Shown here piece by piece: positions 1 to 64,000 of a DNA stretch of 64,000 bases. The position numbers were made by a program, and so were the translations under genes. Below the pieces are notes generated by a model. The model did no database searches. It saw only the letters and a program-made list of their open reading frames with translations, and had not been told where the DNA came from. Position 1 is the stretch's first letter. Each line of letters opens with the position of its first letter. Source of the DNA: an uncultured Oleiphilus sp. (GTDB lineage Bacteria > Pseudomonadota > Gammaproteobacteria > Pseudomonadales > Oleiphilaceae); contig CAJWAD010000001.1 of the NCBI GenBank assembly GCA_913020245.1, forward strand, positions 1 to 64,000, in the 5' to 3' direction.

Positions 1-82
1 GATCTGTTACCGCTCGACTTGCATGTGTTAAGCCTGCCGCCAGCGTTCAATCTGAGCCATGATCAAACTCTTCAGTTCAATC
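1..82 (-). rRNA. rrs: 16S rRNA, 5' end (partial)
   Basis: The reverse complement of the first 80 bases carries the universal start of bacterial 16S rRNA, including the AGAGTTTGATCATGGCTCAG primer site followed by the conserved stretch up to about nucleotide 80 of the mature RNA. The gene runs off the left edge of the window, so only the 5' end is here. The exact mature end near position 82 is estimated by comparison with E. coli. Confidence 0.97.
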
Positions 83-186
83 TAATGTGATTCCTAAAGG
101 AATCTAATTTCTGCTCAAGTTAAAAACTACTGTAAATCGTACATATGTACATGAATTCACGTTGTTTGCTCACTTGATAATTTCTT

Positions 187-204
187 AGAAAGCCGAAGCT
201 TTCT
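187..204 (-). other. rRNA leader hairpin with UUCG tetraloop
   Basis: Read on the minus strand, the leader contains AGAAAGC, loop TTCG, then GCTTTCT, a perfect seven-pair stem closed by a UUCG tetraloop. It lies between the boxA-like element and the mature 16S end, where rRNA leaders commonly carry processing or antitermination structure. Its function is inferred from position only. Confidence 0.5.
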
Positions 205-246
205 TGCGTGAAATCATCTCAGTCAGCGCCCACACGAATTGCTTGG

Positions 247-262
247 TTAATTTTTAAAGATC
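247..262 (-). promoter_or_regulatory. boxA-like antitermination element
   Basis: The minus strand reads GATCTTTAAAAATTAA, close to the proteobacterial boxA core (CTCTTTAACAAT) bound by NusB/S10. It sits downstream of both promoters and about 170 nt before mature 16S, the expected place in an rrn leader. Confidence 0.6.
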
Positions 263-301
263 GTTGCTTGATGAAGCTACCTTCCCTCAAGCGAGGCGCG
301 T

Positions 302-329
302 ATTCTACAGCGCCCGTGTTTGTTGTCAA
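302..329 (-). promoter_or_regulatory. rRNA operon promoter, proximal (P2-like)
   Basis: On the minus strand there is TTGACA (324–329), a 16-bp spacer and TAGAAT (302–307), followed by a GC-rich discriminator. This is a near-consensus sigma70 promoter located about 220 nt before mature 16S. Confidence 0.75.
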
Positions 330-492
330 CGCCTTTTTGACCGGTTTATCAAAATAGTTAGCAAAACTTATTTCAACCTAACCTAGCACCCTGACAACTG
401 CCAAATTTAGCTCGCTTTTTGATCACTCAAAAATCGCCCTAAACCCAGCTCTCATCTGACTTGCGTACTGCCTGACCGACGAGGTGGAGCGC

Positions 493-520
493 ATTATATA
501 GAAGACGCTTTACGGGTCAA
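493..520 (-). promoter_or_regulatory. rRNA operon promoter, distal (P1-like)
   Basis: On the minus strand TTGACC (515–520), a 16-bp spacer and a perfect TATAAT (493–498) are followed by the GC-rich discriminator GCGCTCC, typical of stringently controlled rrn P1 promoters. A/T-rich sequence upstream could act as an UP element. From about 530 to 669 I see no gene or further clear signal. Confidence 0.8.
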
Positions 521-669
521 CTGTTTTCTACAATTACCTACGCACATAAACCAAATATCACGTTTATATTACGCCTCGGTGATGGCAGCTTAATCGTCGA
601 GCCAGAGATAACGCGTTAAAGCGCTGCTTCTTAGATGACTCGGTAACCGCAAACGAAACGAGACACTCG

Positions 670-846
670 CTATGCCTCAGAGGTTTTTTTAACACCCAGA
701 GGCGTCACGGGGAAAGGCTCAAGCGCCTGCTCGGTATGTTGTTCAGGTAAACCCTTGCCAAATTGACTATTACGAGGGTCTTCCGGCGCCATTGTGTTAC
801 ATCCCACACATAACCCACACAGCATGCCTAAAACGAACATTTTCAT
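670..846 (-). CDS. small putative lipoprotein, last gene of the type I secretion cluster
   Basis: A 58-residue reading frame starting MKMFVLGMLCGLCVGCN. The N-terminus is short, basic and hydrophobic and ends at GC, so Cys16 could be a lipidation site, although the residue at -3 is Cys and the lipobox is not canonical. The rest is polar and proline-rich, ending VKKTSEA. A GGGAG ribosome site precedes the ATG, and only 15 nt separate it from the TolC-like gene upstream, so the two are probably co-transcribed. Function unknown; perhaps an accessory of the secretion complex. Confidence 0.6.
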   Translation of the reverse strand: MKMFVLGMLCGLCVGCNTMAPEDPRNSQFGKGLPEQHTEQALEPFPVTPLGVKKTSEA

Positions 847-861
847 TACCGAACTCCCGAG

Positions 862-2196
862 CTAATTAGCGACCTGCGTCTGATTGCTTTCAATTTCGTT
901 TGCGAGCAATGGCTCCATCACGTTTAGCTGCATCGCATCGAGTATGTAGCTCATACTCGCCACCACCCTATATTGTGTATATATATAGTTGTAGTCTGAG
1001 GCAAGAAACTGCTTACGTGCTTCAAATAACTCATTCTGTGCATCTAAAAGATCAAGTAATGTTCGCCGTCCCGCTTCGAATTGAGCCATGTAAAGCCTGG
1101 CACTCTCTGCTGATTGATCCACATAGTCTTGCAAATGCACTAAGGTTTCCCGCAGGGTTACAAACGCGTCCCAAGACGAATCGACATTGGCACGCACCTC
1201 ACGGTAAATTCGATTAGAGTTCATCCGTGCGACTTCTTCGTCATACTTTGCCTGCGCTTGCTTTGAACTGCTGCGCCCACCTGAATACAAATTCCAATTC
1301 ATTTTTACCAAAAAGCTTAATTCATTCTCGTGGCCTCGCGCACCATCGACCTTATCATTCCATGTTTGATCGGCAACGAAATCAAAGTTAGGGTAAATAT
1401 GTGAATTAAATGCCTCCGCTTTAGCGCCCAGCGCCTGCGCATTTATTCGACTGGCCAAAAGACTCTGGCTATTTGACAAGGCCAAGGTTGCCGCTCGCTC
1501 ATTACTCTCGGGAATATACGCAGCATTTATTTCAGGCCTAACAAGCTGGGCTGGGCGATAGCCAACCAACTGCTTATACGTTGTTTCCGCATCGCCCATG
1601 TTATTTTTCGCCGCAAGCAGGTTTGCCTTAACGCGCGACAGCCGACCCAGCATTTGCGTTAGGTCCGCCTTATCTGAGATTCCTTGTTTTTTGCGCGCGG
1701 CAACCAATTCATAAGTACGCTCATGCAGCGCCAGATTTTCAATAGAGAGCGTGACGACATCCTTTGCATTCAATACATCGGTATACGCTCGCGCTATTTT
1801 CAACGCGAGCTCCTCAGCCTGAGCGAGCGAGTCGTAATAGCTTGCCTGCATGCTTAAGTTTGCCCGTTCATATTCGTTTTCGTTCGCAAAGCCACGAAAG
1901 ATAGGCACCGACAGCTGAAGCGAAGCGCGCGCACGCGTTTGATCCGAATCCGTTACGGTGCCAATTCGATCAATGTCTTCTCTTCCGGTATCAGCGGTCA
2001 GGTCAATGCTAGGCAAAAAATTACCAAACGCTGCCTCTAGGTCTGCTCGCGATGCGTAATACCTCTGTACCGATGCCGCAACGTTTGGATTCGTCTTAAT
2101 TGCCATGTGGACGGCATCCTCCAAACTTTCTGGGAAGGCTACCTGATGCATTGAGCACCCGAAGAGAAACAGAGCCGTCTGGGTTATGCTCTTCAT
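862..2196 (-). CDS. TolC-family outer membrane protein of type I secretion system
   Basis: A 444-residue outer membrane efflux protein that would form the outer membrane and periplasmic tunnel of the type I exporter. The N-terminus is an export signal; LFGC at residues 11–14 resembles a lipobox, so it may be lipidated as some OprM-type proteins are. The body shows the two repeated helical OEP halves, with a late ARLYMAQFEAGRRTLLDLLDA stretch typical of the family. An AAGGAG site lies 9 nt before the ATG. It follows the HlyD and ABC genes and resembles LapE more than housekeeping TolC by context. Confidence 0.9.
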   Translation of the reverse strand: MKSITQTALFLFGCSMHQVAFPESLEDAVHMAIKTNPNVAASVQRYYASRADLEAAFGNFLPSIDLTADTGREDIDRIGTVTDSDQTRARASLQLSVPIFRGFANENEYERANLSMQASYYDSLAQAEELALKIARAYTDVLNAKDVVTLSIENLALHERTYELVAARKKQGISDKADLTQMLGRLSRVKANLLAAKNNMGDAETTYKQLVGYRPAQLVRPEINAAYIPESNERAATLALSNSQSLLASRINAQALGAKAEAFNSHIYPNFDFVADQTWNDKVDGARGHENELSFLVKMNWNLYSGGRSSSKQAQAKYDEEVARMNSNRIYREVRANVDSSWDAFVTLRETLVHLQDYVDQSAESARLYMAQFEAGRRTLLDLLDAQNELFEARKQFLASDYNYIYTQYRVVASMSYILDAMQLNVMEPLLANEIESNQTQVAN

Positions 2197-2227
2197 CCAA
2201 AAAATCTCCTTGAGGTCATAAGTTTAA

Positions 2228-3556
2228 TCAACGCTGTAACGCGCGAAGCAGTGGTTTCATTATATATTCAAGCACAGTGCGCTCAGCAACGCTGATATCA
2301 ACTGTCGCCTGCATACCGGGGATGACATTTAATCGCTCGTTTCTCACATCAAAATACGCTTTATCGACATGCACTTTAACAAGGTAATAACTTTGTCCTT
2401 TTTTGTCTGTAATCGTATCGGCTGATACCGTCTCAACTGTCCCATTCAAGCCGCCATAGATTGCAAAATCGAAGGCAGACACCTTCACTTTCGCAGTCTG
2501 GCCTCGGCGCACGAACCCGATGTCTTTTGGCTTAACCCTGGCTTCGACGAGCAATTCATCCCCAATCGGGACAATATCGATCAACTCAACGCCAGGACGC
2601 ACCACACCACCCACCGTATTAATGTATAGCTTCTGAATGATACCGTCGACGGGGGAGCGCAACTCCGTGCGATTGAGACTGGCTTGACTGACCGTTTTTT
2701 TACCTTTAGAAATATCAAGTCTGGTTCTGACTTCAGCTAATTGCTGTTGTGCTTTTGACTTGAACGTCGCGACCACAGACTCCTCTTCTTTTTTTAGCCG
2801 CTCAACTTCCGATTCAAGTTCTGGGATCTGATTTTTCGTCTGATTGACTTCTGTTTGAACTCGACTCAATTGCTGTTTAATTTCAAGCACAACCGATTCG
2901 GAGACAGCTCCCATTTTCAGGAGCGGTTGGTTCATTTTTAATTGCTGACGAATCAAACTGGCCTGCATTTTCTGATCTTCATAGCGCTGTCGCGCAACCA
3001 CCAACTCCTGCCGTGCCTTACTCGCTTTGAGATGAATATCCTCAATCTGTTTATGAAGCTCATCCTGCCGAATCTTATAAAGCTGGAGCTGCGTGGTAAC
3101 AAAGCGCGTATTGTCAGTCGCGACAATGGTATTGTATTCAGGCTGAACGCCGGCAACCTCTGCCACTAAACGCATTTCCTCGGCAACCAAGGATGAAGTT
3201 TCAGCGACCGTTTGAGCAAGCGCTCCTCCTGCGGTGGTTGCATCAAGCGACATGAGCAAATCACCCGCGCGCACAGTTTGCCCCTCTCGAATATTTATAG
3301 CCTCGATAATGCCGCCATCTAAATTTTGAATAACTTGAGTATGGCTTATAGGGATCGCTTTTCCCTCACCCCGTACAATCTCATTAATACTTGAGAAATA
3401 GGCCCACATTGCAAGGCACCCGACCATGATTAAAAGCATCCACAAAATAATTTGTGCAACTTTCGGGGTGCGCATCAGTTCACCCTGCGCAGCGTCCGTT
3501 ATAAACTCGAGATCCTCTTGGCTCAATGTATTGTGCTGATTTCGAATACGCCCCAT
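2228..3556 (-). CDS. HlyD-family periplasmic adaptor of type I secretion system
   Basis: A 442-residue membrane fusion protein linking the inner membrane ABC exporter to the TolC-like tunnel. One transmembrane helix at about residues 34–56 follows a short cytoplasmic tail. Next come a lipoyl-like half motif (GGIIEAINIREGQTVRAGD), a long periplasmic coiled coil (about 140–290), the second lipoyl half (ELRSPVDGIIQKL) and a beta-barrel ending VIPGMQATVDI. Its ATG overlaps the stop of the ABC gene by one base (TAATG) and has a GGGAGG site, so translation is probably coupled. Closest by context to LapC. Confidence 0.93.
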   Translation of the reverse strand: MGRIRNQHNTLSQEDLEFITDAAQGELMRTPKVAQIILWMLLIMVGCLAMWAYFSSINEIVRGEGKAIPISHTQVIQNLDGGIIEAINIREGQTVRAGDLLMSLDATTAGGALAQTVAETSSLVAEEMRLVAEVAGVQPEYNTIVATDNTRFVTTQLQLYKIRQDELHKQIEDIHLKASKARQELVVARQRYEDQKMQASLIRQQLKMNQPLLKMGAVSESVVLEIKQQLSRVQTEVNQTKNQIPELESEVERLKKEEESVVATFKSKAQQQLAEVRTRLDISKGKKTVSQASLNRTELRSPVDGIIQKLYINTVGGVVRPGVELIDIVPIGDELLVEARVKPKDIGFVRRGQTAKVKVSAFDFAIYGGLNGTVETVSADTITDKKGQSYYLVKVHVDKAYFDVRNERLNVIPGMQATVDISVAERTVLEYIMKPLLRALQR

Positions 3557-5727
3557 TATTCACCTCCCTTCCCGGAGAGACGATTGAGAATCTCTTCTTT
3601 TGGACCATTCATTATAATTTCGCCATTATCCATTACGGCAATTGAATTCAGCAGACTTAAAATTGCTAAGCGCTGCGTAAACACAATTATTGTCTTATCA
3701 GCTGCCAAGCGGCTCAATCTTTCAATAAGGCGGTGTTCCGAATCTTGATCGAGGGCACTGGTCGGCTCATCAAAAATTAGAATTTTTGGATCGCTCAATA
3801 AAGCTCGGGCCAGTGCCACACATTGACGCTGGCCGCCAGATAATAATCGTCCGTTCTCCCCCGCCTGACGATTAAGTCCTTCAGGATGATTGGCTGTAAA
3901 TTCCAATACCCCAGCCATATCGGCTGCTTTCAAAATTTGTTCGTCGTTCGCATACGGGGTGCCTGCCGCAATATTCTCTCTGATAGATCCGGCAAAGAGT
4001 GTCGGCTGCTGCTCAACGCACCCAATTACAGCACGCAAATCGTTTGGATCTAATTGACGAATATCGATGCCATCAAGCTTTATAATGCCTTCCGTTGGTG
4101 TATAAAGCCCCATCAAGAGGCGCAGCAGCGTCGTTTTGCCGCAACCAATTCGACCAATCACCGCGAGCCGACCGCCGGGCGCAATACTCAAATTGATATT
4201 TTTTATAATGGGTACTGTCTGCTCCGGGAACGTCATGCTGACATTTTCTAAATCAAACTGCCCGGCCGTTTCTTCTCGCTGCAAGTACCGGCTTTCGTTA
4301 TCGCGCTCGATGGGCATTTCCATAATACGTGCAATACCCTGGTAGGCCTCTTTCGTTTGACCATAACGCGCAATTAACCCGGCCACTTGAGCCATGGGAG
4401 AGATAACCCGCCCCGTAAGCATACTCGCGGCAATTAACCCACCCATACTTAATTCATGATGAGCAATCTCATAAACACCGACGATCAGCAGGGCAACGGT
4501 TGTCATTTGCTGTATAAAGCCTGAAGTGCTCGTTCCGAGCGTAGAATAAAGTCGAGATCGATTCCCCCAGTAAGAGGTTTCCCCCACATTTTGCTCCCAT
4601 TTACGCTGATTAATACCCTCCATACGGTTACTTTTAACAGTTTCTAGGCCATTAAGTGTCTCAATTAACAGCCCATTTTTTATGGCTGACGCCCCATAAC
4701 TGTGAGAAATAGATTCATCAACGGGGCGCCGAATAAACACAGTGACAATAAGAATTAAACAGATCGCTACGATGGGCACAATGACTAAGTTTCCACTGAA
4801 TATAAAAATCGCAAGCAGAAAAATAATCACAAACGGAATATCGACCAACGTACTCATAGTTGCTGAGGTAATGAAGTCGCGAATACTCTCAAATTCACTA
4901 ACCATTTTTGCAAAAGAGCCCACCGATGCAGGCCGGTACTCTAATCTCAAGGCCTGAACATGCGCGAAGATTTTAGACGATAAAATGACGTCAGATTTTC
5001 TGCCCGCAATATCTAAAAAATAAGTTCGGATGAGCTTCAGCAGTAAATCAAAGAAAAAGATAATACCAATGCCAATCGAAAAGGCCCATAAAGTATCGAA
5101 TGCTGCATTCGGTACAACGCGGTCGTATACATTGCGCACATAGAATGGACTGGCCAGAACAAAGACATTAATCAATATGGACGCAAGAATAACATCTCGA
5201 TATATTGGAAAAGAGAGCCGTAAGGTGTCCCAAAACCAGTGCTTACCTGCCTCACCCGTAATAAGGCGTCTTTTTTTATCAAACTGATATTCTCGTTTGA
5301 TAAAAAAACAGAAACCACAATAAAGCGCGTTTAACTCATCAAGTGGCAGGTCAACTTCACCAAGACCGGCTTCTGGGCGAATGATGGTGGCCTTATTCGT
5401 TTCGGTATCAAACTTCGTCAGCACGCAGGCATTGCCATTGTGCAGCAATAAAATTGCGGGCAGTACCTCTGGCACAATATCGTCAAGGTTACGACTAAGC
5501 AGTCGTGCTGATAGGCCTGCTCGCTCGGCCGCGCGAGGGAATAAACCTGTTGTTAACTTATTATCCACGAGAGGTAAACCGGCACTCAGTGCCGACGCCG
5601 TAATCGGGTTATCATAAAGCTTGGTCACAATCACCAGGCTATCAAGCAAGGCATCAAAATGCGTACGCTCGGGTGCCCCCGTATCCCAGTGATTCGATGA
5701 CATGTTATTTTCCTTTCGATCTGTCAT
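3556..5727 (-). CDS. type I secretion ABC transporter, LapB-like (permease/ATPase)
   Basis: A 723-residue exporter half-transporter. Residues about 20–150 look like the C39-like domain of LapB/HlyB types, with no catalytic Cys where peptidase-type exporters carry one, so substrate cleavage is not expected. Several membrane segments span about 165–440. The nucleotide-binding domain has Walker A GRIGCGKTT, signature LSGGQRQ and Walker B ILIFDEPTSALD. An AGGAG site precedes the chosen ATG; a second ATG with AGGA is 8 codons in. It most likely exports the giant repeat protein encoded immediately upstream. Confidence 0.93.
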   Translation of the reverse strand: MTDRKENNMSSNHWDTGAPERTHFDALLDSLVIVTKLYDNPITASALSAGLPLVDNKLTTGLFPRAAERAGLSARLLSRNLDDIVPEVLPAILLLHNGNACVLTKFDTETNKATIIRPEAGLGEVDLPLDELNALYCGFCFFIKREYQFDKKRRLITGEAGKHWFWDTLRLSFPIYRDVILASILINVFVLASPFYVRNVYDRVVPNAAFDTLWAFSIGIGIIFFFDLLLKLIRTYFLDIAGRKSDVILSSKIFAHVQALRLEYRPASVGSFAKMVSEFESIRDFITSATMSTLVDIPFVIIFLLAIFIFSGNLVIVPIVAICLILIVTVFIRRPVDESISHSYGASAIKNGLLIETLNGLETVKSNRMEGINQRKWEQNVGETSYWGNRSRLYSTLGTSTSGFIQQMTTVALLIVGVYEIAHHELSMGGLIAASMLTGRVISPMAQVAGLIARYGQTKEAYQGIARIMEMPIERDNESRYLQREETAGQFDLENVSMTFPEQTVPIIKNINLSIAPGGRLAVIGRIGCGKTTLLRLLMGLYTPTEGIIKLDGIDIRQLDPNDLRAVIGCVEQQPTLFAGSIRENIAAGTPYANDEQILKAADMAGVLEFTANHPEGLNRQAGENGRLLSGGQRQCVALARALLSDPKILIFDEPTSALDQDSEHRLIERLSRLAADKTIIVFTQRLAILSLLNSIAVMDNGEIIMNGPKEEILNRLSGKGGE

Positions 5728-5744
5728 TTATACTCCTAACCAAA

Positions 5745-5768
5745 GGTGAGCAGAATCCCTGACTCACC
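5745..5768 (-). other. intercistronic hairpin between adhesin and ABC exporter genes
   Basis: The gap holds GGTGAG…CTCACC with an inner CAG/CTG extension, a bulged base and a five-base loop. No T run follows, so it is not a standard intrinsic terminator. It could attenuate read-through or protect an upstream mRNA end, but that is inference. Confidence 0.4.
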
Positions 5769-5782
5769 ACGTTATCAGCCCT

Positions 5783-8700
5783 TTATATAGGCGGCAATGT
5801 ATCGTCATCCGGTTTGGGTACAAGACTTTCCATATGAGAACTGGAGCTACCACCTATACCGTCTTCAGATGGCTCTTTCGCCACATCGCTGTATGCGTCC
5901 GATGACGCCGCATTATTCGCCTCTGCAGACGCCATGCTATCTGCACCTGATGAGCGCACGGCATCAGACTTAAGCTGATGATGCGTATTTAAATGCTCTT
6001 CTATTAAGTTTTGTAATTCATCATTTGCATCGTTCTCAGAGGCGTTACCTAATACCGCTTTTGCGCGCGCCGTTATGCCGTCGCTTTCTTGCAATGAGGA
6101 CTGCATATCTCTCATGTTATGGTCTCGAAGCGCCATCAAATTAAGTTGCGGTTCATCCGCGTAATTATCACCACTTAGGATAGGTGATCCATCAATTACT
6201 ACATCCTCTATTACCGAATCTATATCGGCTTCATCATGCGATACCAGTGGTGTAGTCGTCACATGTGTCTGTCCTTGCGCGTCAATCGCTGAGGTTGTTC
6301 GCATGCCACTGGCTGTATCGGTCGTTACCACCGTTGTTTCGAAACCAGAATTGTTTGCTGTAAGCGCATGATCCGAGACGAGCTTGATATGATCTGCCTG
6401 CTGCGGATCGACTAGATAGCCGTTGTGGTTTTGCGGCACCGAGCTGCCATTGTCATAGATGAGTGATATGCCACTGGGCAGCTTTGTCAAAGCAATGCTG
6501 TCGACACTTTCACCTGGCTGAGTATGGACAGAAATATCTAAGTCATATTCATAGCTAGCTACGGAAGGGCCGCCAATAATGCCTGCTTGGGGAACCAGGC
6601 CACCATTGGCAATATCAACGTCAATACTGATGGCAGGTGGGGTATATTCATCTTGGCCGTGCACCGTTATGATCAAATTCTTGGTATCTGTGGCGCCGCT
6701 TTGATCAAACACTACTACTGGAATCGTTAATGTTTGATCTTGACCCGCCGCTAAGTGCTGGTAACTCGCATGACTCGGGTCAAAGTTATAGCTACCATCT
6801 GCATGCAAGGTAAATCCATCGATTTTCTGTAATACGCTATAGTGAGCAACTTCATGGTCATCTGCATCGACGGAAGTGAACTGTCCGGTCAGCACTTGTC
6901 CATCTTCCGTCGCACTTTGTGCCTGAATCTGCTGCAACACCGGTGCATCGTTAGTGCCCGTGAGAGAAATGACTAGGTTCTTGGTGTCGGTCGCGCCGGC
7001 TAGGTCGGTGAGGGTGATCGGAATCGTGATGGTTTGTACATCGCCTTGCGCTAAATGATTGTAGCTGCTGTGGCTAGGATCAAAACTATAAGACCCATCC
7101 TGCTTAAGCACAAAACCGTCGACACTCGGGGAAGAAAAACGAACTCGGTCGTGGTTGTCACTTTCAATGACATAAATCAATCCTTTGGTTAGCGTTGAGT
7201 CACCCTCAATCGCTGCTTGTGCCGAAATAGCCATAATCTCTGGCGCATCATTCGTACCAGTGACGTCAATGGTAATCGTTTGTTGAACTGCTGAGCCGCT
7301 GCTGTCTGTCGCCGTAACAGTAAAATGTTCGGTAACTTGTTGATTGGCCGCTAACACATCCGTCGCATGGTGTGTGTTGTCCAGTTGATAGTACCATTGC
7401 CCCTGTTGATCAATACTCAGCTGACCATAGCTGCCCTGCCCCTGAACCACTTGCCAGCTAAGGGTATCGCCTATATCGGGGTCGGTTACGTTTAACGTAC
7501 CAGTGGCGTCAGCATTGCCACTGATTCCATCGCCCGCTTCTATTACAGCACCGGTACTGGCGCCTGATATTACGGGCAGATCATTGGTGCCTGTCACGGT
7601 GATATTAAGCTGATGCGCTGTACCATCGGCACTGTGGACAGTCAGTAGTTCGTGCTCGACTTGCCCACCTAGTAATGATTGTGATTTGACATTATCTGGC
7701 ACATAGGTCCAGTGACCACCTACATCAATATGCGCAGTACCAAATGTACCCACAACCGTTTCTGGTTTAAAGCTAGACTCGCCATCATCTTTGTCAACGA
7801 TGTGCAATTGGCCCGTTGCCAACTGGCCATCATCTTCTACCACCTGCCCTGTCGACACCCCACTAATCGTGGCCGCATCGTTCGTGCCGGTAATCGTGAT
7901 GCTCGAGGTCTGTACAACGGCTCCGCCACGCGAATCGTTCACCTGATAACTGATGATTAATGTCGTGCTGGCACCTGCCACTAAGTGTTGAAACGCCGCA
8001 TTACTTGGTGCAACCGTTATCGTATGACCATCGGCGGCGAGCGCAAAACCGGCTGGAATATTGGGCGAAGCGGCAGCGCCATCGAGCTCATAACTTAACT
8101 GGCTAACATGTAATACGTCACCCGCGTCTTTATCACTGGCACTTTGCAATAAGTCGACGCCGTGGGTCGCATTATCTTCAATCAATTGATCAGTAAGCGG
8201 CGATAGGACCTCGGGTTGCGCATTAACCGATAAGGTTAAGGGTCGGGTCGTGTGCTGTACTTCTCCTCCGGCCGAGGCAATCGCGGTAATGGTTAAGGCG
8301 ATATCGCCATGAAAATTTGGGTTTTGCAGGTCAGCCTTAAGGTCCTGTAAGTCAGCCTTATCTACCGTCCAAATTTTGGATAAAGCATTATAATTACCGT
8401 GGTTGAGCGTTGCCTGATCCGGTAACCCTGATATTTTTACCGTTAGTGTCTCGGTATCGCCACCGGTGTCAATAATTGTGGTGTGCAAGTCTAAGGGTAT
8501 TTCTGCGCCCTGCTGAACAAGATGTGTGGTGGCTGATAATATCGGTGCATCAACGCTGCCATGAATAGTAATGACTACGTTGCTGATGACTTGTTCGCCA
8601 TCAAGCGTGGTTGCTATTACTGGAATTTTTTCTTGTATGGTTTGATGCACGCCTAGCTGATTAACCGCCGAGTTATGGTTGTCTAATTCATAATGATAAT

Positions 8701-11700
8701 GTCCGGCGCTATCAATTGAGAATACCCCATAAGCAGTTTGCTGTTGAACTTGTGGCGTGAATTCTGGCTGATCAATGTCATCTAAATCGGTGGCTTTTAA
8801 TTCGCCTTTCACCTCAAATTGCGCACTATCCTCTTTCAGATCGGCTGTTAGGCCCGCTGGCGAAATATCGGCTATACCCGCGTTATTAACATCATAAATA
8901 TGTGGTGCTGAAGTCTCACCATGATCATTCGTCACCGACAAAGTATGCTGCCCATTTGGCAAACCCGCGATGCCAACCTGAAAGTGGCCATGAGCATCAA
9001 CAACAGTAGTCGCTACCGTAGTGGTTCCTTCAACGATATGGATAGTTTCACCGGCAACACCACTGCCACTGAGCACATTCGCACCCACATGCAGTTGTTG
9101 ATAGGTACTAAAATACAAATAATCCACTTCGCCAGAAGCGGCGCCATCGCAGACACGGTTAATAATTCCGAGTGTGCCATCTGAAAATTCTACAATGCCG
9201 TGCTCCCAAGCATTCCCCGTGCCCGCTGCCCCGCCACTACCGGTATTCACCGTGTTGGGAATATGGTGTGATTGCCACCAACCATGACTATCAATTCGGG
9301 CAAACCCTCCTTGGCCGCTATGGCTAGTACTCAAGGTAGGCTCATTGCCTGAGGTCAATTCGTTATGGCTACTGCCTGGCATATATAAGCCAACTATTTT
9401 CAGGCCTGAACTGGTTGTCGATGTTTGACTACCCCAATCTGCAGTCGTATCAATCACCGATGGATTTGCACTGGCAACCACTTCTAGACTGGTCATAGAT
9501 AATGTAGAGGTGACGCCTAATGGCGAAGCATAGGCCGAACTAATAACAGGTTTATCTTCGGTCCCGGTAATGGTGATACTGACTTGTTGGGTGGAGCCGT
9601 CGGTCGCGGTGAAGGTATGTGTATCTACGACTTGTTGCTTGGCTGGGTCGGGGTCACTGGGTGATAAACCCTGTACCTTGCTTTGATCTAGGGTATAACT
9701 CCATTGACCATTAACCATGGCAATATGGCCATAGGTAGTCGCCACTGAAGTAACATCTGCAAAGGAGGCACTTTGACCTTGATCCACATCAGAGATAGAT
9801 AGATTGCCCGTAATAACCGTGGTATCACCAATATCGCCTTCCGTTACCGCGCCAGTATCCGTACCTGTCACCACCGCCGCATCATCTTTGCCGTGCACGG
9901 TGATGGTTAAGGTCTGCGTGTCAGTCGCACCGCTTTGATCAATCACGCCAACAGGTATTGTCAGCGTTTGAACTTGTCCTGCCGCTAGATGCTGGTAACT
10001 TGCATGACCGGAATCAAAGCTATAGCTGCCATCGGCATGCAGGGTAAACCCATCAACATGCTGCGTCACACTGTAACGAGCGACTTCATGATCGTCTGGG
10101 TCCGTTGCTGTAAGCTGGCCGGTTAGCAACTGACCATCCTCTGTCACACTTTGTGCCTGAATCTGCTGCAATACCGGCGCATCGTTAGTACCCGTTAGAG
10201 TGATGACAAGATTCTTAGTATCGGCCGCACCGGCCAAGTCAGTTAGGGTGATCGGAATCGTGATGGTTTGTATATCGCCTTGCGCTAAATGGTTGTAACT
10301 GCTGTGGCTTGGGTCGAAGCTATAGCTGCCATCTTGTTTAAGCACAAAACCATCGACATTAGGGGAAGATAAATGAAGTCGATCATTACGATCCATTTCA
10401 TGGACAAAGATCATGCCTGTCGTTAGCGTCGAGTCGCCTTCATTTGCTGCTCGCGCCGTAATAGAGGTAATCATCGGTGCGTCGTTCGTACCAGCGATCG
10501 TCACCGTAACACTGTGCGCAGTGCCGTCGACCGAATGCACTTGAATCACATCAATCAGGCTATTACCAATAGGGGAAGAACCCGCGCCGAGATGCTGAAT
10601 ATCTGGGCTTTGATTATCTAAATCATAAGCCCATGTCCCGTTGGCTTGAAGATGCAAGATGCCATGCGCGCCTTGAATATCGCCCGCCTGAAAATGATCT
10701 TGTCCGGCATCTTTGTCGCTAATATTCAGCATACCGGTTGCCTGTAGCATGGTATCTTCTTTAACTGAGCCTGAGTCTGTACCTGTAATAACGGCTGCAT
10801 CGTCTTTACCATGCACGGTTATAGTAAGGTTCCTGGTGTCCGTGGCGCCGCTCTGATCTGTTACGATCACTGGAATGGTCAGCGTTTGAATTTGCCCCGT
10901 CGCTAAGTGCTGATAACTTGGATGACCTGGGTCAAAGGTGTAATGGCCATCTGCCTGCAAAGTGAGCCCATCGGTATGGGCTACAGAAAACTGAGCAACT
11001 TCATGATCATCCACATCCGTGGAGGTTAACTGGCCGGTCAGCACTTGACCGTCTTCCGTCGCACTTTGCGCTTGAATCTGCTGCAACACCGGTGCATCGT
11101 TAGTGCCCGTTAGGGTAATGACAAGATTCTTGGTATCGGTCGCGCCGGCTAGGTCCGTCACCGTTACAGGGATGGTAATGGTTTGCACATCACCTTGGGC
11201 TAAATGGTTATAACTGCTGTGGCTTGGGTCGAAGCTATAGCTACCATCTTGCTTCAATACAAAGCCATCGACATTCGGTGCAGCCAAACTCACTCGATCG
11301 TTCTGATCAATGTCATGAACGTAAATCAAGCCTGTCGTCAGAGACGTGTCACCTTCAAGTGCGCTTTGCGCGGTAATTGATATTAATACTGGCGCATCGT
11401 TTGTACCTGTAATCGTCACCGTAATACTGTGCGCGGTGCCATCTGCCGACTGGATTTGTATCACATCGGTCAGCGTATTATTGATCGGCGAAGAGCCTGC
11501 TCCGAGCTGCTGCACGTCGAGGCTTTGATTATCTAGGTCATAGGTCCAACTGCCGTCGGTTTGCAGATGAAGAGTACCATGCGCGCCCTGGATATCGCCC
11601 GTTTGAAAATGATCCTGACCAGCATCTTTATCACTGATATTGAGCGTACCCATCGCTTGCAGCGTGGTATCTTCTCTCACCATTCCGGTATCCGCGCCGC

Positions 11701-13426
11701 TGATGATGGCCGTATCATCTTTGCCGTGCACGGTGATGGTTAAGGTCTGCGTGTCAGTCGCACCGCTTTGATCAATCACGCCAACGGGTATTGTCAGCGT
11801 TTGAACTTGTCCTGCCGCTAGATGTTGGTAACTCCCATGGCTCGGATCAAAGCTATAGCTGCCATCGGCATGCAGGGTAAACCCATCAACATGCTGCGTC
11901 ACACTGTAACGGGCGACTTCATGATCGTCTGGGTCCGTTGCTGTAAGCTGGCCGGTTAGCAATTGGCCATCCTCTGTCGCACTTTGCGCTTGGATTTGCT
12001 GCAATACCGGCGCGTCATTCGTACCCGTTAGGGTAATGACAAGATTCTTGGTATCGGTCGCGCCGGCTAGGTCCGTCACCGTTACAGGGATGGTAATGGT
12101 TTGCACATCACCTTGGGCTAAATGGTTATAACTGCTGTGGCTTGGGTCGAAGCTATAGCTGCCATCTTGCTTTAATATGAAGCCATCCACTGTAGGCACA
12201 GCAAAGGTGAGCTGGTCATTCGCATCAACATCCGAGCCAGTGAGCACCCCTGTCGTCTTAGTGCTATCACCTTCAATCGCTGATTGCGCTGTAATGGCGC
12301 TCAAGACGGGCGTATCATTCGTGCCTGTAATCGTCACCGTAATACTGTGCGCAGTGCCGTCGGCTGAATGGATTTGTATCACATCAGTCAGCGTATGATT
12401 GATCGGCGAGGAGCCTGCACCGAGCTGCTGCACATCGAGGCTTTGATTAGCTAGGTCATAGGTCCAGTTGCCATTAGAACTTAAATGTAAGACACCGTGC
12501 TGACCTTGCAACTGCGCTGGGTTAAAATGCGATTCACCAGCATCTAGGTCAGTTATTGTTAGGTTCCCGCTAACAATTTTATACACATCTTCCGTAACCT
12601 GACCCACATCAGCGCCACCGATAACTGGCGTATCGTTGGTTCCCGCCACATCAATAGTAAAGTCGTGACCGAACTCAACACCCGCCACATTTCTAGCATG
12701 CACGGTAAAGTGCTCCACTACATGTTGACCGTTAGCCAAGCCTTGAACCGCTGCCCCTTTGTTGTCTAGGGTGTATTGCCATAGGCCGCCGCTATCAACC
12801 TGCAGCGTGCCATAAACACCATGGAAAGTTTGTGTAGGGAACGAACCATTCCCTTGCATAATCTGCAATGCTCCGGTTGCACGTGTAGAGTTGTCTTCGA
12901 CGGCTGACCCATGGAATATCCCGCCGAGAGAGAGCGGTGCAGCTATCCCACTATCTGCTCCGTCCGCACCTCTTATCGCACTGTTCATTTGTGCATCAGA
13001 AACCGTCTCGCGCGCATCCAAACGGTCGCCAATAATTCCACCATCGCCGGTATTAATATGATCGATCGTAACTTCTAAATTAGAACGGTCAAGTGCATAG
13101 GCGGCGTGATGGTGATGATCTGAAAGCTGACTATTGGAATCGCTTTGCGGCGTTATATCCTGCCCTACGTCCTCTGCAGGATCTTGCGTGCTTATGTCCT
13201 CGGACGACTCAAGAGCTACTGACTCGATTAAAGACTCAACGTTTTGTGGGGGACCTGCCGTAAAATTGAAGACGCGACCCGCTGCATCCTCGAGAGACAC
13301 CTGATAGCCGTCAGGACTCGCTAAAATGGTTTTTAAATCAACTTCGTCGCCAAGCTTTAACGCAATATCATCTGCTTTAGAGTCGGAAACGAAAACGGGC
13401 CCTGAAACATCTCGAACTATTAACAT
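5783..13426 (-). CDS. giant VCBS-repeat adhesin, type I secretion substrate
   Basis: A 2547-residue protein. The start (MLIVRDVSGPVFV) was chosen for its GGAGGAAG site; an in-frame extension of 19 codons upstream lacks support. Residues about 1–70 resemble the LapA-type retention module (GPVFV, GDEVD, VSLEDAAGRVFNF). An acidic linker with a His run follows, then many ~95-residue VCBS/cadherin-like modules, with eleven exact GTND boundaries and four LQQIQAQS-type modules. A different, Ig-like section lies at about 8885–9545. The last ~140 residues are Ser/Asp-rich. I see no GGxGxD RTX repeats and only one Cys-containing segment in the middle (NRVCDG). Expected role: surface-anchored biofilm adhesin exported by the three downstream gene products; no LapD/LapG gene is in the window. 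Confidence 0.9.
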   Translation of the reverse strand: MLIVRDVSGPVFVSDSKADDIALKLGDEVDLKTILASPDGYQVSLEDAAGRVFNFTAGPPQNVESLIESVALESSEDISTQDPAEDVGQDITPQSDSNSQLSDHHHHAAYALDRSNLEVTIDHINTGDGGIIGDRLDARETVSDAQMNSAIRGADGADSGIAAPLSLGGIFHGSAVEDNSTRATGALQIMQGNGSFPTQTFHGVYGTLQVDSGGLWQYTLDNKGAAVQGLANGQHVVEHFTVHARNVAGVEFGHDFTIDVAGTNDTPVIGGADVGQVTEDVYKIVSGNLTITDLDAGESHFNPAQLQGQHGVLHLSSNGNWTYDLANQSLDVQQLGAGSSPINHTLTDVIQIHSADGTAHSITVTITGTNDTPVLSAITAQSAIEGDSTKTTGVLTGSDVDANDQLTFAVPTVDGFILKQDGSYSFDPSHSSYNHLAQGDVQTITIPVTVTDLAGATDTKNLVITLTGTNDAPVLQQIQAQSATEDGQLLTGQLTATDPDDHEVARYSVTQHVDGFTLHADGSYSFDPSHGSYQHLAAGQVQTLTIPVGVIDQSGATDTQTLTITVHGKDDTAIISGADTGMVREDTTLQAMGTLNISDKDAGQDHFQTGDIQGAHGTLHLQTDGSWTYDLDNQSLDVQQLGAGSSPINNTLTDVIQIQSADGTAHSITVTITGTNDAPVLISITAQSALEGDTSLTTGLIYVHDIDQNDRVSLAAPNVDGFVLKQDGSYSFDPSHSSYNHLAQGDVQTITIPVTVTDLAGATDTKNLVITLTGTNDAPVLQQIQAQSATEDGQVLTGQLTSTDVDDHEVAQFSVAHTDGLTLQADGHYTFDPGHPSYQHLATGQIQTLTIPVIVTDQSGATDTRNLTITVHGKDDAAVITGTDSGSVKEDTMLQATGMLNISDKDAGQDHFQAGDIQGAHGILHLQANGTWAYDLDNQSPDIQHLGAGSSPIGNSLIDVIQVHSVDGTAHSVTVTIAGTNDAPMITSITARAANEGDSTLTTGMIFVHEMDRNDRLHLSSPNVDGFVLKQDGSYSFDPSHSSYNHLAQGDIQTITIPITLTDLAGAADTKNLVITLTGTNDAPVLQQIQAQSVTEDGQLLTGQLTATDPDDHEVARYSVTQHVDGFTLHADGSYSFDSGHASYQHLAAGQVQTLTIPVGVIDQSGATDTQTLTITVHGKDDAAVVTGTDTGAVTEGDIGDTTVITGNLSISDVDQGQSASFADVTSVATTYGHIAMVNGQWSYTLDQSKVQGLSPSDPDPAKQQVVDTHTFTATDGSTQQVSITITGTEDKPVISSAYASPLGVTSTLSMTSLEVVASANPSVIDTTADWGSQTSTTSSGLKIVGLYMPGSSHNELTSGNEPTLSTSHSGQGGFARIDSHGWWQSHHIPNTVNTGSGGAAGTGNAWEHGIVEFSDGTLGIINRVCDGAASGEVDYLYFSTYQQLHVGANVLSGSGVAGETIHIVEGTTTVATTVVDAHGHFQVGIAGLPNGQHTLSVTNDHGETSAPHIYDVNNAGIADISPAGLTADLKEDSAQFEVKGELKATDLDDIDQPEFTPQVQQQTAYGVFSIDSAGHYHYELDNHNSAVNQLGVHQTIQEKIPVIATTLDGEQVISNVVITIHGSVDAPILSATTHLVQQGAEIPLDLHTTIIDTGGDTETLTVKISGLPDQATLNHGNYNALSKIWTVDKADLQDLKADLQNPNFHGDIALTITAIASAGGEVQHTTRPLTLSVNAQPEVLSPLTDQLIEDNATHGVDLLQSASDKDAGDVLHVSQLSYELDGAAASPNIPAGFALAADGHTITVAPSNAAFQHLVAGASTTLIISYQVNDSRGGAVVQTSSITITGTNDAATISGVSTGQVVEDDGQLATGQLHIVDKDDGESSFKPETVVGTFGTAHIDVGGHWTYVPDNVKSQSLLGGQVEHELLTVHSADGTAHQLNITVTGTNDLPVISGASTGAVIEAGDGISGNADATGTLNVTDPDIGDTLSWQVVQGQGSYGQLSIDQQGQWYYQLDNTHHATDVLAANQQVTEHFTVTATDSSGSAVQQTITIDVTGTNDAPEIMAISAQAAIEGDSTLTKGLIYVIESDNHDRVRFSSPSVDGFVLKQDGSYSFDPSHSSYNHLAQGDVQTITIPITLTDLAGATDTKNLVISLTGTNDAPVLQQIQAQSATEDGQVLTGQFTSVDADDHEVAHYSVLQKIDGFTLHADGSYNFDPSHASYQHLAAGQDQTLTIPVVVFDQSGATDTKNLIITVHGQDEYTPPAISIDVDIANGGLVPQAGIIGGPSVASYEYDLDISVHTQPGESVDSIALTKLPSGISLIYDNGSSVPQNHNGYLVDPQQADHIKLVSDHALTANNSGFETTVVTTDTASGMRTTSAIDAQGQTHVTTTPLVSHDEADIDSVIEDVVIDGSPILSGDNYADEPQLNLMALRDHNMRDMQSSLQESDGITARAKAVLGNASENDANDELQNLIEEHLNTHHQLKSDAVRSSGADSMASAEANNAASSDAYSDVAKEPSEDGIGGSSSSHMESLVPKPDDDTLPPI
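11106..11242 (-). repeat. 137-bp identical direct repeat, copy 1, within adhesin gene
   Basis: These 137 bases are identical to 12024–12160, 918 bp (306 codons) away. They encode most of a cadherin-like module ending LTGTNDAPVL. Identity at synonymous positions suggests recent duplication or gene conversion inside the gene. Confidence 0.9.
12024..12160 (-). repeat. 137-bp identical direct repeat, copy 2, within adhesin gene
   Basis: Second copy of the 11106–11242 sequence. The period of 306 codons corresponds to about three ~100-residue modules, so the gene has grown by a three-module unit. A shorter identical stretch (9881–9952 against 11714–11785) lies about two such units apart. Confidence 0.9.
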
Positions 13427-13663
13427 TACGCACTTCCTCCAGCCACCACAGCCCATGCTCAATAAGCGCATGCAATCCGGCATGTTTGGAATTAATTTAT
13501 TATTGTTGCTTTATCGTAATATTAATCGAATAAGGTTGATTGTTAAAGGCATTCATTTTTTGCGCCTCACCATACCAACAGCGGACTCAGGAGAGGAGTC
13601 AGCGCCAGCATCCACGGATGGCAAGGGGTCCATGTCGACATTAACGAATGGGGGGCTATATAT

Positions 13664-14863
13664 TTATTTGAGCGTGACTCGCGCTATTTTCTTCTTGCCT
13701 GCTTGAATAACAAAACGTCCTCTGACGCGCACTTTCAAGGTTGCCTCGACCTTTTGGCCATCCACAAACACCGCCCCTCTTTTTAAAACGTCTTTCGCGG
13801 CGGCGCCATTCTTTACTAGGCCCGCCAGACGCAAAACGGCGGCGATTGGCAAGGTCTCCTCACCGTCGGCATCAACCTCTACTTCATCAACATTTTCCGG
13901 AATCTCACCTAGGTCAACTCTGTTCCCAGCGCCTTTATGTGCATTAGTAGCCGCCTCATTACCATGAAAACGAGCAATAATTTCACGTGCAAAGCTGTCT
14001 TTTACATCCTGAGGATTACGCCCTGCATCAACCTCAGCTCTCAACGCATTTATATCATCCATGCTCTTAAAGCTTAACAATTCAAAATAACGCCAAATGA
14101 GCTTGTCAGGCATCGAAAGTAGTTTCGTATACATTTCACCGGGTGCATCATTAACACCGACATAATTGTTTAGTGATTTCGACATTTTCTGAACGCCATC
14201 CAAACCCTCCAACAAAGGCATCGTTAGAATGGTTTGCGGCGCAAGACCTGCGCTCTTCTGAAGCGTTCTTCCCATCAATAAATTAAACTTTTGATCGGTT
14301 CCTCCAAGCTCTACATCGGCTTGCATCGCAACAGAATCGTAGCCTTGCACCAGAGGGTAAAGAAACTCATGGATCGCAATGGGTTGCTCCCCCTTAAAGC
14401 GCTTACTGAAATCATCGCGCTCAAGCATGCGCGCCACAGTGTACTGTCCCGCGAGTTTGATCATGTCTGCGGCTGACATTTCCCCCATCCACTGAGAGTT
14501 AAACATCACGGTTGTTTTTTCTGAATCTAGAATTTTAAAGACTTGCTCTTTATACGTTTGCGCATTTTTGGCGACCTGCTCTTTGGTTAAGGGGGGGCGC
14601 GTTGCACTTTTGCCGGTCGGGTCTCCAATCATGCCGGTAAAGTCACCAATTAAGAACAGAACGTGATGACCAAGATCCTGAAATTGTTTCAGCTTGTTAA
14701 TAAGTACGGTATGACCCAAATGCAGATCGGGAGCGGTCGGATCAAATCCAGCTTTGATGCGCAAAGGTTTACCTGACGCTAACTTTTCTACCAGATCTTC
14801 CTCGACAATTAACTCATCGGCTCCGCGCTTGATAATCGCCAATTGCTCTTGAACATTAAACAT
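13664..14863 (-). CDS. tyrS: tyrosyl-tRNA synthetase
   Basis: A 399-residue class I aminoacyl-tRNA synthetase that charges tRNA-Tyr. It has the HIGH-type motif HLGHT near residue 48, the tyrosine-site region [20 protein letters not shown], the KMSKS motif ([11 protein letters not shown]) and a C-terminal S4 RNA-binding domain ([14 protein letters not shown]). Length and motifs fit the TyrZ-like form common in pseudomonads. It is divergent from the M23 peptidase gene. The 237 bp between its stop and the adhesin start show no clear terminator, so some read-through into the adhesin gene is possible. Confidence 0.96.
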
Positions 14864-14936
14864 TTGCTAATCCTACTGCCTTACCAATTCGTTATAATAT
14901 GGGTTAGTTTAATTACTTAAACAGAAAAAACGCGGC

Positions 14937-14945
14937 ATTATACCA
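14937..14945 (-). promoter_or_regulatory. extended -10 promoter for tyrS
   Basis: The minus strand reads TGGTATAAT, an extended -10 element with perfect TATAAT, about 74 bp before the tyrS start. No good -35 hexamer is seen, as expected for extended -10 promoters. Confidence 0.55.
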
Positions 14946-14985
14946 AGTTTGGCTGTGATGTATGCCACCATTTTTGAATACAACA

Positions 14986-15013
14986 TTGCTTGATTCAAGT
15001 TGCGTTCTATAAT
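14986..15013 (+). promoter_or_regulatory. sigma70 promoter for M23 peptidase–anmK operon
   Basis: TTGCTT (14986–14991), a 16-bp spacer and TATAAT (15008–15013) lie about 50 bp before the proposed TTG start of the peptidase gene, back to back with the tyrS promoter. Confidence 0.55.
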
Positions 15014-15065
15014 TAATTATAACTATAAAGATACTCATGCTAAGCATTGAAATAAAGGCATAAAA

Positions 15066-16430
15066 TTGGTTAAAACATTCCCTAAAGTCCACATGTTCGC
15101 TGCAGGCATGATTGGCATCGCATTGACGATTATCCTTATTCTCGGTCCAAGTGGAAAAGTGAATGCGAACCGCACGAGCATACCACTTGATTTGAAATCC
15201 AATACTGTTCCAACTGTCGAAACCGGTCAGAGTGCAATCGAGGCGATAGAGCCAGTTGCAGCGGAACAAACTGCACTAATTGGAACAAAACCAGCAACTG
15301 CTCAAGAAACGCCTGAACCTAAAATGTCATGGCAGTCTTTCACGGTGAAAGAAGGTGACACCTTATCAAATTTGTTTGCGCAAGCAGGTTACAACAACAC
15401 CATCATGTATTCAGTGCTGGGCAAAGGGAACAAGAATAAAGAATTGACGCGAATCTTTCCTGGAGAAGATATTGCATTTGCGAATGACGACCAACAAAAA
15501 CTCAACAATATTAAACTAACACGTTCACCACTTGAGTTTGTGACCTTCAACCGACAAGACGATAATACTTTTGCCAGCGAAACACATAGACGGACACCCG
15601 AGGTGAGCGTCGCCTATACGGAGGGGGAAATTCAAAGCTCTCTGTTTCTTGCGGGTCAAAAAGCGGGGATGAGCCAAAATCAGATTATGGCACTCTCAAA
15701 TATTTTTGGCTGGGATGTCGATTTTGCTCTGGATATTAGACAAGGTGATCGGTTTAGTCTCGTATACGAAGAGCTCCACTTAGACGGTGTTAAATACAAA
15801 AATGGCAAAATCCTAGCAGCAACTTTTGAAAACCAAGGCAGAAAGCTCAAAGCGGTTTTGTATAAGGACAGTAAAGGTGATGAAAATTACTTCACACCGG
15901 ACGGCAAAAGTATGCGCAAAGCCTTCATTCGAACGCCCGTTGATTTTGCGAGAATCTCCTCACACTTCAATTTAAAACGCAAGCACCCGGTGCTGCACAA
16001 GGTTCGCGCCCATCGAGGAACCGACTACGCAGCCCCTACGGGTACGCCTGTGAAAGCTGCAGGTGATGGCAAAGTTTTAAGTGCTGGTACCAAAGGTGGT
16101 TACGGCAAAACAATTGTTTTACAACATGGCCAAAAGATTTCTACGCTTTATGCGCACTTACATAAATACGCAAGAGGGGTGCGCAGTGGCGCCCGAGTGA
16201 AACAAGGTCAAGTCATCGGTTATGTTGGTTCAACCGGCATGTCGACCGGCCCGCATCTTCACTACGAGTTTCGCGTAAACGGCATACATAGAAACCCCGT
16301 GAAAGTAAAATTACCCCACGCACAACCCATTGCAGGAGCAGAACTGGCGCTGTTTGAGCAACAAACGCGCGACACGCTAGCGCAACTCGAAACACTTCAA
16401 AACAGTTACCAAATCGCCTTAAACGACTAG
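15066..16430 (+). CDS. M23-family murein DD-endopeptidase, OapA/MepM-like
   Basis: A 454-residue envelope peptidase expected to cut peptidoglycan cross-links. One hydrophobic signal/anchor segment spans about residues 11–27. A LysM/OapA-like region follows (FTVKEGDTLSNLFAQAGY), then the LytM domain with zinc ligands in HRGTDYAAP and GPHLHYEF. Start: TGA closes the frame just upstream, and the first start codon is TTG with AAAGG 7 nt before it; the in-frame ATG ten codons later would remove the PKVH segment that pseudomonad homologues share, as I recall them. Only 2 nt separate it from anmK. Confidence 0.9.
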   Translation: MVKTFPKVHMFAAGMIGIALTIILILGPSGKVNANRTSIPLDLKSNTVPTVETGQSAIEAIEPVAAEQTALIGTKPATAQETPEPKMSWQSFTVKEGDTLSNLFAQAGYNNTIMYSVLGKGNKNKELTRIFPGEDIAFANDDQQKLNNIKLTRSPLEFVTFNRQDDNTFASETHRRTPEVSVAYTEGEIQSSLFLAGQKAGMSQNQIMALSNIFGWDVDFALDIRQGDRFSLVYEELHLDGVKYKNGKILAATFENQGRKLKAVLYKDSKGDENYFTPDGKSMRKAFIRTPVDFARISSHFNLKRKHPVLHKVRAHRGTDYAAPTGTPVKAAGDGKVLSAGTKGGYGKTIVLQHGQKISTLYAHLHKYARGVRSGARVKQGQVIGYVGSTGMSTGPHLHYEFRVNGIHRNPVKVKLPHAQPIAGAELALFEQQTRDTLAQLETLQNSYQIALND

Positions 16431-16432
16431 GC

Positions 16433-17569
16433 ATGAAGCGCAGCGCCGATGTATCTGAGATTTATATCGGCGTCATGTCTGGTACCAGTCTTGATGGCAT
16501 TGATTGCGTTGCAATAGACTTCTCTACGGGCCATCCGGCTATTCTTGGGCAGCATAGCTCAGCGCTCCCAAACCAACTCAAAGCAACCTTAGCTGCATTA
16601 TGCCAGCCAGGGGCAGATGAAATAGAACGCCTCGGTACTGCCGACGTTGAACTTGGCCGACTTATCGCAAAAAATTGTCTTAAGCTGACGGAAAAACTCC
16701 ATCTGAGTTCACAGCAAATTTGCGCAATTGGCAGTCATGGACAAACCATTCGACACCGTCCAGATCAGGAAAATCCATTCTCTCTGCAAATTGGTAATGC
16801 AAACATTATTGCTGATTTGACCGGCATCACCACCATCACTGATTTCCGTATGGCCGATATTGCCAGCGGTGGGCAGGGCGCACCATTAGTACCTGCCTTT
16901 CATCAAAGCGTTTTTGCGCATGACACAAAGTACCGTGCCATTATTAACTTCGGCGGCATTAGTAATATTTCTTTACTGTCACCCCAATCACTCGAACCCA
17001 AACAAACCCGAGGCTACGATATTGGGCCAGCAAACACATTAATGGACCAGTGGATACAGCAGCACCGCAATAAACCTTATGATCAAAACGGAGACTGGGC
17101 GCGCTCAGGCAAAGTTATCCCTGAGCTTCTAGAGACCCTATTACGTCATGAATTCTTCAAGAGAGAGGGCCCAAAAAGTACGGGGCGAGAACTGTTCAAT
17201 TTGAACTGGCTCAACCCATTTATAAAGAAAGCGTATCCGTCCGAAGATGTTCAGCGCACATTATTAGAACTTACCGCCGTTTCGGTGAAAAACTGTGTCG
17301 AAAAAGAACTGGCCAGACTGGCTTTCGACGAGACACTATATATATGCGGCGGTGGGACATTTAATGGCTTTTTGCTTACGCGGCTCAAAACGCTTCTGCC
17401 CAGTTTTATAATCGAGAAAACAGATGCGATAAGCCTACCTTGCCAACTTGTGGAGGCGAGTGCCTTCGCCTGGCTCGCAAAAGAGACGATGGCGGGGCAG
17501 CCCGGTAACCAGCCTCTAGTTACCGGCGCGACGCGACCCAGGGTACTGGGCGCAATATACTCGGCTTGA
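16433..17569 (+). CDS. anmK: anhydro-N-acetylmuramic acid kinase
   Basis: A 378-residue sugar kinase that phosphorylates and opens 1,6-anhydro-MurNAc released during peptidoglycan recycling, giving MurNAc-6-phosphate. Diagnostic motifs are GVMSGTSLDGIDCVAIDF at the N-terminus, GSHGQTIRH, and GDWARSGKV, with a phosphate-binding CGGGTFNGFL near the C-terminus. It starts 2 nt after the M23 peptidase stop, so wall cutting and recycling functions are co-transcribed. It converges with the retinol-saturase-like gene with only 11 bp between stops and no terminator visible. Confidence 0.96.
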   Translation: MKRSADVSEIYIGVMSGTSLDGIDCVAIDFSTGHPAILGQHSSALPNQLKATLAALCQPGADEIERLGTADVELGRLIAKNCLKLTEKLHLSSQQICAIGSHGQTIRHRPDQENPFSLQIGNANIIADLTGITTITDFRMADIASGGQGAPLVPAFHQSVFAHDTKYRAIINFGGISNISLLSPQSLEPKQTRGYDIGPANTLMDQWIQQHRNKPYDQNGDWARSGKVIPELLETLLRHEFFKREGPKSTGRELFNLNWLNPFIKKAYPSEDVQRTLLELTAVSVKNCVEKELARLAFDETLYICGGGTFNGFLLTRLKTLLPSFIIEKTDAISLPCQLVEASAFAWLAKETMAGQPGNQPLVTGATRPRVLGAIYSA

Positions 17570-17580
17570 TCTGAGCACAA

Positions 17581-19194
17581 TTAGGCGTCAACGACACCTT
17601 TTTTAAGTAATTCCGTGACCTTATTCGCTTTAAGGCCCATCATCGCCATTGTGGTCATCACCCCCCCCATCAGTGCGCCACCCACCCCTGCTGTCACCAC
17701 ATCTGACCCAGTTAGATAGAAATTTTTGATCTCCGTCTTTGGATGTATCCAGTTTTGACGGAATCGCTCAACGTCGTGTTCGATACCGTAAATCTCTCCG
17801 CCTTCATTCCATTGAAACCATTGCGTAGACAGCGGTGTAGACAACTCAACGTAATCAAGGGCGCCTTTTAACTGAGGCATTTGCTTATACAAGACATCCA
17901 TTAAGCGATCGGTAAGCGACTGTTTGAGCTGATCATATTCTTCACCGCGTTTACCCCAAGTCGTTCCCTGCCATTGCTCGAACCATTCCGGTTTACAAAC
18001 GGTGACGATTTCAACGGTAGATTTATTTGGATATCGTTCATCCCAAGTGGGATCTTTTGCAGAGGGAAAAGAAATATAAACGAGTGGAAAATCATACTCT
18101 TTGCTTTCATGAAACGCTGATACAGACGCATCATGATCGTAACCTGGGTAAATCCAAAAATTCTTTTTCGGTATACCCAGCTCTTCAGCATTGCCTTTAA
18201 ACCCTGCGTAAATGCATAAGTGGGCAGAAGAGGTTTGCACCTTATTTACCAATTTATCGTAGCCGTTCGCTCTCACTGCATCGGCGGGCAGGAGCTTATT
18301 TATAGTTGGTACAAGCCCCGCACAACTAACAATGGCATCTGCCGTTAATTCCTCACCTTTTTGTAGCCTGACGCCGTAAGCCTTATTCTTTTTGACCAAT
18401 ACCTCATCAACACCCGCATAGGTAAAGACTTCGCCTCCAGATGCTTGAATAATCGGGATAATGGTTTCAGCGATCCTCGCCGCACCACCAACTGGGTAGG
18501 CGCCGCCATTTAAATAATGCTTCGCCACCATCGCATGCATGATAAAAGCAGATTTTTTCGGTGGGAGTCCATAATCACCCCACTGCGCGGTCAACACAGC
18601 AATTAACTCTTGATTGCTGGTCAATTCGGAGAGCACGTCGTAAGTCGTTTTAAAAAGATAGTCGGGGAGCAGCTTATCCTTGAAACGGTTATAAATTGAA
18701 CCAGCCGTTTTTGGCAATGCTTGCCCAGCGAAAAACTTGGGTACTAATGCACTAGTCTTATACAGAAGATCTATATATTGTTTTATGGCTTCGGCCTCGT
18801 CGGGAAAACGGAAGGTCATTTGCTCGATAAAATTATCTTTCCCCGCCACATAGTCATAATGGTCGTCACCGATAATAATTTGGTCATATAACGGATCCAT
18901 CTCTGCCCACTTCAACTTACCATCTGTAATGACATCAAAAATCCGACGCAAAGTAGTATAAGGCCGATGCACTTCACCAATGTAATGCACACCAACGTCC
19001 CACTCATATCCCTCCCGCTCATAAGCATGGGTATATCCGCCAGCCGTATAATGCTGCTCAAGTACACACACCTTTTTTCCGAGCTTGGAGAGAAGCGCCG
19101 CATTCGCGAGTCCTCCGATACCAGAGCCAACCACAATCACATCATAATGATCTAACGCCTTTTTCTTCCGAAATCGCGTACCTGTTCTAGTCAT
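17581..19194 (-). CDS. FAD-dependent oxidoreductase, retinol saturase/carotenoid isomerase-like
   Basis: A 537-residue flavoprotein. The N-terminal Rossmann motif is VVGSGIGGLANAALLSKLGK, followed by the acidic ribose-binding residue in CVLEQH and the family's GGYTHAYEREGYEWDVGVHYIG. The C-terminal FAD motif is FYLTGSDVVTAGVGGALMGG. This pattern matches the all-trans-retinol 13,14-reductase/CrtISO branch of phytoene-desaturase-like enzymes. The substrate is unknown and no carotenoid genes are nearby. It is divergent from a PadR regulator, with palindromes between them, so it is probably that regulator's target. Confidence 0.85.
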   Translation of the reverse strand: MTRTGTRFRKKKALDHYDVIVVGSGIGGLANAALLSKLGKKVCVLEQHYTAGGYTHAYEREGYEWDVGVHYIGEVHRPYTTLRRIFDVITDGKLKWAEMDPLYDQIIIGDDHYDYVAGKDNFIEQMTFRFPDEAEAIKQYIDLLYKTSALVPKFFAGQALPKTAGSIYNRFKDKLLPDYLFKTTYDVLSELTSNQELIAVLTAQWGDYGLPPKKSAFIMHAMVAKHYLNGGAYPVGGAARIAETIIPIIQASGGEVFTYAGVDEVLVKKNKAYGVRLQKGEELTADAIVSCAGLVPTINKLLPADAVRANGYDKLVNKVQTSSAHLCIYAGFKGNAEELGIPKKNFWIYPGYDHDASVSAFHESKEYDFPLVYISFPSAKDPTWDERYPNKSTVEIVTVCKPEWFEQWQGTTWGKRGEEYDQLKQSLTDRLMDVLYKQMPQLKGALDYVELSTPLSTQWFQWNEGGEIYGIEHDVERFRQNWIHPKTEIKNFYLTGSDVVTAGVGGALMGGVMTTMAMMGLKANKVTELLKKGVVDA

Positions 19195-19255
19195 TTAATC
19201 ACCTTTGTTCGAACCCTAACATTGTCCATTTGTAGACGTTGTTTTCATACAATTC

Positions 19256-19277
19256 AATATGCAATTTATTGCATATT
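19256..19277. promoter_or_regulatory. palindromic operator candidate 1 (PadR)
   Basis: A perfect inverted repeat with ten-base arms (AATATGCAAT / ATTGCATATT) and a two-base centre lies in the 147-bp space between the divergent oxidoreductase and PadR genes. A second similar site follows 18 bp later. Binding by PadR is inferred from location. Confidence 0.6.
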
Positions 19278-19294
19278 ATTCGGACTCGCTTTTA

Positions 19295-19312
19295 TATGCA
19301 AGTTTTTGCATA
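19295..19312. promoter_or_regulatory. palindromic operator candidate 2 (PadR)
   Basis: TATGCAA, four bases, TTGCATA: the same half-site as the first palindrome, closer to the PadR start. Two copies of one half-site motif in a divergent promoter region fit autoregulation plus control of the neighbour. Confidence 0.55.
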
Positions 19313-19341
19313 ATAATGTCTCATTATTTAAAGGGTTGTTC

Positions 19342-19875
19342 ATGTCACTGAAGCACGCCATTCTTGTTATGCTAGATAAAGAGCCCAGCTCAGGTTACGA
19401 CCTAATGAAGCAATTTAATAGTGGTCTGGGCTATTTTTGGAATGCAAAGCATCAACAAATCTATCAACAGCTGAAGAAACTTAGTGAGGACGCCTTAATT
19501 ACCTGCGAAGAGGAACCGCAGCATGGAAAACCTGACAAAAAAGTTTATCGGATTACTGAAAAGGGCCAACAAGTTTTAAAACAATGGTTACACGAGCCAA
19601 GCGTGCCTGCCAAAATTAATGATGCCTTGCTTGTTAAAATTTGGGGCGGTCATCATTTAACCCCAAAAGCTCTGCTTAAAGATATTACCGAACATAAGAA
19701 CCGTCACACCGAGACCCTGAGCTCTCTAAGGCAGCTAGAGCGGGCTTTCCATGATCTTTCGGACGCAGAAAAAATGCATTATCAGCTACCATTTCTCACG
19801 CTACGCCGAGGAATTCTTGGCGAGGAAGCCTGGCTCAAATGGGCGCAAGAAGCTGAAAATACGCTCAAAAAATAA
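19342..19875 (+). CDS. PadR-family transcriptional regulator
   Basis: A 177-residue regulator. The N-terminal winged helix shows the PadR pattern (SLKHAILVMLDKEPSSGYDL, then QIYQQLKKLSEDALI and KKVYRITEKGQQVLKQWL), followed by a C-terminal helical dimerisation domain of the Vir_act_alpha type. The start at MSLKHAI has AAAGGG 8 nt upstream; a longer frame starting 40 codons earlier would run through the palindromes and is rejected. It probably represses itself and the divergent oxidoreductase gene; the inducer is unknown. Confidence 0.88.
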   Translation: MSLKHAILVMLDKEPSSGYDLMKQFNSGLGYFWNAKHQQIYQQLKKLSEDALITCEEEPQHGKPDKKVYRITEKGQQVLKQWLHEPSVPAKINDALLVKIWGGHHLTPKALLKDITEHKNRHTETLSSLRQLERAFHDLSDAEKMHYQLPFLTLRRGILGEEAWLKWAQEAENTLKK

Positions 19876-19979
19876 TCAAAGCTTTTTGTAGCAATAGCAC
19901 GTATAATCGCCGACCAATTTTGTTAACCAGCGCACATCTTGCCATGTCTTGGCATGACGTCTAACAGGCCTTCTTTATT

Positions 19980-21764
19980 ATGAGCGACACGCCAGTTCCA
20001 AGCTTTGCCCAACTTTCACTGCCCGATAACATACTCAAGGCGGTTAATGAGTTAGGGTATGAGCACCCTTCTCCAATTCAAGCTGAAGCCATACCCCCTC
20101 TTCTAGAAGGTAAGGATCTTCTCGGCCAAGCACAAACGGGAACGGGTAAAACGGCGGCGTTCGCGCTCCCGACACTTGCGCTTTTAGACGCGAAAAAAAG
20201 TCACACTCAATTATTAATACTTGCACCAACGCGTGAACTAGCTATTCAGGTAGCTGAAGCCTGCCAGAGCTATGCAAAATATATGAAAGGCTTCCATGTT
20301 TTACCGATTTATGGCGGCCAAAGCTACACTAACCAACTGCGCCAATTAAAACGCGGCGCGCAAGTTGTTGTCGGCACACCGGGGCGCGTCATGGACCATA
20401 TGCGCCGAGGTACATTAAAGCTGGATAAGTTGCAAACGCTTGTCTTGGATGAAGCGGATGAAATGCTCCGTATGGGCTTTATCGACGACGTTAACTGGAT
20501 TCTAGAACATACACCGGATAACAGACAAATTGCGCTGTTCTCCGCCACGATGCCAAAAGAAATTAAGAAAGTGGCTGACCAGCACCTTAATAATCCAAGA
20601 CACATTCAAATTGCATCGAAAACATCAACGGCAAGCACGATCAATCAACGTTACTGGTTAGCTTCGGGTATTCACAAACTTGATGCGCTCACACGCATCC
20701 TTGAAGCAGAGGAATTTGATGGCATCATCATTTTCGTTCGTACGAAACTTGCGACCGAAGAACTTGCCACGAAACTTAATGCTCGGGGGTTTTCTGCTGC
20801 TGCTTTGAATGGCGACATTCCACAAGCAGCCAGGGAAAAGACCGTCGACCGTCTGAAGAAATCCAAAATTGACATACTGGTAGGAACTGATGTCGTCGCG
20901 CGCGGACTTGACGTAGAACGTATTTCGCATGTTATCAATTACGACGTGCCCTATGATACCGAAGCTTATGTGCACCGCATTGGCCGCACGGGCCGCGCGG
21001 GCCGATCAGGCGAAGCGATATTGTTTATCGCACCGCGAGAGAAACGCATGCTAAAAGCAATTGAAAAAGTGAGCGGGCGTGAAATCAAGCGAATGGACAT
21101 TCCTACTGCCTCGAAGATTAACGAACTACGTATTGAACAATTTAAACAATCAGTCCTTGATGTAATTGAAAGCGCAGATCTAAGCTTTTACCAGGAGCTT
21201 ATCGAAAATCTTGTCGAAGAACGCAAAGCAGACCCAGTAATGTTGGCCGCAGCGCTTGCCCATATTAAACAAGGTGGCCGCTCGCTTCTAATCGACACAC
21301 GTAACGATGACAAAATAAACAAAGAGCGTGGCGAGCATAGCCGAAACAAGGATGATTCCTCGCGTAAAGAAGTGAAGTATGGCCCAATAAAACCACTTAA
21401 GGATCATCCAGATGTAGCCCTTACGCGCTACAAGATTCACGCTGGACGAAGAGACGGTGTATCACCCGGGCAAATTGTCGCTGCAATTGCCAATGCTGCT
21501 GATATTTCAAGTGAATATATTGGCCAAATAGAACTTTACGAAACCTTCTCCTCAGTAGACTTACCGGAGGGGATGCCAAAGGAATTGCTGCACACACTCG
21601 AAAAAACACGTGTTTCGAATCGCCCAATGAGACTCGAAGAGTTAAAGAAAGGCGCAGATACAAACAATGGCGAGCATAAATCGTCCAAACGACGACGACC
21701 CAACAAAGACCAAAAGATGCGCAAGGGAAGTAAAGGTCCGCGCAAACGCCCTAATCAAGCATAA
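19980..21764 (+). CDS. deaD: DEAD-box ATP-dependent RNA helicase DeaD/CsdA
   Basis: A 594-residue RNA helicase acting in ribosome assembly and mRNA decay, often cold-induced. Motifs in order: Q motif (HPSPIQAEAIPPLL), Walker A AQTGTGKT, DEAD, SAT, and motif VI HRIGRTGRAGR. After the helicase core come a dimerisation-like segment and the DbpA-type RNA-binding domain (about 465–545), then a basic Lys/Arg tail. The TATAAT at 19902–19907 could be its -10, though no convincing -35 is seen. It ends at a bidirectional terminator shared with the cytochrome gene. Confidence 0.95.
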   Translation: MSDTPVPSFAQLSLPDNILKAVNELGYEHPSPIQAEAIPPLLEGKDLLGQAQTGTGKTAAFALPTLALLDAKKSHTQLLILAPTRELAIQVAEACQSYAKYMKGFHVLPIYGGQSYTNQLRQLKRGAQVVVGTPGRVMDHMRRGTLKLDKLQTLVLDEADEMLRMGFIDDVNWILEHTPDNRQIALFSATMPKEIKKVADQHLNNPRHIQIASKTSTASTINQRYWLASGIHKLDALTRILEAEEFDGIIIFVRTKLATEELATKLNARGFSAAALNGDIPQAAREKTVDRLKKSKIDILVGTDVVARGLDVERISHVINYDVPYDTEAYVHRIGRTGRAGRSGEAILFIAPREKRMLKAIEKVSGREIKRMDIPTASKINELRIEQFKQSVLDVIESADLSFYQELIENLVEERKADPVMLAAALAHIKQGGRSLLIDTRNDDKINKERGEHSRNKDDSSRKEVKYGPIKPLKDHPDVALTRYKIHAGRRDGVSPGQIVAAIANAADISSEYIGQIELYETFSSVDLPEGMPKELLHTLEKTRVSNRPMRLEELKKGADTNNGEHKSSKRRRPNKDQKMRKGSKGPRKRPNQA

Positions 21765-21843
21765 TTAACGGGGAGCGATGTCATTCGTTGAACCCCTACC
21801 AAATGCTCGTAGGGATTGTGTAAACGAGACAAATAGAGAAGAT

Positions 21844-21874
21844 AAAAAAGCCCGCGCAATGCGCGGGCTTTTTT
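21844..21874. terminator. bidirectional intrinsic terminator, deaD / cytochrome c5
   Basis: A perfect stem AAAAAAGCCCGCGC / GCGCGGGCTTTTTT with loop AAT sits between two convergent genes. The A/T flanks make it functional in both directions. Confidence 0.92.
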
Positions 21875-21886
21875 GTTTCACCTTAC

Positions 21887-22294
21887 TTATTGACTATTCT
21901 CAGCCATATATTTTACCGTTGCCGCGATATCATCTTCGCTACAACTTGCGCAAGCACCCATAGCAGGCATTGAATTAATACCATTAATCGCGTTCGCTAT
22001 AATTGTATCAATACCCTTATCGATACGCGGCGCCCATGCTGCAGCATCGCCAAGCTTTGGTGCACCAAGTGCTCCAGAACCATGACAGGCTGCACACGCA
22101 GAACTATAGATATCCGCTGGTTCTTGCGGACCCGCAGGCGCCGCCGCAGCGCCGCAAGCATCCCCCTCAACACAAACTTGTCCAACAGGCATTGTTCGCG
22201 CCTTTATGGACTTATCATCCATTGCTGCATGCACTGAAACGGCTAACAACAATGTTATTACTACTGCACTGATCACTCTCATCAAATTATTCAC
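21887..22294 (-). CDS. cytochrome c5-like periplasmic protein
   Basis: A 135-residue monohaem c-type cytochrome. A signal peptide (residues 1–24, ending VSVHAA) is followed by a variable linker and a haem domain with CAACH; the likely axial Met lies in SMPAMGACASC, whose two Cys residues match the disulphide typical of cytochrome c5. It would carry electrons in the periplasm, for example to a terminal oxidase. The start is GTG, supported by GAGG six bases upstream; an ATG lies four codons in. The 260 bp upstream to the next gene show no clear signals. Confidence 0.9.
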   Translation of the reverse strand: MNNLMRVISAVVITLLLAVSVHAAMDDKSIKARTMPVGQVCVEGDACGAAAAPAGPQEPADIYSSACAACHGSGALGAPKLGDAAAWAPRIDKGIDTIIANAINGINSMPAMGACASCSEDDIAATVKYMAENSQ

Positions 22295-22554
22295 CTAGCA
22301 CCTCATCGCTATTTGTTATGTCTTAGAGGGTCTTACCGCGCTGGATTATAGGGCAATTTACCTGAAGCTAAAATAGTCGATGCTATTTTTATGCAAGGCT
22401 CATACACACATCATTTCGCTAATGTATATTACCTATCTTTTTTGAGTTTCACGCGTCGTTTCTTTTAAATTCTGATCTGCCTTCACAAAAGCATGACGCC
22501 CGGCAGCGAGGGCGCGCTCACAGCGCAAGTCAACTTGCAAATAAGTGCCGATAG

Positions 22555-24000
22555 TTAACGTTGAATAAAGCGTTTAAATCCGCGCATCAGTTGGTATAAA
22601 AAACGATTTAAAGATACGCGTATCTTTTGCGTTGACTTGTATTCAATGATTCGACGCTGATATAAATACATGCTCACATAGCCCCAAACTTCCCACCAAC
22701 GAACGGGGCTCATGCCCTTTCCAGTCATACCAGTATCTTCATTCAATACCATCAATTGCATTACTAAGCTCTGGTTTCGTGGATGCGAATAGGAAATGTT
22801 TAAAGACTTAAAACCCAGGTGCCGGTATCGATTCATTAGTTCAGGTGAACTCCCAGTAAGAATGTATTTTTTGCCTGCACTCAAACCCTCGCGATACATA
22901 CTTTCAAACACACCATTAATCACATCTGTATCTTGGTAGTGACCTTCAATACAGATTTCTGTAATTTCCATGATTTCAATGTAGCGAGGCAATCGACTAT
23001 AGGCTTGGGTTGGAAGCAAGGTATCAAATTCAAATGGTTTGGTGCCTTTCTCGCCAAACACCAATAGAGCAGAACCAATAACGCGGGCATTATGGAAAAC
23101 AATTAGTATACGACCATACGCATCTTGCTCGAGCGCAAACCGGGCAATGGCTTCATCTTTGGCACATAAACCAAGGCGCGCATATGACTTGCGACGTAAC
23201 TTGAGTACCGCCTCGTATTCGGCTTGCGTCTCGACAAAACGGTACTGTACGAACGGTTGAATATGCTTGAGTGTCAAACCTGCTTTACCAATTTCCAGCG
23301 GTGTTTTTTGCGCAAAATGAAAGCAATGCTGTGCAAGCTCCTCTCCGGCAAAATTGCTCAGCGCGATCGGTTCGATAAAACAACGGACGTCGTTCTCACT
23401 GGTAAGAGAAAGGTTGGAAATGCGCCCTCTCACATCTTGAAGTCCATGCTCTGTCGCAATGCTAAAAGTCACCTCCATACTTTCAAACAAAGTAAAATCT
23501 GAATTGATTCTGGTTGCAAAGAAGCCTTTGCTAGATAAACTCTCGATTTCAAAATTCGTACTTTGCTTATACAAGAAAGGATGGGCAATCACGCCCTTTA
23601 GACTCTGTTCAGGCGTAAACGTGATCTCTTGAAGGTCATCATGAGGATGCGTATTTTGATGCTCGATCACCGCCGATATCTTAATTAGACCTTTTCGCCA
23701 AGCCTGATTATCAATAATAATCCCGTGCACCTCATAATGATGATTTAGCAAAGGACTAACTTTAAGCTTAATTACGTCGCCCACAGAAAACTTTTCTGCA
23801 TGCACTTTATCGAGCGTGATCGCGAAACCTAGACTCGAGAAATCCGAAAGCGATGCCGAGATCTGCTCATCAGTAAGTAATACTATGGTGCGGAAGCCAT
23901 GTTTTCCTGTCAGCGACTGACGCGCAATACGGCGGTCTTCATGACGAATGAAACGAGTTTGAAACTCCATAACGGGCTGCTTATTCATATTGTTGAACAA
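22555..24000 (-). CDS. PilZ domain fused to FeeM-like N-acyltransferase (GNAT) domain
   Basis: A 481-residue protein. The N-terminal PilZ domain (about 15–115) has both cyclic-di-GMP signatures, RRIAR and DFSSLGF. A second PilZ-like stretch (IESLSSKGFFATRI) follows at about 150–230. From about 250 the sequence fits the N-acyl amino acid synthase (FeeM) branch of the GNAT fold: VLKLRRKSYARLG, then a strand-rich GRILIVFHNARVIGSALLVF and IEIMEITEICIEGHYQD. The C-terminus is basic. It may make or transfer an acyl group under cyclic-di-GMP control, but substrate and reaction are inference. It stands alone; no strong ribosome site was seen. Confidence 0.75.
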   Translation of the reverse strand: MFNNMNKQPVMEFQTRFIRHEDRRIARQSLTGKHGFRTIVLLTDEQISASLSDFSSLGFAITLDKVHAEKFSVGDVIKLKVSPLLNHHYEVHGIIIDNQAWRKGLIKISAVIEHQNTHPHDDLQEITFTPEQSLKGVIAHPFLYKQSTNFEIESLSSKGFFATRINSDFTLFESMEVTFSIATEHGLQDVRGRISNLSLTSENDVRCFIEPIALSNFAGEELAQHCFHFAQKTPLEIGKAGLTLKHIQPFVQYRFVETQAEYEAVLKLRRKSYARLGLCAKDEAIARFALEQDAYGRILIVFHNARVIGSALLVFGEKGTKPFEFDTLLPTQAYSRLPRYIEIMEITEICIEGHYQDTDVINGVFESMYREGLSAGKKYILTGSSPELMNRYRHLGFKSLNISYSHPRNQSLVMQLMVLNEDTGMTGKGMSPVRWWEVWGYVSMYLYQRRIIEYKSTQKIRVSLNRFLYQLMRGFKRFIQR

Positions 24001-24063
24001 TGGGATAATTATGATCTGTCTGATTGGTTATAATTTTTATACTGACTGCATTATTTCAAAAGC

Positions 24064-24083
24064 GCTTGGCTACGCCAAGCCCT
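24064..24083 (-). terminator. probable terminator after aceF
   Basis: On the minus strand GCTTGGC, loop GTA, GCCAAGC forms a seven-pair stem about 65 bp beyond the aceF stop, followed by a short GCGCTTTTG tract. The T run is brief, so strength is uncertain. Confidence 0.5.
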
Positions 24084-24144
24084 AAAGTCACGCAAACAAA
24101 GATACGTGAAGGTTGAAAGCAAACACTGATCTACGCATCGGCGA

Positions 24145-25770
24145 CTACAATAACAACAATTCTCGGATATCACCTAATAACTGTCCCAAGAGAGTTGTAA
24201 AGCGCGCAGCATCGGCACCATTTAATGCGCGATGATCATAGGAGAGTGACAAGGGTAGCATTAGGCGTGGCACAAATGTCTGCCCATCAAACTGAGGCTT
24301 CATCTGAGCCTTAGACACGCCAAGGATGGCCACTTCTGGCTGGTTCACAATCGGCGTAAAAGCGGTCCCGCCGATACTGCCGAGGCTGGAAATGGTAAAA
24401 CAAGCGCCCTGCATATCGTTAGGCATAAGTTTTTTAGCTTGAGCCTTTTCTGCAAGTTCGCCGAGTTCGTTCGCAAGTTGCCATAACGATTTCTGATCAA
24501 CATCTCGAATGACCGGTACCATTAACCCGGACGGGGTATCAATTGCGATACCAATATGTAGATAGTGCTTCTGAATCATCTGCTGATTCGCAAGGTCTAA
24601 TGAAACGTTAAATTGAGGCATGCGCTTCAAGGCAAAAGCGCAGGCTTTGATCAGAAAAGGCAGGGGTGTCAATTTTACCGCACGCTTTTCTGCTTCAGCT
24701 TTTTTTGATTTCCTGAAACTTTCCAAATCGGTAATATCCGCTTCGTCAAATTGCGTGACATGCGGGATATTTGACCAGCTTGCCTGCATGTTTTTTGCGG
24801 TCACTAATTGAATACGATCAAGAGGGTGGGAGGCGACCTCTCCAAATTTACTAAAATCCGGTAATGGTGACCCTGCAAAATCAACTTGCTGAACATGGCC
24901 TTGCTGGGCAGCCTTAACTTGACCCTTCACATAAGCAAGTAGATCATCTTTTAAGATGCGTCCTTTCGGACCGGTCGCTTTTACGTTCGATAATGCAGCG
25001 CCTAATTCACGCGCTAATTTTCGGACCGCGGGCCCTGCATGAACTAAGACCTCCTCAGTTGACTCCCTGCCTAATTTTGTTTTTGCTTCATCGAGCGGCC
25101 GTAACGTCGTTTTAACTTCTGTTTGTTTCTCGTGCTCTCGCGAAACCTCGGCCACTGACTCGGCGTTAGCGTCTGCACCATGCGTCGTCGCCGGCGCGTT
25201 GCTCACCTCATGCTCGAGCAAGGTACCGATAACATCACCCTCGCCCACCTTATCGCCTACTTTTAAATTTAAAGAAAGTAATCTCCCCTCCGATGGTGAG
25301 GGGATATCCATCGTTGCTTTGTCCGACTCCAAGACTATCAGCGTTTGATCCCGTTCCAGGTGATCACCCTCATTGACCGACAGTTCAATCACCTCAACCG
25401 CCGAGGCACTGCCAATATCCGGGACTAATATCTGTCGCTCTATCTGCACATCTGGCGTTTCAGAGAAAGCTATCTCTGGTTGCCCTTCGCCGTTTAACTT
25501 CTCGTTATGAAGTACATTTTCGGACCCAGAATCCCCAGGCAATATCGTCAATAACGCATCACCCATTTTCACTTTGTCGCCGACTTTCACCCGCAACGCT
25601 GTAACACTTCCACTATGATCACTTGGTACCTCAATGCTGGCCTTATCTGATTCCAACACCATAATTGGATCATCTATGCTAATTTGGTCACCAGGGGAGA
25701 CAAGTACCTCAATCACCTCAACTTCGCTCTCGGTCCCAACGTCGGGTACCGTAATCTCTAAGCTACTCAT
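24145..25770 (-). CDS. aceF: pyruvate dehydrogenase E2, dihydrolipoamide acetyltransferase
   Basis: A 541-residue E2 core protein that moves acetyl groups from E1 to CoA. There are two lipoyl domains (lysines in ESDKASIEVPS and ESDKATMDIPS), a peripheral-subunit binding domain (GPAVRKLARELGA, about 235–275) and the catalytic domain ending in the acetyltransferase motif DHRALNGADAA. Two lipoyl domains match pseudomonads rather than the three of E. coli. It follows aceE by 17 nt as an operon. No lpd gene for E3 follows, so E3 is encoded elsewhere. Confidence 0.96.
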   Translation of the reverse strand: MSSLEITVPDVGTESEVEVIEVLVSPGDQISIDDPIMVLESDKASIEVPSDHSGSVTALRVKVGDKVKMGDALLTILPGDSGSENVLHNEKLNGEGQPEIAFSETPDVQIERQILVPDIGSASAVEVIELSVNEGDHLERDQTLIVLESDKATMDIPSPSEGRLLSLNLKVGDKVGEGDVIGTLLEHEVSNAPATTHGADANAESVAEVSREHEKQTEVKTTLRPLDEAKTKLGRESTEEVLVHAGPAVRKLARELGAALSNVKATGPKGRILKDDLLAYVKGQVKAAQQGHVQQVDFAGSPLPDFSKFGEVASHPLDRIQLVTAKNMQASWSNIPHVTQFDEADITDLESFRKSKKAEAEKRAVKLTPLPFLIKACAFALKRMPQFNVSLDLANQQMIQKHYLHIGIAIDTPSGLMVPVIRDVDQKSLWQLANELGELAEKAQAKKLMPNDMQGACFTISSLGSIGGTAFTPIVNQPEVAILGVSKAQMKPQFDGQTFVPRLMLPLSLSYDHRALNGADAARFTTLLGQLLGDIRELLLL

Positions 25771-25787
25771 TATTTGTCTCCCGAGAA

Positions 25788-28445
25788 TTATCGCTGCATT
25801 GGCGGTAAGCAGCTGCGATCAATATTGTATTTACGCATCGCATCCAACACTATTTGCGAATCAATTCTGCCATCTTCAGCCAAGCTACTCAGCGCGGCAA
25901 CTACAACATAATGCCTATCGACTTCGAAAAACTGTCTTAGTTTTTCTCGCGTGTCACTTCGCCCAAATCCATCTGTACCGAGGACAACATATGATGCAGT
26001 AAGGTAGGCGCGTACTTGCTCACCGTAAAGACGGATATAATCAGTTGATGCGATAACCGGCGCGGCACTGTCGCTCAAACATTTTGAAATGAAGGATTTC
26101 TTTGCGGGCTTGTCTGGATTAAGCATATTCCAACGTGCACAGATCTGACCATCTCTTGCTAATTCATTAAAACTTGTGACACTCCAAACGTTGGCATCGA
26201 TATCAAAGTCGCTCAATAGTAATTGCGCGGCCGCGCGTACCTCATTCAAAATTGCGCCACTGCCAAGTAGCTCGACTTTCAACCTCCGCGCGCCTTTTCC
26301 CTTAACCGTTTCAAGACAATACATTCCTTTTAAAATGCCATTCTCGCTGCCTTTTTTGAGTGGCTCTTGAATGTAATTTTCGTTCATCACTGTAATGTAG
26401 TAGTAAATCGATTCGTTCTCTTGATACATTCGACGCATGCCATCTTGAATGATAACCGCCAGCTCACTGGCGTATGCGGGGTCATAACTAACGCAATTAG
26501 GCACAGTGCTTGAGAGGATGTGACTGTGGCCGTCTTGGTGCTGAAGCCCTTCACCATTGAGGGTCGTTCGGCCAGATGTACCGCCGATGAGAAATCCTTT
26601 TGAGCGCATATCGCCGGCAGCCCACGTTAAATCACCCACCCGCTGAAATCCAAACATAGAATAAAAAATGTAAAAGGGAATAAGCGGGTAGTCGTGGGTA
26701 CTGTAAGACGTCGCACAGGCAATCCATGCCGCCATTGCACCGGCTTCATTGATACCTTCCTCGAGAATTTGCCCTGCTTGATCTTCGCGATAGTACATGA
26801 CTTGGTCGCGATCATTCGGCACATACTTTTGTCCTTCAGCGGTATAAATTCCTAACTGTCGGAACATGCCCTCCATTCCGAAGGTTCTTGCTTCATCTGG
26901 CACAATCGGTACAACACGCTTACCAACACGTTTATCTTTAGTCATCGCCGATAACATACGAACGAAAGCCATCGTTGTTGAAATTTTGCGGGCTCCCGAG
27001 CCGTCTAGTTGCGCCTTGAAGATATCCAAACCTGGCACCTCAATCGGTGCACTCTTCGTTCTTCGTTTTGGGTAAAAACCGCCTAAGTCCTCTCGACGCT
27101 TCTTCATATAGAGGGCTTCAGGACTATCCGGTGCGGGGCGGTAATAAGGTACGTCTGCAATTTTTTCATCACTAATAGGTACGCCGAACCGATCTCGAAA
27201 TGATTTCAGCGTTTCCAGGTCCAATTTTTTTAAGGAGTGCGTAGTGTTTTGTGCCTCACCCGCTTTTCCAAAACCATAGCCTTTGACGGTATGCGCCAAA
27301 ATGACAGTTGGCTGACCTTTATGATTAACCGCCTGATGATAAGCGGCATAGACTTTGTATGGGTCGTGTCCTCCTCGATTCAGCTGCTCAATGTCTTTAT
27401 CGCTTAAGCTCTCGCCGATTTTTGCTAGATGCGGATATTTCCCAAAAAAATGCTTACGTGTATACGCGCCACCGTTCGATTTAAAGCTCTGCATCTGACC
27501 ATCAACAAGTTCGTTCATCGCCTGCTGCATTTCACCATGCTTATCTTTATCAAAGAGCGGATCCCATAATCGCCCCCAAACCACTTTGATGACGTTCCAG
27601 CCCGCCCCACGAAATATACCCTCAAGCTCTTGAATGATTTTACCATTGCCGCGTACAGGGCCATCTAAACGCTGTAAGTTACAGTTCACGACGAAAATCA
27701 AGTTATCCAGTTTTTCTCGACCTGCGAGTGCAATTGACCCGAGAGTTTCGGGCTCATCGGTCTCACCATCGCCGATAAAACACCATACCTTTCGTTCCGC
27801 TTTATCCGTTAACTGGCGGCTATGTAAATACTTCATCACATGCGCCTGATAGATCGCTTGAAGCGGCCCCAAACCCATAGAAACGGTTGGAAATTGCCAG
27901 TAATCAGGCATCAACCAAGGGTGCGGGTATGAGGATAACCCATCTCCATCTACCTCATTTCGAAAGCGATCCATTGTTTCTTCTGATAAGCGTCCTTCTA
28001 AATACGAACGCGCATAAATACCAGGAGAGGAATGTCCTTGCACATAGATTAAATCGCTTTCTCGTTCTGCGTTGCCCGCATTAAAAAAATAATTAAAGCC
28101 AACATCATAAAGGGTTGCACTTGATGAGAAAGACGAAATGTGACCTCCAAGATCACCTGGCCGGCTATTCGCTCGCATTACCATTGCCATCGCATTCCAA
28201 CGAATTAAAGAGCGAATGCGTCTCTCCATAAACAGGTCGCCAGGCATGCGCGTCTCATCACCAACCGGTATTGTATTTCGGTAAGGTGTTGTCACTGAAT
28301 GAGAGGGACACATCCCTAATTCTGATCCATAGTCGGAGACGCGACGCAAAATGTACTGCGCGCGTGCTAAACCTTCATTCTTTATCAATGAGGCTAGCGC
28401 GTCTAACCACTCTTGAGTTTCATTTGGATCTTCGTCGTCCAACAT
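25788..28445 (-). CDS. aceE: pyruvate dehydrogenase E1 component
   Basis: An 885-residue homodimeric-type E1 that decarboxylates pyruvate using thiamine diphosphate and acetylates the lipoyl groups of AceF. The cofactor motif [13 protein letters not shown]…[14 protein letters not shown] is intact, as are the N-terminal E2-binding region ([15 protein letters not shown]) and the family's [12 protein letters not shown]-type loop. Length matches the family. It is divergent from the FilA-like gene. The 221-bp region between them is A/T-rich; no convincing PdhR-type operator was found. Confidence 0.97.
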
Positions 28446-28666
28446 GCAACGCTCCCTGAGAAAAGGCGATAGTTGTACCTGTGTAAGCTTTAAGCATAGT
28501 CGGGTTATTCGGATTTAACGTTTCAAATAGCCTTGCCGTAGAAAATAATTTGTCTACTGGTCCGCAATTTAAGTGTAAATTAAATTTTAAGTAAGAAAGC
28601 GCTATCTCGATTGAGAAATTTTGTGATATCGTAATAATTGCCTAATATTTAAACAGCTGACGTAAT

Positions 28667-29236
28667 ATGAAAATTACAACTAGAAGAACGTATATCGCAG
28701 CGCTGATTGGTTTTTTCTCACTTAGCGGTGCGAGCTTAGCGGTGGAGCCCATGTCTGACGAAGACATGGGAGACTTCGCGCTTGCCTCTGGGCAGAGTTT
28801 CCTCCAAGTATATGGTCCGAGTAGCGCCGGGTTAAGCATCGACACACCAAATGACAGCGGTGATGTCGATGATACAAGTCTCGCAAGCTCCTCTAAGGTC
28901 ATTGAAGATCTCGACCAAGATAGTTTGGAAATCAAAACGTCAGAACCGCAGGGAAATACGCCTGACGCTGACACAATCGACGGGGCAATAGAATCAGGCA
29001 TAGTGACAGTTGGCAATGCTCAGGTCGAAGAGACCACAAGTGAAATCTCTTACAAGCAAGTAGATTTCAAACGTGAAGCGATATTTAATAGAGACGGCTC
29101 AGTGATTCAAACGCGTGATCTTCAAATAGACCGCCTAGAGTTTCAAAATATTACCATCGATGATAACCCTTCGTTGGGTAATGTCTATATATCAGACTGG
29201 TCGTCTAAAGGGCAAACGACAACACAGGGTCGTTGA
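28667..29236 (+). CDS. secreted FilA/DUF6160-like protein of unknown function
   Basis: A 189-residue protein with a clear Sec signal peptide (residues about 1–25, ending GASLA) followed by VEPMSDEDMGDFALASGQS. That first mature segment matches the pattern of FilA-like/DUF6160 proteins (short signal, then LxxMxDxELSxVxGQ), which in some gammaproteobacteria belong to filament or pilus-like loci. The remainder is acidic and rich in Asp, Ser and Thr, with no Cys, and ends SSKGQTTTQGR. It is monocistronic and ends at an intrinsic terminator. The family assignment is from pattern memory, so moderate confidence. Confidence 0.7.
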   Translation: MKITTRRTYIAALIGFFSLSGASLAVEPMSDEDMGDFALASGQSFLQVYGPSSAGLSIDTPNDSGDVDDTSLASSSKVIEDLDQDSLEIKTSEPQGNTPDADTIDGAIESGIVTVGNAQVEETTSEISYKQVDFKREAIFNRDGSVIQTRDLQIDRLEFQNITIDDNPSLGNVYISDWSSKGQTTTQGR

Positions 29237-29257
29237 GGGTTAGAGGTTTATTGTTAG

Positions 29258-29283
29258 AAAAAGCGCCGAATAGGCGCTTTTTT
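29258..29283. terminator. bidirectional intrinsic terminator, FilA-like gene / vfr
   Basis: AAAAAGCGCC, loop GAATA, GGCGCTTTTTT between two convergent genes. A and T flanks suit both directions. Confidence 0.88.
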
Positions 29284-29297
29284 ATTGCGCTTAAACA

Positions 29298-29939
29298 CTA
29301 ACGCGTTCCATAAACGACCATCGTTTTCCCTTTCACTTGGACCAAGCCCTGCTCTTCCAAAGTTTTCAAAACGCGCCCGACCATTTCGCGAGAGCAACCG
29401 ACAATGCGCCCTATTTCCTGACGTGTGATTTTTATTTGCATGCCGTCTGGATGAGTCATCGCATCCGGTTCTTTACATAAATCTAGCAAAGTACGCGCAA
29501 CGCGCCCTGTTACATCTAGAAAGGCTAAATCACCGACTTTTCGAGTAGTTTGACGTAAGCGGGACGCCATTTGCTCACCAATAAAGTATAAAATTCTTGG
29601 ATCTTGCTGAGAAATCTCACGAAACTTCGTATAACTGATCTCGGCAACTTCGCACTCAGATTTTGCTTTTACCCAAGCACTTCTCGAGTCCATATTGTCA
29701 AACAAGCCCATCTCACCAAAGAAATCACCCGTATTTAAATAAGCCATGATCATCTCTCGGCCATCGTCATCTTCGATAATGACGGTAACGGAGCCTTTGA
29801 TGATATAAAAAAGAGAGTCGCTCTTGTCGCCCGCATAGATAATCGTGCTTTTACTTGGATATTTTCGACGGTGGCACTGACTCAAGAAAAAGTCTAAATG
29901 CTTAGTTTTACTCTCAACGGGTTTTAAGATCGTGGACAT
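29298..29939 (-). CDS. vfr: cAMP-responsive global regulator, Vfr/CRP family
   Basis: A 213-residue regulator from the chosen start ([11 protein letters not shown]). It carries the cyclic nucleotide-binding barrel ([40 protein letters not shown], then [20 protein letters not shown]) and a C-terminal helix-turn-helix ([20 protein letters not shown]). Agreement with Pseudomonas Vfr is very high through the DNA-binding domain. The frame stays open for 30 further codons, but AAAAGG lies nine bases before this ATG and two codons before it is a second ATG with poorer spacing. It is divergent from the OsmC gene, as in Pseudomonas. Confidence 0.95.
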
Positions 29940-30086
29940 GCTCATACACCTTTTATTCTGCACTTTTCTGCGCTCATCTTGCTGATGCAGACTCGCTTCT
30001 TTACTTTTATGCTTGACCTTGCCCAGCATTCTCGACTAAACGAATGAACGCGAGAACAAGCAACTTATTGATCTATAACCAGTATA

Positions 30087-30119
30087 GCCTAATAAATCAA
30101 ATGCACATTTATATTAGGC
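30087..30119. promoter_or_regulatory. inverted repeat in vfr–osmC divergent region
   Basis: GCCTAATA (30087–30094) and TATTAGGC (30112–30119) form perfect eight-base arms around a spacer that contains its own palindrome AAATG-CA-CATTT. A further GTTAGGC lies at 30131–30137. It is not a CRP-type TGTGA site. It could be an operator for either gene; the protein that binds is unknown. Confidence 0.35.
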
Positions 30120-30172
30120 GCCACTTTTATGTTAGGCTGCGCGATCTTTAGTAACAGTCTGGGATTACGCGC

Positions 30173-30592
30173 ATGCAAGCATCGATCACATGGGATGGAA
30201 ACGCAAAATTTGTCGGTATAGCAGGTTCCGGTCACGAAGTGATCATGGACGGACCACCCGACCATGGTGGGCAAAATCTTGGGCCACGACCCATGGAAAT
30301 GCTGCTACTCGGGCTCGGCGGTTGCACCTCGTTTGACGTAATGAGTATTTTACAAAAGTCTCGTCAAGATATTACCAACTGCATGGCACATATCGAAGCC
30401 GAACGAGCCAATGAAGTCCCAAGCGTCTTCACTAAAATTCATATTCACTTCGTTGTCTCAGGTAATAAATTAAAAGAATCTCAAGTAAAACGCGCTGTCA
30501 CACTGTCTGCTGAAAAATACTGTTCTGCATCGATCATGCTTGAGCAAGGCGGCGTGGACATTACCCATAGCTTTGAAATTAAGGATGTGTGA
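30173..30592 (+). CDS. OsmC-family peroxide-reductase-like protein (YhfA type)
   Basis: A 139-residue OsmC-fold protein. The family's two redox cysteines are present, in LGLGGCTSFDVMSIL and SAEKYCSASIML, as is the GPRPMEMLL loop. Such proteins reduce organic hydroperoxides with a dithiol or dihydrolipoyl partner. The small single-domain form next to vfr matches the YhfA-like neighbour in pseudomonads. A GGGA ribosome site precedes the ATG. It converges with the DUF1631 gene with 19 bp between stops. Confidence 0.9.
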   Translation: MQASITWDGNAKFVGIAGSGHEVIMDGPPDHGGQNLGPRPMEMLLLGLGGCTSFDVMSILQKSRQDITNCMAHIEAERANEVPSVFTKIHIHFVVSGNKLKESQVKRAVTLSAEKYCSASIMLEQGGVDITHSFEIKDV

Positions 30593-30611
30593 ACAAACTT
30601 TATTGAGGAAC

Positions 30612-33600
30612 TCAGCTTATGCGCTCATAATCCGCAACGGAAGTACCTTGAACGAAGTCAACAGAAAGCTTGCGCATTTTCTGCAAACAAATAGCCGTAT
30701 CGACCGACGTCGCTAATACTAATTTTCCGAAAAAGTGCGCGACCTCAACAATTGAACCCGCCTCAGACTCATCAGCCGCGTCGTCATTCAAATTATTCAC
30801 ATAACCCTCATCGATAATAATCATATCGATGGGCAAGGCTTTAAGTAATGCAAATGGCGCACGGTCTGTTCCAAAGTTACTGAGCGTCACTTTAAACCCT
30901 AAAGTTTGTAATTCACGAATAATATCAGTTGCCAAATCAATATTCTCGATAGCGCAGCCCTCGTAAATATCAAACCAAAAACGCTCAGGGGGCAACGCGT
31001 GCAATGCGCATAGCTCGGTAAGTTGAACCTTTAAATTATCATCTTGAAAAGCATGACCACTGAGTGGAACACGCAATGTATCGAGCTCATGCCATACATC
31101 TGAATGCAGATTTATTTGCTTAGTTACGAACGTCAACCACCATTGATCCATCGCTATGCAGTGTTTTACTTCAGTAGGCTGAAACGAACGACCCGTGCCT
31201 ACCTCGGAGCAAAGCAATTCAAACTGTTCAGGCACTTTAGTCTCTTTGTTTAACTGTTTCGCGAACTGCCGAAACACCTCAAACTGTTTACTAGTTATCG
31301 TTTCTAAATTATCAATTTCTGACTCAACAAACGGCTCCAATTTCTCTGGAGTTTCGGTTGGTATGTCCAAGGACGCCTCCCTCATTTTTTCGGGGATATC
31401 GCTATTGTCGGACCGATCCGCATAGGCGTCTCTATCAACACCAGTCGGAGCCGGTAAATCGAGAGCTGCCTGCACTGCGGACAACATCTTTTCCGCATTA
31501 TCAAAGCCTTGGTAGCCCCAATTCACCGACCGTATATAATTCACACGCTCACATTCAGGACGCTGTTTTTGTTCCGACTCAAAACTGCTCAAATAGGCCT
31601 GCCATGCTGCAATGGTTTGCTTCGTTTCATTACCACCGCAGTATAGTGCGAAATCAAATTCATTAATTCGTGCGACGATTGAGCCATCATCACTCGAAAC
31701 TTTAAGCTTTTTAATAAACGATGCAAGTCGCTCTGAGCGCACATCCACTGCCTCGCAAAACAATCGTATATACAAAATAACGCAAGAGTCTGTGCGTTTA
31801 CCTGCATGCATTGCACGCTTGATTAAACGCAAGAATTCGGCTTGATTCACAAGCTTTGTCTGCGCATCATGACTCGAATCAAACGCAAGCTTTTCATAAA
31901 CATCCTGTACCATGTGCTCCAAACTCTGGTTCACCACAGGTAAGTCGTAATCCGGATCGATCGTGATCTCACCACTTTTCAAATACTCAGCAAGCTTGAA
32001 CAATCCCAATTCAATGACTCGCATGCCTTGGTGGTTCACGAATACAAACTTGCTATAACCCCTAGCAATCCAGACCAAACGAATATGCTTTACGTCATCA
32101 CCCGCTTTATGCAAATTCAACCAAGTATTGATTGGAATAGCTTTGCATCGTTTGATCCATTCTTTAAGCGCTTTAGATTTTCGAAGATTTAACTGCTCTT
32201 TGCTCTGCTCAAGCTCTGATAATTTGGTCACATTTTTTTTGTGGCGACCAAGCGGTGCGTCTTTGAATAACTGTTTTAATGCCGTACATGCTTTATCCGA
32301 TGCCTCCGCGTTTGCACTGACAAAACGCAAGCCGTCCTGAATCGAGGCGAGCAAACGCGCTGCATCCACTCTCTCCCTGGGGTTATCACTGTATGCGAGT
32401 AATTGCTCCACAACTTCAACCGCCTCATGCCACGCATCACTATTGGCGCCTTGCCTGACGCAAATGAGGTTCAGATATTTGATCCATCCCTCATCGAGCA
32501 AGATGGATAGCGCCTCAGGCGTTTCTTTGCCCGACAGCCGACGATTTAATTCATTCGCCACATACGTCTTTGCTTGCTCAACCCGATGCACGCCCTCAGC
32601 GGCCGCCGCAACCCGCTCGACATTACGGACATACAATTCATGCTGTCTTACAAGCAATGAATCTAACTCAGATTTAGCCTCCTCAATAATTGAAGGATTG
32701 TCGTTATATTCCTGATTTACACGGGAGACGACGGCTTCTAGTTTTTGCTGCTCGATTCGACCTAAACGACCACCTCTTATACCAAGCCGCGCGACACGAT
32801 TCATCACCTCTTTGAGTCCATTGGCCTCCTCATTAAAAAAGGAATCATCTTTAAGCGTCTGCCTAAGTACGGGGAGCTCTAGCTGTTTTAGGTGTTGCTT
32901 AGCCTGTGCAGTCAAACGAGGGTTATCTTTTAAACTAACAAAGAAGCGATCCACAACATCAATCGCAATTTTCTGCCCATCCTTTAACGCCTTTTCAGTA
33001 TCCCCTTGCGCTGCTAACCCGGCCAAGACACGCTCTAAAAGACTATGCTTTTCAAGCTCATCGATATTCTGTTCAGAATGCTGCATCGTACTCAACGAGG
33101 CGTCGACCTCTTGGCTCGAATAGGCCTCACCACTCGGTGATTGAGCTTCGTTAACGCGACCTGCTTGTAACGTTTTGACGAGGCTTAAAACGCTTTGATA
33201 AGCATTTTTTGCTGTTTCGTGGCTCCTTAAGAAATCATCTCTTTTTGTCGCCATATCCGGGGGGCTATTTGGCGTTTGAAACTTCGGATCCAACGCAGAT
33301 AAATTGCGATGCTCTGCGGCATTAGGCTCAATCGGTAACCCCGCGCCATACGAAAACGCTACCTCAGCGCTCTTAGCAGCGAGCGGAACTTCGGCTGAAG
33401 TGCCATCACTATTATCATGATCGGATGAAGTATTGGGATCTTTCGTCAACGAGTCAGTGGATGAGGCAACACTGTCTGTCGCATCTGTCTTTTCTTCAGG
33501 TTGTTTAGGGTGTCCATTTTCCTTGGAGTTACCTAATGGTTTTGCATCTAACGCAGGCCGAATACCCTGTTCATCAAGATAACTATTAAGGTCTTGAAAA

Positions 33601-34550
33601 AGCTTTTCTAGATGCATCATCACATCTGTTTCAAAGAGCCTGAACATGCGTTTTTCTAACGGAATATCTTGAATGAGTGGATGAATAACTTCTCTAAAAG
33701 CGTGGACAATTCGGCTGGGGCCCAGAGGGTTCTGAACCGTTTCTTGTTCAGACAAACCCATCGATTTCAAACGCATTTTTAGTGGCAACAGTTGTGAAAG
33801 ATAGTGCGTATCGAGCTTGGTAATAAGTACACGAGAAACTAACCAATCCTCGAATGCCCCTTTATCAACCACAGAAAGGCTTTCCAAAGAATTCGGCATC
33901 GCCGTTTCGGTTTGTTCAATTTTTGGCGGGTGGCGTAGCGCATTTTGATAATTGCCGACAATACGATCGGCTGCTGTTTCAACTCTATTAGCGATCGTCA
34001 TACGTGCATTAGCGACTTGATCACTGGGCGCCATCACAACCGATTGTTTCAGATCAGCCATTGCGTTGGGCAACATCGCTTGAAGCATTTTGCTGGTTTT
34101 CTGACTCATCATTTCGATGCAGTAGGCTAGATGCCGCTTATTCGCATCAGATAGTCCCGCACCGCGCGAATTTTCAGTAATCTGCATTAGGGCGTTCACC
34201 GTCTGATGATGACGGCCAACATACCGAATACCCGCCGCAGTCTCAGTTAAATGAGCAATCTGCGCCCTCACATAATATTTCGCTTGATTGGCTCCTTGCG
34301 CTCCTGCACCAGAATCATCGACAAAAACAATACTAAAGGGGGCCTTACCAAGATCGATCAACTGCATATGCTGATCTGGCAGTAAACCTTTCTCAAAACT
34401 CAAGAACATGCCGGTTTCACTAAAATCAGCAATCACAACTGACCAAAAAAATCCGCCATCGAGATGCAGTTCAGCAAGCTGGGATGAAGCCACTCGTGTA
34501 CTTGCGCGGCGTTCAGCGCCGATTTGTGTCTGATCCGTCATTCCGTCCAT
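30612..34550 (-). CDS. PilZ–DUF1631 protein with degenerate GGDEF and EAL domains
   Basis: A 1312-residue cytoplasmic protein. The N-terminal PilZ domain (about 10–120) keeps RRASTR and DFSETG, so cyclic-di-GMP binding is plausible. A long helical DUF1631 region follows (about 130–800) with an acidic, Ser-rich low-complexity insert near 340–400. A GGDEF-like domain (about 890–1010) has INEFDF in place of GGDEF. The C-terminal EAL-like domain (about 1110–1312) has FDIYE, SNFGTD and no EAL or metal-site set, so neither should be catalytic. It starts 8 nt after the argA stop. An ATG three codons in is an equally possible start. Likely a cyclic-di-GMP receptor or scaffold. Confidence 0.8.
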   Translation of the reverse strand: MDGMTDQTQIGAERRASTRVASSQLAELHLDGGFFWSVVIADFSETGMFLSFEKGLLPDQHMQLIDLGKAPFSIVFVDDSGAGAQGANQAKYYVRAQIAHLTETAAGIRYVGRHHQTVNALMQITENSRGAGLSDANKRHLAYCIEMMSQKTSKMLQAMLPNAMADLKQSVVMAPSDQVANARMTIANRVETAADRIVGNYQNALRHPPKIEQTETAMPNSLESLSVVDKGAFEDWLVSRVLITKLDTHYLSQLLPLKMRLKSMGLSEQETVQNPLGPSRIVHAFREVIHPLIQDIPLEKRMFRLFETDVMMHLEKLFQDLNSYLDEQGIRPALDAKPLGNSKENGHPKQPEEKTDATDSVASSTDSLTKDPNTSSDHDNSDGTSAEVPLAAKSAEVAFSYGAGLPIEPNAAEHRNLSALDPKFQTPNSPPDMATKRDDFLRSHETAKNAYQSVLSLVKTLQAGRVNEAQSPSGEAYSSQEVDASLSTMQHSEQNIDELEKHSLLERVLAGLAAQGDTEKALKDGQKIAIDVVDRFFVSLKDNPRLTAQAKQHLKQLELPVLRQTLKDDSFFNEEANGLKEVMNRVARLGIRGGRLGRIEQQKLEAVVSRVNQEYNDNPSIIEEAKSELDSLLVRQHELYVRNVERVAAAAEGVHRVEQAKTYVANELNRRLSGKETPEALSILLDEGWIKYLNLICVRQGANSDAWHEAVEVVEQLLAYSDNPRERVDAARLLASIQDGLRFVSANAEASDKACTALKQLFKDAPLGRHKKNVTKLSELEQSKEQLNLRKSKALKEWIKRCKAIPINTWLNLHKAGDDVKHIRLVWIARGYSKFVFVNHQGMRVIELGLFKLAEYLKSGEITIDPDYDLPVVNQSLEHMVQDVYEKLAFDSSHDAQTKLVNQAEFLRLIKRAMHAGKRTDSCVILYIRLFCEAVDVRSERLASFIKKLKVSSDDGSIVARINEFDFALYCGGNETKQTIAAWQAYLSSFESEQKQRPECERVNYIRSVNWGYQGFDNAEKMLSAVQAALDLPAPTGVDRDAYADRSDNSDIPEKMREASLDIPTETPEKLEPFVESEIDNLETITSKQFEVFRQFAKQLNKETKVPEQFELLCSEVGTGRSFQPTEVKHCIAMDQWWLTFVTKQINLHSDVWHELDTLRVPLSGHAFQDDNLKVQLTELCALHALPPERFWFDIYEGCAIENIDLATDIIRELQTLGFKVTLSNFGTDRAPFALLKALPIDMIIIDEGYVNNLNDDAADESEAGSIVEVAHFFGKLVLATSVDTAICLQKMRKLSVDFVQGTSVADYERIS

Positions 34551-34558
34551 GTCTCCAA

Positions 34559-35857
34559 TTAGACAAGCTGCTTCCTTAATACTTTTGCGTTTCGCACCGA
34601 ATTATAACGCTTGCCGGCGGGTAATGCTTCTAACGTTGAGGTAACGAAACCGCGCTCTAAAAACCAATGTTCAGTTTGCGTAGTAAGCACAAATATAAAT
34701 TCTAAGCCTTGCTCAATGGCTTGATTCTCAATCCGTTCTAACAAATGATCACCGCGACCTTCTCGACGATAAGCCTTATCTACCGCAAAACAGGCCAGCT
34801 CACCGCATTTTTCATCGCTATGCGAATACAAAGCCGCACAGGCAATAATTGCATTATCTCTCAAATTGACCGTAAAAGACCCCAATTCATTTTCTAGCAA
34901 CTCACGACTACGACGGACGAGAATGCCTCGCTCCTCCATCGGTTGTATTAACTCCTGAATGCCATTCACATCTTCAATACGTGCTTTACGAACCGAATCA
35001 TAGCTTTCTAGACTGACCATGATGCCGATACCGTCGCGGGTAAACAGCTCCTGCAAAAGTGCACCGTCTCGCATAAAATCAAGAAGATGCGCGCGCGCAA
35101 CGCCTGACTGGCAGCTTTGCGCTGCCGCACTTAATCTCTCAGCCAAGGGCCGGCCAAGTTCGCCTTTAGCCACCAAGCTCTCTACCTGCTCACTGGTCAA
35201 CTGCCGTATGCGATTGCCTACCTCGTCATCTAATCGAGCCTCTGTACCCAGCAAGATTAACTTATCCGCCTTAAGTTGCACCGCAACCTCACTCGCAAGC
35301 GCTTCGTAACTCAAATTAAAGACATCACCCGTCACCGAATGACCGAGAGCACTCATAATTATTACGCCACCCGTGAGCAAATGTTCATTGATCAAGCTCG
35401 ACTCAACACGCCTCACCTTACCCGTAAAATGATAATCAATGCCGTTGCGCACACCTATTGGTTTAGCGGTTATAAAGTTACCACTGAGCACTCTAAGACT
35501 TGAGCCATGCATCGGCGAATTAATCACACCCATCGAAAGCTTTGCTTCCAATTCGCTTGATAAACGCCCATAGGCTTCTAATACAATTGGCATAGTCTCG
35601 GCCGTGGTAATTCTGAGACCATTTTGAAACTCCGAAACTAAGCCATGTCGTTTTAGCGCCGTCTCAATTTGCGGACGTGCTCCTACCACCAGTACCAGAC
35701 GAATGCCCAGACTGCTGAGTAAGGCAATATCATGCGTCAGACTTTCAAAATTAGGATGCTGAAACACATCACCGCTTAACGCGACCACCATCGTTTTGTT
35801 GCGATGCTGGTGAATATAAGGGGATGCCTTACGAAACCAGTTAATCCAGTCACTCAT
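34559..35857 (-). CDS. argA: N-acetylglutamate synthase
   Basis: A 432-residue enzyme for the first step of arginine synthesis, acetyl-CoA plus glutamate to N-acetylglutamate. An amino acid kinase-like domain (about 20–280, with VVALSGDVFQHPNF and GARPQIE) provides arginine feedback binding, and a C-terminal GNAT domain (about 290–432) has CFAVDKAYRREGRGDHLL as the acetyl-CoA loop. This is the classic ArgA architecture. It lies 11 nt after argE in the same operon and immediately precedes the DUF1631 gene. Confidence 0.95.
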   Translation of the reverse strand: MSDWINWFRKASPYIHQHRNKTMVVALSGDVFQHPNFESLTHDIALLSSLGIRLVLVVGARPQIETALKRHGLVSEFQNGLRITTAETMPIVLEAYGRLSSELEAKLSMGVINSPMHGSSLRVLSGNFITAKPIGVRNGIDYHFTGKVRRVESSLINEHLLTGGVIIMSALGHSVTGDVFNLSYEALASEVAVQLKADKLILLGTEARLDDEVGNRIRQLTSEQVESLVAKGELGRPLAERLSAAAQSCQSGVARAHLLDFMRDGALLQELFTRDGIGIMVSLESYDSVRKARIEDVNGIQELIQPMEERGILVRRSRELLENELGSFTVNLRDNAIIACAALYSHSDEKCGELACFAVDKAYRREGRGDHLLERIENQAIEQGLEFIFVLTTQTEHWFLERGFVTSTLEALPAGKRYNSVRNAKVLRKQLV

Positions 35858-35868
35858 AATCTTCTCAT

Positions 35869-37089
35869 TTAGACACTTTTAACGATGCAATAACGTTCAA
35901 TTAGCTGTTGTATCACTTTAGCCATTGGCTTGATTTGATTCAATTCCAAAAATTCGTTTGGTTGATGCGCTTGGTCTATTGACCCAGCCCCCATAATAAC
36001 GGTATCCATGCCCATTTGTTGCATGAATGGAGCTTCTGTCGCAAACGCAACCGTCTTTGCGCTCTGCCCCGCCAACTGTTCGCATAGGGTCACAAGTTCG
36101 GAATGCGCTTCAGACTGAAAAGCAGGTACTGGCTCAACTAAATTTTCTATGACGACTTCAATGCCTTGCTCAACCTTTACCTTCTTCGCCAAGCCATGCA
36201 ACTCTTGCTCAAGTGACTCAATCGACATACCAGGAAGTGGACGCAAATCAAAAGACATTTCGCAATGCCCACAAATTCGATTTGGACTATCCCCCCCGTG
36301 CACATGACCCAAATTAAGTGTCGGCTCAGAGACCTCAAACATCGAATTATGATGCCGCGCTTGTAACTGAGATCTATACGTCAATACTTCGGCGACGAAA
36401 TAATATAACCCTTCTAATGCACTTTTACCCAAAGCTGGATTTGAGGAATGGCCAGCCTGACCTTTGACACGCACTTTTTGCATCATAATGCCTTTGTGCA
36501 TATTTACCGGCGTGAGATTAGTCGGTTCACCAATCAACGCCGCGCGCGCTTGCACATTACCCTGCTTAACTAATGCACGCGCACCCGCCATCGAGCTTTC
36601 CTCGTCTGCTGTCGCTAGCACAATAATCGGCTGCCTCAATTCAGCACCTTCCAAGCCACGGAGCGCTTCGACAATAATCGGAAAAAAACCCTTCATGTCG
36701 CAGCTACCCAAGCCATAAAACCGATGATCCCTTTCGCGCACATGAAAAGGGTCAGAAGCCCAGCGGGCCTGGTCAAAAGGCACCGTATCGGAGTGACCAG
36801 ACAATACAAGCCCTGCACTTCCCTCACCTAAACAAGCCAACATGTTATATTTTCCCGGTGCGTTCGGGATCTCTTGCACTTCAACGCTAAATCCAAGTTT
36901 TTTAAACCACGCAGCCAAGCGTGTAATTACGTCTAAATTACTATTATCCCAAACCTTTTCAGGTGAGCTTATAGAGTTCTGTGCAATAACTTCTGCCAGC
37001 AGCGTTGCAAATTTCGGTAACCTAACCGTCGAAATTTTTGTGCGAAGGGGCGCTCTCACTTGAGACGTCTTTTCACTATCATCCGCCAT
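35869..37089 (-). CDS. argE: acetylornithine deacetylase
   Basis: A 406-residue M20-family metallohydrolase releasing ornithine from N-acetylornithine. Zinc-site motifs are LSGHSDTVPF, GSCDMKGF and ADEESSMAG, with a C-terminal His in SIDQAHQPNEF. The dimerisation domain is at about 195–310. Gene order hypothetical–argE–argA is a tight operon with gaps of 3 and 11 nt, so it belongs to arginine synthesis rather than being a dapE or peptidase paralogue. Confidence 0.95.
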   Translation of the reverse strand: MADDSEKTSQVRAPLRTKISTVRLPKFATLLAEVIAQNSISSPEKVWDNSNLDVITRLAAWFKKLGFSVEVQEIPNAPGKYNMLACLGEGSAGLVLSGHSDTVPFDQARWASDPFHVRERDHRFYGLGSCDMKGFFPIIVEALRGLEGAELRQPIIVLATADEESSMAGARALVKQGNVQARAALIGEPTNLTPVNMHKGIMMQKVRVKGQAGHSSNPALGKSALEGLYYFVAEVLTYRSQLQARHHNSMFEVSEPTLNLGHVHGGDSPNRICGHCEMSFDLRPLPGMSIESLEQELHGLAKKVKVEQGIEVVIENLVEPVPAFQSEAHSELVTLCEQLAGQSAKTVAFATEAPFMQQMGMDTVIMGAGSIDQAHQPNEFLELNQIKPMAKVIQQLIERYCIVKSV

Positions 37090-37092
37090 ACA

Positions 37093-38334
37093 CTATCTCC
37101 AAGTCTCAAGTTGCGCTATCTCTTCTCTGTCGACTACATACGCCACTTGACCTTGCTCGGCCGCCTGCGCAATTTCTAGTTTAAATGCATCGACATGCCT
37201 TAAATTGCCTGCATATTGTTTGCCCCGAAGCGTTGTTACGCGCACACGCTCTCCCAATAAAAGCTCCAATTCAGTTTTTTCAATTAACTGGAATGTTTCT
37301 ATCTGTCGCGGTGCCATCGACGTATTCGCTGCATTAGAGATTTGTTCAGGCTCTATTTCAGGCAGCGGAAACATGCGCAATGTTGAGGATACGAAATCTG
37401 ACGCGTTTATTGCCAGCCTTAACGTCTGCATATTGATTTTGCTGCGCTCATCAGCGCCTTCAGCGTAGGCTGTTTCAGCTAAGAGCACCCCGCCCTGTTT
37501 ATAAAAATCGTTGAGCACCTCAGAAAATACCTTATCGGTTTTGATACCTTGGTCGTTTAATTTGCGCAATATGGCTTGAATATGTCGTTCAGGAAATTGC
37601 AAGTCACCTAATTCAGATCGACGCATACAAAAGTTTTCCAAACGACGTAAGAAACCATTTTCTGTATATCTCAAGCTTACTGCCTGTATTTTTTGAAGCC
37701 CTACTTCAATAAAGTTAACATCCCAAAATGCGAGGTTATTTTCCGTTTCAGCGAGCCAATTTACTTGAAACTCGCCAAGAACGTCGGAATGTAAAAGCCA
37801 GCTCCATGCGCCCATTTGTGATTCATCTGACTGCACAACCAGCTCAAACTCCCAGCCTTCGACACCCATCATTTGCCATGCTGACCGATCAAACACCTGG
37901 CCATCAACGCAGGTAAAATTAGCCAGTAGTATCTCAGCTTTCCTACCAAATAACCTCGATAACCAGCTTGGCGAGAGCGATGCCTGTAGGTCGCTCTTTC
38001 CACCCTCAATGACCAACCTTTGCACATAATCTATTTGCCCCTGCCCTAGCGAAATCAGCCCTTTGAGCATGTCGATAGGCCCACCAAAAGAAATACTGAT
38101 GCGCTCTGCTGTGATGGTGCGTTTAAGGCCAAAAATATTGGTTTCAACTTGCTCATAATAGACAAGGCCATTGATCAAGTCGGTATCGAAACCCTGATAG
38201 GCCAAACCAATATGCTCGACAAGGGTTTGACGCGTTTGTTCACCTAGCTGGTGCGCAAGAAATGTCACCCCAACCTTCAAGGCCAACACAAAGGCTACGC
38301 AAACAACCACTGGTCCAATCAATATTTTTTTCAT
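37093..38334 (-). CDS. membrane-anchored protein with Sm-like C-terminal domain, unknown function
   Basis: A 413-residue protein not firmly recognised. It has one N-terminal transmembrane segment (about 5–30) and a long region with AsmA/YdgA-like alternating strands. The last ~60 residues (GERVRVTTLRGKQYAGNLRHVD…VAYVVDREEIAQLETW) read like an Sm/LSm-type beta barrel: strand, Gly turn, strand, late I-strand. It is the first gene of the argE–argA operon, ending 3 nt before argE, which suggests stable linkage but gives no function. The Sm-like reading is inference from pattern. Confidence 0.6.
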   Translation of the reverse strand: MKKILIGPVVVCVAFVLALKVGVTFLAHQLGEQTRQTLVEHIGLAYQGFDTDLINGLVYYEQVETNIFGLKRTITAERISISFGGPIDMLKGLISLGQGQIDYVQRLVIEGGKSDLQASLSPSWLSRLFGRKAEILLANFTCVDGQVFDRSAWQMMGVEGWEFELVVQSDESQMGAWSWLLHSDVLGEFQVNWLAETENNLAFWDVNFIEVGLQKIQAVSLRYTENGFLRRLENFCMRRSELGDLQFPERHIQAILRKLNDQGIKTDKVFSEVLNDFYKQGGVLLAETAYAEGADERSKINMQTLRLAINASDFVSSTLRMFPLPEIEPEQISNAANTSMAPRQIETFQLIEKTELELLLGERVRVTTLRGKQYAGNLRHVDAFKLEIAQAAEQGQVAYVVDREEIAQLETWR

Positions 38335-38541
38335 TTGCCGTTTAAATTTACCAAACTATGGCATCACTATAGCAAAAATGTGTGCCCTTCATGGTTTCTA
38401 AAAATTAGGATTATTTTGTGTCCGATGTAAACAGAGATAGTTTTTTCTGCTATAACAAATAAACAGATCAAGTTACGTAACTTGGATTATAAATACCGAA
38501 ATAGACAGGGCCGTCGCAAAAGAAGTAAACAGAGTAGTCGT

Positions 38542-39573
38542 ATGCAAACTCAGACAGATGTTTCGAATGCAGTTAAGTTGCTTAAACAGACTTTACCTGA
38601 AATGAACAGGCGAAGTATCCCTACGACCCCAGAGAACTATGCTATTTGGTATGAATATATTCGAGGACAAAATGCCGAACTAATCAACGAGATTAATCTT
38701 GTTGAACTGAAAAAAACGCCTTTTACCGACGAAATCCATAAAGACCTCTATAACAGGTTCATCGCGAGCACACGCGAAGCGGCCGTGAATCAACTTAGTG
38801 ATAGTGTCAAAGCGATTATCAATGAATTTCTAACAAAGTCAGACCGAGAGGGTTCAGACTTAAGTAACTATCTCTGCACTTTAAATGATTTTTCGATTAG
38901 CCTCGGGCAAGTGTCAGAAGTTGATCAAATGCGCACGATGATTAGCGAGCTACTCATTCATACACAAGAACGTGAAAAAGCGACGCAAGAAATGCAAGGG
39001 TCGCTAGAAAGTATGTGTGTAGAAATGAAAAAATTGCGTGCTGAAGTCGCCCGGCTTAATGGTGAGAATACAGTCGATACCTTGACCCGTCTGCAAAACC
39101 GACAATCATTTGAAGAAGAACTAGAGACACAAATTGCGATTGCGCATTCCGAGAGTACGCCATTACATATGATCATTCTGGATGTTGATAAGTTTTCTGC
39201 CTTCAATGAGCGCTTTGGCACGGTGATTGGTGACAAAGTATTGAAGTTCATTGCCACGCTGTTCAAAAAGAATATCAAGGGCAACGATTGCATAGCGCGC
39301 TATGGCGAGGACTCATTTGCTATTATTCTCCCTGAAACAGCGTTTGAAGGTGCGCTCGCGGTTGCTGAAAACTTACGCGAACGCTTATCGAAACAAACGC
39401 TATCAGACAGTGCCGAGAAAATGCAGCTCGGAACAATTACTGTATCGGGTGGATTGGTTGATCTATGGTCGAATGACTCGATCGAAACACTCTCTGAAAG
39501 GGCGTATGTTGCATTAAGCAAAGCAAGAGCAAAAGGCGGCAATGTCATCTTTTCAGGCATTACCACAAGCTAA
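38542..39573 (+). CDS. GGDEF-domain protein with altered active-site motif
   Basis: A 343-residue cytoplasmic protein from the ATG at MQTQTDVSNA; a TTG 20 codons upstream also keeps the frame open, and neither has a strong ribosome site. Residues about 1–175 are helical, with a coiled coil just before the catalytic domain. The GGDEF domain starts DTLTRLQNRQSFEEEL and has the metal Asp in IILDVDKFSAFNERFG, but the signature reads RYGEDSF rather than RYGGDEF, and the I-site RxxD position reads KGND. Diguanylate cyclase activity is therefore doubtful. It is convergent with argB, with 5 bp between stops. Confidence 0.85.
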   Translation: MQTQTDVSNAVKLLKQTLPEMNRRSIPTTPENYAIWYEYIRGQNAELINEINLVELKKTPFTDEIHKDLYNRFIASTREAAVNQLSDSVKAIINEFLTKSDREGSDLSNYLCTLNDFSISLGQVSEVDQMRTMISELLIHTQEREKATQEMQGSLESMCVEMKKLRAEVARLNGENTVDTLTRLQNRQSFEEELETQIAIAHSESTPLHMIILDVDKFSAFNERFGTVIGDKVLKFIATLFKKNIKGNDCIARYGEDSFAIILPETAFEGALAVAENLRERLSKQTLSDSAEKMQLGTITVSGGLVDLWSNDSIETLSERAYVALSKARAKGGNVIFSGITTS

Positions 39574-39578
39574 TCCAT

Positions 39579-40490
<912 letters not shown>

Positions 40491-40502
40491 CTAACTAAGA
40501 CC

Positions 40503-43088
40503 TCAGAAATTAAGGTCTAAACTACTGTCTACATGCGCCAGTTGTTTCTTAAACTTGGCTTTTATCTCTTCCAGTGCTTGTTCATCATCAGCTTCGAACC
40601 GTAATACCAACATCGGTGTCGTATTCGATGCACGACATAAGCCCCAACCGTTAGCGAAATCCGCACGCAGACCATCAATAGTTGAGACACTGGCGTCCTC
40701 AAATGACGCCTTATAGGCTGCTAATTTCTCTACAATGATAAATTTAGACTCGTCAGTTACTTCAATATTGATTTCGGGCGTACTGACGTCTTCGGGAAAA
40801 TCTTGAAAAACTTCCTCTGCGCGACGATCCTCTACACCAAGAATTTCGAGTAGCCTCGCTGCACTGTACAAGCCATCATCAAAGCCGTACCAACGCTCTT
40901 TGAAGAACACATGCCCGCTCATTTCACCGGCAAGCAACGCGCCGGTCTCTTTCATTTTCGCTTTGATCAATGAATGACCGGTTTTCCACATCACCGGACG
41001 GCCTCCATATGAGCTAATCAAACTATTCAACCGGCGCGAACACTTCACGTCATAGATAATGTCTGCGCCAGGATTACGTGAAACCACATCCTTTGCAAAC
41101 AACATAAGCAGGCGATCTGGCCAAATTATCTTACCCGTATTCGTCACAACGCCTACGCGATCACCGTCACCATCAAACGCTAGCCCAAGATCAGCATCAT
41201 GCGCTTTAACGGCCGCAATAAGATCCTGCAAGTTTTGCGGTTTTCCTGGATCTGGATGGTGATTCGGGAAATTACCATCGATGTCACAAAACAAGGGAAT
41301 GACCTCGCAGCCAAGCTCTTCGATTAACTTTGGTGCGAGGTCTCCTGCAACACCATTCCCGGCATCCACTACCACCTTTAACGGTGCAGCGACCGCCACA
41401 TCACCCAAAATAACGTCGAGATAAGCCTGACTAACCGATTGCTCGGAACGCGAGCCCGCACCCTCGGCTAAATCCCCTTCTGTTATGCGTCGATGAAGAT
41501 TTTGAATATCATCGCCGGACAAGGTGTTGCCAGCTACCATCATTTTGAAGCCATTGTAATTACTCGGATTATGACTACCCGTAATCATCACCCCCGTACC
41601 GGTTTTTAAATGATGTGTAGCAAAGTATAGGACCGGTGTTGGCACAAGACCGACCACAATCGCGTCCGCGCCAGTGCTATTAATTCCGCGACAAATCGCT
41701 TCGCAATAAAGCGGGCTTGAAAGCCTACCATCATAACCCACGCACAGCGTGCTTTGACCTTGCGATAAGGCTTCACTGGCTAAGGCACGACCAATCATCT
41801 CTACACGCTCTTCATTTAACGTGTCATCGACAATACCGCGAATGTCATAGGCTCTGAAAATAGATTGTGGGATATCTGTGAACGTTTCGGTCATAAGCGA
41901 ATTAATACCTTGTGATGTGTCATTGTTAGCGCCTTGCTCAGGGAAATCATTCCCTTCATCTAACTGTCCAAAATCGAGTTCATCATCAAACAAAGGTTTA
42001 TTTAACGGATCCTCGGTGGATGACATCGTTGTGATGGGGGATTCATGTTGCGTTTCAGGTGTCGAGCCTGTCGTTTTACTCTCTTTTATGAGTTGCACCA
42101 GCGACTGTACCGCTGTGATAAATTCAGCGAATACTAACTCCTTAACCTTCGCCGGCTCACCATGCACCGCTCGAGTCAGAATTTTAGTCGACTGCAGTAA
42201 ATCACCTCGGATTCGGTTTAAGCGAAGTCGACACAGCACAAATATCAATACACTACTTAATACGGCAGAAACTACAACAATTAGCCAAAGATTCATCCGA
42301 TCAACCGCAAACAACCCCGCATCTGTCGGCGCATAAGATAAGCCCCACGCGCCAAAATTAATCGGTAATTCAATCGATTGTGCCACCGCACTCGCACCAA
42401 ATGTCATTACGGCTCTGCTGTTACCTATTTCACTTGTTAAGGACAGATTTCCATTCAAATGTTGCGCATGCGTTTTTACCACCGCTGCGACTTCGTCGAC
42501 GGAAAATAAAAGCATCAACACGGCTGTTTGCTCACCCGCTGCACCCAGGACGGGTGTCGCAATTTGATAAAACCAACGTTTGTCTTGAAAAAACGTTTCA
42601 ATTTTAGTGGGGCTATCTGGCTGCGTTTTACGGAGTAAATCAACGCTCGCAAAACCAAGCTCTGGATAGTTATTGCGCACTAACGGCACCTCGCTCTGTG
42701 GAATCAAATAAACCGAGACAAAGTCAGAATAAAGCGATGATGCAGTGGACTTTAGCTGCGCAATTTCTCTGATCTCTTGATTAGAAATAGCGACGGCTAA
42801 CCGTGACACGGATGTGATACGTTCACTTGCATAGAAATTCAGGTCACGCTGCACGACCTGTGCGTAACGCTCATTGATATTAATTTGGTGGTCTTGTTCT
42901 AATGATTGGACAAACAGTACTTCTAATAAGACAGCCAAACCCAGCACGAGCAGCAAGGATAGCAATGCTGGCTGATAGACCCATGATGTAATTGGCTGCC
43001 CTGATACTTGATCGCCCACTTTAGTCTTTTTTTCAACAGAACCCTCATCGTATTGATCTGTTATTTTCTCTTTTTTAAACCGACCCAT
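40503..43088 (-). CDS. algC: phosphomannomutase/phosphoglucomutase, long membrane-anchored AlgC form
   Basis: An 861-residue protein. The C-terminal ~450 residues are a complete alpha-D-phosphohexomutase: phosphoserine loop TGSHNPSNYNGFK, metal loop DGDGDR, sugar loop GEMSGH and the phosphate-binding tail RASNTTPMLVLRFEA. Before it is an extra ~400 residues: two transmembrane helices (about 37–57 and 268–290) around a periplasmic sensor-like domain, then a Ser/Thr/Asp-rich linker. Classic P. aeruginosa AlgC is about 463 residues, so this is the extended form seen in some relatives. It supplies Man-1-P/Glc-1-P for polysaccharides and LPS. The start is 29 nt after dut. Confidence 0.93.
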   Translation of the reverse strand: MGRFKKEKITDQYDEGSVEKKTKVGDQVSGQPITSWVYQPALLSLLLVLGLAVLLEVLFVQSLEQDHQININERYAQVVQRDLNFYASERITSVSRLAVAISNQEIREIAQLKSTASSLYSDFVSVYLIPQSEVPLVRNNYPELGFASVDLLRKTQPDSPTKIETFFQDKRWFYQIATPVLGAAGEQTAVLMLLFSVDEVAAVVKTHAQHLNGNLSLTSEIGNSRAVMTFGASAVAQSIELPINFGAWGLSYAPTDAGLFAVDRMNLWLIVVVSAVLSSVLIFVLCRLRLNRIRGDLLQSTKILTRAVHGEPAKVKELVFAEFITAVQSLVQLIKESKTTGSTPETQHESPITTMSSTEDPLNKPLFDDELDFGQLDEGNDFPEQGANNDTSQGINSLMTETFTDIPQSIFRAYDIRGIVDDTLNEERVEMIGRALASEALSQGQSTLCVGYDGRLSSPLYCEAICRGINSTGADAIVVGLVPTPVLYFATHHLKTGTGVMITGSHNPSNYNGFKMMVAGNTLSGDDIQNLHRRITEGDLAEGAGSRSEQSVSQAYLDVILGDVAVAAPLKVVVDAGNGVAGDLAPKLIEELGCEVIPLFCDIDGNFPNHHPDPGKPQNLQDLIAAVKAHDADLGLAFDGDGDRVGVVTNTGKIIWPDRLLMLFAKDVVSRNPGADIIYDVKCSRRLNSLISSYGGRPVMWKTGHSLIKAKMKETGALLAGEMSGHVFFKERWYGFDDGLYSAARLLEILGVEDRRAEEVFQDFPEDVSTPEINIEVTDESKFIIVEKLAAYKASFEDASVSTIDGLRADFANGWGLCRASNTTPMLVLRFEADDEQALEEIKAKFKKQLAHVDSSLDLNF

Positions 43089-43117
43089 ATCACCTTACCC
43101 TATCCCTGTATTCATGC

Positions 43118-43582
43118 TTACTTTGTGCCCGTTGATCCAAACCCACCGACCCCGCGCTCACTTTCGCTAAACCCGCTTACAAGTGAAAAGTTAGCTTGCA
43201 CTATCGGCAGTATTACAAGCTGGGCAATGCGCTCACCAGGCTCAATTACAAACTTGGTTTGCCCTCTATTCCAACACGAGACCATTAACTCGCCCTGGTA
43301 ATCGGAATCGATTAGTCCCACCAAATTACCTAATACAATGCCATGTTTATGTCCCAATCCAGAACGCGGCAAGATAGTCGCTGCCAAACTTGTATCTTCC
43401 AAGTAGATGGCTATACCCGTAGGAATAAGCTTTGTTTCACCTGGATTGAGCGTCAGTGATTTATCAAGACAGGCACGTAAATCGACACCCGCGGAGCCCT
43501 CCGTTGCATAGGCTGGAAGAGGAATGGTATCTCCAATTTTATCATTTAAGATTTTTAATTGGATATCTGGACGGGAAGTCAT
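43118..43582 (-). CDS. dut: dUTP diphosphatase
   Basis: A 154-residue trimeric dUTPase that hydrolyses dUTP to dUMP and keeps uracil out of DNA. All five motifs are visible, including [43 protein letters not shown] and the C-terminal [10 protein letters not shown]. It starts 4 nt after coaBC, an arrangement common across gammaproteobacteria. Confidence 0.97.
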
Positions 43583-43586
43583 ATCT

Positions 43587-44840
43587 CTAACCTTTATTGT
43601 TATGCAATATTGCCACTTCGGCCACGATCAGTTTAGCAATCGCCTGTTTACTTTGTTTTGCCAAAACCATTTCTTTATTAGCGGTCACGATCGTCACCGC
43701 ATTGTCGTCGCTATTAAAACCGATATCTTCTGCTGATACATCATTAGCAACGATCATATCTAAATTTTTCTTTTCTAGCTTTGCACGCGCATAGGGCACG
43801 ACATTTTTGGTCTCTGCGGCAAAGCCGACCATCGTAACCGCTTTATTACCTTGTTTTGCCATGCTGGCCAACACATCAGGGTTCTCAACGAGTTCAATTG
43901 ACATCGCCTGCGCTTGACTATTTTTTTTGATTTTCTGAGGTTCAGTATTCGCAGGCCGGTAATCCGCAACGGCGGCGGCCCCAACAAATATATCAATACC
44001 ATCAGCCAAACCGGCATAGGCCGCTCGTAACATTTCATCTGCCGTCAGGACATCTACGCGCGTAATGTATGATCCGCAGTTCAGCGCCACAGGGCCTGCT
44101 ATCACGGTAACGCGCGCACCTGCAGCATAAAATTCTTCCGCCAGGGCAAATCCCATTTTCCCCGAGCTGTGATTACTAATATATCGCACAGGATCAATGG
44201 ATTCTTGCGTGGGACCAGCCGTCAGCAAGACGTGCTTACCCGCCAGCACCTGTGTTCCTTTAGTTTGAGCATGCAGGCCCCGAACAAAGCTTGCTTCAAC
44301 ATTTGCAACAATATCGACCGGCTCCATCAAGCGCCCTGGCCCGATATCCCCGCATGCCTGCTCGCCTGAATCTGGCGGTAAAAGCGTTAAACGCGTACCT
44401 AAGGTCAAGTCCAATTCACTCAAATTACGCTGAGTCACAGGATTCGCCCACATTGCCTGATTCATCGCGGGCGCTATATATATTGGCGCCTCGGTCGCTA
44501 ACAACAAGGTTGTTAATAAGTCGTCTGCCATGCCCGCATTAACTTTCGCTAGAAAATTTGCACTCGCTGGCGCTACAACCACAAGTTCAGCCCACTTTGC
44601 CAGTTCAATGTGCCCCATGCCGGCCTCGGCTTCAGCATCTAAAAGTGCATGCCGAACGGGTTCGCCAGAGAGCGCTTGAAGCGTAAGTGGCGTGATAAAC
44701 TCTTGAGCCCCAGCACTCATTACTACTTGCACTCGCGCTCCGGCTTTTATAAAAAGACGGCATAGCTCAGCCGCTTTGTACGCAGCAATACCGCCGGTAA
44801 TACCCAATAAGACTTTTTTCGCGCGCAGCGTTGAACTCAT
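43587..44840 (-). CDS. coaBC: bifunctional phosphopantothenoylcysteine decarboxylase/synthase
   Basis: A 417-residue two-domain enzyme of coenzyme A synthesis. The N-terminal flavin-dependent CoaC domain ([16 protein letters not shown], then [12 protein letters not shown] and the active-site Cys loop near [14 protein letters not shown]) decarboxylates 4'-phosphopantothenoylcysteine. The C-terminal CoaB domain ([31 protein letters not shown]) ligates cysteine. It heads the coaBC–dut–algC–argB run. Confidence 0.96.
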
Positions 44841-44937
44841 AAGGAAATATCCAATTAAATTAGCAGGCGAAAAGATAGCATTGCGTAACGACCTTTGTCA
44901 CGACTACACAACCAGAACAAGCACATGTAACCCCAAC

Positions 44938-44976
44938 AAAAAACCCGCTGAACGAATGACGCGCAGCGGGTTTTTT
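44938..44976. terminator. intrinsic terminator after csp
   Basis: AAAAAACCCGCTG … CAGCGGGTTTTTT, a seven-pair G/C stem with A/T flanks and a 13-base loop, sits 16 bp beyond the csp stop on the minus strand. Confidence 0.85.
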
Positions 44977-44991
44977 AAACATACGTAAAGC

Positions 44992-45201
44992 TTATACAGG
45001 CTTTACATCTTCAGCTTGAGGGCCTTTTTGGCCTTGACCAACGGTAAATTCTACTTCTTGACCTTCAGCGAGAGTTTTGAAACCTTCCGCTTGAATTGCA
45101 CTGAAGTGAACAAAAACATCTGGGCCATTGTTTTGCTCGATAAAACCAAAACCTTTTGACTCGTTAAAAAACTTAACTTTGCCGGTAACTCTTTCTGACA
45201 T
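44992..45201 (-). CDS. cold-shock domain protein
   Basis: A 69-residue single-domain OB-fold RNA chaperone. RNP1 (KGFGFIE) and RNP2 (VFVHFSAI) are intact, so it should bind single-stranded RNA or DNA. Paralogues are usual and the sequence alone does not say whether this copy is cold-induced. AGGA lies 8 nt before the ATG. A candidate promoter about 130 nt upstream would give a long 5' leader, as is typical of csp genes. Confidence 0.95.
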
Positions 45202-45330
45202 AGAACTAATCCTAAAAAATGTAAATCAACATGGTGGCCGAAAAACTGGATATAGCTTATGCATTAGAGGCTGGGGGCTTGACGCTGCACTGCTCGACAT
45301 AAAAATAGCCGGATTTTCAAGGCTCGCACG

Positions 45331-45360
45331 AGTATACTCGTAAGCTCTGCAAATTAACAA
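45331..45360 (-). promoter_or_regulatory. candidate csp promoter overlapping a 14-bp palindrome
   Basis: On the minus strand TTGTTA (45355–45360), an 18-bp spacer and TATACT (45331–45336) would start transcription about 125 nt before csp. The -10 is embedded in the perfect palindrome ACGAGTATACTCGT (45328–45341), so a bound dimer could block it. Confidence 0.4.
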
Positions 45361-45375
45361 TGCAATCCTCATCTA

Positions 45376-46011
45376 ATGAATAAAGACATTCGCACTAAGA
45401 TTTTTCAACGCTTTCAAGCTGACAATCCAAAGCCGACCACCGAGCTTAATTTCAACTCGCCTTTTGAGCTACTAATTGCCGTCATTCTTTCAGCGCAAGC
45501 CACCGATGTTGGGGTAAACAAGGCAACGGATAAACTTTATCCAGTGGCCAATACCCCTGAAACGATTTTTGCGCTCGGCGTTGACGGCCTTAAGGGGTAT
45601 ATCAAAACGATTGGTTTATTTAACACAAAAGCAGCAAACGTCATAAAGACATGCAAAGCATTAATAGACCTTCATGGGAGCGCTGTGCCTCAATCGCGAG
45701 AAGCCCTTGAGGCACTGCCAGGTGTTGGACGAAAAACTGCAAACGTCGTGCTAAATACCGCCTTTGGTCATCCGACGATGGCCGTTGACACCCATATTTT
45801 TCGTGTTTCGAATCGAACTAAAATTGCGCCTGGAAAAAATGTACTTGAGGTAGAAAAACGCTTGGTACGACTCATTCCCAAAGATTTTTTATTAGATGCG
45901 CATCATTGGCTCATTTTGCACGGGCGTTACACCTGCATGGCACGAAAGCCCAAATGTGGCGCGTGTTTGATAGAGGATTTGTGTGAATTCAAAGATAAAC
46001 GAGATTATTAA
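45376..46011 (+). CDS. nth: endonuclease III
   Basis: A 211-residue base-excision repair glycosylase/AP lyase for oxidised pyrimidines. The helix-hairpin-helix with catalytic Lys nearby (LEALPGVGRKTANVVLN), the catalytic Asp in AVDTHIFRV and the C-terminal 4Fe-4S cluster cysteines (CMARKPKCGACLIEDLC) are all present. It is divergent from csp and convergent with rpoS, with which it shares a terminator. Confidence 0.97.
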   Translation: MNKDIRTKIFQRFQADNPKPTTELNFNSPFELLIAVILSAQATDVGVNKATDKLYPVANTPETIFALGVDGLKGYIKTIGLFNTKAANVIKTCKALIDLHGSAVPQSREALEALPGVGRKTANVVLNTAFGHPTMAVDTHIFRVSNRTKIAPGKNVLEVEKRLVRLIPKDFLLDAHHWLILHGRYTCMARKPKCGACLIEDLCEFKDKRDY

Positions 46012-46040
46012 TAGCCGTCTAGATTAATTCACCTTCAATC

Positions 46041-46073
46041 AAAAAAGCCGCGAACTTCCAGTCGCGGCTTTTT
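46041..46073. terminator. bidirectional intrinsic terminator, nth / rpoS
   Basis: AAAAAAGCCGCGA, loop ACTTCCAG, TCGCGGCTTTTT between the convergent nth and rpoS genes; A and T flanks on both sides. Confidence 0.9.
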
Positions 46074-46088
46074 CATTTTAGCGCGTTT

Positions 46089-47069
46089 CTATTTAAACAG
46101 CGTTTCGCCACTCAAACCTTGCTTTTCTAAAATATCTCGCAGGCGTTTAAGCGCTTCTACTTGAATTTGTCTCACCCGCTCTCGGGTCAAGCCAATTTCA
46201 TGACCCACTTCTTCAAGGGTGCTCATTCGGTAACCACGCAAACCGAATCGTCTTGCTAACACTTCCTGCTGCTTACCTGACAACTCATCTAACCAACCAT
46301 CAATAGAACCTCGCAAGTTGCTATCTTGCAGCAGCTCGGCTGGATCTGATGCCGACTCGTCCGCGACCGTATCTAACAATGATTTATCGCCGTTCACACC
46401 GATTGGTGTATCAACCGATGCTATCCGCTCGTTTAAGCCCAGCATTTTCTTCACATCTGCAACGGGCTTGTCTAACAGCTCTGCAATTTCTTCCGCCGTC
46501 GGTTCGTGGTCAAGTTTTTGAGTCAGCTCTCGGGCTGCACGCAAATATAGGTTCAACTCTTTCACCACGTGAATCGGTAATCGAATCGTTCTCGTTTGGT
46601 TCATAATCGCGCGTTCAATGGTCTGTCGAATCCACCAAGTCGCGTATGTTGAGAAGCGAAATCCGCGCTCCGGATCAAACTTTTCGACTGCTCGAATCAA
46701 CCCCAAATTACCTTCTTCAATCAGATCTAGCAAAGTTAAGCCACGATTCACGTATCGGCGCGCTATCTTCACGACTAAGCGCAGATTGCTCTCGATCATT
46801 CGTTTCCGACCCGCTTCGTCACCTTTCTGTGCTAAACGGGCAAAGTGGACTTCTTCTTCTGCAGAAAGCAGCGGCGAAAAACCTATTTCATTCAAGTAGA
46901 TTTGTGTGGCATCTAACTGGCGATAAGAGCTTTCGCTGCGGGTCCCAGACCGGCGGCTGTCGATCGACGTCACAACTGCTGCGATGTCATCTTGCGCATC
47001 ACGCGCACTGCTTGCTTGCGACCCAAACGTTAGGCCTTCTTCATACGTTGTTTCTCTTTCTGCTGCCAT
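46089..47069 (-). CDS. rpoS: stationary-phase/general stress sigma factor RpoS
   Basis: A 326-residue group 2 sigma70 factor. Region 1.2 begins [21 protein letters not shown], region 2 has [23 protein letters not shown] and [17 protein letters not shown], region 3 the VVKELN helix, and region 4 the helix-turn-helix [20 protein letters not shown]. The N-terminus is short, as expected for RpoS rather than RpoD. The position directly after nlpD on the same strand is the classic arrangement, in which the main rpoS promoter often lies inside nlpD. Confidence 0.97.
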
Positions 47070-47132
47070 AACCTTTATCCCTGCTTTTTATTGTCTGTTG
47101 CATGCTTATACTTTTTTACAACAACCTAGCTA

Positions 47133-47918
47133 TTACTTATTGGGTAGATAACGCATCGGATCGACAGGCTGTCCGTCTCTGCGAATTTCAAAATGCACAA
47201 TCGCGCGTTGCGTCTTCTTACCCATCTCTGCAATTTTTTGTCCGGCGTTCAATTTCTCACCTTCTTTGACAAAGATCGCTCGGTTATGCCCGTATGCACT
47301 GAGATAACGCTGGTTATGGTTAATAATAATGAGGTTGCCATACCCCAACAAACCATCCCCGGCATACACCACCTCTCCCGAAGCGGCTGCAAAAATGCTA
47401 TCGCCAACACGTCCACCAATATCGATACCTTTATTGATGGAATGGCCAGAACCTTGAGTCTTATATTTGGCAAGTATCGGGCCAACATGAGGCCACTGCC
47501 ATTTTATGTTCTTGAGATTATTAGGTTTTTTAGGTGTCGTCTTTTTGTATCCAGAATTCGATTTCTGTTTACGTTCTGTTACATTTGGCGCGACAGACGC
47601 CGTTTTTCCTACAGAATGATCGCGTTTTCGGTAGACTTGCTCGCTTACTTCTAGTTTTATTATTTGTCCCGGTTTTATAAGGTATGGCGCTGGAATATTG
47701 TTAGCACTTGCTAACTCTTTAAATCCTCGCCCGTAGCGCCATGCAATACTAAAAAGCGTCTCATCTTTTTCCACGACATGCGTACCAAAATACACGGGTG
47801 GATTAAAAGCTTTATTGTTGTAAATGTTCTTAGAGGTGCACGCTGACAAGAGAATAATCAGCAAGATACATTTTGTTACAAAACCAAGGAAAAGGCGTAC
47901 TTTATCCGCTGAATTCAT
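47133..47918 (-). CDS. nlpD: LysM/LytM lipoprotein NlpD
   Basis: A 261-residue envelope lipoprotein from the ATG at MNSADKVRLF. The signal ends in the lipobox LLSAC. A LysM domain (HVVEKDETLFSIAWRYGRGF…IKPGQIIKL) and a C-terminal LytM domain follow. The metal site is degenerate (NKGIDIGG and IVHFEIR lack the usual zinc ligand set), as in E. coli NlpD, which activates amidase AmiC rather than cutting wall itself. A start 15 codons upstream is also open; neither has a strong ribosome site. Confidence 0.92.
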   Translation of the reverse strand: MNSADKVRLFLGFVTKCILLIILLSACTSKNIYNNKAFNPPVYFGTHVVEKDETLFSIAWRYGRGFKELASANNIPAPYLIKPGQIIKLEVSEQVYRKRDHSVGKTASVAPNVTERKQKSNSGYKKTTPKKPNNLKNIKWQWPHVGPILAKYKTQGSGHSINKGIDIGGRVGDSIFAAASGEVVYAGDGLLGYGNLIIINHNQRYLSAYGHNRAIFVKEGEKLNAGQKIAEMGKKTQRAIVHFEIRRDGQPVDPMRYLPNK

Positions 47919-48072
47919 CTTTACGGTAATGAAAGCTTGCAAGTGCATACCCAGTATTGGCAATATAATTTATGATTTATATGCATTTTTAGAATAAACA
48001 GTAAAAATTAAATTTAAGTATTCAGCGTAAACCCTTAAATTATATAGAATTTTTATGATCGAAAACATTTGT

Positions 48073-48114
48073 AAAAATGTTACCTTTCGGCCCATGCGTT
48101 CCTTTTAGTAACAT
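48073..48114 (-). terminator. weak terminator after the DUF368 gene
   Basis: On the minus strand ATGTTAC … GTAACAT (seven-base arms, 24-base loop) starts six bases beyond the DUF368 stop and is followed by TTTTTAC. The long loop makes it a weak candidate. An overlapping palindrome AACATTT/AAATGTT (48064–48081) could instead be an operator for nlpD. Confidence 0.4.
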
Positions 48115-48119
48115 CTATA

Positions 48120-49034
48120 TTACTTGCTGTTTACCCGCGACACCCCCAGCACGAGGATAAATGATAGTCCAAAAACCCCTAATGCGGCGATGAATTGCGG
48201 ATCCGCACCCACTAACTCCTGAAATTGTGTAGGCAATAGATTTATCTGCTCTAAAGGCACGATTTCACCCTTCGAGTTTTCACGAAAGGAGACCGTCTGT
48301 TTCCAAGGCCAAACTTTATTCAAAGCCCCTAACATCACGCCAGTCAACAACGCGAGCGTGACGTTATGATGTCTTCGCAAGGCCCAGGACAAAACATGCG
48401 CCATGCTCAGCAAGCCAACGGCGCAACCGGATGCGAAAACCAGTAAAAAATTTAGTTCAAAATTCTTTATGCTATCCAAAACCAAGCTGTAAGTACCAAG
48501 CATCAATAAAATAAAACTGCCTGAAATCCCTGGTAAAATCATCGCGCTGATTGCCACAAGACCTGAGATAAAGATACCAAAAAGAGAATGGGGTAAAGCG
48601 ACGGTTTGCAAAGCGCTTAAATACCAAGCGCTTAAAAAACCAACCACAAATACCATCAATTCTCGTGCCTTCCATTGTGTCGTTGCTGTCTTCAGCACGA
48701 ATGCCGAGGCGAGAATCAAGCCAAAAAAACCTGACCACACAAGAATAGGAAAAGCTTGAAGCAAGTAAGCGATCAAATTTGCAAACAAAAAAACGCTGCT
48801 CACAATCCCCGCTAAAAGCGTGATCAAGAATGTGCCATCCACCTGCCGCCAACGCTCAAAAAACACCCCCTCTTTTGCTAATAAAAAAATCTGCGAGGGC
48901 ACGGCCTTGATCGCTTGCAAAAGACGCTCGTAGATGCCTGTAATAAAAGCAATCGTACCGCCCGAAACACCGGGCACTACATCCGCAGCACCCATCAGCA
49001 TACCTTTCAAAAAAACCCAAAGCATCAACTTCAT
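48120..49034 (-). CDS. DUF368 membrane protein, probable polyprenyl-phosphate transporter
   Basis: A 304-residue integral membrane protein with about eight hydrophobic segments. The family signatures GAADVVPGVSGGTIAFITGIY (near the N-terminus) and AMILPGISGSFILLMLGTY form an inverted-repeat pair, typical of DUF368. Members (PopT) have been shown to recycle undecaprenyl phosphate across the cytoplasmic membrane, so this is the likely role by family. It lies between pcm and nlpD in the otherwise standard surE–pcm–nlpD–rpoS order. Confidence 0.88.
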   Translation of the reverse strand: MKLMLWVFLKGMLMGAADVVPGVSGGTIAFITGIYERLLQAIKAVPSQIFLLAKEGVFFERWRQVDGTFLITLLAGIVSSVFLFANLIAYLLQAFPILVWSGFFGLILASAFVLKTATTQWKARELMVFVVGFLSAWYLSALQTVALPHSLFGIFISGLVAISAMILPGISGSFILLMLGTYSLVLDSIKNFELNFLLVFASGCAVGLLSMAHVLSWALRRHHNVTLALLTGVMLGALNKVWPWKQTVSFRENSKGEIVPLEQINLLPTQFQELVGADPQFIAALGVFGLSFILVLGVSRVNSK

Positions 49035-49055
49035 ATAAAGAGCACTCGTATCAGC

Positions 49056-49685
49056 TTAACGCACAACGCCGGGCAAGAAGGGAACGAACAGCGCCGGCTC
49101 GATCGCCTCCTGCTCAAAGCTATCACCATGACGTGTCACAATCGTCAGCGTTTGCTCTGCATCACCGAGAGGGAGAATCATCCTGCCGCCGTCGCTTAAT
49201 TGTCGTAACAACTCTTGAGGAATATCGCCGGGAGCCGCCGTCATTATAATCGCATCAAAGCCCGCCTGTTCCGGCCAACCAATCGTGCCGTCGGCATGAC
49301 GCGCATAGATATTACGCAAACGTAGATGCTGAAAACGTGATAGGGCTTTCTGCAACAGAGGTGAAATACGTTCAACCGTGTATACATGCTCAACCACTTT
49401 GGACAAAATTGCTGCCTGGTAACCTGATCCAGTGCCTAACTCTAATACTCGACGGGGATTAGTTTGAAGCAATAGCTCGGTCATACGTGCAACGATATAT
49501 GGCTGCGATATTGTTTGGTTATACCCAATCGGCAGAGCCGTATCCTCATAAGACCGATGCGCTAGTGCCTCGTCTAAAAAAATATGCCGAGGCATTTGCG
49601 CCATCGCTTCAAGCACCGCCTCATTCTGGATCCCTTTGTCTCGCAGGCGCTGGACAAGACGCATACGCGTCCTGCGGGACGTCAT
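49056..49685 (-). CDS. pcm: protein-L-isoaspartate O-methyltransferase
   Basis: A 209-residue SAM-dependent methyltransferase that repairs isoaspartyl damage. The SAM motif is VLELGTGSGYQAAIL, with the family's ALPIGYNQTISQPYIVARMTELL. The start at MTSRRTRM aligns with E. coli Pcm and has AGAGGG seven bases upstream. A second in-frame ATG eleven codons earlier overlaps the surE stop by 8 nt and could allow coupled translation of a longer form. Confidence 0.95.
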   Translation of the reverse strand: MTSRRTRMRLVQRLRDKGIQNEAVLEAMAQMPRHIFLDEALAHRSYEDTALPIGYNQTISQPYIVARMTELLLQTNPRRVLELGTGSGYQAAILSKVVEHVYTVERISPLLQKALSRFQHLRLRNIYARHADGTIGWPEQAGFDAIIMTAAPGDIPQELLRQLSDGGRMILPLGDAEQTLTIVTRHGDSFEQEAIEPALFVPFLPGVVR

Positions 49686-49710
49686 ACCGATGCCCTCTAA
49701 ATTAGCATTC

Positions 49711-50463
49711 TCAACCATGATCAACCTCGAGCCATCGCTGCAATTCAGGTAGCGCATCATGACGCGTCATATCTACTTGCATTGGCGTAATTGAAACATA
49801 GTCATTCGCAACGGCATAAAAATCGGTACCCGGGCCCGCATCATCGCCCTCACCTGCGGTCGAGATCCACAACCGTGTTTTCCCACGCGGATCGGAAAAC
49901 GTCTCCGGCGGCTGACCTTTAGCACGATGACCCAAGCGCGTAATCTGCTTTCCCCGAAGCATTTCGTAGGGAAGATCCGGCACATTCACATTTAAAATAA
50001 CCCGTGGAGGCAAGTTATCAATAGCGCCCTTCAGTAACAGATCTTTAACGACTTGTGCAGCCGTTTCATAATGCGCATCACCACGATTAACCAGAGACAC
50101 CGCAATCGGTGGAAATTTCAAAAACCGCCCTTCAATGGCAGCCGCAGCAGTCCCGGAGTACAACACATCGTCACCCAAATTTTCGTGCGAATTAATGCCT
50201 GAAACTACTCGGTCTATTTGACCATCATATAAAGCTGTTAAGCCTATATGCACACTGTCAGCGGGTGTCCCATCTACACATTGGTAGCCATTACGTAAGG
50301 TTGTGACGTTCAGAGGACGGGATAGTGTAAGTGAACCACTTGCCCCACTGTGATCTCGATCTGGGGCAACCACAGCAATATCGGCGATTTCCTCAAGCAC
50401 CTCTGCTAAACACTGTATCCCTTCAGCATTAATACCGTCATCATTGGAAATCAATAATTTCAT
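49711..50463 (-). CDS. surE: 5'/3'-nucleotidase SurE
   Basis: A 250-residue metal-dependent survival nucleotidase. The N-terminal metal motif [10 protein letters not shown], the [15 protein letters not shown] loop and the [20 protein letters not shown] segment are all diagnostic. It forms a cluster with pcm and truD linked to stationary-phase survival and rpoS. Confidence 0.96.
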
Positions 50464-50499
50464 ATTTCATCTCTCATTAACGCGCACAAAAATATGCCA

Positions 50500-51456
50500 T
50501 CATTGATCACCGTGCGCCATAACCTCAACCTCCAATAACTCTTGCACCAAACTGGTTGCAAACACGCCCGCTGGAAGCATAAAACTTAGTGTTAGTACTT
50601 GGTCTTCAGATTGCCAAGAAAATTGCTCGGCTTTCATTCTATATGGCCTTCTGTGCAAGGTCATTCGATTCTTATGAATGCCTTTTACTAATTCGGGGTA
50701 GGTGGCAAAAAAATCTTGCTCGGCCTTATCTAATGGGACCGTGTCTTCATGCGCGTCACCATAAAGAGGCCCCTCTACCCCTTCTTCTGACCACGAATTT
50801 TCACTGATTTTTGCGGCGAGCAGCTGGTTGAATAAATATGAGCGTGCCGCCGACAGGTAAAAGGCGCGCTGTGAGCGAGATGCTTTTATCTCCCCAGCAA
50901 AATACTGTACGGCACGCCGAACATTAGCGCCCTCTCGGCCAAAACGCTGGGCGCCGAAATAATTCGGAAAACCATGCATTTGAAGGTGTCGCAACGGTTG
51001 TTCTAATAGACCTATCTCAGCAATATTTGTGACACGTATAGTAAAATGATTAGCCTGGTGCGTGCCTCGACGCAATTTTTTATCGTGCCAGTTATGCTCT
51101 AAAATTTTCACCCCGTCCAATTCAAAATGCTCGATCGGCGCGGCAGTTTTGTTACCTAAGTAAATACTGAACCACTGCTGAGTGAGCGCCCAACGGTCCT
51201 TTAAACCTGAAAACCCGACATCCATTGCCCGAACTCCAAAATAGTTTGCCAGCCGCTTGGCCACAAACTCGGTGTTCTGCCCTACTTTTTCTACATAAAG
51301 ATAAAGGTGTTCGCCCGCACCTGAAAAAGATAGATCGAGATATTCTTTCACCTGAAAATCATGACAGGTATGTTTGATCATGCCGCTAGTAATTGGCAAG
51401 CTGTGCGAGCGCGGAAAATCTATTATGTAGCGATCTAACGGCGGCTTTACGTTCAT
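50500..51456 (-). CDS. truD: tRNA pseudouridine(13) synthase
   Basis: A 318-residue pseudouridine synthase modifying U13 of tRNA-Glu. The catalytic Asp lies in [14 protein letters not shown], preceded by [12 protein letters not shown], and the family's [15 protein letters not shown] is present. It is somewhat shorter than the E. coli enzyme (about 349). Its ATG overlaps the ispDF stop by four bases (ATGA), indicating translational coupling. Confidence 0.95.
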
Positions 51457-52682
51457 GCCAGCGGAACCAACAACACGGATGCATAGCTAGCAATACCCTC
51501 TTCCCTGCCTGTAAAACCTAGCTTTTCGGATGTGGTTGCTTTAACACTAACTAAACTTTGATCTACTTGAAGATCCATGGCAATAATTTTACACATAGCA
51601 TCGATATATGGTGCCATTTTTGGTTTTTGCGCAACAATAGTCGTGTCCGCGTTGCCCAGGCGATAGCCTTTCGCATTTACCAAATCGAGTACACCTCGCA
51701 GGAGTTTGCGGCTATCGGCACCTTTCCATTTTTCGTCGGTGTCCGGAAAGTGCTTACCAATATCGCCTAAAGCCAGCGCTCCCAACATCGCATCACACAG
51801 CGCGTGGAGAAGCACATCTCCATCCGAATGAGCTTTTAAGCCCATACTATGCGCAATCTTTACCCCCCCGACAATAATGTGATCGCCCGCTTCAAAGGCA
51901 TGCACATCGTAGCCATTTCCTATACGCACCATATCTCCAAAATTTGCTTTCTGCTTCTCTCGTAAGTACGTTCTGACGGTATGCAGGTCATCGGCGTGGG
52001 TCACTTTAATATTGTGAGGCGAACCTTGCACCAACTTCACTTTCAAACCCAAATATTCCATTGCCGCCGCATCATCCGTGACACTTAAGCCCGCCGCCAA
52101 CGCACTTTCCAATCCCTCTTTCAGGTCACCGAAACGCAAAACCTGAGGCGTTTGTGCTCGCCATAGTTTGTCTCTAGGAATGGTTTTATCTATCCACTCA
52201 CCGCACTTGCTATATTTGAGAGTATCCACAATTGGCAGCGCAAGCATGGCGCCTGAGTCATTATTTTCCAACGCCTCGAACAATCGATCAATGTCTGACT
52301 CATTCAAACAGGGGCGCGCGGCGTCATGCACCCAAACCCAGTCGTCTGCTTGTGCGACCTTCTCAATACTCAATAGACCTTGTAAAACCGTATCATTTCG
52401 CTCTTGGCCACCAAGAAACGTCTGCAGTCGATCAGTATGCCGTGATAATTGAGACAAACTGTCCGGCCAATACGGATCTGCAGGCTTTAGACCCACGCAG
52501 ATCGCCGTAAACTCAGCTCGTTCAAAAAACGCAGCAATACTGTGCTCAAGAATACTTTGCCCACCCACATCAAGATACTGCTTAGCACGGTCACTCTGCA
52601 TGCGCGAGCCAGTGCCCGCAGCAGGAATAATAACCCAGTGGCGAGGTGTTTTTTTGTCTGACGAGCAGGGAATGTCTGACAT
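51453..52682 (-). CDS. ispDF: fused IspDF: MEP cytidylyltransferase / MECDP synthase
   Basis: A 409-residue bifunctional enzyme for two non-consecutive steps of the MEP isoprenoid pathway. IspD spans about 1–240 ([47 protein letters not shown]). IspF spans about 250–409 ([38 protein letters not shown], metal and trimer motifs, EGIASYA). The linker is only about ten residues and the frame is continuous. A GGAG lies just before the IspF Met but only 2 nt away, too close for good internal initiation. Separate genes are usual in gammaproteobacteria, so the fusion is notable. Confidence 0.95.
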
Positions 52683-52687
52683 AAGAA

Positions 52688-52963
52688 TCAGGGTGAGTCA
52701 ATCACCATAAAGAAGGTTTCATTGCGTGCAATCATACCTAAATCTGCTCGGGCACGCTCTTCAATGGCAGCAAAGCCATTTTTTAGATCTAACACCTGTG
52801 CATCCAATCGATTATTGCGCTCTTCTAACATCTGGTTTGCTTGCTCCAAGCCACTTACACTTTTTCGAAGCTTGCTGACTTCTGCAAAACTACCCTCACC
52901 GGCCCACAGACGAAACTGCAGCCCAACAATGACGACGAGCATGATACTCCACAACAACTTCAT
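52688..52963 (-). CDS. ftsB: cell division protein FtsB
   Basis: A 91-residue bitopic membrane protein of the FtsQLB divisome complex. One N-terminal transmembrane segment (about 4–20) is followed by a leucine-zipper coiled coil ([20 protein letters not shown]) and the conserved [17 protein letters not shown] end. It lies 5 nt before ispDF and downstream of eno, the standard neighbourhood. Confidence 0.95.
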
Positions 52964-53124
52964 ACTAACTGAGGGCCTCTGACATTCGTTTATCTTTCTT
53001 CTTAACGTTCAAAACGGTTGGTATTTTCAATCGTATTTAAGTCACTCTAGCCCACAAGCTAAGGTTTAGCTAACGCAAATGTAGCGGGTTTTATTACCGT
53101 AATTTGAGAGTTTATCAACAATAG

Positions 53125-53152
53125 AAAAGGGCGCTAAATTAGCGCCCTTTTT
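53125..53152 (-). terminator. intrinsic terminator after eno
   Basis: AAAAGGGCGCT, loop AAATT, AGCGCCCTTTTT lies about 60 bp beyond the eno stop on the minus strand. The ftsB promoter must then lie in 52964–53124, where I see no clear hexamers. Confidence 0.88.
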
Positions 53153-53212
53153 CGAAAAAACAGAATAGCTTTTGCATAATTCTGTGCTATAAACCATAAC
53201 TAAATTTCAGTT

Positions 53213-54505
53213 TTATTGTCCCTTTATTTCGCCACGACCTCTATATGGCGCCTTCGCTCCCAATTGTTCTTCAATGCGAAGTAAACGGTTATATTTTGCG
53301 ACACGGTCAGACCGACACAATGAGCCCGTCTTGATTTGTCCCGCACAAGTTCCGACGGCTAGGTCGGCAATCGTCGTATCCTCAGTTTCACCCGAGCGAT
53401 GCGATATAACCACGGTATAACCCGCCTCTTTGGCCATTTTAATGGCATCTAACGTCTCTGAGAGACTCCCGATTTGATTGAACTTTATTAGAATCGAGTT
53501 AGCAATATCTTTGTCGATACCTTCTTTTAATATTTTCGTGTTAGTGACAAATAAATCATCGCCAACCAATTGAACCTTATCGCCTAATTTTTCAGTTTGA
53601 TACTTCCAACCATCCCAGTCAGACTCGTCTTGGCCATCCTCAATAGAAACGATTGGGTAATCGGCACAAAGATCAGCCAAATAATCACTGAATCCCTCCG
53701 CAGAAAATATCTTTCCCTCACCGCTTAAGTTATACATGCCCTCTTTATAAAACTCAGACGATGCACAGTCTAGGGCTAAGGTAATATCTTTATCTAGCTC
53801 ATATCCCGCGTTAGCGGTGGCAATTTTTATCACTGCAAGCGCGTCAGCATTAGACGCCAAATTAGGCGCAAACCCACCTTCGTCTCCTACCGCTGTATTT
53901 AGCCCTTGCGCTTGCAGGACCTTTTTCAACGCGTGAAATATTTCAGCCCCCGCCCTGAGAGCCTCAGCAAATGTCGGTGCAGAGACGGGCTGTACCATAA
54001 ATTCTTGAATATCTACGTTGTTATCTGCATGCTCACCGCCATTCAAAATATTCATCATCGGCACCGGCATAGAGTATTCGCCAGAAGTACCATTAATATC
54101 GGCAATATGCTCATACAACTCGACCTCCCTTGCAACGGCGGCAGCTTTTGCTGCGGCCAGAGACACCGCCAAAATTGCATTCGCACCAAACTTTGCCTTA
54201 TTGTCTGTACCATCAAGATCAAGCATCACTTGGTCTAAAACCCGCTGTTGGGTGACATCATGACCCAACAAGGCCGCTTTGATTTCATTATTGATGCCTG
54301 CAACAGCCTTCAAAACGCCTTTGCCTAAATAACGTGTCTTATCGCCATCTCGCAACTCTAAGGCTTCGCGCGAGCCCGTCGATGCACCCGACGGCGCGCA
54401 AGCCGATCCAATCACACCTGAATCAAGAATAACGTCAGCCTCGACCGTTGGATTGCCACGCGAATCAATAACTTCACGGCCCTTGATGTCTACGATTTTA
54501 ACCAT
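53213..54505 (-). CDS. eno: enolase
   Basis: A 430-residue glycolytic enzyme converting 2-phosphoglycerate to phosphoenolpyruvate, and in many proteobacteria also a degradosome partner. N-terminal [17 protein letters not shown], catalytic loop [16 protein letters not shown], the metal ligands in [10 protein letters not shown] and [14 protein letters not shown], and [16 protein letters not shown] are intact. It has its own strong terminator, and lies 44 bp after kdsA. Confidence 0.98.
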
Positions 54506-54549
54506 CTATTGTGTCTCCAATTACTAAACCTGTTGCACCAACCAATACG

Positions 54550-57064
<2,515 letters not shown>

Positions 57065-57342
57065 TCAAAACCAAGGCTGAACTGCACTAATTTTGTTGAC
57101 TACACATTGCAAAGAGGGGGAGGAGATTTTCACCTCGAGATGGGGCGCCAGAATACCAGAATAGATTCTGTGTCTCAAACACAAAAACACGCTTAGTCAT
57201 GTCTTTTTCGCTCCAACTAAGGCCTATATTTGCTGGGTTTCTTCAAGTTTCATAATTAGACTGCGCACAATCGTGCATTTCCACTTGAGGGCCCACTCAG
57301 CTGAATGCTATAAACTATTTCAAGTTCACATAACAGACTCTT

Positions 57343-58296
57343 ATGCTTAAGCCCTTATCCTACATATTCAGTTCTCTACTTCTTGTGCTCGCGTTTTATC
57401 CATCAGTGCTGCTTGCCGAAACCCTTGTTTTAGGAGTCGCGCCCAGTGCTGAGGCGCCCTTTCCGCGCTATGAAGAGGTACTCAACAATGCCAACAGTAA
57501 AGTATTGAAGACGTATTCGAGCTATCGCAAATTACCCCCGTTAAAAACGAAGGCTCAGGCGTGGAAAGAAACGAGCATTTATCTAAGTGGACAAACGGGC
57601 CTAAACATTGTTTCAGATCTGCCAACTTCGCAGCTTCAATTTGAAAGGAAGCTTGCACTAGGCGAGTATGCGCTTGTCTATTTATCACCCCTACAGTTTG
57701 TCACGGCCCGCAATCATCTTGGCTTTCAAGCACTTGCAAAACGTAAAGCTCAACCCGTGCGGGGCCTGTTGTTAGTCTCACAAGACAATCAGTCGAAAAC
57801 CTTGCGTGACGTAAAACAAGAAATATTATCACTTCCAGGCTTACTTGATTTTGCCAGCTCCATCGCGCCGCGATTCAGTTTGGATCGCCTGAATTTTAGC
57901 TTTCCATTGTATTTAAAATTAAGCGAATCCGAAATCGTTGCGAAGCTTGTGACTGGCGAGATCAATTTCGGAAGTGTATCAGAGCATCACTATCTCTCCC
58001 TCGACCCTGCTACGCAAAAGAAAATCAAAATACTCTGGGAAACACCTGGTTACACGCCATTCGCTTTGGCAGCGAACCCGAACGTGCCGTTTTATTCAGT
58101 TAGCAAGCTTCAGCGAGCACTCATTAGCATGGGCAAAAAGGCTCAAGGAAAAAATTTGCTTCCCTACCTACAAGTGAATAATGGGTTTGAAATTGCTAGA
58201 AATAGCGATTGGCATGATATCGAACAAATTGACATCGACATGCTCAATAATAATCTTCAGGTGGTCGACCACTCGACCCCAGAGCAAGCAAAATGA
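57343..58296 (+). CDS. PhnD-like periplasmic substrate-binding protein
   Basis: A 317-residue exported protein: signal peptide about 1–25 (ending VLLAE), then LVLGVAPSAEAPFPRYEEVL and FERKLALGEYALVYLSPLQFV, which fit the PhnD/phosphonate-binding-like (type 2 periplasmic) fold. Cognate permease and ATPase genes do not follow directly; the next transporter is of a different family. It may therefore be an orphan binding protein or a sensor input domain protein. It is divergent from pyrG across 287 bp, in which no firm regulatory element was identified. Confidence 0.7.
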   Translation: MLKPLSYIFSSLLLVLAFYPSVLLAETLVLGVAPSAEAPFPRYEEVLNNANSKVLKTYSSYRKLPPLKTKAQAWKETSIYLSGQTGLNIVSDLPTSQLQFERKLALGEYALVYLSPLQFVTARNHLGFQALAKRKAQPVRGLLLVSQDNQSKTLRDVKQEILSLPGLLDFASSIAPRFSLDRLNFSFPLYLKLSESEIVAKLVTGEINFGSVSEHHYLSLDPATQKKIKILWETPGYTPFALAANPNVPFYSVSKLQRALISMGKKAQGKNLLPYLQVNNGFEIARNSDWHDIEQIDIDMLNNNLQVVDHSTPEQAK

Positions 58297-58456
58297 ACAT
58301 AACAGAGAAGTGGCTGACTAGCATAATCCTGTCCAACGGCAGCGGTTGTTTTTCAGGTTTGCTAAGCGCATGATGCCATGCAGAGGCGTTGAGCAAAGGC
58401 GACCTAATAAAGCGGTAAACACAAGCCGAAAATAATCATAATACAAGGAAACAATC

Positions 58457-59431
58457 ATGCTTCGAATCAAAAGTCTCGCGATGCTTTTAATTGGTCTAGG
58501 TACCTTAGGCAGCCCTTTTCAGAGTTTCGCTAGCGCCCCAGACAAGCACGTCGCCATCACACAAATCGTCGAGCACCCAGCGCTTGATGCAGTGCGTAAA
58601 GGCGTTAAAGACGTGCTAAGCGAGTCAGGATGGGACGCCGAGAAGAACTTAAAATGGGAATATCAAAGCGCGCAAGGTAACCCCGCGACGGCTGCCCAAA
58701 TTGCTAAAAAATTCGCAGGTAGCAATCCAGATGTGATCGTTGCAATTGCTACACCCTCTGCACAAGCAATGGTGGCTTCAGCACGAAACAGCAATATTAT
58801 CTTTTCCGCAGTAACCGATCCGGTTGATGCAAAACTGGTCAAAGCATGGGATCAACCCAGCCCTAAAGTAACAGGTGTCTCTGACCTGACGCCTATCGAC
58901 AAACATATGGCCTTAGTAAAAGAAATTGTTCCCGCCGCGAAAACCATCGGAATCATATACAATCCGGGCGAAGCAAATGCCGTTTCTCTAGTCAAACTCG
59001 TCAATGAACATGCCCCACAACTCGGAATGACGGTTATTGAAGCCGCCTCACCAAAATCTGCGGATGTACAAACAGCAATGCGCTCATTGGTCGGTAAAGT
59101 AGATGCGGTTTATTTACCCACCGATAACACCGTAATCTCTGCGCTTGAGGGCGTCATAAAAGTTGCTGAACAAGCCAAAATCCCGGTCATTGCTGGAGAT
59201 ACCGACAGCGTTAAACGCGGAGCAATTGCGGCATTGGGGTTCGATTACTACCAAGTGGGACGTCAGACCGGCGGAATGGTCGTGGATGTTCTAAATGGAA
59301 AAACACCGGGCGAACTTCCGGTTCAAGGTATCGAGAATACCGAGTTATTTGTTAATTTAGGTGCAGCAGAAAAAATGGGCATCACATTAGATGAGGTGCT
59401 CATCAAACGAGCACAAGAAGTGGTTGAATAG
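58457..59431 (+). CDS. ABC transporter substrate-binding protein (ABC_sub_bind, TrpX-like)
   Basis: A 324-residue periplasmic binding protein with a signal peptide (about 1–26) and two lobes of the PF04392 type: VAITQIVEHPALDAVRKGVK, then FAGSNPDVIVAIATPSAQAM and GIIYNPGEANAVSLVK. Relatives (TrpX) bind aromatic amino acids, but the ligand here is not provable. AAGGA precedes the ATG. It is followed by its permease (14 nt) and ATPase. Confidence 0.88.
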   Translation: MLRIKSLAMLLIGLGTLGSPFQSFASAPDKHVAITQIVEHPALDAVRKGVKDVLSESGWDAEKNLKWEYQSAQGNPATAAQIAKKFAGSNPDVIVAIATPSAQAMVASARNSNIIFSAVTDPVDAKLVKAWDQPSPKVTGVSDLTPIDKHMALVKEIVPAAKTIGIIYNPGEANAVSLVKLVNEHAPQLGMTVIEAASPKSADVQTAMRSLVGKVDAVYLPTDNTVISALEGVIKVAEQAKIPVIAGDTDSVKRGAIAALGFDYYQVGRQTGGMVVDVLNGKTPGELPVQGIENTELFVNLGAAEKMGITLDEVLIKRAQEVVE

Positions 59432-59445
59432 GCCCACCATCGTCC

Positions 59446-60339
59446 ATGATCAATAGTTTTGCATTTTTTGGCGCGCTAGAAACCGGCTTTATTTTTGCAC
59501 TCGTCGCGCTAGGTATATTTATTTCGTTCCGGATTTTAGACTTTCCGGATCTAACTGTGGACGGTTCATTTCCGTTAGGGGCAGCCGTCGCCGCAACGTT
59601 GATAATCGCCGAGGTCTCGCCAATTATCGCCACACTTTGCGCCTGTTTCGCGGGTGCTGGGGCTGGAATCGTGACCGCGCTATTAAATGTAAAACTCAAG
59701 ATCCTTCACTTACTTGCCTCCATCTTAACGATGATCGCCCTGTACTCAATAAACTTACGTATCATGGGTGGTCCAAATAAAGCCTTGCTTGGCGTCGAGA
59801 CACTGCTGACACCACTGGACAGTCTCAGTATTCCTTATTACATTCTCTATCCTCTGGCGTTTGGTATTCTTGCGTTCATTCTTCTCCTTTTACTCGTTCT
59901 GTTCTTAAAAACCGAGCTCGGTCTAGCGATGCGGGCCACCGGATCGAACCCGCGGATGGCCAAAGCAAACGGCGTAAATACGCAAGCCATGATCGTCTTG
60001 GGTATGGCTGTGTCCAACGCCCTTGTTGCGTTAGCGGGCGCCCTATTTGCCCAAAGTCAAGGTAGTGCCGACGTCACCATGGGCGTTGGCGTTATTGTCA
60101 TTGGACTAGCGTCTGTGATTGGTGGCGAAGCCATCTTTTCAACTAAAAATATTTTCTTATGGGCCCTCGCCTGTGTAATTGGCTCGCTGCTTTATAGATT
60201 GGTGATTGCTTTTGCGCTGAATGGTGAACTACTGGGGTTAAAAGCACAGGATCTTAATTTGATTACCGCCGTACTCGTCACTCTTGCGATTGTTGCGCCC
60301 AACATAAAAAGCGCATTTAAAAAGGCAAACACAGCGTGA
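59446..60339 (+). CDS. ABC transporter permease (BPD_transp_2, TrpY-like)
   Basis: A 297-residue inner membrane permease with about eight transmembrane segments and the branched-chain/CUT2-type pattern (DFPDLTVDGSFPLGAAVAAT, MRATGSNPRMAKANGVNTQA, VIGLASVIGGEAIF). It pairs with the upstream binding protein. It ends in a four-base GTGA overlap with the ATPase gene. Confidence 0.9.
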   Translation: MINSFAFFGALETGFIFALVALGIFISFRILDFPDLTVDGSFPLGAAVAATLIIAEVSPIIATLCACFAGAGAGIVTALLNVKLKILHLLASILTMIALYSINLRIMGGPNKALLGVETLLTPLDSLSIPYYILYPLAFGILAFILLLLLVLFLKTELGLAMRATGSNPRMAKANGVNTQAMIVLGMAVSNALVALAGALFAQSQGSADVTMGVGVIVIGLASVIGGEAIFSTKNIFLWALACVIGSLLYRLVIAFALNGELLGLKAQDLNLITAVLVTLAIVAPNIKSAFKKANTA

Positions 60340-61127
60340 TTGAAATTAGCGCACTTCATGTCATATTTAATCCGGCTACACCACTTGAAAATAGAGCATT
60401 GCGAGGTGTTGACTTAAGCATCCCAGAGGGTCAATTTGTTACCGTCATCGGCAGTAACGGCGCGGGAAAGTCTACCTTGCTAAACGCGCTCGCTGGAGAG
60501 GTAAGCGCTTCAAGCGGTCGCATTTCATTGGCGAATAAAGAGATTGGTTCGTGGCCCGTAAATCGGCGTGCTCCGCATATTGCACGTGTTTTTCAAGACC
60601 CGCTAATGGGTACATGCGAAGACCTCACCATAGAAGAAAACTTAGCGCTAGCGCAGGCCAGAACCAAAACACGCGGTTTGGGCATCGCGGCCAAACGGCA
60701 ATATCGAAAGCACTTCATGCGAAAACTAAAAGGATTGCACCTGGGCTTAGAAAACCGTTTAAGCGACAAGATTGGATTGCTTTCCGGCGGACAGCGTCAA
60801 GCCGTGAGTTTATTAATGGCGTCGCTAAAGCCAATGAAATTATTACTTTTAGACGAACATACCGCGGCACTCGATCCGAAAACGGCCGCTTTCATTTTGG
60901 CGCTCACGCAAGAGATTATCAAAGAAAACAATCTGACGGCACTCATGGTCACGCACAGTATGGCGCAAGCCCTCGCCGCCGGGGAACGCACAATTATGCT
61001 GCATCAAGGCCAGTTAGCGATTGACGTGAGTGGCGACGAACGTGCGGGCATGACCACACAAGACCTGCTAGACCAATTCCATAAGAACCATATCGACGTC
61101 GATGACGACGCGTTACTTTTTGGCTAA
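60336..61127 (+). CDS. ABC transporter ATP-binding protein (TrpZ-like)
   Basis: A 263-residue ATPase with Walker A GSNGAGKSTLL, Q-loop FQDPL, signature LLSGGQRQAVS, Walker B KLLLLDEHTAALDP and H-loop MVTHSM. It starts with GTG overlapping the permease stop. It completes a three-gene importer; the family members I know move amino acids, but the substrate here is open. Confidence 0.92.
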   Translation: MIEISALHVIFNPATPLENRALRGVDLSIPEGQFVTVIGSNGAGKSTLLNALAGEVSASSGRISLANKEIGSWPVNRRAPHIARVFQDPLMGTCEDLTIEENLALAQARTKTRGLGIAAKRQYRKHFMRKLKGLHLGLENRLSDKIGLLSGGQRQAVSLLMASLKPMKLLLLDEHTAALDPKTAAFILALTQEIIKENNLTALMVTHSMAQALAAGERTIMLHQGQLAIDVSGDERAGMTTQDLLDQFHKNHIDVDDDALLFG

Positions 61128-61157
61128 TTGCTCTGCTTAGATCGCTACGCGACGCCT

Positions 61158-62120
61158 TCAATGCCGAAAATGTTCTACGACGCCGACCGCCTGCTCAACA
61201 CTCAAGGAATATTCACTCATCAAATACTGCATTTCACGTCGCTCGGAAGGACTCAGCAAAAAGCTAGCATCGGATAGGTGTTGGTCTTGAGTTTTCTGTT
61301 TAGCCGGATCCATACGCGCTTGTCGGCGCTTTAGTCGACGTTCATGCTCCTGCTTGCGCATCAACTGAAGAAAGGAAGAAGCAAAAATACCTGCAGGCAT
61401 TGCGGCAATACCAACCCCACAGACCATCACCAAAGCCGCGAACATTTTACCCGCTAATGTTATTGGCGTGACATCACCATAACCGACCGTTGTCAGCGTC
61501 ACCAGCGACCACCACATCGCATCGGGAATAGACGAAAATTTGTCTGGCTGAACGTCTCGTTCAAAAATATAAATGCCAGTGGCGGCCAAAAAGCAAAGCA
61601 ACATCATAATGATGGCAGCAGCAAACAAAATGTTTCTATTCTCTCGCATTAACGCAGAAAGGATTGATAAGGAACTCGAATATCGAGTGAGCTTCAAAAC
61701 CCTGACAATCGCGAGCAACTTGAGAAAGCGCAAATCTGCGAATGCACTATCTGGCGCGACTAAAAATACGAGTGCAGGGAGAAACGATAGCAAGTCAATC
61801 ACGCCCATAAATGAGGTCGCGTAAGCCCAACGCTTGCTTGCGCTTGAAATTCGCGCGCTATTTTCACTTGCAGCGCTCCATAAACGCGCAAAATATTCAC
61901 TCATAAACACCAGAACGAACAACCCTTGTACGGGCTCACTGTAATAGAAACCCCAAGCACCGGCATCGTTGCGCACAGAAGAAAAAACGATCTCAAAAAT
62001 ATTTAACGAGACAATCACTGCAAGAAATATAGACAGTGATATGGAATACCTTAAGTCGGCACTTGGACTATTTAAATATGCAAAAACAGCGTCGCGCAGC
62101 GTGTTTGGTTTTAGAGCCAT
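61158..62120 (-). CDS. voltage-gated-type potassium channel, six transmembrane segments
   Basis: A 320-residue ion channel. S1–S6 span about 25–260, with a basic S4 (LRFLKLLAIVRVLKLTRYSSS) and the K+ selectivity filter TLTTVGYGDVTP near residue 212. A basic, helical cytoplasmic tail follows. No RCK or cyclic-nucleotide domain is present, so gating is presumably by voltage. It is convergent with the ABC importer. Confidence 0.92.
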   Translation of the reverse strand: MALKPNTLRDAVFAYLNSPSADLRYSISLSIFLAVIVSLNIFEIVFSSVRNDAGAWGFYYSEPVQGLFVLVFMSEYFARLWSAASENSARISSASKRWAYATSFMGVIDLLSFLPALVFLVAPDSAFADLRFLKLLAIVRVLKLTRYSSSLSILSALMRENRNILFAAAIIMMLLCFLAATGIYIFERDVQPDKFSSIPDAMWWSLVTLTTVGYGDVTPITLAGKMFAALVMVCGVGIAAMPAGIFASSFLQLMRKQEHERRLKRRQARMDPAKQKTQDQHLSDASFLLSPSERREMQYLMSEYSLSVEQAVGVVEHFRH

Positions 62121-62250
62121 TTTTTATTAGTTCGATTGTGAGTCAAAAGTAGGCATTTACGCGACTAATCGACGTAAACGTTATCATCAATGCTTCAAAA
62201 TAGCCTCATCTAGACCCATAATGCAACGAATAGATTTGAGTAGCGTTATT

Positions 62251-62808
62251 ATGAGTAAAAATATCACACAAGCATTGATTCCACTAAACATAGCAGTGCT
62301 CACCGTTTCTGACACCCGTTCAGAAGAAACTGATACCTCTGGCCATTTGCTAGTGAGCAATTTGGAAGAGGCAGGCCATTGCCTGAGCGATAAGAAGATC
62401 GTACTCGATGACGTTTATGCGATTCGTGCCGCACTGTCAAATTGGATAGCTGACAATCAAACACAAGTTGTGCTGATTACCGGAGGCACTGGGTTCACTT
62501 ATCGTGACAGTACTCCAGAAGCAGTCGCACCTCTGCTTGATAAAATGATCGACGGTTTTGGCGAGATGTTCCGATACTTGTCACTCGAACAAGTTGGCAC
62601 ATCGACGATTCAATCGCGCGCACTGGCTGGGATTGCAAATCGAACGCTTATTTTTTGTTTGCCGGGGAGCAATAATGCGTGCAAGACCGCTTGGGAAAAT
62701 ATCATTGTGTCACAAATTGATAGTCGGCATAGCCCATGCAACTTTGTGGCGCAGCTAAAGTCCGTTGATATCGACGCATGCGAAAGTCGCCAACAGAACC
62801 AGAACTGA
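62251..62808 (+). CDS. moaB: molybdenum cofactor biosynthesis protein MoaB
   Basis: A 185-residue MoaB/Mog-fold protein. The molybdopterin-binding signature is VVLITGGTGFTYRDSTPEAV, followed by GFGEMFRYLSLEQVGTSTIQ and FCLPGSNNACKTAWENII. The start at MSKNITQ lines up with E. coli MoaB; an ATG ten codons upstream is also in frame and neither has a strong ribosome site. MoaB may act as molybdopterin adenylyltransferase where Mog is absent. It lies 63 nt before pyrC. Confidence 0.92.
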   Translation: MSKNITQALIPLNIAVLTVSDTRSEETDTSGHLLVSNLEEAGHCLSDKKIVLDDVYAIRAALSNWIADNQTQVVLITGGTGFTYRDSTPEAVAPLLDKMIDGFGEMFRYLSLEQVGTSTIQSRALAGIANRTLIFCLPGSNNACKTAWENIIVSQIDSRHSPCNFVAQLKSVDIDACESRQQNQN

Positions 62809-62871
62809 TATACTACGCCGCGCATTTTTGAGCTGTACCGAACACCACTGACTAGCAATAGGCAATAAACC

Positions 62872-63906
62872 ATGCAAGAAATCACGCTCATCAAACCGGA
62901 TGACTGGCACCTCCACTTCCGCGATGGAGACATGCTCAACGAGACCGTTCCCGCAACGGCGCGCTGCTTTCAACGCGCCATTGTCATGCCTAATTTAGTG
63001 CCGCCCGTGACCAATGCAGTAACACTTGAAACATATCGTACACGCATCCTCGCTGCGCGCCCCGCCGGCTCCGATTTCGAACCGCTTATGACCATTTTTC
63101 TGACGGATAAAACAACGGCAGAAGATATCCATGCGGCGAAAGCCGCCGGCGCGGTCGCGGCTAAACTCTACCCGGCTGGGGCAACGACTAATTCTGATGC
63201 GGCCGTGTCAAGTTTAAAGAGTCTCTATCCTATTTTTGAAACCATGTCCGATCAGGGTATGTTGCTCCTCATACATGGCGAAGTAACGGAGTCGCATGTC
63301 GACATTTTCGATCGGGAAAAACTCTTCATCGAACAGCATTTGCAAGCGATCTATGATCATTTCCCTAAGCTAAGAATTGTATTCGAACATATTACTACCA
63401 AGGATGCCGCCGATTTTGTGCTGACTGCAGATGAACGAATAGCAGCGACGATTACCCCGCAGCATCTATTGCTTAATCGAAACGATCTATTGGTGGGCGG
63501 TATTCGACCGCACAATTTTTGTTTGCCTGTTTTAAAGCGAAATGTACATCAACAAGCACTCCAAGCGGCGGTCGCCTCGGGCTCCAAGAAGTTTTTCTTG
63601 GGTACCGACTCAGCACCCCATGAAAAAGCAAAAAAAGAGAGCGCGTGCGGCTGCGCGGGCTGTTATAGCGCATGGAGCGCAATTGAATTGTATGCAGAAG
63701 TTTTTGAAACACTCGATGCGCTAGATAAATTTGAAGCCTTTGCCAGCACTAATGGTCCGGACTTCTATGGGCTCCCGCGCAATACCAATACGATTACATT
63801 AGTAAAACAAAACTGGGAAATCCCAACTGAAATAATCTTACCGAGTGGTGAACCAATCGTTCCGTTTTATGCCGGACAAACCGTCAGCTGGAAATTAAAA
63901 GGTTAG
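62872..63906 (+). CDS. pyrC: dihydroorotase (class II)
   Basis: A 344-residue zinc amidohydrolase closing carbamoyl-aspartate to dihydroorotate in pyrimidine synthesis. It has the metal motif [11 protein letters not shown], the carbamylated lysine in [13 protein letters not shown], His ligands in LLIHGE and FEHITTKDA, and the catalytic Asp in [10 protein letters not shown]. Strong match to the E. coli type. Confidence 0.97.
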
Positions 63907-63965
63907 GCACCTCTCTTTTTAAGCATTTGTAATAAAAAACGATCTATTTTTAATCACATTACCGT

Positions 63966-64000
63966 ATGTCTAAGTTAGAATTGAGCGAAACAGTCATGCT
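63966..64000 (+). CDS. possible start of a further gene (partial)
   Basis: An ATG at 63966 opens MSKLELSETVM and runs off the right edge. There is no clear ribosome site, and eleven residues are too few to identify a product. In pseudomonads rnt often follows pyrC, but the N-terminus here does not decide it. Confidence 0.25.
   Translation, partial: MSKLELSETVM

Follow-up and report, generated by a model that had tools for sequence, protein, structure and literature searches.

A tandem PilZ protein with a predicted N-acyl amino acid synthase domain in an uncultured Oleiphilus

The gene and its surroundings

We analysed 64,000 nucleotides of a contig from an uncultured Oleiphilus species (the window). 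The minus strand holds a reading frame of 481 codons, open throughout (22555-24000). A preliminary description had read this frame as a PilZ receptor joined to an acyltransferase. That observation holds: the frame is open, and both motifs named in it are present together with a FeeM domain. The features of the locus are given in Table 1.

Comparison with homologous sequences indicates that translation probably starts at ATG 23970 (or ATG 23988) rather than at TTG 24000. The residues MEF, encoded at ATG 23970, are common to the window protein and all four of its relatives in the genus. Two of these four begin there, so we prefer this start and count residues from it. Homologues in general start at MEF or just before it. 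Scans for promoters and terminators gave no signal above chance.

Table 1. Features of the tandem PilZ-synthase gene and its neighbours in the window.
Feature	Position	Strand	Details
Tandem PilZ - N-acyl amino acid synthase gene	22555..23970	-	471 aa from ATG 23970; alternatives ATG 23988, TTG 24000
PilZ-1, motif-bearing	23662..23946	-	residues 9-103; Pfam PilZ 5e-4; fold match to PA4608, Z 9.1
RRIAR, c-di-GMP motif 1 (RxxxR)	23920..23934	-	R13-R17, exact
DFSSLG, c-di-GMP motif 2 (DxSxxG)	23827..23844	-	residues 43-48 (D43-G48), exact
PilZ-2, without RxxxR	23296..23640	-	residues 111-225; fold match; profile homology with PilZ-2 of family f287, which bears the motifs
FeeM-type N-acyl amino acid synthase domain (predicted activity)	22747..23208	-	residues 255-408; Pfam FeeM; hhalign with FeeM set including 2G0B
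Glu335	22966..22968	-	aligned with catalytic Glu95 of FeeM by hhalign
C-terminal tail	22558..22716	-	residues 419-471; invariant W425 and W429; net positive charge
aceF-like pyruvate dehydrogenase E2	24145..25770	-	upstream neighbour, conserved in genus
aceE-like pyruvate dehydrogenase E1	25788..28445	-	neighbour conserved in genus
Cytochrome c	21887..22294	-	downstream neighbour, conserved in genus
GGDEF (diguanylate cyclase) gene	38482-39573		in window
DUF1631-EAL gene	30612-34550	-	1312 aa; weak N-terminal PilZ match

Five species share the gene order aceE, aceF, PilZ-synthase, cytochrome c, which a small additional gene interrupts in two of them. Beside aceE lies another gene conserved in the genus (28667-29236, plus strand). 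It encodes a protein of 189 aa with no Pfam match and 30-44% identity between species. A CRP-family regulator (29298-30029, minus strand) is 97-99.5% identical across species, compared with about 50-80% for the neighbouring genes. The window also holds the GGDEF and DUF1631-EAL genes, so c-di-GMP metabolism is present.

Two PilZ domains and one set of motifs

The Pfam PilZ model (PF07238) scores below its cut-off on the window protein (E 5e-4, 20.8 bits against 22.5), and NCBIfam returned nothing useful for it. We accept the assignment because the relatives match PilZ above threshold (17/21 family members, best 3.5e-11). The motif pair pointed out in the preliminary description, RRIAR and DFSSLG, is exact in the window protein. 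Its key positions in PilZ-1 are invariant across the five species (62-64% identity). Conserved PilZ motifs are, in general, no guarantee of c-di-GMP binding.

An AlphaFold model of the full protein, built from five sequences, has a mean pLDDT of 48; the N-terminal half reaches about 70, and the model is usable only there. Model residues 17-104 match PA4608 (Z 9.1). Likewise, residues 111-225 match the PilZ domains of BcsA, MotI and PP4397 (Z about 11.6-11.9). With the full-protein model, Foldseek retrieves tandem receptors of c-di-GMP, namely PP4397, YcgR, PlzA, MrkH and VCA0042. Both PilZ folds are thus supported by the model. The PilZ receptor proposed earlier stands for the motif-bearing domain; however, the second, motif-less PilZ domain had been missed and emerged from the fold comparison. 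PilZ-2 keeps the fold, with ESLSSKG where DxSxxG would stand. Since RxxxR is also absent, this domain alone is not expected, from its residues, to bind c-di-GMP.

Every one of 22 homologous proteins has exactly one PilZ domain with RxxxR followed by [DN]x[ST]xxG. In the genus and in families f279 and f261 (13 proteins), the motifs are in the first PilZ domain at a fixed spacing of 30. In family f287 (9 proteins), they are in the second, at a fixed spacing of 33, as in the YcgR layout. Profile comparison shows homology between the second PilZ domains of the two groups (probability 92%, E 7e-7). The in-register alignment of the first domains is weak (E 0.017). The motif-bearing domain differs between lineages and the tandem layout stays. 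This suggests, at the level of sequence, that selection keeps a single c-di-GMP site in each protein, and it does not indicate the order of the changes. YcgR, PP4397 and VCA0042 also have two PilZ-like domains in tandem, one of them motif-bearing. Conversely, they are without an enzyme domain, and their motifs are in the second domain, as in f287 and not as in the window protein.

A FeeM-type domain and the family that carries it

The Pfam FeeM model (PF21926) matches the window protein with a modest score (E 5.5e-7, 30 bits against a cut-off of 27). It matches 21/21 family members, whereas general GNAT models match some only. We compared the synthase regions of the 22 relatives with FeeM-family proteins and the FeeM structure (PDB 2G0B) using hhalign. 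The probability was 98.5%, with an E value of 1.9e-15 for this single comparison and 13% identity. E335 aligns with position 96 of the FeeM chain, which we take to be Glu95, the proposed catalytic residue. All 22 aligned proteins have glutamate at this position, which is also invariant in a separate alignment of 21. In Nas354, a synthase from a metagenome, substitution of the equivalent Glu103 abolished the activity phenotypes (Thies et al. 2016, PMC4897644).

Searches of the PDB by sequence and profile, with the window protein and the genus alignment, gave no match. With the whole family, the profile search of the PDB did not reach FeeM and gave weak GNAT matches only. AlphaFold of the synthase domain alone is of low confidence (pLDDT 34). 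The profile evidence supports the assignment as a FeeM-type N-acyl amino acid synthase with predicted activity. FeeM itself has no PilZ domain. The preliminary description had placed a GNAT domain of this kind after the PilZ domain. This placement is borne out by the FeeM match, the aligned glutamate, the homologues and the fold comparison of the PilZ half.

The low identity to FeeM over the aligned region leaves some room for another acceptor. The domain might have the synthase fold and be under c-di-GMP control, and use a polyamine, ornithine or a lipid amine. Acceptor use varies among synthase-type enzymes, which counts for this alternative. However, nothing positive points to any particular other acceptor, and we regard it as decidedly unlikely.

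Four other species of the genus carry relatives 62-64% identical over the whole length. Within the family of the window genome, matches occur only in the five genomes of its own genus (5/163). Across 369 sampled genomes of the class, full-length matches are confined to the window genome, and the rest cover part of the synthase domain. A FeeM-family search across the order found more distant relatives (17-39% identity, 460-530 aa) in three other families. They occur in one genus of f279 (6/6 genomes), in f261 (2/2) and in eight genera of f287 (9/61 sampled genomes). A tree of the synthase domain unites the 22 proteins in a single group (99% SH-aLRT support). This tree was made by a quick method and has several long branches, so its deeper placements are unsure. 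Apparently, the tandem proteins make up a wider family that has not been described.

This conservation bears on whether the fusion is still functional. A degenerate or inactive protein could be suspected from the motif-less PilZ-2 and the modest Pfam scores. Against it, five species at about 63% identity keep the full-length frame open, and both the motifs and the catalytic-type residues are invariant among them. Decay is therefore a very improbable explanation.

The preliminary description knew of no characterised member with this domain order. That is consistent with the open-access literature, where we found no paper on the PilZ-then-synthase order or on the tandem form. However, it overlooked a precedent in reverse order. 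Nas343 and Nas354 are metagenomic synthase-PilZ fusions that make N-acyltyrosines (Thies et al. 2016, PMC4897644). They also have a FeeM-kind synthase and PilZ in one polypeptide, a catalytic-type glutamate and a proposed control by c-di-GMP. In them the synthase is N-terminal and a single PilZ domain is C-terminal, whereas the window protein has two PilZ domains and then the synthase. Compared by described architecture, the window protein does not have the Nas354-type layout: the order is reversed and PilZ is duplicated. Since these proteins already fuse both domains, the novelty is limited to the PilZ-first order and the tandem form, which appear new against the open-access literature. In our set, a protein (L020) whose synthase domain precedes a PilZ-like C-terminal region falls outside the tandem-PilZ clade in the synthase tree.

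Control by c-di-GMP and competing explanations

We lean, with somewhat better than even confidence, towards an N-acyl amino acid synthase gated by c-di-GMP through PilZ-1, with PilZ-2 as a relay. An acyl transfer switched by c-di-GMP, as implied in the preliminary description, is thus plausible. The protein would be cytosolic or at the edge of the membrane, with which the basic tail may associate. PilZ-1 would bind c-di-GMP through R13/R17 and D43/S45/G48. PilZ-2, having lost its motifs, would pass the change structurally from PilZ-1 to the enzyme. Binding could make the two PilZ domains pack differently on the synthase domain. By allostery of either sign, the repacking would open or close access to the site around Glu335. 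There, the amino group of an amino acid (or a related amine) would attack the long-chain acyl group on acyl-ACP, and the presumed product is an N-acyl amino acid.

Gene neighbourhoods bear on this reading in both directions. In f279, the gene adjoins fabV (enoyl-ACP reductase), and an MMPL exporter gene is beside it in four genomes. In the nine f287 genomes, an MMPL gene is downstream in five and a methyltransferase gene is nearby in seven. These lipid-related neighbours count for a gated synthase, as do the GGDEF and DUF1631-EAL genes of the window and a GGDEF gene that converges on the PilZ-synthase gene in f261 (L076). On the other hand, the gene in the genus adjoins aceEF and not lipid genes, which counts against it. 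We rejected an operon with aceEF as the general explanation of function, since the other families have different neighbourhoods.

The place beside aceEF, conserved in five species, would rather suit an acyltransferase of the same fold with an acyl-CoA donor and a protein target, for example a lysine of pyruvate dehydrogenase. By analogy, it would resemble the cAMP-regulated protein acetyltransferases, and general GNAT models do score on some members. However, it is the FeeM model that matches all members, and the glutamate aligns with the catalytic residue of FeeM. Moreover, aceEF are not neighbours in the other three families. We consider a protein target quite improbable.

Alternatively, the synthase may be active, and c-di-GMP binding by its PilZ domains may position it at the membrane, a diguanylate cyclase or another partner, instead of switching catalysis. 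Many PilZ proteins act via protein-protein contacts (PMC4897644). The basic tail with its two invariant tryptophans also fits placement, as does a GGDEF gene convergent with the PilZ-synthase gene in one f261 genome (L076). Comparison with shuffled sequences supports an amphipathic tail in the window protein and a few other members; in most of the family the signal is not significant. Nevertheless, the fusion in a single chain and the strict retention of one motif set would fit direct control as well. Placement as the sole role appears unlikely to us.

The f287 loci have an adjacent upstream gene for a membrane protein in 8/9 cases, mostly overlapping the PilZ-synthase gene. The C-terminal part of this protein matches class III adenylyl cyclases (E 3e-11). 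A cluster of the class III cyclase-like membrane protein, the tandem PilZ-synthase, the MMPL exporter and the methyltransferase recurs (L100-L104, L078, L105), and a sensor histidine kinase is often close by. The cluster could be a cassette for regulated lipid synthesis and export. A copy of this cassette in the window genome itself was considered and rejected: MMPL homologues lie elsewhere (36% identical), and the methyltransferase matches are generic only.

Returning to gated synthesis, a broader version extends it to the whole clade in the order, in which c-di-GMP would directly switch N-acyl amino acid synthesis. The f287 product would perhaps be methylated, exported by MMPL and tied to the class III cyclase. 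The c-di-GMP site would have moved between PilZ domains across lineages. We propose this only tentatively, as a possibility somewhat short of even.

Few enzymes are known to be controlled by c-di-GMP through a PilZ domain of their own polypeptide, and cellulose synthase is the standard case. In a small acyltransferase, a built-in c-di-GMP sensor would tie the messenger of surface attachment to the synthesis of surfactant or signal-like lipids. Lipid production may be switched directly by c-di-GMP in a marine Oleiphilus-like bacterium. A small enzyme with its sensor in one chain could be purified and assayed directly. The change between lineages in which PilZ domain bears the motifs is, in turn, a natural experiment on signal passage in tandem PilZ pairs.

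Other combinations were also observed. One gene (L044:1456-2736) encodes a FeeM-type domain followed by a cyclic-nucleotide-binding domain, so the joining of messenger domains to this synthase recurs. It resembles the idea of NasP, a cAMP-activated N-acyl amino acid synthase cited in PMC4897644. NasP is likewise a synthase under second-messenger control, although with a different messenger. Likened by description, the L044 protein may be of the NasP kind. Finally, two f279 proteins of 459-478 aa (L048, L050) have a long hydrophobic membrane region, multi-span-like, followed by a FeeM-type domain.
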